In this document: one piece after another, positions 1 through 39,911 of the stretch
Numbering within the stretch: position 1 is the stretch's first letter
Layout of the letters: the number at the start of each line of letters is the position of its first letter
Source of the DNA: Phycisphaerae bacterium
Lineage (GTDB): Bacteria; Planctomycetota; Phycisphaerae; UBA1845; UTPLA1
DNA length: 39,911 nucleotides
Reading direction: 5' to 3'
Assembly (NCBI GenBank): GCA_030432035.1
Contig: JAUIHO010000016.1
Span: forward strand, 1-39,911
The notes under the pieces: generated by a model
Seen by the model: only the letters and a program-made list of their open reading frames with translations
Told to the model about the DNA's origin: nothing
Databases searched by the model: none
Made by a program: the position numbers and the translations under genes

Positions 1-429
1 AGCACAGAAAACCCGCAATTGTTGCCGATCGTGTTCGATTTGGCGGACCGTTTCGTGGCGGTGCAGCTTAATAAGGATAACTGTCCGCACCCTGAGTTGC
101 ATGGTGCGTTCAACGCGAAACAGTTGGGCGTGGTCGGTTCGGATAGCGCGGTATATCTCGGGGCCGTCGCCGATGCGTTGCAAGCGGCGCGTCGGGTGGA
201 CGATCAGGAGCGCGTGAAACGCTACGAAGCGGCAGTGCGTGCGGGCGTTCGGTTTGTGATGCAACTCGAGATGACACCGACGGGCAGTTACTTCGTACGC
301 AGCAAGCGCGACGTTCTAGGTGGTATTCGCAAGCGACCTTGGAATGTGCGGCTGCGGGTCGATGATACGGCCTTGGCAGTGGACGGGTTACTGGCAGCGC
401 GGGCGGCGTTGTTTAATACGGTTGATTAA
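1..429 (+). CDS. 3' end of a protein of unknown function (partial)
   Basis: The reading frame is open from the first base and ends at a TAA, so only the last 142 residues are present and the true start lies outside the window. The fragment is soluble, with regularly spaced helices and an Ala/Arg/Asp-rich character. It has a GSDSAVYLGAV segment about 40 residues in and ends in a VRVDDTALAVDGLLAAR-like helix. That ending resembles the last repeat of alpha/alpha-toroid folds (terpene-cyclase or glycosidase-like barrels), but I cannot name a family. No catalytic motif is visible. It shares strand with the flagellar cluster but is separated from it by about 960 bases, so it is probably a separate unit. 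Confidence 0.6.
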   Translation, partial: STENPQLLPIVFDLADRFVAVQLNKDNCPHPELHGAFNAKQLGVVGSDSAVYLGAVADALQAARRVDDQERVKRYEAAVRAGVRFVMQLEMTPTGSYFVRSKRDVLGGIRKRPWNVRLRVDDTALAVDGLLAARAALFNTVD

Positions 430-749
430 GGGCGCGATTCATTCCGTTCGTCCTCAGCAGGATGAGCATCAAAGATCATGCCGTTTACCCGCACACTGAA
501 TAAGGCGGGCTATTTATGCTTTCGTTCCTACCTGGAAACGCAGTTACTTCCCAATTAATTAAGTGGCCGACGGATTGACATGTTTTGTTGCTAATGGGAT
601 TACTCGATTACGTCGCCGCGAGGACGCGGCGGCTCTGAATGTCGATATCGCCGGTATCTTCAGTTCACGCTTACACATTTCGAGACATCTACGCTTCAAC
701 TATTCCCAACTAGACCATTTTTTATTCCAGTTTGGTGTCGCAATTGCCC
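430..749. other. Intergenic spacer without a supported gene
   Basis: This stretch is richer in A and T than its neighbours and has no convincing coding frame. A perfect 7-bp hairpin (arms CGCCGCG and CGCGGCG, loop AGGA) lies at 614-631. A TTGACA hexamer near 576 has no good -10 partner at normal spacing. I see nothing else. Confidence 0.5.
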
Positions 750-985
750 CACTCAGCCCCGGAAGGGGCGAAGGTGGAGAGCCATGGATGGAGCGGCGTT
801 AGCCGCGCAATCCATGGAACAAGGTGCATCGCGTGTTAAACCGCGGCAGCGGTGCAGGTACCTACGCCCCTTGCCGGGGCTTAATCTTCTCGCGCTCGAT
901 TACCCCGGATTACGCTCCGACCGCTAGCGCGGTCTGCGCTCCATCCGGGGCTGTCAACCGAGCAGCCCTGCCGGGCTTTAAGACT
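750..985. repeat. Nested palindromic intergenic element
   Basis: Two nested inverted repeats follow each other. The first has outer arms CCATGGAT (782-789) and ATCCATGG (810-817), with an inner GCGGC/GCCGC hairpin (793-806). The second has outer arms CCCCGGAT (903-910) and ATCCGGGG (943-950), with an inner GACCGC/GCGGTC hairpin (919-934). Further short CCCC/GGGG stems lie at both edges. This hairpin-inside-hairpin design looks like a non-coding mobile or structured-RNA element, not a gene. The short open frame that runs into it is explained by the repeat. Confidence 0.55.
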
Positions 986-1393
986 CAATAAACAAACCCT
1001 GGTCAAATTTTTGCCGCTAGTGTCGATTCAAAAGCGCTCTAAACAATCAATCATCATTTGCCTTATTCGCGCTAATCGATCGCGCAGTATTTTGCGCTGC
1101 CGAAATCGCCGCGCAAGATTAACGGGGCGATGTTTACCGCGCAATTTTTGACGCAATGCGCTGAATTGCGCGACAAAATTTCGCGTCTCGGGCCCAATCA
1201 AACACGCCATCCGCCTTAACAGGGCTGTCAGCAGTTTTTGCCGACCCAAATCTGCCAGCGTCCGAAAAAAATGCATGGACTTCGCGGCGCATATCCCGCC
1301 GATATCACACGTACCGAAATTGCCGGGCTCGCAGAATGTGGCGCGATCCGGCAAATCACGACGGTCAACGACGAAACGTCTTACTGCGAGCCC
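986..1393 (+). other. Leader region upstream of the TPR/kinase operon
   Basis: The stretch before the TPR gene contains several A/T-rich blocks suited to promoters. No element is convincing. A TTGACG at about 1148 lacks a clear -10 hexamer, and a loose GG-N10-GC sigma-54-like arrangement at 1001-1014 matches poorly in the -24 block. The frame of the TPR gene stays open upstream to 1238, but those 52 codons look non-coding. Confidence 0.35.
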
Positions 1394-3760
1394 ATGAGCG
1401 AAGCACCTGTAACATCCAAGCCCCAAGCGGCGTGGCGCAGTCGGTGGCAGATACCGACCTTCGCGGTGTCGGCCCTCGTCTTCGGCGGTGGGTTGGCCCA
1501 TCTCGCGGCGGGATACGAGCCGCTTAGCTTCGCAGAGCAATGCGCGAAGATCGATGAGCTGCAGGCGGTGGGTGCGTACACGCGAGCGCATGCTTATGTC
1601 CTTCATCTATTGAAAGAGACGGAGCGACCGGACGACGAACGCGGCGAGCTGTTCCGTCGGTTGGTCGGAATTACGTTTCAAGTTGAAGCGCCTCACCGCG
1701 AGCATCAGCGTGAGAACATCGACACGATCACGCGGAGCTTTCGGCGCGCGGTGCATTTCGGCGCGACGCCGCAAGGATTTGACTGGTACGCGTTGGCGCG
1801 AACGTACGTTTGGGAAGAGCGGTTCGACGAAGCGGAGTTCGCGTTTCGCCAAGCGCTGGGCGCGGGCGTTGCAAATGCCGGTGGCGTACGGCGCGAGTTG
1901 GTCGAGATGCTGATGGCCCAAAAGGGCAAGTTGACGGTCGATTTGGTGCGCGAAATCGATCCGATCATCGACGACGCGAAGGTTGCGAATCGTCATTATC
2001 TATGGGCTGTCGATCAAAAGGTTCGATGGCTGCTGGCGGATGCACGCTACGACGAGGCTGGTGAACTGGCGGAGGCGGCGCGAACGCGGCTGGGCGGAAG
2101 TGCCGACGGGCCAGCGGTTGAGTATTTGCAAGCACTTTGTCAGCGAGCTGCCGGTGAACGTGATACGGCTGAACTGACGATTCGCGATTTGCTACGCGAC
2201 TGGACAGTTCGCGATGAACTATGGGGCCGCAGCATGTGGCTCTTGGGGATGTTGCATCTGGAAGACGAGCGACCTCAGGCGGCGCTGACGGTCTTTAACG
2301 ATGTGATGTCGTCGTTCGTCGAGGGCGAGATTTACGACGCGTGTCTATATGGGCGGGCGCAGGCGTTGGTCGGCCTCGGTCGATACGAGCGCTCGCTGGA
2401 TGCGTTCGTCGAATTGGTCGCGGATATTCGCAGCGGTCGCAATACGAACGTAGAGGGCGAGCAGCTCTATCAGAAACTGGCCGGTATCGGCGCGTTGGTG
2501 AAGAGCGACGAGCGCTTGGGGTTGGCGATTCGCTATTTGGAATTGGCGGCGACGCTGATTCCGGAGGAAGCCGAAGTCGAGCGCGCCGACGCTTCGATTG
2601 AGATTGCCGATGCGTACGTCGAGTTGGCGTATCTCGATGATGCGGGCATGAAAGTTGAGAAGCCGTCGCTGACGTTTTTGCGACGGGCGGCGGAGATGTA
2701 TGAAGACGCGGCAGAAACGGCAACGAACACGCCCGAGGTGGCGGCGACTGCGCTAACGAAGGCGGCAGAGCAATACGACCTCGCTGGCATGCGCGAGCGC
2801 GTAATCGATGTGCTGCAGCGCTTGGTTGATGGCTTCCCCGCACGGCAAGGTCGAGCGGCGTCAATGTTGACGTTGGGACGAGCCCTGCAAGCGGACGGTC
2901 AGTACGCAGAGGCGGTCGATATCTTCGACACGTTGTTGAGTGATTATCCGCGCTATCCCGAAGCGCTGACGGCGCGAATTCCGCTGGCGCAATGTTTGTT
3001 GCGCGTGGACGACGTGACGGCGGCGCGGGGCGTGAAATTGTTGACCGACATCGTAGACGATCGCGGTGCGACGACCTTGTTTACGCCAACGGCGGAAGAA
3101 TATCGTCAGGCGTTGTTTTTGTTGGCCGAGCACTTGGCCAGCGGTAGCAAGCCGGCGCAACCCGAAGATGCGGAAGCGTTCGAGCGACGCATGGCGGCGG
3201 CGATCAAGCGATTAAACGATGCGGTCGGCCTGTATCCGAAAGATCCGATGGTGCCTCAGTTGGTCTTCCTGCGTGGCGAAGCGTATCGCCGAACGGCAGA
3301 GAGCATGGCGCTGCGGGCGGTTGATGATGACGACGGCACGATGCGACGCGAGATAGAGCGGCGCTTGGCGCTCGCGTTGGCCGACTATCAGGCAGTGCAA
3401 ATGCAGTTGGCGAGCCTCGATGAGCCGAGCCTGAGTGCGGTCGAACGCGCGTATTTGCGAGCGTCTTACCTTTATATAGGTGATTGTCTATTTGACTTGG
3501 GCAATACGACGCAAGCGATCGAAGCGTATCAGGAAGCTGCATGGCGGTACGAAAACGACCCGGTGGCAGTGTCGGCGGCGCTGCAAGTGGTGCACGGTTA
3601 CGTGCGCTTGGGCAAGCGAAACGAATCGCGCGCGGCGCTGGGACGGCTGCGTTGGTTGTTAGAGAAGATTCCGGCCGAATCCTTTGATCGTCGCGGCGGT
3701 ATGTCGCCGAAGTCATATTGGATGGACCTCGTCGATCGTATGGAACGGATGGGCGTTTAA
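1394..3760 (+). CDS. Membrane-anchored tetratricopeptide-repeat protein
   Basis: This 788-residue protein has one hydrophobic segment near the N-terminus (about residues 20-40) followed by a long all-helical region of TPR-like repeats. Examples are the blocks around AEEYRQALFLLAEHL and NTTQAIEAYQEAAWRY. The ATG at 1394 is chosen because the hydrophobic anchor follows it directly and the upstream open frame lacks protein-like composition. The Shine-Dalgarno is weak. The anchor and repeats suggest a periplasmic or surface scaffold held in the inner membrane. The gene is 30 bases ahead of the FlgN-like gene and is probably co-transcribed with the kinase and regulator. A role in flagellar assembly or in sensing for the kinase is inference from position only. 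Confidence 0.75.
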   Translation: MSEAPVTSKPQAAWRSRWQIPTFAVSALVFGGGLAHLAAGYEPLSFAEQCAKIDELQAVGAYTRAHAYVLHLLKETERPDDERGELFRRLVGITFQVEAPHREHQRENIDTITRSFRRAVHFGATPQGFDWYALARTYVWEERFDEAEFAFRQALGAGVANAGGVRRELVEMLMAQKGKLTVDLVREIDPIIDDAKVANRHYLWAVDQKVRWLLADARYDEAGELAEAARTRLGGSADGPAVEYLQALCQRAAGERDTAELTIRDLLRDWTVRDELWGRSMWLLGMLHLEDERPQAALTVFNDVMSSFVEGEIYDACLYGRAQALVGLGRYERSLDAFVELVADIRSGRNTNVEGEQLYQKLAGIGALVKSDERLGLAIRYLELAATLIPEEAEVERADASIEIADAYVELAYLDDAGMKVEKPSLTFLRRAAEMYEDAAETATNTPEVAATALTKAAEQYDLAGMRERVIDVLQRLVDGFPARQGRAASMLTLGRALQADGQYAEAVDIFDTLLSDYPRYPEALTARIPLAQCLLRVDDVTAARGVKLLTDIVDDRGATTLFTPTAEEYRQALFLLAEHLASGSKPAQPEDAEAFERRMAAAIKRLNDAVGLYPKDPMVPQLVFLRGEAYRRTAESMALRAVDDDDGTMRREIERRLALALADYQAVQMQLASLDEPSLSAVERAYLRASYLYIGDCLFDLGNTTQAIEAYQEAAWRYENDPVAVSAALQVVHGYVRLGKRNESRAALGRLRWLLEKIPAESFDRRGGMSPKSYWMDLVDRMERMGV

Positions 3761-3790
3761 CTTGCGCCCGGGAAGCGAACGGTTAACGAC

Positions 3791-4243
3791 ATGGCAGAGC
3801 AAACGCTAAACGAATCTCGACTGATCGAGCTACTTACGCACCAGCGCAGCTTGTATCGCAAGCTCAAGATGTTGGCCGAGCGTCAGCAAGCGCTGGTCAC
3901 GCGCGACGATACTGAAGCGCTGTTGAAGCTGCTGTCCGAACGGCAGAAGTTGGTGGATGGTCTCGTGAAGTTAAATGAGCAGATCGCGCCGTATCGACAG
4001 GAGTGGAGCAACTTCTTCAGCGCGCTCAGCACGGAGAAGCGCGACGAGATTTCGGATTTGCTGGAAGAAGTCAACGCGTCACTCGGCGCGATTCTGAAGA
4101 ACGACGCCCGCGATACGGCGGTGATGAACGTGCGGCGCGAACGCGTGTCGTCGGATATCGGTCACGTCGATGGCGGACGGCGCGCGACAGCGGCTTATGC
4201 CGGACAACGACATGGTAACTCTTTGACGGATGCAAAGGCGTGA
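3791..4243 (+). CDS. flgN: FlgN-like flagellar export chaperone
   Basis: This small (150-residue) soluble protein is predicted almost entirely helical and coiled-coil. It begins with heptad-like Leu/Arg patterns (ESRLIELLTHQRSLYRKLKML) and ends in a flexible tail. This is the size and architecture of the FlgN family, which keeps hook-filament junction proteins FlgK and FlgL unfolded for export. The C-terminal arrangement (a basic helix, then a GGRRATAAY segment and a disordered end) resembles FlgN-type proteins in related cluster positions. The kinase GTG overlaps its stop codon (GTGA). The symbol is given by family shape and context because sequence identity in FlgN proteins is low. FliT-like or another coiled-coil chaperone is the alternative. 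Confidence 0.6.
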   Translation: MAEQTLNESRLIELLTHQRSLYRKLKMLAERQQALVTRDDTEALLKLLSERQKLVDGLVKLNEQIAPYRQEWSNFFSALSTEKRDEISDLLEEVNASLGAILKNDARDTAVMNVRRERVSSDIGHVDGGRRATAAYAGQRHGNSLTDAKA

Positions 4244-5154
4244 GCGATATGCAACCCAACGCCAAGACGGACGGCATGACGGCGCAGGAACGCGAGCTGG
4301 GTGCGATTATTCGCGCTTACAGCGAAGTGACGGATCGCCTCAAGAGCGCACACGAACAGCTCGCGCAGGAAGTCGCGCGGCTCAGTGCCGAGTTGAAAAA
4401 GAAGAACGCGGAGCTGCGCCGCAAAGATCGCTTGGCAGCACTGGGTGAAATGGCGGCGGGCCTGGCCCACGAGGTGCGCAATCCGTTGGGCGGTATCGCG
4501 CTGTATTCGTCGATGTTGGAACGCGAATTGGCGGATAAGCCGAAGGCGCTCAACGCGGCGACGCGCATTACGCAGGGTGTTCGTAGTTTGGATCGTTTGG
4601 TGGGTGAGATTTTGGACTTCGCTCAGGAAGATCGACTCGACCTGCATCGCCTCAAGCTCGGTTCGGTGTTGAACACGATCGAAGAAAGCGCAATGCATTG
4701 GGCGCATGAGACCGGCGCGTCGCTGTTGATCAATCCAACAGCATACGACGTGTCGATCGATGCCGACCCGCAGCGTCTTGGACAAGTGCTATTGAACCTG
4801 GTGATGAACGGCATGCAAGCCGCCGGTAAAGGCGGACGCGTGCAAATCTCGGCGACGACCAAGTCGGACGGCTCGGCGTTGATCGAGGTGTGGGACAACG
4901 GCCCCGGCATTCCGGCGGAGGTGCGCGATCGCATCTTCAATCCGTTCTTTACCACGAAGGATGCGGGCACGGGCCTGGGTTTGGCCATCGTGCATCGCAT
5001 CATCGAAGCCCACGCGGGCACGATTCGAGTAACGAATGATTCGCGCGGTGGTGCGCGATTCTCAATATGTTTGCCGATCGGCAGCGATGTCGGCGGCTTG
5101 ATGATGGAAACCGGCAGTTCAACGCCTGCGGCATTGCGGCCCACGGGTTCGTGA
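4240..5154 (+). CDS. Soluble sensor histidine kinase of the FlrB/NtrB type
   Basis: The protein has 304 residues and no membrane segment. Residues about 20-65 form a coiled coil. A HisKA domain with the phospho-acceptor in AHEVRNPLGG (His77) follows. The ATPase domain shows the N box (LNLVMNGMQAAGKGG), G1 (DNGPGIP), F box (NPFFTTK) and G2 (GTGLGLAI). There is no separable PAS or periplasmic sensor, so the signal is probably a cytoplasmic protein contact, as for FlrB or FlgS kinases that read assembly of the flagellar export gate. The GTG at 4240 overlaps the previous stop. An in-frame ATG at 4249 is an alternative start. The partner regulator follows 77 bases downstream. The flagellar role is inferred from context. 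Confidence 0.85.
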   Translation: MSDMQPNAKTDGMTAQERELGAIIRAYSEVTDRLKSAHEQLAQEVARLSAELKKKNAELRRKDRLAALGEMAAGLAHEVRNPLGGIALYSSMLERELADKPKALNAATRITQGVRSLDRLVGEILDFAQEDRLDLHRLKLGSVLNTIEESAMHWAHETGASLLINPTAYDVSIDADPQRLGQVLLNLVMNGMQAAGKGGRVQISATTKSDGSALIEVWDNGPGIPAEVRDRIFNPFFTTKDAGTGLGLAIVHRIIEAHAGTIRVTNDSRGGARFSICLPIGSDVGGLMMETGSSTPAALRPTGS

Positions 5155-5184
5155 TCCGGCGAGAGGAACCGTCTCAATACTGAA

Positions 5185-5203
5185 ACGACCCGATTCGGGT
5201 CGT
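5185..5203 (+). repeat. Perfect 9-bp hairpin between kinase and regulator genes
   Basis: The arms ACGACCCGA and TCGGGTCGT are separated by one base. No T-run follows, so it is not a standard terminator. It lies 28 bases before the ATG of the regulator and just upstream of its strong AGGAGGAG ribosome site. It may tune the ratio of kinase to regulator or stabilise mRNA ends. Confidence 0.5.
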
Positions 5204-5231
5204 CATCCTAAACGCTCAGGAGGAGCAATCG

Positions 5232-6620
5232 ATGGCGCGTATTTGTATCGTAGATGACAAGGATGTCATGCGGGATTCCCTCACGGATATTCTGCGCGGC
5301 CTGGGGCACGAGGTGCAGGCATTTGCCGATCCGCATGTGGCGCTTGGCGACGCGGCGCTGTCGGCGTGTGACGTCATCGTTTCCGACTTGAAGATGCCCA
5401 GCATGGACGGCATCGAGTTTCTTAAGACGCTGCGCGGTCGCGGCTCGGAAACGCCGTTTGTGTTGATGACGGCGTACGCCAGCATTGCCACGGCAGTCGA
5501 AGCGATGAAGCAAGGCGCCTTCGACTACATCCAAAAGCCGTTCGAAGCGGATTCGATTGCGTTGGTGATCGAACGCGCCGCTGCGGTGCGCAAGCTGCGC
5601 GGTGAAAACGAAGTGTTGCGCGCGTCGCTCGAAGGCATCGACCAATGCAGCGAGTTGATCGGCGACAGCCGCGCGATGCGCGGTGTGCGGGCACAGATTG
5701 AAAAGGTCGCGCAGAGCCAGGCGACGGTGTTGGTGCAAGGCGAAAGCGGCACGGGTAAGGAACTTGTCGCGCGAGCCGTGCATGCGGCGTCGCATCGGGC
5801 GAACAACCCGATGTTGTGCGTGAACTGTGCGGCGCTAAGCCCGTCGCTTTTGGAAAGCGAATTGTTCGGTCACGAGCGTGGTGCGTTTACCGGCGCCGAC
5901 CGAATGCGTAAGGGGCGATTCGAACTATCCGACGGCGGCACGTTGTTGCTGGATGAGATCAGCGAAGTGTCGATGCCGGTGCAGGCAAAGCTGTTGCGTG
6001 TGTTGCAGGAGCGCGAATTCGAGCGCGTCGGTAGCAGCGTGACGATGAAGGCCGACGTCCGCGTGATTGCGACGACGAATCGCGACTTGTCAGATTGGGT
6101 GTCGCGCCGCCGCTTCCGCGAAGACTTGTTCTTCCGCATTAGCGTGTTGCCGGTAACGCTGCCGCCGTTGCGCGATCGCCGGGAAGATATTCCGCCGTTG
6201 GCGAACCATTTCCTCAAGCGAATCATCGCACGCGAAGGTCGCGAGCCGGTGCAACTCACGACGCGTGCCGTCAGCATGTTGGAAAACTATCACTGGCCGG
6301 GGAACGTCCGCGAGTTGCAGAACATCTGTGAACGTGCGGCCGTGTTGTGCAACGGTGACAAGATCGATAGCAACATGATCGAACCGTGGTTGATGACGCC
6401 GGATGTGCGGCTCGAAACGTTGTCGCGGCCGTTGCGCCCAGGGCATCTGATGGCCGACATGGAACGCGCGTTAATCGAACAAACGCTCGTCAAATTCAAC
6501 GGTCACCGCGAGAAGACGGCGAAGTCGCTGGGTATCGGCGTGCGAACGTTGGGCATGAAGCTCAAGCGCTGGCGCGAAGAGGCTGCGGCGCAGGCACAGA
6601 ATCAGCGCTTGGCTGGTTAA
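5232..6620 (+). CDS. NtrC-family sigma-54-dependent response regulator (FlrC/FlgR type)
   Basis: This 462-residue protein has three classic domains. A receiver domain (about 1-120) carries the acceptor Asp52 in SDLKMPSMDG and a conserved KP near 100. An AAA+ domain follows with Walker A GESGTGKE (170-177), the sigma-54 contact loop GAFTGA (217-222), a Walker B LLLDEIS and the R-finger region LRDRREDIP. A Fis-type helix-turn-helix ends the protein (about 420-455). GAFTGA shows it can activate sigma-54 RNA polymerase. The gene has a near-perfect Shine-Dalgarno and sits after the cognate kinase. Two sigma-54-type promoters occur in the same cluster (6849-6867 and 19338-19355) and are its likely targets. 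Confidence 0.93.
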   Translation: MARICIVDDKDVMRDSLTDILRGLGHEVQAFADPHVALGDAALSACDVIVSDLKMPSMDGIEFLKTLRGRGSETPFVLMTAYASIATAVEAMKQGAFDYIQKPFEADSIALVIERAAAVRKLRGENEVLRASLEGIDQCSELIGDSRAMRGVRAQIEKVAQSQATVLVQGESGTGKELVARAVHAASHRANNPMLCVNCAALSPSLLESELFGHERGAFTGADRMRKGRFELSDGGTLLLDEISEVSMPVQAKLLRVLQEREFERVGSSVTMKADVRVIATTNRDLSDWVSRRRFREDLFFRISVLPVTLPPLRDRREDIPPLANHFLKRIIAREGREPVQLTTRAVSMLENYHWPGNVRELQNICERAAVLCNGDKIDSNMIEPWLMTPDVRLETLSRPLRPGHLMADMERALIEQTLVKFNGHREKTAKSLGIGVRTLGMKLKRWREEAAAQAQNQRLAG

Positions 6621-6638
6621 GTGTTTTCGATGTGAATC

Positions 6639-6688
6639 AAACCTGCGGCGCGGGGGAATGGTCTCCGCGCCGTGGGTTGTTTGTTTAG
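6639..6688 (+). terminator. Probable rho-independent terminator of the regulatory operon
   Basis: The arms CGGCGCGG (6646-6653) and CCGCGCCG (6665-6672) form a GC-rich stem. It extends outward through G-U pairs and an AACC/GGTT match to about 14 pairs. GTTTGTTT follows. It lies 20-60 bases after the regulator stop and would isolate that unit from the sigma-54 promoter downstream. Confidence 0.6.
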
Positions 6689-6700
6689 GTAAGGGGATAC

Positions 6701-6727
6701 ACCGGTTGGAAACCGGTGCCACAGCGC
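6701..6727 (+). repeat. Palindromic repeat P1, copy 1
   Basis: ACCGGTT-GGA-AACCGGT is followed by the constant tail GCCACAGCGC. It is one of six copies in the window, all in the same orientation. Confidence 0.85.
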
Positions 6728-6753
6728 AAAGCGCTTCGGAACGATGCAGTAAA

Positions 6754-6768
6754 GCGCAAGCCTTGCGC
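6754..6768. promoter_or_regulatory. Candidate activator site (inverted repeat)
   Basis: A 7-1-7 inverted repeat GCGCAAG-C-CTTGCGC is centred about 91 bases upstream of the -24 GG of the flgB promoter. That is a typical distance for an NtrC-family enhancer site. The half-site GCGCAA/TTGCGC recurs in opposite arrangement at 19331-19347 around the fliL promoter. Binding by the regulator is inferred. Confidence 0.3.
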
Positions 6769-6848
6769 GGTGGTGCAGGTGTTGCGCCGTCGAAAAAGGT
6801 AGGGCGCGATAAAGACGTCGGTATTGGTTTGTTGGATCGAGCCCGTCG

Positions 6849-6867
6849 TTTGGCACGGGCTTTGCTT
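6849..6867 (+). promoter_or_regulatory. Sigma-54 (-24/-12) promoter of the flgB operon
   Basis: TTTGGCACG (6849-6857) and TTTGC (6861-6865) place the invariant GG (6852-6853) and GC (6864-6865) exactly 10 bases apart. This matches the sigma-54 consensus at essentially every position. Transcription would start near 6877, about 90 bases before the flgB start. A gene for a GAFTGA-type activator ends 230 bases upstream. Confidence 0.88.
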
Positions 6868-6966
6868 AGATGAGTTGGCGACGCTGACGGATTGTGCATG
6901 GCGGAGCTATGCCTCGCGGCGTTTGAGCGCTAGAACGAGATAGAACGCGGGTTTGGAGTTGATGAC

Positions 6967-7401
6967 GTGTTTCTTTCAGATGTAACCAGCGGCGGTGCGT
7001 TTCCCATGTTGGAAAAGACGCTCGCGTTCTCTCAGGCGCGCAACAACGTGCTGGCAGAGAATATCGCGAACGTCACGACGCCGGGTTACCGCGCGAAGCA
7101 GTTGGATGTGGGTTCGTTTCAGGCGGCGCTGAAAGAGGCGTCGGAGAAACGCGACGCCAACGACGGCAGGTTCGAGTTGAGCAACACGAGCGAAGTACGC
7201 ACGAATGAGTTGGGGCATTTGCAAGTGAGCCCCTCGCACGAGCCGGTTGAGAATCTGTTGTTTCACGACGGGACGAACGCGCGGGTCGAGCATCTGATGA
7301 GCGACTTGGCCGAGAACACGATGATGTATCAGGCCTCGGCGGAGTTGTTGAAGGGGTATTACGACGGAATTGGTAAGGCGATTCGCGGTCGTTTGCAGTA
7401 G
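6967..7401 (+). CDS. flgB: Flagellar basal-body rod protein FlgB
   Basis: FlgB forms the proximal rod just above the MS ring. The 144 residues show the rod-protein N-terminal helix with the family signature NVLAENIANVTTPGYRAKQ (about 26-44). The C-terminal helix LAENTMMYQASAELLKGYY packs with it in a coiled coil. The GTG start is supported by a GGAG eight bases upstream and by the family's normal length. It is the first gene behind the sigma-54 promoter and leads flgC and fliE, the usual order. Confidence 0.95.
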   Translation: MFLSDVTSGGAFPMLEKTLAFSQARNNVLAENIANVTTPGYRAKQLDVGSFQAALKEASEKRDANDGRFELSNTSEVRTNELGHLQVSPSHEPVENLLFHDGTNARVEHLMSDLAENTMMYQASAELLKGYYDGIGKAIRGRLQ

Positions 7402-7441
7402 GAAAAATAGCGAATCGCATAGGGCGACGGGTGAATGATTG

Positions 7442-7478
7442 AAACCCTCACCCCAGCCCTCTCCCTGCGAGGGAGAGG
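7442..7478 (+). repeat. Palindromic repeat P4, copy 1
   Basis: A conserved lead ACCCTCACCCC precedes a perfect 9-bp hairpin (arms CCTCTCCCT and AGGGAGAGG, loop GCG). It lies between flgB and flgC. A second full copy is at 35261-35297, and a truncated lead is at 22982-22994. Confidence 0.8.
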
Positions 7479-7529
7479 AATTGAAGAGACGCGGCAGCGA
7501 ACAGTTGTTGCAGCTGAAATGGTGGAACC

Positions 7530-7928
7530 ATGTACGGCGCGTTGGACATTAGTACGTCGGGGTTGGTGGCGCAGCGGACGCAGATCGACACGATTGCGGG
7601 CAACATCGCCAATGCGCAAACCACGCAACGGCTCGACGGAAAGCCGGGGCCGTTTCTGCGAAGGGTGGCGCTGTTGGCGCCGCGCGACGGGGATAACCCG
7701 GGCGTGCAAGTCGCCGGCGTCGTTGAAGATACGGTTCGGCCGCCGCGACCGGTGAAGGACCCGAGCCATCCGGATGCGAACGAAGACGGGATTGTGTATT
7801 ACCCGAACGTCGATCCGATGGTGGAAATGGTCAACGCGATGGTGGCGGTAAGAGCGTACGAAGCCAACGTGACGGCGATGGAGGCGACCAAGACCATTGT
7901 GTCGAGTTCGCTCCGCCTGTTGGCATAA
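7530..7928 (+). CDS. flgC: Flagellar basal-body rod protein FlgC
   Basis: This is a proximal rod subunit of 132 residues, normal for the family. The N-terminal helix carries the rod/hook motif IDTIAGNIANAQTT (about 19-32). The C-terminus has the conserved PMVEMVNAMVAVRAYEANV segment and ends in a hydrophobic SSLRLLA. The middle holds an NPDA-like acidic turn (PSHPDANEDG) common in FlgC. It lies in the expected place between flgB and fliE. Confidence 0.95.
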   Translation: MYGALDISTSGLVAQRTQIDTIAGNIANAQTTQRLDGKPGPFLRRVALLAPRDGDNPGVQVAGVVEDTVRPPRPVKDPSHPDANEDGIVYYPNVDPMVEMVNAMVAVRAYEANVTAMEATKTIVSSSLRLLA

Positions 7929-7990
7929 GTGGTAAGTCCGCACGGCGGGCTTCGAATTAATCTGGTGGGTAAGCAGGAGTCGTCGCGATC

Positions 7991-8311
7991 ATGGCAGATC
8001 CTTCGATCAATGTGAATGGGCTCGATGCACTACGGTCGTTAAGGCCGGATATTGCATCTGGACAAACGAATCAAACGCAGGAAACGCCGGAGAAAGACTT
8101 TCGCGCGTTCTTGTTGGAAAGCCTCGATAAGGTCAATCAGTTGCAGAACGAGGCCGACGAAGGTGTGCAAAAACTGTTGACGGGTGAAACGGATAACGTG
8201 GCCGAGGTGTTCAGCACCAGTCGCAAAGCGGGCGTCGCGTTCGATCTGTTGATGGAGATTCGCAACAAGCTGTTGGATGCGTATTCGGAAATTCAGCAGA
8301 TGCGCGTGTAG
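7991..8311 (+). CDS. fliE: MS-ring/rod junction protein FliE
   Basis: FliE couples the MS ring to the proximal rod and is among the first exported proteins. The 106 residues are normal in length. The core shows the family pattern: FRAFLLESLDKVNQLQNEAD, then a helix with LTGETDNVAEV, and the ending FDLLMEIRNKLLDAYSEIQQMRV. A good Shine-Dalgarno (GCAGGAG) precedes the ATG. Confidence 0.94.
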   Translation: MADPSINVNGLDALRSLRPDIASGQTNQTQETPEKDFRAFLLESLDKVNQLQNEADEGVQKLLTGETDNVAEVFSTSRKAGVAFDLLMEIRNKLLDAYSEIQQMRV

Positions 8312-8319
8312 GGCTCTGA

Positions 8320-8344
8320 CAGAGCTGTGCCCGTAAGGAAGCGG
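8320..8344 (+). repeat. Dispersed repeat P5, copy 1
   Basis: This 25-base sequence ends in CCGTAAGGAAGCGG. It matches 29927-29951 at 22 of 25 positions. It begins nine bases after the fliE stop and is not strongly palindromic. Confidence 0.65.
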
Positions 8345-8394
8345 TGTGTGTGAGAGTTTGCGGGGTTCTCAATACTGAGAATCGCGAGAGAAAC

Positions 8395-8418
8395 ACCGGT
8401 TGCAAACCGGTGCCACAG
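8395..8418 (+). repeat. Palindromic repeat P1, copy 2
   Basis: ACCGGTT-GCA-AACCGGT has the shortened tail GCCACAG. It ends 24 bases before the fliF start, inside the fliE-fliF leader. Confidence 0.85.
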
Positions 8419-8442
8419 TTAAGAACGTAACCCACGTAACGG

Positions 8443-10146
8443 ATGACGATGGATTACTTGCGGCAACAACTAGAAGCGATTCGGGGGCAACTCGGGTCGT
8501 TGTCGGTCTCCGGCAAGATCGCGAGTGGCTTGCTCGCGCTGCTGGTCGTGATCGGCATCTACTGGTTGGCCACGCTCGGTGCGGGCGGCGGTTGGACGAT
8601 GCTGCTCGATCAGCCCGTTGCCAGTGACGATGCGACGGCGATGCAAGCCGAGATGTTGATCGCCGGAATCGAATCCAAGGTCGAAGGCGACCGAATCTTC
8701 GTGAAGGGCGGTGCCGGCAATCGACAGCGCGCCCAAGCCTTGCTCGCGCAACGCGGCGTCATGCCGACTGACACGGCTGTCGGTTTTAGCACGCTCATCG
8801 AAGCATCCAATCCGTTTGTTCCCGAAAAGGAAATGGACCGCCGCTGGATGGTGGGCCTGCAAAATGAAATCGCGAGCGTGTTGCGCGAGTTCCGCGGCAT
8901 TCGCGATGCAAGCGTGTTGATCCAGGTGCCGCGCAAACGCGGTGTGCTCAATCGCGATAAGGGCGCGGCCAGTGCCAGCGTTAACGTTAAGACCGAATTC
9001 AACAAACCGCTTGAGCCCGATCAGGTTGAAGCCATTTCCAGTTTTGTTTCCGGTGCGGTTGAAGGGCTCGTCGCGACCAACGTCAGCATTACCGACGGTC
9101 GCAATCATTACCGAACGGAAAAAGGCGACGACCAAGCACGCAAGTCGCAGCTCGCCGAACAGCGCGCTCAGGAAGAACATTATCGAGACATGATCTACGA
9201 TCGGTTTCGGTATATCTCCGGCATGGTCGCGACCGTGCGCGTGAAGCTGCGCGACGAAACCGAGCGAATCGAGAGCAAGGAACTTGGCGGTCAGCCCTTC
9301 CCCATTAGCGAAACAACGGAAAGCACGGAAAGTAAGAACGCGACAGGTGCGGCGGGTCCGGGTGTTCGACCCAATCAGGGAACGGCGGTAACCGCTGGTG
9401 GGGACGGTCGTTCGTCAACAACGGAGAAGAGCGAAACAACGTTTAGTACCGAGCGCGACGTCACGGTCAAAGAAACGCTGCGACCGCCGGGGTTTCTCGA
9501 TATGTTGACGGCGTCGGTCTCAGTGCCGCACAGCTATCTCGCGCATATCTACCGTCAGCAAAATAACCTTCAGGCAGATAACGCCGTTAACCACGACCAG
9601 ATCACGGCAGTCGCGGGTTCGGTGTTGGCGGATATCGAGAAGCAAATCGAAACATTGCTTTACGACGAGAACCTTGCTCAGGCAGATGTGCGGCAGGTTG
9701 CCGTCGATTGGTTCTATGACGACATCCCAACGTCCACTGCAGTCGCTGGGGGCGATGCGGCGCTGGCCTCGGCGGCGGGTGGTATGGAAGACTATCTCGC
9801 GATGGCGCGTGAGTACGGACCGACGGCCGGCTTAGCGTTGTTGGCGATCGTTCCATTGTTTTACGTGATGCGCTTGGCGAAGAAGGCGCAAACGATGGTG
9901 GCCTCAGGTGAGGATGTGAACGGCGGCGCAGGTGCCCACGATGACGACGACCTGGAAGTGCTGGGCGGCGGACCGATTGCGGTTGGCCAGGCGGAGGGCA
10001 TGCATAGCACGATGGTCGGTCACGAAGTGGACGAAGGTTTGGTGCGCACGCAACAGATCGTCGATCAGATTGCGGACTTGGTGAAAGAAGATCCCGGTTC
10101 GGCGGCCACGATCATCGAAGGATGGTTGGCCGAGCCTGGAAGGTGA
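8443..10146 (+). CDS. fliF: Flagellar MS-ring protein FliF
   Basis: FliF builds the MS ring that carries the rod and the switch. The 567 residues show a first membrane helix (about 27-45) and ring-building motifs (RAQALLAQRGVMPTD, then PFVPEKEMDRRWMVGLQNEIA). A low-complexity Ser/Thr/Gly linker lies at about 285-330, and a second membrane helix at about 458-476. The C-terminal tail (VKEDPGSAATIIEGWL) is the segment that binds FliG. The ATG at 8443 has little Shine-Dalgarno, and an ATG two codons later (8449) is equally possible. It sits directly before fliG, its binding partner. Confidence 0.95.
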   Translation: MTMDYLRQQLEAIRGQLGSLSVSGKIASGLLALLVVIGIYWLATLGAGGGWTMLLDQPVASDDATAMQAEMLIAGIESKVEGDRIFVKGGAGNRQRAQALLAQRGVMPTDTAVGFSTLIEASNPFVPEKEMDRRWMVGLQNEIASVLREFRGIRDASVLIQVPRKRGVLNRDKGAASASVNVKTEFNKPLEPDQVEAISSFVSGAVEGLVATNVSITDGRNHYRTEKGDDQARKSQLAEQRAQEEHYRDMIYDRFRYISGMVATVRVKLRDETERIESKELGGQPFPISETTESTESKNATGAAGPGVRPNQGTAVTAGGDGRSSTTEKSETTFSTERDVTVKETLRPPGFLDMLTASVSVPHSYLAHIYRQQNNLQADNAVNHDQITAVAGSVLADIEKQIETLLYDENLAQADVRQVAVDWFYDDIPTSTAVAGGDAALASAAGGMEDYLAMAREYGPTAGLALLAIVPLFYVMRLAKKAQTMVASGEDVNGGAGAHDDDDLEVLGGGPIAVGQAEGMHSTMVGHEVDEGLVRTQQIVDQIADLVKEDPGSAATIIEGWLAEPGR

Positions 10147-10157
10147 TGAATTAACGC

Positions 10158-11192
10158 ATGGTTGCGGCAGCAAAGGACAATACACAGACCGAGCAGCTTA
10201 GCGGTTTGCGCAAGACGGCCATCCTATTGGTTAGTCTCGAGCGCAAGGCGGCGGGGCAGATTCTCAAGCAACTCGACGAGACGACGGTGGAAAGCGTCTC
10301 GCGCGAAATCGCTCATCTCGGTTCGGTAAGCGCCGAAGTGCGCGAACGCGTTGTTGCAGAGTTTCATGCGTTGGCGTTGGCGCATTCGTACACCGAAGCG
10401 GGTGGCCTGATGTATGCCAAGAGCCTGCTGAGCGAATCACTGCCCGAAGGCGAAGCGGCTCGCATCATCGAGCAGATCGAACGGCAGTTTTATTCAAAGC
10501 CGTTTAACTTTCTCGCCAAAGCGGAAACCGAAAGCCTGATGGCGTTCATCATCGACGAGCATCCGCAAACGATTGCTTTGATTCTCGCGCACCTAACGCC
10601 GGAAAAAGCGAGCGAACTGCTCAGCGGTTTGAACGACGAAAAGAAGGTCGAAGTCATCAGCCGCATCTCGCGCATGGAGCAAACCAGCCCCGACGTCATC
10701 AAAGAGGTTGAATACAGCCTCGAACAGCGCCTAAGCGGCATGATGACGGACGGCTTGCAACGCGTGGGTGGCGTTGAGTCGGTGGCGTCGATTTTGAACC
10801 TGACGGATCGGTCGACGGAAAAGAGCATTCTCGAATCGCTCGATCAGGACGATCCGGAACTGGTCGAAGAGATTCGCCGCTTGATGTTCGTCTTTGAAGA
10901 TATCTTGCTGGTCAACGACCGCGGCGTGCAATCCTTCCTGAAGGAAGTCGAAACGGCAGACTTGGTGTTGGCACTGCGCACGGCGTCGGAAGAGTTGAAA
11001 GAGAAGATTTTCGCCAACATGTCGGAGCGTGCGGCGCAAAACATCAAAGAAGAAATGGAATACATGGGGCCGGTGCGGCTCAATGATGTAGAGATGGCGC
11101 AGCAGAAGATCGTGGATATCGTCCGACGTCTGGAAGAATCGGGTGAGATTATCATTGCCGGTCGCGGCGGCGATTCGGAGCTGATCGTATGA
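10158..11192 (+). CDS. fliG: Flagellar motor switch protein FliG
   Basis: FliG links FliF to the C-ring and takes torque from the stator. The 344 residues are of normal length. Visible landmarks are the N-terminal KTAILLVSL segment, the EHPQTIALILAHL armadillo motif (about 132-144), the flexible hinge MFVFEDI, and the charged torque helix around LRTASEELKEKIFANMSERA. The switch's force-transmitting part is therefore intact, which implies a stator encoded outside the window. The gene overlaps fliH by ATGA. Confidence 0.96.
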   Translation: MVAAAKDNTQTEQLSGLRKTAILLVSLERKAAGQILKQLDETTVESVSREIAHLGSVSAEVRERVVAEFHALALAHSYTEAGGLMYAKSLLSESLPEGEAARIIEQIERQFYSKPFNFLAKAETESLMAFIIDEHPQTIALILAHLTPEKASELLSGLNDEKKVEVISRISRMEQTSPDVIKEVEYSLEQRLSGMMTDGLQRVGGVESVASILNLTDRSTEKSILESLDQDDPELVEEIRRLMFVFEDILLVNDRGVQSFLKEVETADLVLALRTASEELKEKIFANMSERAAQNIKEEMEYMGPVRLNDVEMAQQKIVDIVRRLEESGEIIIAGRGGDSELIV

Positions 11193-11932
11193 GCGCGCTC
11201 ATCAAAGCCGGTAGCGACGGCCACGCGGCGCGCGGCCTGAAAGGCCTGAACCTGCGCGACGTGCAGCGCGATGCCGAAGGCATTTTGTCGCAGGCACGCA
11301 CCGAGGCGGCGCAGATCATCGCGGCCAGCCGTGCCGCCGCCGAGCGCGAGCGCGAAGCCATTCTCGAGAAAGCACGGGCCGAAGGATACAAAATCGGCCT
11401 CGATACAGGTCGCAAGGAAGGCCGCGAAGCGGGGTTAAACGAATCGCGCGCCGCCTTTGAGAAGAACCAAGGCCAGATAACGGCAACGTTGAAGCTATTG
11501 ATCGATGAGTTCGGCGATCAGCGTGACAGCTTGTATGCACAGTCGCGCCGCGATGTGGTGCTGTTGGCCGTCGTGATCGCGTCGCGCTTTTTGAAGCTAT
11601 TGGCGACCGACGAAGCCGCGGCGGGGCAGATTGCCGTCGAAGCAACGGAGGACGCGTTGGAGTTGTTACGCGGTGCGACGGACGTATGCATTCGCGTGCA
11701 TCCGGCCGATGCGGCAGCGCTGGAATTGTTCGTCGAAAACGTCGGCGATCAGGTCAGCGGTTCGCGGCACTTGCAGATGATCGAAGACGATAGTGTCGGA
11801 CGCGGCGGTGTGATGGTCGAAAGCGCTGCAACGACGATCGACGGCACGATGGATGCACGAATCGAAAAAATAGCGGGCGAGTTACTCGAACATTGGCGCG
11901 AACGACTAGCGGAGTTGCACATTAAGCGATGA
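11189..11932 (+). CDS. fliH: Flagellar export ATPase regulator FliH
   Basis: FliH binds the ATPase FliI, holds it inactive and docks it to the C-ring. The 247 residues have an Ala/Glu/Arg-rich coiled coil (about 25-95, with AAAEREREAILEKARAEGY). A V-ATPase-E-like C-terminal domain follows, ending with DRIEKI-type helices (MDARIEKIAGELLEHWRERL). It overlaps fliG and fliI by four bases on each side, a tight translational coupling. Confidence 0.9.
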   Translation: MSALIKAGSDGHAARGLKGLNLRDVQRDAEGILSQARTEAAQIIAASRAAAEREREAILEKARAEGYKIGLDTGRKEGREAGLNESRAAFEKNQGQITATLKLLIDEFGDQRDSLYAQSRRDVVLLAVVIASRFLKLLATDEAAAGQIAVEATEDALELLRGATDVCIRVHPADAAALELFVENVGDQVSGSRHLQMIEDDSVGRGGVMVESAATTIDGTMDARIEKIAGELLEHWRERLAELHIKR

Positions 11933-13284
11933 CGGCATTGGCTGAACCCATCTCGATGGCGCGAACGGCGTCGACGCTCGGCATTGCCGGACGCGTCGTG
12001 TCGATGTCGGGCCTTACGATTCACGCGACGGGCTTGCCCGTCTCGGTGGGGGCGCTGTGCGAAATCAACGCTGGCGGCGATCGCGTCATTCCGGCGGAGG
12101 TCATTGGTTTTCGCGGCGACGTGACGTTGCTGATGCCGCTTGATGATGCGAGTGGTCTAACCGAAGGCCAGCATGTGCATTGTGTTTCAACGCGACAACG
12201 CGTGCCCGTCGGCCCGGGATTGTTAGGCCGCGTGGTCGATGCACTGGGCCGCCCGATCGACGATCGACCTGCGCCTGCCGTCGAACGGTTCTATGACTTG
12301 CATGCAACGCCGCCGCATGCACTGCGACGACCGCGAATTGATAAGCCGGTTTCGGTTGGTATTCGTTCGATCAATTCGATGTTGACGATCGGCCAGGGCC
12401 AACGCGTGGGCATCTTCGCCGGCACCGGCGTGGGTAAGAGCGTGTTGCTCGGCATGATGGCGCGTTACACATCTGCGGATGTAACCGTCATCGCACTGGT
12501 CGGTGAACGTGGTCGCGAGTTGCAGGACTTTATCGCGAAAGACCTCGGCCCCGAGGGCTTGAAGCGCTCGGTAATCGTCATCAGTACGTCGGATCAATCG
12601 CCGCCCTTGCGCATGCGTGCGTGCTTTACGGCGACCAGCATTGCCGAGTATTTCCGCGACCGGGGCGCGAATGTATTGCTGTTGACCGACTCGATCACAC
12701 GTATGGCGATGGCGTCGCGCCAAATTGCCTTGGCTGCGGGCGAGCCGCCGGCGACGAAGGGTTATCCGCCGAGCGTCTTTGCAACGTTGCCGCGCCTTTT
12801 GGAACGCAGCGGTCGATCCGAACGCGGCTCGATCACCGGCATCTATACCGTCTTGGTCGAAGGCGATGATCTAAACGACCCGGTAGCCGACGCGGTGCGC
12901 GGTATTCTCGATGGGCACATCGTGTTGTCGCGACGCTTGGCCAACCGCAGTCAGTATCCGGCGGTCGATGTGCTGCGCAGCATCAGCCGCGTAATGCCCG
13001 ACATTGTGGATGACAATCATTTGATTGCGCAACAAAAAGTGCGACGCGTGATGGCGGTGTGGGAAGAGATCGAAGACCTCGTGAATATCGGCGCCTACGC
13101 TAAGGGCGCGAACGCCGAGTACGACCTTGCCGTTGAGTTGCGTCCGAAGATTGAGGCGTTTTTGCGGCAGGAAATGAAACAGGGCATCGGTGTGGAAGAT
13201 GCGGCGGCGGCATTGCAAGGATTGCAAGCCGATATCGATGGATTTATCGCGGCGCGCACGGCAGCGAAAGGTGGTAAAGCGTGA
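11929..13284 (+). CDS. fliI: Flagellum-specific export ATPase FliI
   Basis: FliI is the F1-beta-like hexameric ATPase that unloads and unfolds export substrates. The 451 residues show the N-terminal barrel, Walker A GTGVGKS (165-171), the DECR-like DSITRMAMASRQIALAAGEPP region, and the conserved TKGYPPSVFATLPRLLERSG. The C-terminal helical domain ends normally. It overlaps fliH upstream (ATGA) and fliJ downstream, its two partners in the soluble export complex. Confidence 0.97.
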   Translation: MTALAEPISMARTASTLGIAGRVVSMSGLTIHATGLPVSVGALCEINAGGDRVIPAEVIGFRGDVTLLMPLDDASGLTEGQHVHCVSTRQRVPVGPGLLGRVVDALGRPIDDRPAPAVERFYDLHATPPHALRRPRIDKPVSVGIRSINSMLTIGQGQRVGIFAGTGVGKSVLLGMMARYTSADVTVIALVGERGRELQDFIAKDLGPEGLKRSVIVISTSDQSPPLRMRACFTATSIAEYFRDRGANVLLLTDSITRMAMASRQIALAAGEPPATKGYPPSVFATLPRLLERSGRSERGSITGIYTVLVEGDDLNDPVADAVRGILDGHIVLSRRLANRSQYPAVDVLRSISRVMPDIVDDNHLIAQQKVRRVMAVWEEIEDLVNIGAYAKGANAEYDLAVELRPKIEAFLRQEMKQGIGVEDAAAALQGLQADIDGFIAARTAAKGGKA

Positions 13285-13757
13285 TGGAGAACAATGGATT
13301 GTTCCGCTTTGAAACTCTGCTCAAGCTGCGCAAGCAGCGCGAGGATGAGGCCAAGCGCATCGTTGCCGAGCGGATGAACCGCATTCGCGCGTTGGAAGAA
13401 CGACAAGAAGCGATTCAGCAACGCATCACGACGGAAGTGAATCAGGTGCGCAACGAATTGCAAGTTTATAAGCTCGATACCGATCAGATTCGGCTCGGCC
13501 GCCATTGGATCACGCGAATGCGACAGGGGTTGTTGCATGCGGAGGCGGAGATGCGCACGCAGCAAGCGATATTGGCTGCCGAACGGCGCAAGCTCGCAGA
13601 GGCAACGACCGAACGCAAGATATTGGCGCGGCTGAAGGAACAGCGGATGGAAAAGGCGCTGGCCGAACAGCGTCGCCGCGAGCAAGCCGATATGGACGAG
13701 CTAAACACGCTGCGCTTTGTGCATGCGGGTTTGGAAATGGAGCGCGATAGAACGTGA
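13284..13757 (+). CDS. fliJ: Flagellar export stalk protein FliJ
   Basis: FliJ is the gamma-like coiled coil that enters the FliI ring and contacts FlhA. The 157 residues are almost wholly two long helices. The family start FRFETLLKLRKQREDEAKR leads a continuous pattern of Arg, Glu and Gln heptads. The ATG at 13284 is chosen because it shares one base with the fliI stop (TGATG). A GTG one codon earlier (13281) is the alternative. Its stop overlaps the next gene by GTGA. Confidence 0.85.
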   Translation: MENNGLFRFETLLKLRKQREDEAKRIVAERMNRIRALEERQEAIQQRITTEVNQVRNELQVYKLDTDQIRLGRHWITRMRQGLLHAEAEMRTQQAILAAERRKLAEATTERKILARLKEQRMEKALAEQRRREQADMDELNTLRFVHAGLEMERDRT

Positions 13758-14419
13758 AGAGCATCGTCTCCGCGCTCATGCTGACGGCCTTTGTGAATCT
13801 GCTCGCCATTCTGGGCGTTGCGGGTTACGCGTGGCAAAACGGTTGGCTCACGCCGGAGCGCGTGCGCGAAGCGGTGACGGTGTTAACCGAAGATGCAGAT
13901 GAGAAAGCGGACGATGCCGAAGACGCGATGAAAGTAGGCGACGCGGCGAAGGGCGAAGTGGTGGCCGACGGTCAGACGATCGACAAAACGCTTCGCAAGA
14001 GTCGGCAAGCCGAAGAGCGCTTTCGGATTGAATTGGAACGTCGGGATCGCGAATTGCAGGATGCATTCGCGTTGTTGGAAACGCGCTGGCTGGAACTGGT
14101 TCGACAGCAGGAGCAGTTGCAGTCAGAGCGCGACCGGTTTGAGGCGGAGCGTCAACGGATCGCGGAAGAGACGGGTAGCGATGGTATCAAGGCCGAAATC
14201 GCCACGTTGGCGACCGTCGACGCGAAGACGGCGAAGGCGTTGCTGCAGCTAAAAGACGACGCCGACGTGGTACGCATCTTGATGGCGATGGACGCCCGCA
14301 AGCGGTCGAAGATCGTCAAGCAATGCAAGACGGATGAAGAGCGCCGATGGATCGAGCGCATATTGGAGAAGTTTCATGAAAGCAGTGTGGCACAGGCGGA
14401 GGACCTGGGCGCAGGCTAA
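13754..14419 (+). CDS. MotE-like protein with MgtE/FliG-type helical domain
   Basis: The protein has 221 residues. A single N-terminal membrane helix (about 5-27) is followed by an acidic linker and a coiled coil (about 80-145). The C-terminal helical domain (TAKALLQLKDDADVVRILMAMDARKRSKIVKQCKTDEER) resembles the MgtE-N/FliG-middle fold. This layout and the place between fliJ and fliK match YlxF/MotE of Bacillus-type clusters. MotE is described as a chaperone that stabilises the MotC-type stator. The GTG start overlaps the fliJ stop. The MotE role is inferred from shape and position. Confidence 0.7.
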   Translation: MKSIVSALMLTAFVNLLAILGVAGYAWQNGWLTPERVREAVTVLTEDADEKADDAEDAMKVGDAAKGEVVADGQTIDKTLRKSRQAEERFRIELERRDRELQDAFALLETRWLELVRQQEQLQSERDRFEAERQRIAEETGSDGIKAEIATLATVDAKTAKALLQLKDDADVVRILMAMDARKRSKIVKQCKTDEERRWIERILEKFHESSVAQAEDLGAG

Positions 14420-14443
14420 ATCCTATTATCAGGAGCCTGACCC

Positions 14444-16243
14444 GTGGGTACCTTCACATACGCGGCCGGAATTAGTCGACCGCCCGAGCTAAGGCAGTTT
14501 CCGCCGGCGCGCGAGAATTTGCGCGCGACGGAAAACCGCTTTAACGATTATCTCGATGAGGCGCGGGCGCCGAAGGCGAAACCCGAGCGCGACGTCGATC
14601 GCGCGGAGGATGTGCGCAAAGACGAATCGGAAGAGGCGCCCAAGCCCGAAGCAAACGACGAAGCCGCGCCGGCGTCGGATAATGCCGAGCAAGCCGCCGC
14701 CGAGTCGGTCGCGAGCGATGTTACTGCAGATGCAAGTGTGACGGTAACGTTCTCGCTCGATGGTGCCGCGCAGACGAGTGACGTCGATGTCGCGACGTCG
14801 ACTGCGAATGCCGATGCACAGGCAAAGGCGGTCGCAAACCAAAACGTCGATCGCTCGAACGTACAGTCGAACACGACGCAATCCGAAAATACATCTCAAC
14901 AAGCGCAAACGCGCACGGATGCCACGTCGCAAGCGGATGATGGGCAGGCCGCGCGCCAGCAGGTGACGCAGCCGACGCGCGCCGATGAAACCTTGCAGCA
15001 AGCAAAGACGGTCTCGCAGACGACCGATCAAGCGCAGGTGGCAGAGAATAAAGCGTCGCAGCAGAACGCGGATGGCACGCAACGCGCTACCAATGCAGAC
15101 GCGCGCCCCACGCGCGAAGCGAGCGACGCGACAAACCAGCAAGCCGAATCCGGCAAGCCAAAAGTTGAGACGAATCGTGCGCAGTCGAACCAAGCGACTC
15201 GTGATACAAGCGGCTCGACACAGGCGCAACCTTCCCTTTTCGACCAGAAAATTGACGCGGCCAAGACGGCAGAGCGTTTAGGTCAAAGCGAGTATGTCGT
15301 ACCCGGCGCTGCGATTGAAGGTGGCCGGGCAGCGGGCGGCCAACGCGACCGAGCGGACGCAACGGTATCCGGTAAAGCGGCTGCGGTTGATACGGATGGC
15401 GCGGAGAGAGTGACAGAGGCCAAAGCAAACGCGAGTGAAGGCAGTCGCTTGTCGAAGCTGCTATCTGAAGCATTGGGTTCAGCAGACGACAACACACCGA
15501 CAGGTACGATTAAGACGGCGCGCGGCGATAGCGCGGCGTTGTCGACGTTCCGGTTGCTGACCGACGGGGCGATCGATGCATCGCGCAGTCAATCGGGCAA
15601 TCACGGCGCGGCGCATACTGTCGATGGTGCATCGGCATCGTCGCAAGCCTCGGCAGCGCGCGGCTTAAACGCGCCAAACCAAGCCGGTCAATTGGTAGGG
15701 CAATTGCTTAACGCGTCGGTCGAAAAAGCCGATGGTGCTGAGGCCTTAGCGCGGGTGTTGAATGCATCGAGCGTACCGGGGCGACACCAAGCGACGTTGC
15801 GACTCGACCCGCCGGAGCTGGGCCAGGTCAACATTCGCATCGATCTCAAACACGAGGGATTGTCGTTACAAGTGCAAGCCGAATCGCGCGAGGTCGCGCG
15901 ACTGCTCGAATCGCGATTGACGGATTTGCGTGACGCATTAGCAACGCACGGCATTCGTATCGAACGCACTGACGTGGTGGTACAGAGCAACGCCACCAAC
16001 GATGCGCAGCTAAACAATTCAACGACAGACGAACAATCGAATGCGGCGACGTATGCGGATTCGCAGGAATCCAACGCGCAGCAGGATTCGCAAGATACGC
16101 ATCGCACCGACGACGGTTACCGACCTGCATCTGGTGACGAACGCGGTGCGATCGATGATGCAAGCGACGCGGATGTGTCATTGAAACTCGATCAAGACGA
16201 ACAACCACTGCTGTCGGAGACGGCGGTTAATTTGGTGGCCTGA
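14444..16243 (+). CDS. fliK: Flagellar hook-length control protein FliK
   Basis: FliK acts as an exported ruler and switches FlhB from hook to filament substrates. The 599 residues have a very long low-complexity first part (about 1-430) rich in Ala, Gln, Asp, Thr and Asn. A compact Flg_hook domain follows (about 445-525), with the signature LRLDPPELGQVNIRIDL and LLESRLTDLRDALATHGI. An acidic disordered tail closes the protein. The GTG start has a good AGGAG. The length is above that of many FliK proteins (about 375-500), with the excess in the disordered part. Confidence 0.9.
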   Translation: MGTFTYAAGISRPPELRQFPPARENLRATENRFNDYLDEARAPKAKPERDVDRAEDVRKDESEEAPKPEANDEAAPASDNAEQAAAESVASDVTADASVTVTFSLDGAAQTSDVDVATSTANADAQAKAVANQNVDRSNVQSNTTQSENTSQQAQTRTDATSQADDGQAARQQVTQPTRADETLQQAKTVSQTTDQAQVAENKASQQNADGTQRATNADARPTREASDATNQQAESGKPKVETNRAQSNQATRDTSGSTQAQPSLFDQKIDAAKTAERLGQSEYVVPGAAIEGGRAAGGQRDRADATVSGKAAAVDTDGAERVTEAKANASEGSRLSKLLSEALGSADDNTPTGTIKTARGDSAALSTFRLLTDGAIDASRSQSGNHGAAHTVDGASASSQASAARGLNAPNQAGQLVGQLLNASVEKADGAEALARVLNASSVPGRHQATLRLDPPELGQVNIRIDLKHEGLSLQVQAESREVARLLESRLTDLRDALATHGIRIERTDVVVQSNATNDAQLNNSTTDEQSNAATYADSQESNAQQDSQDTHRTDDGYRPASGDERGAIDDASDADVSLKLDQDEQPLLSETAVNLVA

Positions 16244-16284
16244 GGCTTGGCTGAGCCAATCCGGGCGCCGGTAGAGGACTAGAA

Positions 16285-17058
16285 ATGGATACCACCAGCA
16301 TTGCCGCACAAACGAATTCGGCGTTAGCGGCACAGAACGCCACCACGCGCGGCTTCGATGAGATCAGCACGGAAGACTTCTTCGCGCTGATGGTCGAAGA
16401 GTTGCGATCTCAGGATCCGCTCGATCCGAAAGACAACCAACAACTGTTGCAACAGATGTCGACCATCCAACAGTTAGAGCAATCGTCGACGTTGACCAAA
16501 ACGTTGGAAGCGCTGACGAACGAGCAGCGCTTCGGTTCGACGGCCAACCTTATCGGTAACTATGTGCTCGGCACGGTCACCGACTCGGGCGGCATACCGA
16601 CGGACATCGACGGCTTGGTCGTGGGCGTGTCGTTTGAAGGCAACGGCAATGCGGTGCTGAATCTGCACGATGGCCGTGCGATTCCGGCGAAGAACATTCG
16701 CGAAGTCACGCTGGTGGAGAACCTACCGCCGGAAATTCTCGCCGAGTTGGAAGCCGAACTTGAGCAGATCGCTAACAACAACGCGCCGCCTCCGGCAGAG
16801 GGCGAAACGGACGACACCACAGAGGGTTCGACGGATGGCGACGCGGGTGATGATGCCGCTGGCAAAGCGATCTCCGTCGGGCGCGGTCGCACACCCGATC
16901 GCGAATCGGCGTTGAAGTTGCTCGACAAGATTCGCACGCAACGGGCCGAAGCGCGTGAGGCGGCTGCCGCACGCGACTTTCAAAACGGCGTCAACGTCGT
17001 GGGTGAATTGATCAACAGCGTCTTCTCGCCGGGTGTGAGTGCCGGCTTTAGCGCTTGA
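16285..17058 (+). CDS. flgD: Flagellar hook-capping protein FlgD
   Basis: FlgD caps the growing hook and lets FlgE subunits fold under it. The N-terminal part shows the family motif DFFALMVEELRSQDPLDPKDNQQLLQQMSTIQQLEQ (in pieces, about residues 32-67). A small beta domain follows with LIGNYVLGTV. The usual Fn3-like C-terminal domain is not recognisable. An acidic Asp/Glu/Thr linker (about 170-195) and a helical tail take its place. The 257 residues are slightly long for the family. It precedes flgE, its substrate. Confidence 0.88.
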   Translation: MDTTSIAAQTNSALAAQNATTRGFDEISTEDFFALMVEELRSQDPLDPKDNQQLLQQMSTIQQLEQSSTLTKTLEALTNEQRFGSTANLIGNYVLGTVTDSGGIPTDIDGLVVGVSFEGNGNAVLNLHDGRAIPAKNIREVTLVENLPPEILAELEAELEQIANNNAPPPAEGETDDTTEGSTDGDAGDDAAGKAISVGRGRTPDRESALKLLDKIRTQRAEAREAAAARDFQNGVNVVGELINSVFSPGVSAGFSA

Positions 17059-17148
17059 TAGACACGTATGAACCGCGTCGCCGTGTTGCGGCGCTTCGAT
17101 AAGAACAAACAAAAAAGTTTCGCCGGATAGAAGTGGAGAATCGGAAAC

Positions 17149-18846
17149 ATGGGATTGACATCAGCACTCTTTACGGGTCTTTCCGGGTTGAACGCCAGCC
17201 AGTTCACCCTCGACGTCATCGGTGACAATATCGCGAACATCAACACGACGGGCTTTAAGAGTTCGCGTACGTTGTTTCAGAATCAGTTTGCACGAACGCT
17301 CTCGGCCGGTACCAAGCCGGGCGACAATCAGGGCGGTACCAACCCGCGCCAAATCGGTTTGGGTGTTTCGGTCGGCGCCATTCAACGCAGCTTTACACCC
17401 GGCTCGGTGGAAACGACCGGCGTGCCAAGCGACCTTGCGATCGAAGGTGACGGCTTTTTCGTGTTGCGTACGCCGGAAAACGAACAGGTTTTTTCGCGCG
17501 ACGGCACGTTTACGCTAAGTGCGGATAACCGGCTGATTTCGGCGGATGGTTTCTTCGTGCAGGGTTACAGCGTTAATCAGGATTTTGAGTTGATCCCCGG
17601 TGCGCTGGGTGATATCTCGATTCCACTAGGTGTGCTAACGACGGCCCGCGCGACGGAAACGGCCAATCTCGACGGCACGTTGAACTCGTCGGGCGTAGTT
17701 GCCACGCAGGGCACGATCTTACAGTCGCAGATTTTGTATAACGCCACGACGGGTGTGCAGCTAGACGCCGTCACGGGGCCGACGACGGCGCTAACGAATA
17801 TTCGCTCGACGGCCGGTGTGGGACCTGCGATCTTTAACGTTGGCGATGTCATCACGATCAACGGCATTCAGCGTGGCGGTCGCGAAATTCCTGGCGAGCA
17901 GTTCATCGTCGGCACGACGGGAACGACCGTGGCAGACTTCCTCGCATGGACCGACGAAACTTTCGGTATCGAAACAACGCCGGGCGTGGCGGGTAACCCT
18001 GGTACGACAGTCACGGCCGACGGTCGGCTGGAAATTCGCGGCAACGCCGGCGAACAAAACTCGCTGTCGATTCAGGTCGGTGAATTGCTGAGCAGCGGCA
18101 CCGAGCAAATCCCGTTTACGTTTACCGAAACACAAGCCGCCAACGGTGAAAGCGCTCACACCTCTTTCATTGTGTACGACACGATCGGCACGCCGATGAC
18201 CGTCGACTTGACGATGGTGTTAGAAGAACGCATCACGGGCGAGAGCACGTGGCGCTTCTATGCCACGTCGGGCGATGACTCGGATGTTGAATTCGTCATC
18301 GGTACGGGAACCGTCAAGTTCAATTCGGATGGCCAGTTTGCCGAATCGCCGGAGAACGGCGTGGTGATCAACCGCGTCGGCACCGGTGCAGTCGATCCGC
18401 TGTCGTTGAATTTCGACTTTTCAGCACTGAGCGGCCTGACGACCGACGACTCGGCACTGGTGATGAGCTTCCAGGATGGTTTCGCGACCGGAACGCTGAT
18501 TGACTACAACATCGGTCAGGACGGTCTCATTCTGGGCACGTTCAGCAACGGTCTGAACCAACAACTGGGGCAGATGTCGTTGGCCACGTTTGCCAACCCT
18601 GAAGGTCTCCTTGCTCGCTCGAACAACACGTACTTCATTGGCCCCAACAGTGGTGAGGCACGCATTACCGCTCCACTGGTACTGGGAGCGGGGGGTATCA
18701 CTTCTGGCGCGTTGGAATTGAGCAACGTGGACCTGTCGCGCGAGTTTATTAGCCTGATCACGTCTTCGACGGCGTTTTCAGCCAATTCGCGTGTGGTTTC
18801 AACGTCGGATGAGTTGTTGCAGGAACTGTTGTTGATCGCGAGATAG
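17149..18846 (+). CDS. flgE: Flagellar hook protein FlgE
   Basis: FlgE polymerises into the flexible hook. The 565 residues show the N-terminal rod/hook motif DVIGDNIANINTTGFKSSR (about 23-41). The FlgE-type beta region follows (DLAIEGDGFFVLRTPENE), then a long variable domain (about 180-400). The C-terminal helix is VDLSREFISLITSSTAFSAN and continues to RVVSTSDELLQELLLIAR. The last segment packs against the N-terminal helix in the hook tube. The length exceeds the enteric FlgE (about 400) because of an enlarged surface domain. Confidence 0.96.
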   Translation: MGLTSALFTGLSGLNASQFTLDVIGDNIANINTTGFKSSRTLFQNQFARTLSAGTKPGDNQGGTNPRQIGLGVSVGAIQRSFTPGSVETTGVPSDLAIEGDGFFVLRTPENEQVFSRDGTFTLSADNRLISADGFFVQGYSVNQDFELIPGALGDISIPLGVLTTARATETANLDGTLNSSGVVATQGTILQSQILYNATTGVQLDAVTGPTTALTNIRSTAGVGPAIFNVGDVITINGIQRGGREIPGEQFIVGTTGTTVADFLAWTDETFGIETTPGVAGNPGTTVTADGRLEIRGNAGEQNSLSIQVGELLSSGTEQIPFTFTETQAANGESAHTSFIVYDTIGTPMTVDLTMVLEERITGESTWRFYATSGDDSDVEFVIGTGTVKFNSDGQFAESPENGVVINRVGTGAVDPLSLNFDFSALSGLTTDDSALVMSFQDGFATGTLIDYNIGQDGLILGTFSNGLNQQLGQMSLATFANPEGLLARSNNTYFIGPNSGEARITAPLVLGAGGITSGALELSNVDLSREFISLITSSTAFSANSRVVSTSDELLQELLLIAR

Positions 18847-18852
18847 TAGTTG

Positions 18853-18894
18853 GGCTTGAGGCTTGAGGCTTGGGTCGTGGGTCTTAGGGCTTGA
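18853..18894 (+). repeat. Degenerate heptad tandem repeat (GGCTTGR)
   Basis: Six consecutive 7-base units begin with GGCTTGA and drift to GGTCGTG-like forms. They start seven bases behind the flgE stop. A related heptad array is at 34484-34525, and both are followed by TTGA-R-TGCG. Confidence 0.75.
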
Positions 18895-18913
18895 GATGCG
18901 GTCTTTGATTACT

Positions 18914-18942
18914 CCCAACCTTCGTGTTTAGCGAAGGTTGGG
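18914..18942 (+). repeat. 11-bp hairpin between flgE and flbD
   Basis: Perfect arms CCCAACCTTCG and CGAAGGTTGGG enclose a 7-base loop (TGTTTAG). There is no T-run, so it may be an RNA stabiliser or processing site between hook and flbD messages, not a full terminator. Confidence 0.6.
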
Positions 18943-18975
18943 GCGTCCGCGGTTCCAGTCGAAGTTGGCGCAACC

Positions 18976-19167
18976 ATGATTGCTGTGACACGTTTGAATG
19001 GTAAGCAAGTCGTGATCAACGCGGAGTTGATCAAACTGCTCGAGTCTACGCCGGACACGATGATTACGCTGCTAAACGGCGAGCGGATTCTCGTGAAGGA
19101 GCCGTTGGACGACGTGGTCAAGCGCGCGATCGACTACGGGCGCAATATTCGCGCGTTTGCGACGTAG
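18976..19167 (+). CDS. flbD: FlbD/SwrD-family small flagellar protein
   Basis: The 63 residues match the FlbD (SwrD) family in length and pattern: MIAVTRLNGKQVVINAELI, then the core SVPDTMITLLNGERILVKE-like block and a helical end. SwrD of Bacillus raises stator power and lies directly behind flgE, as here. It is the last gene before a strong terminator. The small size and conserved place make the call firm. The mechanism is unknown. Confidence 0.88.
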   Translation: MIAVTRLNGKQVVINAELIKLLESTPDTMITLLNGERILVKEPLDDVVKRAIDYGRNIRAFAT

Positions 19168-19205
19168 TTGCTTTCGACTAACGCAATAGCAAGATGACAC
19201 ATTGA

Positions 19206-19228
19206 GGCGGGTTTATCCCGCCTTTTTT
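19206..19228 (+). terminator. Rho-independent terminator behind flbD
   Basis: GGCGGG-TTTAT-CCCGCC is followed by six T. This textbook terminator closes the flgB-flbD unit 39 bases after the flbD stop. A new promoter is seen about 110 bases downstream. Confidence 0.9.
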
Positions 19229-19337
19229 ATTGCGCCGTCTCGCGATGCGCGAAATTTGCCGATCTGCAGAATGCTGCAGTCTCGCAAAACCTATTGATGT
19301 TTTCGACCGATAAGAATGAATGACATGTATTTGCGCG

Positions 19338-19355
19338 TGTGGCGCAAGCATTGCG
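19338..19355 (+). promoter_or_regulatory. Sigma-54-type promoter of the fliL operon
   Basis: TGGCGC (19340-19345), five bases, then TTGC (19351-19354) keep GG (19341-19342) and GC (19353-19354) exactly 10 bases apart. There is one mismatch to TGGCAC-N5-TTGC. The start would be near 19366, 48 bases before fliL. An inverted repeat TTGCGC-N5-GCGCAA overlaps the -24 block. It lies just behind the flbD terminator, where a new promoter is needed. Confidence 0.7.
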
Positions 19356-19413
19356 TATTGATCGAGAGCCCAACGCGCGTCGCACGAGCGCGACGACGCA
19401 AATTGATTAGTCG

Positions 19414-19938
19414 ATGGCAGACGAACCCAAACAACCGGAAGCTGAAGCAAGCCCACCGCCCAAACCCGGCAAAGCCAAGACCTTTGGCATCTTTGGCGGG
19501 ATTATGGTGGTGGAAGGGCTGGCGATCTTTTTCGCCATGAAGGCGTTCGCGCCCGAGCCCGACCCGACGATGGGCATTACCCCCGAGTTGAATCAGACGA
19601 CGCAACCCGGTGGCAACACGGCCGAGTTGGAACTGGCACGCGTGCGCGTGCAGAACACCAGCGGCGCTCGCACGATTTTGTATAGCGTGACGGCCAACAT
19701 CGTGGTGTCAAAAGATCGCGAGATCGATTTGCAGGCGTTTCTCGATGGCCATCGGGCAACGATTAACGATGTAATGAGCCGCATCCTGCGTGGTGCGGAA
19801 GAGAAACACCTAAACGAACCCGGCCTCGAAACAATTAAGCGGCTGATTCGATTTGAGATGAACAAGCTGCTCGGCAACGAGACGGATATCGAGCGGGTGT
19901 TGATCTCAGAGTTTACGCCGTTGCCGACAGGGTTTTAG
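19414..19938 (+). CDS. fliL: Flagellar stator-associated protein FliL
   Basis: FliL is a single-pass inner-membrane protein that rings the stator units. The 174 residues have a Pro/Lys-rich cytoplasmic start, a membrane helix (about 24-44) with a buried Glu34, and a periplasmic SPFH-like domain. That domain ends in the family pattern LKRLIRFEMNKLLGNETDIERVLISEF-like (about 145-170). The Shine-Dalgarno is poor. Since motA/motB are not in the window, its partner stator must be encoded elsewhere. Confidence 0.9.
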   Translation: MADEPKQPEAEASPPPKPGKAKTFGIFGGIMVVEGLAIFFAMKAFAPEPDPTMGITPELNQTTQPGGNTAELELARVRVQNTSGARTILYSVTANIVVSKDREIDLQAFLDGHRATINDVMSRILRGAEEKHLNEPGLETIKRLIRFEMNKLLGNETDIERVLISEFTPLPTGF

Positions 19939-19952
19939 CGCGACGCGCACGG

Positions 19953-19974
19953 GTAGGGTCCGCTGTGCGGACCA
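19953..19974 (+). repeat. Palindromic repeat P2, copy 1
   Basis: GTAG is followed by GGTCCGC-TGT-GCGGACC and A. It lies in the fliL-fliN gap. Confidence 0.85.
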
Positions 19975-20039
19975 GTTTCTCGCGCGAACACTTGAACTTT
20001 GGTGCCTTCATCCGAACTGGGTGAGGAGACGAATGAATC

Positions 20040-20066
20040 ACCGGTTGCAAACCGGTGCCACAGCGC
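20040..20066 (+). repeat. Palindromic repeat P1, copy 3
   Basis: ACCGGTT-GCA-AACCGGT with tail GCCACAGCGC. It lies in the fliL-fliN gap. Confidence 0.85.
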
Positions 20067-20073
20067 AACGCAG

Positions 20074-20102
20074 GTCCCCCACCCCCTCTGGGGGTGGGGG
20101 AC
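20074..20102 (+). repeat. Palindromic repeat P3, copy 1 (13-bp perfect hairpin)
   Basis: Arms GTCCCCCACCCCC and GGGGGTGGGGGAC close a TCT loop. This is one of the strongest hairpins in the window and lies inside the fliL-fliN transcription unit. The second copy (25050-25076) has one mismatch. Confidence 0.85.
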
Positions 20103-20144
20103 AAACGCTAGGTAAGCGAAGTTACTAACGATAGCGAAACGAAC

Positions 20145-20894
20145 TTGACCGATACGCCGAACAACCCGCCTGAAGAAAACCCTGCTGGTGGTGACGACTT
20201 TGCAGGGTTTTCGCAAGACGACATCGATGCCGCGTTGGCGGCAGCCGAAGGCGCGAATACTTCGGACGCGTCCGGCGATGCTGATAAGCCCGCTCCAACA
20301 GCCGAAGGCGCGAGCGATGCCGAAGCTGCCGGTGGCGACGATATCCCCGCGCCGTCGCAGGCGGATATCGATGCGGCATTCGCGGCGGCGGAATCCGGCG
20401 GCGGGGACGAAGCAGCCGACGACTCCGCAGCCACCGCGACCGTAAACGAAGACGGTTCGCCGAAGCTCGATTCGCAGGGGCGCCCCTTCGATGATGCGGC
20501 GGCGGCGATGGAAGCGGCGATTGCAGAAGAAAAGGCGGCGGCCGAAGCAGCAGCCGCAGCGATCCCACCGAACGCTCAACGATTGGAATTACCTGACTTC
20601 GCCGCAGAAGAAGACGACAGCGACGGTCAGGACATCGGCCTGCTTAACGATGTAAAGCTCGATGTCAAAATCGAATTGGGCCGGGCCAATATCTACATTG
20701 ATGAAGTGTTGAAGCTCAACAAGGGGTCGGTCGTCGAACTCGACAAGCTTGCCGGTGACCCGGTGGACGTGATTGTAAACGACCGACTGGTGGCGCGCGG
20801 CGAAGTGTTGGTGTTGAACGACAACTTCTGCGTGCGCATCAGCGAAATTCTGACCGGCCACGAATCCGAAATGGCTTCCAAGGCCGGCTCGTAA
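20145..20894 (+). CDS. fliN: Flagellar motor switch protein FliN with FliM-like N-terminal motifs
   Basis: FliN forms the lower C-ring. The C-terminal SpoA domain (about 163-240) is clear: [23 protein letters not shown] and later [18 protein letters not shown]. The 249 residues are about twice the enteric length. The extra N-terminal part is acidic and Ala-rich and holds two SQ-x-x-IDA motifs: [15 protein letters not shown] (22-36) and [15 protein letters not shown] (70-84). These resemble the LSQDEIDALL segment at the start of FliM and FliY, where phospho-CheY binds. The TTG start is forced: an in-frame stop lies at 20109 and no ATG or GTG comes before the first motif. No fliM precedes it. 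Confidence 0.9.
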
Positions 20895-20904
20895 TGCATT
20901 CGAC

Positions 20905-21744
20905 ATGAAACGCATCGCAAACGATGGCAACACGATTTCCCTTACGGTTTGCAAGACCGAGGGCCGATGCACGCGGCGGACGAGTCGAATCGTTCGAAGC
21001 CTCGTGTTTGTCGTTGCTTTTGTGGTGATCGTCAGTTCGACGGTTGGACGGTCATATGCAGACGATTCGCCAGTGCGCACGAATAGTGGTGTCGCGATTC
21101 AGCAGAAGGCCCCCGTTGAACCCAAGGCGGAAAGCGATGCGTTCATCATTCGGCGACCTTCGGATCAAGTGGGTGAAAGCGCTGCTGGTGTAAAGAGCGA
21201 GCGCGAAACCGGCGGCATACCCGGTTTGGGCCGTGCCGATGCGGCGTCGATGGCGTGGCCGTTGCTCGTCGTGTTGGGGTTGATCTTTCTCGCGGCGTTG
21301 GCGGTGCGGAAGTTTATGCCACGCGGTATGCGAGCCAGCGGTGGCAGTGCCATCAACATCCTGGCTCGACAGCACTTATCGAGCAAGCAAAGTCTTTGCC
21401 TGGTGCAGGTAGGGCGCCGCGTTGTGCTGGTCGGTGTTACCGGCGAACAGATGAGTGCATTGAGCGAGATCACTGATCGTGAAGAGCTCGCGGACCTGAC
21501 CGTCAAATTGGCGCGCAGCGCGCCGTCATCGTTTTCAGCAACGCTTGAAAAATTGGGCGGTGCGGAAGATGACGCCGCTGATGATGAGCCCGAAATGGAA
21601 TTGCCGCGTCGCAGCGGTTTGACGAATGCAGCGCGCGGGCGACAGACAAAAGCCGCAGAGCCATCAAACGGTGCGACCGATCAACGGGTGCGCGATTTGG
21701 TGAGTCGCATTCGCGCCTTGTCTGTCGGTTCGAGCGACGGCTAA
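20905..21744 (+). CDS. fliO: Flagellar export assembly factor FliO
   Basis: FliO helps assemble the FliP ring of the export gate. The 279 residues have an N-terminal hydrophobic segment (about 28-46) ending in SYADDS, which could be a signal peptide. A periplasmic linker and a second membrane helix follow (about 113-132), then a cytoplasmic FliO domain (INILARQHLSSKQSLCLVQVGRRVVLVGV, in pieces, about 147-176). The tail is basic and disordered. It is 10 bases behind fliN and ahead of fliP, the normal order. Confidence 0.88.
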   Translation: MKRIANDGNTISLTVCKTEGRCTRRTSRIVRSLVFVVAFVVIVSSTVGRSYADDSPVRTNSGVAIQQKAPVEPKAESDAFIIRRPSDQVGESAAGVKSERETGGIPGLGRADAASMAWPLLVVLGLIFLAALAVRKFMPRGMRASGGSAINILARQHLSSKQSLCLVQVGRRVVLVGVTGEQMSALSEITDREELADLTVKLARSAPSSFSATLEKLGGAEDDAADDEPEMELPRRSGLTNAARGRQTKAAEPSNGATDQRVRDLVSRIRALSVGSSDG

Positions 21745-21778
21745 CGGATTTGAGTGATAAGCGCAAAGGAGTTGCGCG

Positions 21779-22633
21779 ATGTTTGGCACATATCAGCGGC
21801 GGAGCCGCTGGGTCGCCATCTTGGTTCTCGCTGGTGCGGCACTGTTCGGCAGTGCCGACGTCGTTATTGCGCAAACCGATTCCGTTAGTCCTACCGCCGG
21901 CTTGACCGACGCGGGCGAGATCAATCCGCTCGGTATTCCCGACGCATCTGCATTGTTGCCCGCCGCCGAGTCGCGCGAAGGCGTAAGCGCGTCGCTGCGC
22001 ATCCTCGTTCTGCTCACGGTTCTATCCTTAGCGCCGTCAATCTTAATCATGATGACCAGTTTCACGCGGATACTGGTTGTTTTGTCGTTGTTGCGTCAGG
22101 CAATCGGTACGCAGCAATTACCCCCGGCGCAAGTGCTGACGGGGTTGTCCCTGATCATGACGATGCTCGTGATGGCGCCGACGTGGGCGGCGATGAAACG
22201 CGACGCTGTCGACCCGTACCTCGACGGCAAGATCGGGCAAGAAGCGGCCTTCGAGGCCGGCGTGGCACCGTTGCGAGACTTCATGGTTAAGCAAATCGCC
22301 AATTCCGAGAACGAAGAATACATCTATCTGTTTGTTGAATACGCACGACGCGCCGAGATTCCAGCGGGTCAAACGTTGACGCCGGAAGAGGTGAATCTCT
22401 CCGAGTTGATTCCGGCATTCGTGCTGAGTGAGTTAAAGACGGCATTCGTGATGGGTTTTCGTATCTACCTGCCGTTCCTCGTGATCGACATGGTGATCGC
22501 GTCGATTCTGATCAGCATGGGCATGATGATGTTGCCGCCCGTGCTGATCTCCTTGCCGTTTAAGTTGATGTTGTTTGTATTGGCCGATGGTTGGGGCATG
22601 GTGATCGGCGCGCTGTTGAACAGTTTTGTCTGA
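21779..22633 (+). CDS. fliP: Flagellar export gate protein FliP
   Basis: FliP forms the five-fold core of the export gate with FliQ and FliR. The 284 residues begin with a cleavable signal peptide (about 1-31, ending VVIAQ). The highly conserved core follows (SILIMMTSFTRILVVLSLLR, about 86-105), then LTGLSLIMTMLVMAPTW and the ending LPFKLMLFVLADGW. An AAAGGAG site precedes the ATG. Confidence 0.96.
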   Translation: MFGTYQRRSRWVAILVLAGAALFGSADVVIAQTDSVSPTAGLTDAGEINPLGIPDASALLPAAESREGVSASLRILVLLTVLSLAPSILIMMTSFTRILVVLSLLRQAIGTQQLPPAQVLTGLSLIMTMLVMAPTWAAMKRDAVDPYLDGKIGQEAAFEAGVAPLRDFMVKQIANSENEEYIYLFVEYARRAEIPAGQTLTPEEVNLSELIPAFVLSELKTAFVMGFRIYLPFLVIDMVIASILISMGMMMLPPVLISLPFKLMLFVLADGWGMVIGALLNSFV

Positions 22634-22662
22634 CGGCGGCAATGTACCGATTTGAAATCAGT

Positions 22663-22693
22663 TCGTAGGGTCCGCACTGCGGACCATTTCACG
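22663..22693 (+). repeat. Palindromic repeat P2, copy 2
   Basis: It contains GGTCCGC-ACT-GCGGACC. The 31 bases are identical to 23002-23032, so fliQ is flanked by exact direct repeats. It ends 16 bases before the fliQ start. Confidence 0.9.
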
Positions 22694-22709
22694 AAGAGGA
22701 TAAACCAAC

Positions 22710-22967
22710 ATGTCACCCGGTGAAGCCGTCGATCTGGCACGCAATGCACTATTCATCGCATTGATATTGTCGGGACCGATTATGGCAATCGGCATGATCG
22801 TCGGTTTAGCAATCAGCATCGTGCAGGCGGTGACACAATTGCAAGAACAAACGCTGACGTTTGTGCCGAAGATCGTCGGCATGGGGTTGGCGGCGGCGTT
22901 TTTCTTACCGTGGTTAACGACGCGGATGATCGAATACGCCGGACAAGTTTGGCTCGGTGGATTGTGA
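22710..22967 (+). CDS. fliQ: Flagellar export gate protein FliQ
   Basis: The 85 residues form two membrane helices (about 13-38 and 48-75), normal for FliQ. The family pattern is visible: PGEAVDLARNALFIAL, VGLAISIVQAVTQLQEQTL, then FVPKIVGMGLAAAFFLPWL. Four FliQ copies surround the FliP/FliR core. An AAGAGGA ribosome site lies between the P2 palindrome and the ATG. Confidence 0.95.
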   Translation: MSPGEAVDLARNALFIALILSGPIMAIGMIVGLAISIVQAVTQLQEQTLTFVPKIVGMGLAAAFFLPWLTTRMIEYAGQVWLGGL

Positions 22968-23001
22968 CGGCGCGACGTTGCAACCCTCACCCCGAAGTAA
23001 A

Positions 23002-23032
23002 TCGTAGGGTCCGCACTGCGGACCATTTCACG
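23002..23032 (+). repeat. Palindromic repeat P2, copy 3
   Basis: It is identical over 31 bases to the copy in front of fliQ and ends 10 bases before the fliR start. A truncated P4 lead (ACCCTCACCCC) sits just upstream at 22984-22994. Confidence 0.9.
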
Positions 23033-23042
23033 TTAAAGACCC

Positions 23043-23852
23043 ATGCCGTTTGAACTGCTCAACTACCAAATGCTGCTGCCGCAATTCGCGCTCGTTATCG
23101 CGCGCGTCGGTGGGTTGGTGATGGGCGTTCCCGTGTTGTCGAGCCAACAGGTGCCGGCACCGGTCAAGGTTTGGTTGATTGCCACGCTGTCGGTCATGGC
23201 GTTTCCGTCTGTGGCGCACACGTTGCCCGGGGATGTGTCGATGGCCCAAGCCGTGCCTGGCATGGCGGGCGAGTTCATGATCGGCTACATCCTCGGCTTC
23301 GCAGTGTCGGGCGTATTATTCGCCGCGCAAATCGGCGGCAACGTGATGAGCCATCAATCCGGTATGGCGCTGGGCACGGTTTTCAATCCGCTGTTCGACA
23401 GCGAATCGACAGTACTCGATCAGGTCTGGTTCTTTACGGCGATGGCGATCTTTCTGGCGTTGCGCGGCCACGTTGCGGCAACGCTGGTGTTGCTTAAGAG
23501 TTTTGAGAATATCCCACCTATGTTGGTTGGCTTCGATGGTTCGTTGGCCGACCTGATGGCGCAACTCATCACGCATATGTTCGAGTTGGCAATTCGACTT
23601 GTGGGGCCCGTCGTGTTGACGTTATTTCTGACGTCGCTGCTGATGGGCTTCCTCACGAAGACCATGCCGCAAATGAACTTGCTATCAGTCGGGTTTTCGA
23701 TTCGCGTGGCGGCGGTGTTGTTCGCCGGTGCGATCACGTTGAGTTTCTCGGGTGAGTTGTTCGCCGACGCGGTGGATGACTCGCTAAACCGCATCGCCGC
23801 GTTCTTCGAGAATGCGGCGGCCATGGGAATGAGGGCCGCCCATGCCGGATGA
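23043..23852 (+). CDS. fliR: Flagellar export gate protein FliR
   Basis: FliR completes the FliPQR pore. The 269 residues have about six membrane segments. The family pattern includes LPQFALVIARVGGLVMGVPVL (in pieces), IGYILGFAVSGVLFAAQIGG, and MGFLTKTMPQMNLLSVGFSI in the second half. No Shine-Dalgarno is visible, because the P2 palindrome occupies the space where it would lie. The 3' end overlaps flhB by 11 bases. Confidence 0.95.
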   Translation: MPFELLNYQMLLPQFALVIARVGGLVMGVPVLSSQQVPAPVKVWLIATLSVMAFPSVAHTLPGDVSMAQAVPGMAGEFMIGYILGFAVSGVLFAAQIGGNVMSHQSGMALGTVFNPLFDSESTVLDQVWFFTAMAIFLALRGHVAATLVLLKSFENIPPMLVGFDGSLADLMAQLITHMFELAIRLVGPVVLTLFLTSLLMGFLTKTMPQMNLLSVGFSIRVAAVLFAGAITLSFSGELFADAVDDSLNRIAAFFENAAAMGMRAAHAG

Positions 23853-24921
23853 TGCCGGAGAAAAAACGGAAAGCCCAACGCCACGCCGTCGCCAGGAAGC
23901 GCGCAGCAAAGGGCAAGTCGCCAAGAGCACCGACCTAAACTCGGCGGTCTTGTTGCTTGGCGGATTGTTGGGGTTGAAATACTGCGGGCCGATGATGTTG
24001 GCGTCGTTGTATAGCACGATGCGCGAGAATCTGGCCAACAGCGAAGCCGGTGCCGACGCGTTCGATATTCGCAAGTTCGGGCCCGAGTTGGCGATGATGC
24101 TGCTAGGCGCCGTTGGGCCGATCATGATCGTGATCGTGCTGGCAGCGTTGATATCCAATCTGTTGCAAGTGGGCCTGTTGTATTCGCCGCAAGCGCTAGC
24201 GCCAAAGCTCGACAAGCTCAATCCGATCAACGGCGTCGCGCGCATGTTCAGCGCGCGCACGGCCGTTCAGCTCGTGATGAATCTAATCAAGCTGGCCGTG
24301 GTCGTGGTGGTCGCGACGTATGCCGTTCAAACGCGGCTCGATGAAATCTTACTGGCCCTGTCGCTCAGCGGTTGGACGATGCTCGCGCAGGTGTGCTCGG
24401 TGTTGTACGGCATCGGCCTGCAACTGGCCGTGGCGCTATTGATACTGGCGCTTATCGACTTCGCGTGGCAACGATGGAAGTTTGAAAAAGACCTGCGCAT
24501 GACGAAGCAGGAGGTCCGCGAAGAGATGCGCAGCATGGATGGCGACCCGCTGCTCAAGCAGCGCCGCCGCAAGATGCAGATGGCCGCTGCGATGCAACGC
24601 ATTCAAAAGGCTGTGCCCAATGCGGATGTGATCGTGACCAACCCGACGGAGTTGGCGATTGCCATCAAATACGACGTCGAAAAGATGGCCGCGCCGAAAG
24701 TCGTCGCCAAAGGGGCCGACCATCTGGCGAAAAAGATTCGCGAGATCGCCATGTTGCACGGAATCCCGATTATCGAACGCAAGCCGTTGGCGCAAGCGCT
24801 TTATAAAACCGTCGAAGTCGGGCAAGAGGTGCCCGAGAAGTTTTATAAGGCAATTGCGGAAGTGCTGGCGTATGTGTATCGCCTGCGCGGTAAGAAACTG
24901 AACAAGCGCTCAGCAGCGTAG
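23842..24921 (+). CDS. flhB: Flagellar export switch protein FlhB (NPTE variant)
   Basis: FlhB switches export from hook to filament substrates. The 359 residues start with the basic segment EKTESPTPRRRQEARSKGQV and have four membrane segments. The cytoplasmic domain carries the self-cleavage site as NPTE (267-270) where the family has NPTH. The rest of the cytosolic part is regular (KYDVEKMAAPKVVAKGADHLA, then ERKPLAQALY). Asn and Pro, which form the cleaved bond, are kept, but the His is replaced by Glu. A GAGGG site in the fliR end supports the start. Confidence 0.95.
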   Translation: MPDDAGEKTESPTPRRRQEARSKGQVAKSTDLNSAVLLLGGLLGLKYCGPMMLASLYSTMRENLANSEAGADAFDIRKFGPELAMMLLGAVGPIMIVIVLAALISNLLQVGLLYSPQALAPKLDKLNPINGVARMFSARTAVQLVMNLIKLAVVVVVATYAVQTRLDEILLALSLSGWTMLAQVCSVLYGIGLQLAVALLILALIDFAWQRWKFEKDLRMTKQEVREEMRSMDGDPLLKQRRRKMQMAAAMQRIQKAVPNADVIVTNPTELAIAIKYDVEKMAAPKVVAKGADHLAKKIREIAMLHGIPIIERKPLAQALYKTVEVGQEVPEKFYKAIAEVLAYVYRLRGKKLNKRSAA

Positions 24922-24939
24922 GGAGTCGTTGTAACGAAC

Positions 24940-24963
24940 CGTAGGGTCCGCATTGTGGACCAT
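24940..24963 (+). repeat. Palindromic repeat P2, copy 4
   Basis: A slightly diverged copy, GGTCCGC-ATT-GTGGACC, whose RNA stem keeps one G-U pair. It opens a five-repeat block between flhB and flhA. Confidence 0.8.
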
Positions 24964-24973
24964 GTTTGACCAC

Positions 24974-25004
24974 AATCACCGGTTACAAACCGGTGCCACA
25001 GCGC
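24974..25004 (+). repeat. Palindromic repeat P1, copy 4
   Basis: ACCGGTT-ACA-AACCGGT with tail GCCACAGCGC. The 31 bases are identical to 25094-25124, exactly 120 bases downstream. Confidence 0.85.
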
Positions 25005-25011
25005 GAGAGCC

Positions 25012-25034
25012 CGTAGGGTCCGCACTGCGGACCA
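25012..25034 (+). repeat. Palindromic repeat P2, copy 5
   Basis: GGTCCGC-ACT-GCGGACC in the flhB-flhA gap. Confidence 0.85.
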
Positions 25035-25049
25035 ACCTGGCGATGGGTG

Positions 25050-25076
25050 CCCCACTCCCCTCTGGGGGTGGGGGAC
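25050..25076 (+). repeat. Palindromic repeat P3, copy 2
   Basis: Arms around CCCCACTCCCC and GGGGGTGGGG close the same TCT loop as copy 1, with one mismatch in the stem. Confidence 0.75.
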
Positions 25077-25093
25077 TAACGAACTAACGAACG

Positions 25094-25124
25094 AATCACC
25101 GGTTACAAACCGGTGCCACAGCGC
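25094..25124 (+). repeat. Palindromic repeat P1, copy 5
   Basis: Same as copy 4. It ends five bases before the hairpin that carries the flhA Shine-Dalgarno. Confidence 0.85.
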
Positions 25125-25129
25125 AGCTA

Positions 25130-25147
25130 GATCGAAAGGAGTCGATC
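25130..25147 (+). promoter_or_regulatory. Hairpin presenting the flhA Shine-Dalgarno in its loop
   Basis: GATCGA-AAGGAG-TCGATC is a perfect 6-bp stem whose six-base loop is exactly the Shine-Dalgarno. The ATG lies 13 bases after AAGGAG, longer than usual in linear sequence. Folding of the stem could bring the two closer or control access. Confidence 0.45.
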
Positions 25148-25154
25148 GACCGAC

Positions 25155-27251
25155 ATGGCAACAGCGCCCGCACCATTGGTGAAAGCCACGACGTTCCTGC
25201 AGGAACATCGCGATGTGGCATTCCCGTTGATGGCGCTGTCGCTGATTCTTGTCATTCTGATTCCGCTGCCGACGCCGATTCTCGACTTCCTCCTAGTCGC
25301 CAACATCACGCTCAGCGCTTTGGTGTTGTTGACGGTCATGTATATGAACGGGCCGCTGGAGTTTTCGGCGTTTCCGTCGTTGCTGTTATCGATGACGCTC
25401 TTGCGCTTGGTGTTAAACACAGCCACCACGCGTTTGATTCTGACCAATGCCGACGGCACGACGGCCGCCGCCGGTCGCGTGATCGAAGAGTTCTCCGGTT
25501 TTGTCGCCGCGGGCAGTATCGCCGTCGGTGTGATTATCTTCGTCATCATCACGGTCATTCAGTTCGTCGTAATCACCAAAGGTGCAACGCGCATCGCCGA
25601 AGTCGCCGCGCGTTTCACTCTCGATGCGATGCCCGGAAAGCAAATGGCCATCGACGCCGACTTATCCGCCGGTCTCATCGACGAAGGCGAAGCGCGCCGG
25701 CGACGCGACAACATCACCAAAGAGGCGGACTTCTACGGAGCGATGGATGGTGCCTCCAAATTCGTGCGCGGTGACGCCATCGCGGGCATCATCATCACGC
25801 TCGTTAACATCTTGGGCGGCATATACGTCGGTATGGTCGAGAAAGACCTGCCGCTGCTTTCGTGTTTAGAAGTTTTCACCAAGCTCACCATCGGTGACGG
25901 TCTCGTAACGCAGGTCCCCGCGTTTTTGGTTTCGATCGCGGCAGGCATGATTGTTACACGCAGCACCGCCAAAAGCAGCATGGGCGAGGAACTCATCGGT
26001 CAGATCGCATCGCGACCGGTCGCGATGATGCTGGCCGCGGGCTTTCTGGCGATTCTGTTGCTCACACCGTTACCCAAGACGCCACTGCTGATGGTCGGCG
26101 GCGGCATGGCCGGCATGGGTTACATGCTGTTTGGCAAGGAAAAGCGCGCTGCCGAAGTGCAACAACGCAAGGAAGCAAAGAAAACGGATGAACCCGAGCG
26201 CATCGAAACGGCGCTTAGCGTCGACGCGCTCGAACTCGAAGTCGGCTACGGCCTGATCAAACTGGTGGATAAGAAGCAGGGCGGCGAACTGCTCGATCGC
26301 ATTTATAAGCTGCGGCGCAGTATCGCAGCCGAGTTGGGCTTGATCGTGCCGCCGATTCGCATTCGCGATAATGTCGCGCTCGAACCCAATCAATATGCCG
26401 TCAAGCTGCGCGGGGCGCGCATTGCGGGCGGTGACCTGATGCCGGGGCACTGTCTCGCGATCGATTCGGGGGCGGTAAGCGAAAGCGTGCATGGTATCGC
26501 GACGAAAGAGCCTGCGTTTGGATTGAACGCGCTGTGGATACCCGAAGGCGATAAGGCGTTGGCCGAGCATCGCAACTACACCGTGGTCGATCCGACGAGC
26601 GTGTTGTCCACGCATCTCACAGAGTTAATCAAACGACACGCCGCGGAATTGTTGACGCGCGAAGATGTGAACCGCTTGCTCGATAACCTGCGCGAATCGA
26701 GCCCTAAGCTGGTCGAGGAAGTCATACCCGATGTGTTGAAGACCGGCGAATTGCAGGCAGTGCTGAGTTTGCTGTTGAAAGAGCGCGTGCCGATTCGCGA
26801 TCTGGGCATGATCGTCGAGACCGTCGGGGATTGGGCGCCGCGCACGAAAGATCCGGAGATTCTGGCCGAGTACGTGCGCAACGCGTTGGCGCGCAACATC
26901 TGCGAACAATACATGGACGAAAAGAGCGTGCTGCACGGCGTGACGCTCGACCCCGCTTTGGAAGATGCGGTGAACGCACACGTCGAGCGTAACGATCGCG
27001 GCGCGTTCTTCACGATGCCGCCGGCGATGGCGAACAAGATCATCGGTGCCGTGCGTGCCGAACTCGATCGCGCCGCCGCAAAGGTGACGACGGCCACGCC
27101 GGTGGTGTTGGCGTCGCCGCAGGTGCGGCAGTGGGTGCGGCGGCTGCTGGAGAGTGCGGCCCCGAACACGCCCGTGATGGGCTACAACGAAGTGGTGCGC
27201 GGCGTCGAAGTGCGTACGCACGGAATGGTGAACTATGAGCACGAAGATTAA
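25155..27251 (+). CDS. flhA: Flagellar export gate protein FlhA
   Basis: FlhA is the large nonameric export-gate protein that takes up chaperone-substrate complexes. The 698 residues have eight membrane segments (about 20-330). The cytoplasmic loop between them carries the conserved ARFTLDAMPGKQMAIDADL and EADFYGAMDGASKFVRGDA blocks. A soluble C-terminal domain follows (about 360-698). Length and motifs are normal. The end overlaps flhF by 17 bases. Confidence 0.97.
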   Translation: MATAPAPLVKATTFLQEHRDVAFPLMALSLILVILIPLPTPILDFLLVANITLSALVLLTVMYMNGPLEFSAFPSLLLSMTLLRLVLNTATTRLILTNADGTTAAAGRVIEEFSGFVAAGSIAVGVIIFVIITVIQFVVITKGATRIAEVAARFTLDAMPGKQMAIDADLSAGLIDEGEARRRRDNITKEADFYGAMDGASKFVRGDAIAGIIITLVNILGGIYVGMVEKDLPLLSCLEVFTKLTIGDGLVTQVPAFLVSIAAGMIVTRSTAKSSMGEELIGQIASRPVAMMLAAGFLAILLLTPLPKTPLLMVGGGMAGMGYMLFGKEKRAAEVQQRKEAKKTDEPERIETALSVDALELEVGYGLIKLVDKKQGGELLDRIYKLRRSIAAELGLIVPPIRIRDNVALEPNQYAVKLRGARIAGGDLMPGHCLAIDSGAVSESVHGIATKEPAFGLNALWIPEGDKALAEHRNYTVVDPTSVLSTHLTELIKRHAAELLTREDVNRLLDNLRESSPKLVEEVIPDVLKTGELQAVLSLLLKERVPIRDLGMIVETVGDWAPRTKDPEILAEYVRNALARNICEQYMDEKSVLHGVTLDPALEDAVNAHVERNDRGAFFTMPPAMANKIIGAVRAELDRAAAKVTTATPVVLASPQVRQWVRRLLESAAPNTPVMGYNEVVRGVEVRTHGMVNYEHED

Positions 27252-28692
27252 GACCTATCAGGGTAGCACGATGTCCGAAGCGCTGGCCAAGGTGAAGCAA
27301 GACCTGGGGCCGAACGCGATCATTCTGCACACGCGTACGGTGCAGCGCGGCGGTGTGTTGGGCATGGGTGCGCGCGCCATGGTGGAGATATCCGCGTCGA
27401 GCGATGAACGCGTCGCCGCCGTGCAGCGCAGCAACCTGCAGAAGGAACGCGCGTTTGTCATCGGCGACGACGGTGATGCACCACAGAGCGGCGTGAGTTC
27501 GCAAGGTCGCGCCGCGCTGAATGCATATGGTCAGCAGCCCGTCGAACCCAAGCAAGCGGCACCGAAAGCTCCAGCGATGAATCGGTTGGACAAGATACAA
27601 CTGCCGGACATCAAGCCGACGAAGACCGAGGCACCTGCGAAGCTCGCGAGTAAAGAGCCGACCAACGGCAACGGTAAGCAGATCGATATTGACTTGCCGA
27701 AGATGCCTGCGAGCAAGCTGCGCACCGGCAGCCACGGTGATGAATCCGCCATGCGCGCCGAACTCAATGAAATTCGGCAGATGGTGCAAGAACTCGTTGA
27801 ACGGTCGGATCGTACGCAGTATCCGGATGCACCGCGGCAGTTGGTGAACTTTTATTCGTATCTGATCGGCCAGGAAGTGGAAGAACAGCTTGCAAAAGAG
27901 TTGTTGCAACGCGTCGCGAAGAATCTCGACGTTGATAACGCGCGGCTGCACGGGCGCGTGGCGACCGAAGTGGTACGCATGGAGTTGAAACGACTTGTCG
28001 GTGAGATGTTGCCGTCGGCCGCGCCGCTAAAGTTAACGCGCACGGATAGCCCGACCGTCGTGGCGCTGGTCGGCCCGACGGGGGTGGGCAAGACGACGAC
28101 GATCGCCAAGCTAGCCGCCAACATGAAACTGCGCGAGAAGAAAAACGTCGGCCTGATCACGATCGATTCGTATCGTATTGCGGCCGTTGAGCAGTTAAAG
28201 ACGTACGCACAAATCTTAAAAGTGCCGCTGCTATCCGTGCTTAAACCGCAGGACATGGCAGACGCGTTGCAACGCATGAGCCACCTCGACTTGGTGTTGA
28301 TCGATACTGCCGGTCGCAGTCAGCGCGACGACATGCGTATTGCCGAACTCAGTTCGTTTTTGAAAGTCGCGCAGCCCGATCAGATTCACCTAGTACTGTC
28401 GTCGACCAGTCGGGAGCGCACCACGCGCGAGGCGATCGATCGTTTTGCACCGTTGGGCGTGACGCAACTGATTTTCACGAAGGTCGATGAAGCCGTCGGC
28501 ATGGGCGTGATGCTTAGCGTGTTGCGCCGCGTGAAGCTGCGCGTGAGTTACCTGACACACGGGCAAGCCGTTCCCGACGATATTGAAGTCGCAAGCGCCA
28601 GCCGCCTCGCGCGATTGATCCTGGGCTTCAACGAGGACGACGCGGAACCCAAGCGATCCGCAGCACCCCTCGCCGCCGGAGGTGTACGATGA
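27235..28692 (+). CDS. flhF: Flagellar placement GTPase FlhF
   Basis: FlhF is an SRP-type GTPase that sets where flagella form. The 485 residues start with the B-domain pattern KIKTYQGSTMSEALAKVKQDLGPNAIIL, in pieces. A Pro/Ala/Lys linker follows, then the N domain and the G domain with P-loop GPTGVGKTT (280-288). The later motifs LIDTAGRSQRDD and TKVDEAVGMG are present. It is translationally coupled to flhA upstream and to flhG downstream (ATGA). Together with FlhG this points to a defined, few-flagella pattern such as polar. Confidence 0.95.
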   Translation: MSTKIKTYQGSTMSEALAKVKQDLGPNAIILHTRTVQRGGVLGMGARAMVEISASSDERVAAVQRSNLQKERAFVIGDDGDAPQSGVSSQGRAALNAYGQQPVEPKQAAPKAPAMNRLDKIQLPDIKPTKTEAPAKLASKEPTNGNGKQIDIDLPKMPASKLRTGSHGDESAMRAELNEIRQMVQELVERSDRTQYPDAPRQLVNFYSYLIGQEVEEQLAKELLQRVAKNLDVDNARLHGRVATEVVRMELKRLVGEMLPSAAPLKLTRTDSPTVVALVGPTGVGKTTTIAKLAANMKLREKKNVGLITIDSYRIAAVEQLKTYAQILKVPLLSVLKPQDMADALQRMSHLDLVLIDTAGRSQRDDMRIAELSSFLKVAQPDQIHLVLSSTSRERTTREAIDRFAPLGVTQLIFTKVDEAVGMGVMLSVLRRVKLRVSYLTHGQAVPDDIEVASASRLARLILGFNEDDAEPKRSAAPLAAGGVR

Positions 28693-29582
28693 CGGCGATC
28701 ACCACCGACCAGGCAACGGCCTTGCGCCGCATGATGGAACAACACGAAGCGGCGGAACCAGCCGCCGTCGCGCCGCACCCACCGACAGGGCCATTCGTTA
28801 TCGCCGTCGCGAGCGGTAAAGGCGGCGTGGGCAAGAGTAATGTGGCCGTGAACTTGTCGTGGACCTTAGCAGCGGCGGGGCAGCGCGTGTTGTTGCTCGA
28901 TGCCGATCTTGGCACGGCCAATGCCGATGTGCTGCTCGGTGTGCGCCCTCGGCATCATCTGGGTGATGTGCTTGGCGGTCGCTGCGCACTCGACGACGCG
29001 GCGCAGTTGGTCGCACCACAATTGCGGCTGATTCCCGGTGCGTCGGGCATCGGTGAAGTGGCCAATCTTGGTGACGCCCAGCGAGAGCGATTGTTGAACG
29101 GCATGGCGCGATTGGAACAGTCGTGCGACACGCTCATCATCGATTGCGGTGCGGGCATTTCGCAGAACGTGCTGGCGTTTGCGCAAGCCGCCGATCAGTT
29201 GTTGCTTGTGACGACGCCGGAGCCAACGGCGCTGGCCGATGCCTATTCACTGGTGAAAGTAGCGAGCCGCATGCAACACACGCCCGAGCTCGCGTTGGTG
29301 GTGAACGCCGTGTTGGATCGTCAGGAAGGGCGCGACGCCACGCAGCGCTTCACGTCTGCCGCCGCGCGATTTCTGCAAATCGCCGTGGATGATTTCGGGC
29401 AAATTCCGCGCGACCCGCGCGTGCCCCTTGCCGTGCGCGAACGTCGCCCAGTCGTTCATGTCTATCCGCGTTCGCCCGCCGCACGGGCGATATCAGCTTT
29501 GGCCGAGCGGATATTATCGCGCAATGCCGGTCCCTCGGTTCGGCGCGGATTTTTCCAACAGATATTCGGCCTTTTCTACTGA
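28689..29582 (+). CDS. flhG: Flagellar number regulator FlhG (MinD-like ATPase)
   Basis: FlhG limits flagellar number and acts on FlhF. The 297 residues begin with DQATALRRMM (7-16), the DQAxxLR motif that activates the FlhF GTPase. The deviant Walker A KGGVGKS (44-50), LLLDADLGTANADVLLG and IIDCGAGIS follow. The C-terminus ends in a short Phe/Tyr-rich helix (FFQQIFGLFY) suited to reversible membrane binding. The start overlaps the flhF stop. Confidence 0.95.
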   Translation: MTAITTDQATALRRMMEQHEAAEPAAVAPHPPTGPFVIAVASGKGGVGKSNVAVNLSWTLAAAGQRVLLLDADLGTANADVLLGVRPRHHLGDVLGGRCALDDAAQLVAPQLRLIPGASGIGEVANLGDAQRERLLNGMARLEQSCDTLIIDCGAGISQNVLAFAQAADQLLLVTTPEPTALADAYSLVKVASRMQHTPELALVVNAVLDRQEGRDATQRFTSAAARFLQIAVDDFGQIPRDPRVPLAVRERRPVVHVYPRSPAARAISALAERILSRNAGPSVRRGFFQQIFGLFY

Positions 29583-29656
29583 ACCCGCCCGCAACCTTCG
29601 CCGATGCCCTATTACCGTCGAAGCCCGAAAACCGTCTAGCGGAGTGCGGCTAAACG

Positions 29657-29917
29657 TTGATTCAGTTGTTTGCGTCGATCTGTGCGCTACTCGCCTTCAG
29701 CGCCGCCATCTTGGTGGGGTTGTTCACTGGTGCTGCGCCTGCAGATTTGATCCCGAAAGCCGTCACCGCGTTGGTCGGTGGCTACATCTTAGGGACGGTC
29801 GCGGCTTGGATCGGAATGCACATCATTCGCGATCAAACGCAGCCCGACGAACCGACGATTGACAACGCGACGGATGACGCAGGCGGCGACGCCGACGTCA
29901 CGATCGTCGGCAGTTAA
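29657..29917 (+). CDS. Small two-helix membrane protein, unknown function
   Basis: This 86-residue protein has two hydrophobic helices (about 3-24 and 34-56) joined by a short loop with a Pro-Ala-Asp turn. The C-terminal tail is acidic and probably cytoplasmic. The TTG is the only start possible because an in-frame stop lies six bases before it, and a GGAG-like site lies upstream. It sits between flhG and fliA on the same strand. I do not recognise the family. A role as a membrane partner of FlhG or the motor is possible but unsupported. Confidence 0.65.
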   Translation: MIQLFASICALLAFSAAILVGLFTGAAPADLIPKAVTALVGGYILGTVAAWIGMHIIRDQTQPDEPTIDNATDDAGGDADVTIVGS

Positions 29918-29926
29918 CGCTTAGAT

Positions 29927-29951
29927 CAGAGCCGTATCCGTAAGGAAGCGG
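29927..29951 (+). repeat. Dispersed repeat P5, copy 2
   Basis: This matches 8320-8344 at 22 of 25 bases, including the full CCGTAAGGAAGCGG end. As in the first copy, it starts about 10 bases after a stop codon. Confidence 0.65.
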
Positions 29952-30093
29952 TTAGCGAATCTTTGCGAGGCAAGTTTGATACGCGGAAAAGCATCCGATC
30001 GAGCGCGATTTCGACGTCACGCTCGGCCGATTCTGAACAGCAAGTAAGAAAATTGCACGCCCACAAACGCATTCACCTTGGGGAGCAACCGGC

Positions 30094-30870
30094 ATGGCCC
30101 TGGCAGCGAACATCGACATCAAGCAGGTTTGGGTAGATTACAAGGCCAACCCCACCGAAGAACTGCGCAACGTTCTGATCGAAAACTACGCACAATTGGT
30201 GCGCTTCAACGCCGAACGCGTGCATTCCAAGCTGCCAACTGAGGTCGATGTCGAAGACTTGGTCTCAGCCGGCATGTTCGGTTTGATTGACGCGATCGAT
30301 GCGTTCGATATGGAACGCGGCGTGAAGTTTGAAACGTACTGTTCGCCGCGCGTGCGGGGTGCGATTCTCGACGAACTCCGCGCGATGGACTGGGTGCCGC
30401 GACTTGTGCGCAATCGATCCCAGAAGGTTCAGAATGCGACGAAGGAACTGCAAAGCGAATTGGGCCGCATGCCCAGCGAGAAGGAAGTTGCCCGGCGCAT
30501 CGGCGTCGATAAGGAAGAATTTAAACGCATCAAGCGCGACGGTGTGGCCGTCAGCATGACGTCGCTTTCGCGCAAGGCCTTCACGAGCGATTCGACGCGC
30601 GAAGTCTCCGAAGTGGAAGTGATGCGCGACGAGCGCGCCACCGACCCGCAGGTCGAGCTGCAAAAGTCGGATTTGAAGACGTTGATTCAATCCAACCTGA
30701 CGGCGACCGAACGGTTGATTTTGGTATTGTATTATTATGAAGAGATGACGATGAAAGAAATCGGCGTGACGCTCGACTTATCGGAAAGCCGCGTCAGCCA
30801 GATGCACTCGGCCATCGTCGAACGGCTGCGTTTTCAGCTATGGCAGCGCGACCGCGAATTCCGCCCCTGA
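30094..30870 (+). CDS. fliA: Flagellar sigma factor FliA (sigma-28, WhiG type)
   Basis: FliA drives late flagellar genes such as filament and chemotaxis. The 258 residues show region 2 (DLVSAGMFGLIDAIDAFD and VKFETYCSPRVRGAILDELR). Region 3 follows (LGRMPSEKEVARRIGVD), then region 4 with the helix-turn-helix LDLSESRVSQMHSAIVERLR. A good GGGGAG site precedes the ATG. No FlgM-like anti-sigma gene is seen in the window. Confidence 0.95.
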   Translation: MALAANIDIKQVWVDYKANPTEELRNVLIENYAQLVRFNAERVHSKLPTEVDVEDLVSAGMFGLIDAIDAFDMERGVKFETYCSPRVRGAILDELRAMDWVPRLVRNRSQKVQNATKELQSELGRMPSEKEVARRIGVDKEEFKRIKRDGVAVSMTSLSRKAFTSDSTREVSEVEVMRDERATDPQVELQKSDLKTLIQSNLTATERLILVLYYYEEMTMKEIGVTLDLSESRVSQMHSAIVERLRFQLWQRDREFRP

Positions 30871-31221
30871 TGGCCACCGGCCAATCTTGCCGATTAACAC
30901 AATAGCGAATTTGCGTCGAAGCGTGCGATGCCGTGCGAGGATGCGCGTCTGTGCGTTGATGCATGATGCCGCGTCGAAACGTAAGCCGTCGGAGCTGCGT
31001 CCGATGGAAGCGCATTGCCGCCGCGCACCTTCAGAGCCGCGTCCTGTGGACGCATGAATGCTTGAGCGCGATCGGCCCTCGACGTAGGGCGGGTTCCACC
31101 CGCCATCGCGCGCGATGTTGTTAACGTCGATGATTTGTCTTATCGATCGGCGGCGCGCGCCCAGTCCTTCGCGCCATCGAAGATTGGGGTTCGACGATTC
31201 GCAAACCGAATGAGGTGACCC
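30871..31221. other. Intergenic region behind fliA
   Basis: There is no coding frame of quality here. A short GGCC-ACC-GGCC hairpin follows the fliA stop (about 30873). A GTAG-led palindrome GGCGGG-TTCCA-CCCGCC lies at 31084-31104 and is similar in design to family P2. A GAGGTGA ribosome site for the next gene ends the region. Confidence 0.5.
31084..31104 (+). repeat. GTAG-led palindrome related to P2
   Basis: GTA followed by GGGCGGG-TTCCA-CCCGCC. It has the same GTAGG lead as P2 but a different stem. It would form a 6-bp GC-only stem in RNA. Confidence 0.65.
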
Positions 31222-31545
31222 ATGTCTGCCATTCCACCCCATGCCGTCGGCTCGGTCTTGCAATCGGGCATGGCTCAACAGGTCCAATCGGCGGCGCGCG
31301 ACAGCGAAGAAAACCTACGCGGCGACGCCTCGCGCGAACTCACGGGCAAGGGCGGATCGGAAGATGTGATCGAAATTGAAGAGACAGACTCGCAAACGAA
31401 GGTCGATGCCGAAGGCGGCGGCCAAGGCAGCCAAGGCCGCCACGACGCGCCGCCGGAAGATGATGATGCGGCAAGTGACACCAAACCGCGCGGCGGCGTG
31501 ACTTACGACGACGATGGAACGCCACACTTGGATATCTCGGCGTGA
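31222..31545 (+). CDS. Small acidic, probably disordered protein, unknown function
   Basis: The 107 residues are rich in Asp, Glu, Gly and Gln. A short N-terminal part (IPPHAVGSVLQSGMAQQVQSA) might form a helix. The rest has low complexity (EGGGQGSQGRHDAPPEDDD) and ends in a DDDGTPHLDISA motif. A strong GAGGTGA site supports the start. It follows fliA on the same strand and may be the last gene of the flagellar region. No signal peptide or membrane segment is seen, and I do not recognise it. Confidence 0.65.
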   Translation: MSAIPPHAVGSVLQSGMAQQVQSAARDSEENLRGDASRELTGKGGSEDVIEIEETDSQTKVDAEGGGQGSQGRHDAPPEDDDAASDTKPRGGVTYDDDGTPHLDISA

Positions 31546-31556
31546 TCCGCGCTTAT

Positions 31557-31585
31557 TTGGTTAATAAAATTCCCGCCTCTACAAT
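31557..31585 (+). promoter_or_regulatory. Sigma-70-type promoter before the GltB-like gene
   Basis: TTGGTT (31557-31562), 17 bases, TACAAT (31580-31585), in an A/T-rich block. The start would lie near 31592, about 60 bases ahead of the ATG. It marks the end of the flagellar region and the start of a separately controlled gene. Confidence 0.55.
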
Positions 31586-31652
31586 AACTCTATAAGCAAG
31601 ACGAAACCGAAATCAAATCGATGAATCGCGCGCTGTCTAAAGAGCTATTCCC

Positions 31653-33242
31653 ATGGTCAAACAAATCTTCGCCGTTCTCCTGCTCATTACCGTTGGTCTC
31701 GTCGCGCTCGCATTCGCGTGGTCGCCCGCATGGTGGTTCTTCTTGTTCTGGGGGCCGGTGCTTGCTGTGGCCGTGCACGACGCGCTGCAACCCAATCAGG
31801 CCGTCAAACGCAACTTTCCCGTCATTGGCCACTTTCGTTACATGTTCGAAGCGATACGACCGGAGATCAATCAATACTTCATCGAATCCAACACCGACGG
31901 CACACCCTTCAATCGCGAAATCCGCAGCATCGCCTATCAGCGCGCCAAGCTCGAATTGCAAACGCTGCCGTTCGGTACGCAACGCGATGTTTATGAAGTG
32001 GGTTACGAATGGATTAACCATTCGCTCAACGCCAAGCACCCGCGCGATGAAGACCCCAAGGTGCGCATCGGTAACGGCGGTTGTAGCCAGCCGTACGACG
32101 CGTCACTATTGAACATCTCGGCGATGAGCTACGGCTCGCTTTCGAGCGCCTCCATTCGCGCGCTCAACGGTGGTGCCAAGCGCGGCGGCTTCTTTCATAA
32201 CACCGGCGAGGGCGGCGTAAGCAAACACCATCTCGAACCCGGTGGCGATTTGTGTTGGCAGATCGGCACGGGTTACTTCGGTTGTCGCGATAAAGATGGC
32301 AACTTCGACGCGGACTTGTTTGAAGCACAGGCGGCGCATCCCAATATCAAAATGATCGAGGTGAAGCTGTCGCAAGGAGCCAAGCCCGGTCATGGCGGTA
32401 TCTTGCCGGCCAAGAAGATCACCGACGAGATCGCGGCGATCCGCCATGTGCCCAAAGGCCAGGACGTGCTTTCGCCACCGTCGCACTCGGCCTTCGATTC
32501 GCCGCGCGGATTGCTGATGTTTCTCACCAAACTGCGTGAGCTAAGCGGCGGCAAGCCCGTCGGCTTTAAGTTGTGCGTGGGTTTGCCAACCGAATTTATT
32601 GCGATCTGCAAGGCCATGCGCGAGATCGAACAATACCCCGACTTCATTACTGTCGATGGCGGTGAAGGCGGCACCGGCGCCGCGCCGTTGGAGTTTTCCA
32701 ACTCGGTCGGTTCGCCGTTAACCGATGGGTTGGTGTTCGTGCACAACGCGCTGGCTGGCTTCGATCTGCGCGATCATATTAAGCTGATCGCCGCAGGTAA
32801 GGTCGTGACGGGGTTCAACATCGCTGCGCGCTTGGCGGCGGGTGCCGACCTGTGCTATTCGGCACGCGGTTTCATGTTGGCGCTGGGCTGCATTCAAGCA
32901 CGGCGCTGCAACAGCAACCATTGCCCCGTGGGCGTGGCGACGACCAATCCGGCCCTCGTGCGCGGTCTCGACGTTACAGATAAGACGGTGCGCGTGGCAA
33001 ACTTTCACGATGAGACGATTAAGGCATTTGTCGAGTTGCTCGGCGCTGCGGGTTTGGAGGACTCGGACGATCTGCGACCTTGGCATGTGTATCGCCGCGT
33101 GTCGGAACGACGCGTCGAAACGTACGATCGAATCTATCGGTATTTAAAATCGGGCGAGCTGCTGGCGGAAGAAGCCCCCGGCGAACAATGGGCGGCCTGG
33201 TTGAAGCATGCATCGGTGGAGCGGTTTGGGGCCGCGGCGTGA
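31653..33242 (+). CDS. Membrane-anchored FMN glutamate-synthase-like oxidoreductase
   Basis: The 529 residues begin with two hydrophobic segments (about 5-25 and 28-46). A complete GltB-type FMN domain follows. Motifs include AMSYGSLSSASIRALNGGAK, GEGGVSKHHLEPGGDL, QGAKPGHGGILPAKKI and TVDGGEGGTGAAPLEF. The cysteine pattern C-x5-C-x4-C in GCIQARRCNSNHCPVGVAT fits the 3Fe-4S site of glutamate synthase. The glutaminase domain is absent. Such stand-alone proteins are annotated as FMN-binding glutamate synthase family, and their substrate is mostly unknown. The start has a modest AAAGAG site. Membrane anchoring is inferred from the two helices. Confidence 0.88.
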   Translation: MVKQIFAVLLLITVGLVALAFAWSPAWWFFLFWGPVLAVAVHDALQPNQAVKRNFPVIGHFRYMFEAIRPEINQYFIESNTDGTPFNREIRSIAYQRAKLELQTLPFGTQRDVYEVGYEWINHSLNAKHPRDEDPKVRIGNGGCSQPYDASLLNISAMSYGSLSSASIRALNGGAKRGGFFHNTGEGGVSKHHLEPGGDLCWQIGTGYFGCRDKDGNFDADLFEAQAAHPNIKMIEVKLSQGAKPGHGGILPAKKITDEIAAIRHVPKGQDVLSPPSHSAFDSPRGLLMFLTKLRELSGGKPVGFKLCVGLPTEFIAICKAMREIEQYPDFITVDGGEGGTGAAPLEFSNSVGSPLTDGLVFVHNALAGFDLRDHIKLIAAGKVVTGFNIAARLAAGADLCYSARGFMLALGCIQARRCNSNHCPVGVATTNPALVRGLDVTDKTVRVANFHDETIKAFVELLGAAGLEDSDDLRPWHVYRRVSERRVETYDRIYRYLKSGELLAEEAPGEQWAAWLKHASVERFGAAA

Positions 33243-33296
33243 CGCGAAAAGCCTTTTTTGTTATTCAGGGAAATCCGTATAATTGCGCGAGCAATT

Positions 33297-33324
33297 CGTA
33301 GGTCAGGTGATAACCTGACCTACG
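33297..33324. repeat. Perfect 11-bp inverted repeat
   Basis: Arms CGTAGGTCAGG and CCTGACCTACG enclose TGATAA. It has the same GTAGG lead as P2 but is fully symmetrical. It lies between the GltB-like and OleA-like genes and could act as a hairpin on either strand. Confidence 0.75.
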
Positions 33325-33403
33325 GCATGCCGTGTCGTTTCGGCTGCGCCGTCCGGTTATTGACGCGAATGGTCGTCCCAATTCCTAAATCAGTGATCCC
33401 CTT

Positions 33404-33409
33404 TATAAT
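33404..33409 (+). promoter_or_regulatory. Likely -10 element of the OleA-like gene
   Basis: A perfect TATAAT lies 30 bases before the ATG. No good -35 is at 16-18 bases. A start near 33416 would leave a leader of about 23 bases. Confidence 0.4.
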
Positions 33410-33438
33410 ACGCCGCTCGACACTGCGAGCCCCAAACC

Positions 33439-34479
33439 ATGCGTTTCAACAACGTCCATCTCGAAGCCATCGGCTATGCCTTGCCGCCCAACGTCGTTTC
33501 GTCCGCGTCGTTGGAGCAGCGGTTGGCGTCGTTGTATGCCGCCATGTATTTGCAGGTGGGCCAGCTCGAAGCGCTAACGGGCATTCGCGAGCGGCGCTAT
33601 TGGAACCCTGGCACCACGATGGCGGCGGGGGCGACGCTAGCGGCGCGCGACGCGTTGGAGAAATCGAACATCGACGTCGCAGATATCGGTGCCGTCGTGT
33701 ATGGCGGCGTGTGCCACGACTTGCTCGAACCGGCCAACGCCTGTGCCGTGGCCGATGCCATTGGCGTGAGATCCAACACGCAGGTCTTTGATGTTTCCAA
33801 CGCATGCCTCGGCGTGATGAATGGTATCGTGCAGGTGGCCAGCGCCATCGAGTTGGGCCAGATGCGCGCGGGCTTGGTCGTTTCATGTGAATCGGCGCGG
33901 CAGATCGTCGATCTAACGATCGATCGTTTGCAAGACGTGCGCGATATGGAAACGCTGCGTTTGCAACTGGCAACGCTCACCGGCGGCAGCGGTGCAATTG
34001 CCGTGATGGTCTGTCATAAAGATCTCGCGCCGCAAGGTCATCGTTTGCTTGGCGGCGCGATGCGCACGCGGCCCGAACACCACGAACTCTGCCGCTGGTT
34101 TCCCGCCGAAAGTGAACCGGGCGGCAAGCCGACGTATATGCTGACCGACGCGGGTAAGGTGATGGAACACGGCGTGAACCTCGGTGAAGAGACGTTCCAC
34201 GCGTTGCTCGAAACCGTCGGCTGGCGCGTGGAAGATATCGACCGCACGATTTGTCACCAAGTCGGCGGCCCGCATCGCGAGGCTGTGCTCAAGCGCCTCG
34301 GCATACCGTTGGAGCGCGACTTCATCACGTATGAATATCTCGGCAACATCGGTACCGTCAGCCTGCCGATCACAGCGGCGATTGCGGACGAGCGCGGGTT
34401 CTTAGAAAAGGGCCATCGCGTCGCGTTTTGCGGTATCGGCAGCGGTTTAAATTGTATGATGTTGGGCGTCGAGTGGTAA
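33439..34479 (+). CDS. FabH/OleA-like 3-oxoacyl synthase III
   Basis: This 346-residue thiolase-fold enzyme has the full triad: Cys123 in SNACLGVM, His273 in CHQVGGPH and Asn303 in YLGNIGTVSLP. The N-terminal LPPNVVSS and GIRERRYWNPG segments and the end GIGSGLNCMMLGVEW resemble OleA more than housekeeping FabH. OleA condenses two acyl-CoA chains in long-chain olefin synthesis and is known in planctomycetes. No oleB, oleC or oleD is adjacent, so the pathway is not established. A plain FabH or other condensing enzyme is the alternative. Confidence 0.85.
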   Translation: MRFNNVHLEAIGYALPPNVVSSASLEQRLASLYAAMYLQVGQLEALTGIRERRYWNPGTTMAAGATLAARDALEKSNIDVADIGAVVYGGVCHDLLEPANACAVADAIGVRSNTQVFDVSNACLGVMNGIVQVASAIELGQMRAGLVVSCESARQIVDLTIDRLQDVRDMETLRLQLATLTGGSGAIAVMVCHKDLAPQGHRLLGGAMRTRPEHHELCRWFPAESEPGGKPTYMLTDAGKVMEHGVNLGEETFHALLETVGWRVEDIDRTICHQVGGPHREAVLKRLGIPLERDFITYEYLGNIGTVSLPITAAIADERGFLEKGHRVAFCGIGSGLNCMMLGVEW

Positions 34480-34483
34480 GAGT

Positions 34484-34525
34484 GGCCTGGGGCCTGGGGC
34501 CTGGGGCCTGGGGCTTGGGTCTTGA
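34484..34525 (+). repeat. Heptad tandem repeat (GGCCTGG) with G-quadruplex pattern
   Basis: Four exact GGCCTGG units are followed by GGCTTGG and GTCTTGA. The strand reads as four GGGG tracts with CCT loops plus a GGG, an ideal G-quadruplex arrangement. It starts five bases after the stop of the OleA-like gene. A related array follows flgE. Confidence 0.9.
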
Positions 34526-34540
34526 GGTGCGCCGCAGAGC

Positions 34541-34557
34541 CGCCTTCTCGGAAGGCG
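34541..34557. repeat. Short hairpin behind the heptad array
   Basis: Perfect 7-bp arms CGCCTTC and GAAGGCG enclose TCG. There is no T-run. With the G-rich array it could help end transcription of the OleA-like gene. Confidence 0.4.
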
Positions 34558-34631
34558 ACGGGCCGTTGATTCCGCGTTTTGAATTTTCATGCTTTAACGA
34601 TTGATGTGTAGCGCGGGTTACACGCGCCGCT

Positions 34632-35141
34632 TTAGAGCGAATTCGCGTTTAAGCTTTGGCGCTTTGTATCATCGTCCTTTATCGCAGTTTTAATCTCTGA
34701 ATCACTCATCCACACAACGCGCGTGTCCATTCCATCCGGCTTTCCGAAGATCACAAAGCGATATGGTAACCAAGCACCCGGCTGCTTGGTTTCGATGAAC
34801 AATAAAAACGTTTGATCTGATTCAATTGTGATCGGGCGATAGGTCGGTCGACGGTAATCGGGATAGACCGGAAGCTTATCTATATGTCCTTTTCCGCTGT
34901 TCGATTCGTTAAATTCGTTTTCGATTTCGGCTAAGGTTGGGTTACGCAGGCCGTTGATGCAGCAGGCAATAGCGTACGCGTTGGCGTACCCGGCAAACTC
35001 ATAGAAGCGGCGCATCTTATGGTCGATATACCACTTGCCGCCGACGAGCGTGATGATGATCGAGATGGCGATAAGAAGTAATACGCCGATTTTTAGGCGT
35101 CGGCTTCTTTGACTCGGTTTTGTTGTTTCACCATCGACCAT
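34632..35141 (-). CDS. Hypothetical single-pass membrane protein
   Basis: This 169-residue protein has a basic N-terminus (about 1-17), one membrane helix (about 18-36) and a soluble part without known motif. A CC pair near residue 60 (IACCINGLRNPT) lies at the start of the soluble part. Base composition is clearly more A/T-rich than the neighbours, which could mean recent acquisition. It is on the minus strand, 171 bases from the GlmU-like gene upstream, with a P4 repeat between. No function can be given. Confidence 0.6.
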   Translation of the reverse strand: MVDGETTKPSQRSRRLKIGVLLLIAISIIITLVGGKWYIDHKMRRFYEFAGYANAYAIACCINGLRNPTLAEIENEFNESNSGKGHIDKLPVYPDYRRPTYRPITIESDQTFLLFIETKQPGAWLPYRFVIFGKPDGMDTRVVWMSDSEIKTAIKDDDTKRQSLNANSL

Positions 35142-35260
35142 ACTTTGAAATAACGAATCGGAGCAAACTGATTTTCGGTTGAGCGATGGAATGTGGGTGG
35201 AGCAGCCTGTTCTGCGGTGTCAACATTTTCTGTGGGTTCTCGTTTCACTCCCACGGCGAA

Positions 35261-35297
35261 AACCCTCACCCCGGCCCTCTCCCTGCGAGGGAGAGGG
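35261..35297 (+). repeat. Palindromic repeat P4, copy 2
   Basis: The ACCCTCACCCC lead and hairpin (arms CCTCTCCCT and AGGGAGAGG, loop GCG) are the same as at 7442-7478. It sits just behind the stop of the minus-strand GlmU-like gene. Confidence 0.8.
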
Positions 35298-35312
35298 AGT
35301 AATCGTTCCCGC

Positions 35313-36560
35313 CTAATCTCGCCCAGCAAACTCAAACTCAAGCGCCTGCTCCACAATCGATAAGAACAGCGCTTCTTCCTTGTCCGACATCTCGCGCTTG
35401 CGCCGCGCGACGACCTTGTGTGCGACTTGCAACGCGCGTTTCGGGTCGTTTACTTGCGGGCCTTCGTCCGTTAGCCATGAGAAGCTGCCGACAAACTTGG
35501 GCGGATAGTTGCTCACGAAAATATTCGATGCGAAGCCGATCACGCAGCCTGTTGGCAATGCAACGTTAATACCCGTCTTCGTATGGTCGCCGATGATCGA
35601 GCCGACGAACATCTTGCCGCTATCGACGAGGCGACCGTTGATCGGCACTTGTACGTTGCCGTAAGTGTTTTTCAAATCGCTCGTCACGGTATCCGCACCG
35701 AGGTTAACCCACTCGCCGACGTAGCTATGGCCGAGAAAGCCGTCGTGCTGTTTGTTGGAATAGCCGTGGATGATCGTCTCTTCGACTTCGCCGCCGACCT
35801 TCGACCACATGCCGAGGCTGGTGCCTTCGCGAATGTTCGCCCCGGATTGAATCGTGCAATGCGAACCGATGTAGCACGGCCCTGAGATCGTCACGTTGGG
35901 GCGAATCGTCACATGATCGTCGATGTAGATCGGCCCGTTTTCGGCGTCGAGCACCGTGCACGGCATTAGGCGGCTGCCGCTGCCGACGTGGACGGCCTGC
36001 GGGTTCATCATGTATACGCCGTCGTCGATGCGACCGGCATGCGTCGATTCGACAGTCGCGAATTGCCGCGTGATTTCCGCCGCGTTGGCATGCACGAGGT
36101 TCCACGGATAGTCGACGATATGTGCGAGGTCGTGTGCAACGCTCACCTCGTCGAGGCCGTTTAGCGCGTCACGCGTATGGGCTTTGTTTTCGAGCAGGGC
36201 ATTGGCGAGTTTGGTCGCCGTTGCGGCATTCACGCGCGCGGCCAGAAGCGTATCGCCGTGCCACGCGGCGCTGTTGGCCGGAATCTCAAACGGGGCAGTC
36301 ATCAACGCGCGGCCGTTGATCCACAGTTGATCGTCGGCATCCGTCTTGGCATCGATACCGATAACGGGGCGCTCGTTACGGGCGTGAAAGGCGTCGCGCA
36401 GTGAAGCGCGCACCAACGTCGCGTCGACTGGTTGGTCGAAAGCGGTCTCGATTTTGTGCAGCAGGGCGTCAAAGCCGCAGCGCAGCTTAAACACGGGCCG
36501 CGTGTAAACGAGCGGTAGCAGGTTCTTGAATCCGTAGTCTTCGAATACGACGAGATGCAT
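35313..36560 (-). CDS. Alternative GlmU-like sugar-phosphate nucleotidyl/acetyltransferase
   Basis: The 415 residues start with MHLVVFEDYGFKNLLPLVYT and TRPVFKLRCGFDALL, the opening of the alternative GlmU family, which lacks the usual GxGxRM loop. The second half is a left-handed beta-helix of hexapeptide repeats (about 210-370), for example VTIRPNVTISGPCYIG. The likely role is making UDP-GlcNAc or a related sugar nucleotide for the envelope. Activity on GlcNAc-1-phosphate is inferred from family. No Shine-Dalgarno is visible. Confidence 0.82.
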   Translation of the reverse strand: MHLVVFEDYGFKNLLPLVYTRPVFKLRCGFDALLHKIETAFDQPVDATLVRASLRDAFHARNERPVIGIDAKTDADDQLWINGRALMTAPFEIPANSAAWHGDTLLAARVNAATATKLANALLENKAHTRDALNGLDEVSVAHDLAHIVDYPWNLVHANAAEITRQFATVESTHAGRIDDGVYMMNPQAVHVGSGSRLMPCTVLDAENGPIYIDDHVTIRPNVTISGPCYIGSHCTIQSGANIREGTSLGMWSKVGGEVEETIIHGYSNKQHDGFLGHSYVGEWVNLGADTVTSDLKNTYGNVQVPINGRLVDSGKMFVGSIIGDHTKTGINVALPTGCVIGFASNIFVSNYPPKFVGSFSWLTDEGPQVNDPKRALQVAHKVVARRKREMSDKEEALFLSIVEQALEFEFAGRD

Positions 36561-36675
36561 GGGTTAGGTCCGAGGTTGCGGTTCAAGTAACGGCAATAAT
36601 TCTCATGAGTCTTTGGTCTGGCTCAACATCAACAAGCAACTGATGTTTGCAAGGCTCATACAGGTTGCGAAGAAC

Positions 36676-36702
36676 ACCGGTTGCAAACCGGTGCCACAGC
36701 GC
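36676..36702 (+). repeat. Palindromic repeat P1, copy 6
   Basis: ACCGGTT-GCA-AACCGGT with tail GCCACAGCGC, 116 bases upstream of the GlmU-like start. It keeps the + orientation although both flanking genes are on the minus strand. Confidence 0.85.
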
Positions 36703-36770
36703 AGAACCGTGCTAAAGCACGCCGGTTTGTTTCGGCATGCCGTGAATGAGCATACGTTGAATGTCGCGTA

Positions 36771-36810
36771 AAAACAAAAAACGCCCGCGCCGGAATCGGC
36801 GGCGGGCGTT
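36771..36810 (-). terminator. Rho-independent terminator of the PEP-CTERM gene
   Basis: Read on the minus strand, arms AACGCCCGC and GCGGGCGTT with an inner GC stem are followed by a run of T broken by one G. It lies 30 bases after the PEP-CTERM stop. Confidence 0.88.
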
Positions 36811-36839
36811 GCAGTGAGAGTGGATGGTGGAGCGAGCCT

Positions 36840-37652
36840 TTAGGCAGTGGCTTTGCGGCGGCGGGCGATCAACGACGCACCACCGAGGGCGAGCAGGATG
36901 ATGCTGCCCGTTTCCGGAACCGTGTTGAAGTCGGTGCCATCGAGCCAGCCTTCTTTCTTCGGGTCCCATTCTCGCAGGTATCGCGAGAAGCTGCCGTAGC
37001 GCGTGTCGAGGCCGGCGAACGGGTGCATCCACACGCCGATCGTGTCGCCGAAGGCAACGCCGGACCATTCGCCAACACCGCCGGGGCCCGGTTCGTTTGG
37101 AGTGTGGTTGTTGATGATCGATGCGTCGATATCAAAGCCCAGCGTACGCGTGCCGTCGGCTTCGTTGCGAACTACTAGGTCATTGATCCACGAGTTACCC
37201 AGCAGCGACGATACGATGCGGTCCGGGTTCTGCCGACCGTTCCGTGGTGAACCATCATCGTAGGAGAGGTAGTTGTTCAAGCCGTTGTAAGCGTAGGCAC
37301 TAAGGACTGGCGTGCCGCCCGAAGCGTCGAAGTAAAGCAGCGCCATTTCGCCGGCGTGACCCTTCGGGTTCGGACCGCCGTTGATAGCGAGCGTGAAGCC
37401 TTCGGTCTCGAGCCAGCTATAGTTCGGCACGTCGCCGAAGTTCACCATCCACGTGAGACGGTTGGTGTTGCTATCGAAGCTGGCGTCGACGCTATTAATG
37501 CGTCCTGCCTTATGGCTAACGCCCACGCCGGTGCCATCGGTGGACGCAGGCGTCCATTGCCATGAATAAACGGCGGCTTGGGCCGACGCGGCGAAAGCGA
37601 AGCTCGTCAGAACGGCCAAAGCGGCGATGCGTTGGGTGTTGCGATTGATCAT
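36840..37652 (-). CDS. Secreted PEP-CTERM sorting-domain protein
   Basis: The chosen ATG gives 270 residues with a signal peptide (1-25, ending ASAQA) and an AGAGGGG site seven bases upstream. The frame is open 46 codons further, but that part is not protein-like. The body is beta-rich with Trp, Asn and Gly (YSWQWTPASTDG). The C-terminus is the tripartite PEP-CTERM signal: VPETGS, a hydrophobic stretch and RRRKA. Such proteins are handled by an exosortase and sent to the outer surface or biofilm matrix. The exact cargo role is unknown. VPET replaces the usual VPEP. Confidence 0.85.
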   Translation of the reverse strand: MINRNTQRIAALAVLTSFAFAASAQAAVYSWQWTPASTDGTGVGVSHKAGRINSVDASFDSNTNRLTWMVNFGDVPNYSWLETEGFTLAINGGPNPKGHAGEMALLYFDASGGTPVLSAYAYNGLNNYLSYDDGSPRNGRQNPDRIVSSLLGNSWINDLVVRNEADGTRTLGFDIDASIINNHTPNEPGPGGVGEWSGVAFGDTIGVWMHPFAGLDTRYGSFSRYLREWDPKKEGWLDGTDFNTVPETGSIILLALGGASLIARRRKATA

Positions 37653-37942
37653 GGTTTCCCCTCTCCACTCAGTCATGAGTTCCGGTTGTTTCACGCGGCA
37701 GGTGCGTCCTGATCGCGTGCCATCGAGGGGATAAATGGCACGCCCCGAGCCAGCGGCGAAATCGCCGCGACAAAGTTGGTCGCGGCCCATAAGAATTTGT
37801 GTATGGAAAGAAGCATCGGTGTATTACCGGCGATTGCGGGTTGTATCGATGCGTAGGGTTGTAACGGCGCGTCGCGCACGTGCGTCACTTCAGGGCATTG
37901 TGTGTGTCGCATGTCGTTAAATCGCGACGGGGTCTAACCGTC

Positions 37943-39061
37943 CTAATACAGTGGCATCGGTATGCCGCTGCCCGTCGATCGCATTGGCGCGTGATCTTCC
38001 CACACGCCGGAGATCTCAGATTGACAGTCGGGGCACCGTCCGGGTTGCGTCATGCGGTTGTGTTTTACGCGTAGCCCTTCGCGCTCGATGACGACCGCGT
38101 TGCAGTTGGGGCAGTGCGTGCTTTCTAAAGCGCCGACGCGACCGTGCACGTTACCGGGGTAAACGTAATGCAAACCGGCGGCGCGTCCGATTTCGTAGGC
38201 GCGCAACAGGGTTTCTGGCGGCGTGCGACCGACGTCTCCCATCTTGTAGTCGGGATGAAACGCCGTGATGTGCCATGGGATGGTCGGCGAAATGCTTGCG
38301 AGGAATCTTGCAATCTGCGTGAGTTCTTCACTGCTGTCGTTGAATCCGGGAATGACCAACGTGACGATCTCCACCCAGAAACCCATCTCCCTCAGCATTT
38401 CGATGGTACTCAAGACGTTTGCCAATACGCCGCCGAGTTCACGATAGTGTTTATCATCGAAGCTCTTGAGATCGACCTTGTATAAGTCAACGTACGGGCG
38501 CAGGTAACGCAGCACTTCCGGCGTGGCGTTACCATTAGAGACAAAGCCGCATGTGAGACCGCGCGATCGCGCGCCTTCGAAGATTTGCACGGCCCATTCG
38601 CTGGTGATCAGGGGTTCGTTGTAAGTCGATACGACGACGGGCGCGTTGCGGGCAATGGCAATCTCGGCCAGTTCGTCGGGGCAAATGCGATTTGGCAACG
38701 CGATCGCTTGTTTATCGCGCAGCGCCTGAGACGTCACCCAATTTTGGCAGTAACTGCAATGCAAATCGCAACCGAGCATGCCGAACGAAAGGGCGTCGCG
38801 CCCCGGATACGCGTGGAAGAACGGCTTCTTTTCAATGGGGTCGACTTGAATGCCCGCGACGTAACCCGCCGGCGTTTGCAATGCATCGCCATCGTGAAAG
38901 CGCACGCGGCAGGTGCCAGCGCGATTCGGCGTTACCAAACAGCGATGCCCGCACGCCAAGCAGCGAATACCCGCCGCTTCGCGCACGATCAGGTCATCGG
39001 CCGCCGGCATGGTGTTTTCGGCCAGCAAGTCGCGCATCGTCGTGGAGCTGGTGGACATCAT
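37943..39061 (-). CDS. amrS: AmmeMemoRadiSam-system radical SAM enzyme (AmrS-like)
   Basis: The 372 residues have an N-terminal Cys-rich segment (Cys34, 37, 41, 51). The radical SAM motif CDLHCSYC follows (Cys98, 102, 105), preceded by VDPIEKKPFFHAYPG, typical for this family. The barrel has NGNATPEVL and IPWHITAFHPDY. A C-terminal zinc-ribbon-like part has CPNC and CPDC pairs. In many genomes it co-occurs with MEMO1- and AMMECR1-like genes, which are not seen here. The reaction is unknown. Two ATGs in a row (39061, 39058) follow GAGG, and either may start. Confidence 0.88.
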   Translation of the reverse strand: MMSTSSTTMRDLLAENTMPAADDLIVREAAGIRCLACGHRCLVTPNRAGTCRVRFHDGDALQTPAGYVAGIQVDPIEKKPFFHAYPGRDALSFGMLGCDLHCSYCQNWVTSQALRDKQAIALPNRICPDELAEIAIARNAPVVVSTYNEPLITSEWAVQIFEGARSRGLTCGFVSNGNATPEVLRYLRPYVDLYKVDLKSFDDKHYRELGGVLANVLSTIEMLREMGFWVEIVTLVIPGFNDSSEELTQIARFLASISPTIPWHITAFHPDYKMGDVGRTPPETLLRAYEIGRAAGLHYVYPGNVHGRVGALESTHCPNCNAVVIEREGLRVKHNRMTQPGRCPDCQSEISGVWEDHAPMRSTGSGIPMPLY

Positions 39062-39092
39062 CTACCTCGTTTCGATTCGCTTCCTTTACCAA

Positions 39093-39098
39093 ATTCTA
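39093..39098 (-). promoter_or_regulatory. Possible -10 element of the radical SAM gene
   Basis: TAGAAT on the minus strand, 32 bases before the ATG. No convincing -35 is found. Confidence 0.25.
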
Positions 39099-39238
39099 AC
39101 ACGGCAGGGTGGGAGATTTCTGCGAATTTCCGCTTCGGTTGGGTATTGGCCGGATGCGGTTAAGATCGGGCGATGACGCGGTCAGTCATGCTGCTAGGCC
39201 GCGGAAAAATCACCCACCAATAAAGGGATCGCCATCTT

Positions 39239-39911
39239 ATGAAGCATTATGCCTATTCAGGGTTCGGTTCGCGCCGCTTTCACGTTTCTTTGTCATTGAA
39301 TTGGGCGCTTGCCATGTTTTTATTGACTGCAAACGCCGCATCCGCCCATGACGGTGACGAGCACGAACACACCGCACCGCCGGCGCGGCAACCGGCCGAG
39401 ATGTATGCACCGAGCGTTACGCCCGATCGCATCGTGCTAAGTTGGACGGGTGATCCGACGACGAGCATGGCCGTCACGTGGCGCACCTCTGCTGCCGTGA
39501 CGGAAGGGCACGCTGAGATTGCCGTTGCCGGTTCGGGGTCAAACTTTCGCAAACAGGCAAGCCGACACGCCGCCACGACGGAGCCGTTCGTGTCGGATTT
39601 GTCGCGTTGCCATCAACACAGCGTGGTGTTTAAGGATCTGCAACCGGCGACGAAGTATGCGTATCGCGTGGGCAGCGAAAACAACTGGAGCGAGTGGTTT
39701 CAATTTGTGACGGCACCCGCCGAACACGAACCGTTCTATTTTGTTTATTTTGGTGATTCGCAGAACGAAGTGCGTAGCATGTGGTCGCGCGTGATTCGTG
39801 AAGCCTTTGCAGACGCACCGCGCGCGGCGTTTATGTTGCACGCAGGCGATCTTGTAAACGATGCCCGCAGCGATGCCGAGTGGGGCGAATGGTTCCATGC
39901 AGGCTCGTTCA
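39239..39911 (+). CDS. Secreted purple-acid-phosphatase-like metallophosphoesterase (partial)
   Basis: The frame runs off the right edge, so only the first 224 residues are seen. A signal peptide (about 1-36, ending NAASA) precedes a His/Asp/Glu-rich stretch. An Fn3-like N-terminal domain with LSWTGDPTTSMAVTWRT (about 67-83) and LQPATKYAYRVG follows. The metallophosphatase domain starts at FVYFGDSQ (Asp173), with a second metal motif HAGDLVND (Asp204). The usual GDxG at the first motif reads GDSQ. An AAAGGGA site precedes the ATG. It is probably a periplasmic or secreted phosphatase. Confidence 0.82.
   Translation, partial: MKHYAYSGFGSRRFHVSLSLNWALAMFLLTANAASAHDGDEHEHTAPPARQPAEMYAPSVTPDRIVLSWTGDPTTSMAVTWRTSAAVTEGHAEIAVAGSGSNFRKQASRHAATTEPFVSDLSRCHQHSVVFKDLQPATKYAYRVGSENNWSEWFQFVTAPAEHEPFYFVYFGDSQNEVRSMWSRVIREAFADAPRAAFMLHAGDLVNDARSDAEWGEWFHAGSF

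Follow-up and report, generated by a model that had tools for sequence, protein, structure and literature searches.

The long FliN protein that a Phycisphaerae-type planctomycete encodes among its flagellar genes is probably an ordinary C-ring FliN with a disordered N-terminal tail, the putative CheY-P docking segments of which come in addition to FliM. The whole stretch of DNA that was analysed, referred to as the window, comprises 39,911 nucleotides. The features relevant here are the following.

19414..19938, plus strand: fliL (Pfam FliL, E 1e-4, slightly below the cut-off, and position in the cluster)
19939..20144, no strand: gap between fliL and fliN, 206 bp, non-coding, with dispersed palindromic repeats
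20145..20894, plus strand: long form of fliN, 249 aa, TTG start (TIGR02480, 99.1 bits against a cut-off of 84.05; PF01052)
20208..20252, plus strand: docking-type motif 1, FliN residues 22-36 (sequence, predicted helix)
20352..20396, plus strand: docking-type motif 2, FliN residues 70-84 (sequence, predicted helix)
20463..20555, plus strand: conserved GRPFD segment, about residues 107-137 (alignment of relatives, predicted helix, tracks CheW)
20643..20852, plus strand: SpoA (FliMN_C) domain of FliN, residues 167-236 (PF01052, E 2e-22)
20905..21744, plus strand: fliO (Pfam FliO, E 2e-14)

The protein was identified as FliN both by its score above the TIGR02480 cut-off and by the setting of its gene in a flagellar cluster with fliO and fliP; the FliP reading frame at 21779-22633 also served as the query with which FliP was gathered from relatives. 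SpoA was the sole domain match, and a CheC-like middle domain (PF02154) was not found in the window FliN. The solved chains nearest to the SpoA domain are T. maritima FliN (1o6a and 1yab) and 8umd (FliN), and the closest named record, 96% identical, is the FliN of the metagenome-assembled genome Planctomycetaceae bacterium ECT2AJA-110-A (CP030884.1). With about 1.8 times the length of E. coli FliN the protein is indeed close to twice the usual size, as a preliminary description made from the sequence had stated. The TTG is the sole start codon upstream of motif 1.

The same description had noticed two FliM/FliY-like motifs ahead of the SpoA domain, and both are present with the core SQxDIDAA. 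A search with the pattern [SNDTAGPE]Q.[EDNQ][IVLM][DNE].[ALMVISTF][LFIMA] across all six frames of the window (open frames of at least 60 aa) matched only these two segments. In an AlphaFold2 monomer prediction based on 38 aligned FliNs (mean pLDDT 67, pTM 0.30), helices were predicted on motif 1 (residues 24-37; pLDDT 84 for the block of residues 21-30), on motif 2 (residues 72-84; pLDDT 85 for residues 71-80) and on the GRPFD segment (residues 117-137). The linkers mostly had pLDDT values below 60 and the SpoA strands spanned residues 174-235. Each motif is thus predicted to be an isolated helix amid a low-confidence linker, and the window FliN accordingly has what characterizes a docking motif, namely an S/D-Q-x-E/D-I/V-D-A-x-L helix within a disordered region. 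Comparison with the close relative G002, in which fliN has 92% DNA identity, showed six codon differences within the motifs, all six synonymous and none changing an amino acid, whereas the linkers of the two proteins do differ in amino acids.

Across the order, the long FliN carries between zero and six motif copies. The N-termini of many relatives have two to six well-conserved copies and not single degenerate ones, which bears out the duplication proposed earlier. We collected 104 motifs from long FliN proteins of the order. All have Q at position 2, which, like D/E/N/Q at position 4, was imposed by the search pattern itself; S/D occurs at position 1 in 91%, D/E at position 4 in 100%, I/L/V at position 5 in 100%, D at position 6 in 94% and A at position 7 in 93%. 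The resulting consensus is S/D-Q-x-D/E-I-D-A-A/L-L/M, compared with D-Q-x-E-V/I-D-A-L-L for FliM and, mostly, S/T/D-Q-x-D/E-I-D-A-L/V-L for a second, short FliN of the same order. Half of the motifs in long FliN have Ala at the position of the first Leu of 'ALL' in FliM, and this exchange may weaken CheY binding. In several relatives motif 1 lies no more than about 20 residues from the start of FliN, as it does in FliM (L014, MSEADKPLSQEDIDAAL; L015, MADDGVLSQDDINAAL). The most extreme array has six motifs (L094 and L356). In L356 the six-motif FliN is encoded in part by DNA tandem repeats of 78 and 87 nt that match at 84-87%, and these repeats indicate that motif copies arise through recent tandem duplication. 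Segments such as ASIDEMLRAAREAV (L093) are possibly degenerate copies.

In other orders of the same class, motifs on FliN are nearly absent (one weak match in 59 genomes). Many members of two families from other orders (f10 and f13) combine CheA with a long FliN tail that has no strict motif. Elsewhere in the phylum, Pirellulales-like families have two or three related segments, e.g. GQDEIEELL, GQNEIEALL and DPNDIEFLL, and the cultured Blastopirellula marina DSM 3645 (L101) has two or three related FliN motifs; in additional families FliN is short, about 125 aa, and has no such segments. The array is a variant of a known docking element that recurs in the phylum. The open literature searched, with most subscription journals outside its scope, contained no earlier description of a FliN with repeated CheY-docking motifs.

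The idea that the array is associated with chemotaxis genes came from 41 genomes (this one and 40 relatives) with CheA as marker, and it was then tested across the whole order with CheW as marker. CheW was chosen because the CheA search misses genomes that have CheW (G003, G025, G029, G180 and G194); two of these, G180 and G194, have motifs and no CheA match, yet CheW is present, weakly in G180. The final set consisted of 69 genomes of the order with a completeness of at least 90%. As it includes most of the first set, it is an extension and not a fully independent test. At least one motif in long FliN was found in 47 of 53 genomes with CheW versus 4 of 16 without (Fisher 2.5e-6), and at least two motifs in 31/53 versus 0/16 (Fisher 1.8e-5). 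With 20,000 permutations within families p reached its floor of 5e-5, and a tree of FliN-SpoA and FliP yielded phylogenetically independent contrasts with r 0.48 (p 3e-5). Seven independent sister pairs, too few to reach significance, went about four times in the expected direction and about zero times in the opposite one. Genomes without chemotaxis genes have a shorter FliN tail overall; hence the motifs may go with the tail and need not be selected singly. A second conserved tail element, LDSxGRPFDxxAAAMAAAIAEE, lies between the motif array and the SpoA domain. It is confined to FliN proteins with at least one motif (36/51, versus 0/18 without a motif) and was present in 35 of 53 genomes with CheW and in 1 of 16 without. 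The link between array and chemotaxis is therefore indirect, and statistically it is clear. It is this association that suggests CheY-P as the ligand for the array of long FliN. Against docking of CheY-P stands the observation that other orders of the class with CheA are almost devoid of FliN motifs (38 genomes, one weak match), which indicates that the array is optional.

The motif of FliM behaves otherwise. FliM was found in 13 relatives without CheW, and in every one it retains its motif, with DQ degraded to DP in three; for the most part, short FliN likewise retains its motif in such relatives. This indicates that the motif type does not serve CheA-fed CheY alone and that the segment has another use in FliM; in non-chemotactic relatives this would be either another CheY-like ligand or a structural role. 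For the same reason, motif identity alone carries less force. The FliM docking segment was also seen conserved where neither CheA nor CheW was found in G009, G010, G013, G016, G027, G031, G036 and others.

The retention of these motifs without CheA or CheW makes a non-chemotactic ligand likely for FliM and, mostly, for short FliN, and it lends some weight to a different reading of the FliN tail, namely that its motifs dock CheY-like proteins different from CheA-phosphorylated CheY, e.g. Cle-type proteins bound to c-di-GMP, and that the tail functions in the control of surface behaviour or the life cycle and not in chemotaxis. In Caulobacter, Cle proteins bind the same segment of FliM, and an Ile-Asp change in this segment leads to loss of CleD density from the ring (PMC7534056). 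However, the array of long FliN is down to zero or one copy in all 16 genomes without CheW, as a chemotaxis-derived ligand predicts, and we regard a Cle-type ligand as rather unlikely.

Alternatively, the segments could be structural or assembly contacts within the C-ring or with the export apparatus (FliM, FliH, FliO) that merely look like CheY sites. The persistence of FliM's own motif without chemotaxis genes would fit such contacts, as would the additional GRPFD helix beside the motifs and the finding that the SpoA domain of Salmonella/E. coli FliN binds FliH (PMC6700473). Many long FliN proteins of the class, however, are without a motif and still occur in flagellar genomes, and joint loss with CheA/CheW is not predicted by a role in assembly. 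A role as structural contacts appears unlikely to us.

The linker of the window FliN has a high content of A, D and E, and look-alikes might have arisen from such low-complexity composition. When this linker was shuffled, one match appeared in 0.6% of 20,000 shuffles and two never did; among 30,000 shuffles of linkers from the order, 0.5% contained one motif and none contained two or more. As both the Q and the I-D core are moreover kept across families despite their rarity in the linker, an explanation by composition is highly improbable, and a chance origin of the motifs was ruled out by the shuffles.

It had finally been proposed that fliM is missing and that the FliN tail takes over signal binding in its place. 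The first statement holds for the cluster in the window, where no fliM stands between fliL and fliN, but not for the genome. A PF02154 search of the same assembly revealed one clear FliM of 362 aa on contig C87 (E 2.6e-66; TIGR01397, 319 bits versus a cut-off of 220) that carries a docking segment of its own, DQSEVDALL (MADILDQSEVDALLNAV, downstream of a likely internal Met). Hence FliN does not replace FliM. Of the 41 genomes searched, 38 have the gene, and two of the three without a match are 75% and 67% complete. In G002, the chromosome of which is a single contig, long fliN lies at about 1.263 Mb, fliM at about 1.369 Mb and short fliN at about 0.966 Mb. As all three are unlinked on one contig, the unlinked arrangement is not a binning artefact. 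With FliM on another contig here, on the same chromosome as fliN in G002 and in 38/41 genomes, substitution of FliN for FliM is virtually untenable. That a gene is absent from a cluster does not indicate that the protein is absent. The third SpoA protein of the genome is the short FliN of 156 aa on contig C46, which has one N-terminal docking-type motif; three SpoA matches were obtained in 37 of the 41 genomes. Short fliN (C46, 16.7-18.2 kb, L148) is located away from the main flagellar cluster, and almost every relative in the order has it.

While the signal-binding role suggested for the long FliN thus fell as a substitute for FliM, it stood as a role beside FliM, supported indirectly by the identity of the motifs, their predicted helices and their occurrence together with chemotaxis genes. 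The FliM segment LSQxEIDALL is known to bind CheY-P and is disordered until it becomes structured upon binding (PMC6700473). The N-terminus of FliM/FliY binds CheY-P with high affinity and supplies it to the FliM core, and in known motors CheY-P is contacted by both FliM-N and FliN-C (PMC6700473; PMC9126983). The tail of the long FliN bears multiple short segments of the FliM/FliY 'LSQxEIDALL' type that are predicted to form helices, and CheY-P most likely docks at each of them. With n motifs, a FliN would then provide n extra sites per FliN subunit, beside one per FliM and one per short FliN; these would raise the local concentration of CheY-P and the avidity at the ring, and CheY-P would pass from the tail to FliM-M and FliN-C, the parts that carry out switching. 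For the long FliN, we infer that it binds CheY-P, that it does so multivalently and that this affects switching.

The receiver side is encoded in this genome by a CheB-CheY-CheD-CheC-CheA block. Its CheY (L216:5282-5662) is close to that of T. maritima, and the closest solved chains include 4iga, the complex of T. maritima CheY with the FliM N-terminus (Ahn 2013, cited in PMC7534056). A CheC-like protein on contig C98 (L216:6146-7345, minus strand) was considered as a divergent FliM and rejected; it is a fused tandem CheC/CheX-type CheY-P phosphatase of 399 aa, the gene of which adjoins cheA, cheD, cheY and cheB.

It has long been asked how occupancy by CheY-P produces an ultrasensitive switch; the classical motor has one N-terminal docking site per FliM. 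There are about three FliN per FliM, and a classical ring has about 34 CheY-P docking sites. Tentatively, we propose that the C-ring described here possesses a multivalent layer for CheY-P capture, in which tails of two to six motifs would supply several-fold more sites; tandem duplication might adjust the copy number, and the motifs would disappear together with chemotaxis. If this is true, switch sensitivity could evolve via the number of repeats in the FliN tail. The natural series from zero to six motifs in chemotactic and non-chemotactic relatives would allow a direct test of the number of docking sites.

The long FliN resembles FliN proteins in general (TIGR02480/PF01052) in its SpoA domain, its place before fliO/fliP and the absence of any other domain. 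The N-terminal region of Salmonella/E. coli FliN is also disordered and has been described as dispensable (PMC6700473). Compared with E. coli FliN, the long FliN has about 110 more residues, and it is distinguished by repeated SQxDIDAAL segments together with an additional conserved helix. The FliY proteins of Bacillus and Thermotoga likewise have a SpoA domain of the FliN type and, at the N-terminus, a segment of the EIDALL type that binds CheY (PMC9126983; PMC8809382); of such segments the window FliN has two copies by sequence. In contrast to FliY, however, it has several motifs, with no CheC-like phosphatase domain separating them from SpoA, and is accompanied by a separate second FliN. 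The FliY model (NF005995) gave 111 bits with the window FliN against a cut-off of 218, matching only profile positions 251-373, and no CheC Pfam match was obtained in this protein. The core S/D-Q-x-D/E-I/V-D-A-x-L is shared with the N-terminal segment of FliM (LSQxEIDALL), whereas the position on FliN, up to six repeats, the frequent Ala for the first Leu of 'ALL' and a variable distance to the folded domain set the array apart. As in the C-rings of Campylobacter and Helicobacter (FliM, FliN and FliY), the genome encodes FliM and two further SpoA proteins, but here both are FliN-like and both have docking-type motifs.

The gap between fliL and fliN was confirmed to be 206 bp of non-coding DNA with palindromic repeats, in agreement with the preliminary description, and includes a perfect 13-nt inverted repeat (20074-20102). 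The PF02154 search of this assembly gave no FliM match in the gap, and a relic of fliM was ruled out, the content being dispersed repeats. Used as a DNA query in one search, the gap had 53 matches within its own genome, mostly to gap bases 97-130 (nt 20035-20068). The dispersed palindromic repeat is about 30 nt long (around ACCGGTTGCAAACCGGTGCCAC), resembles REP elements, lies in the window at 20035-20068, 24974-25125 and 36675-36703 and recurs throughout the genome.
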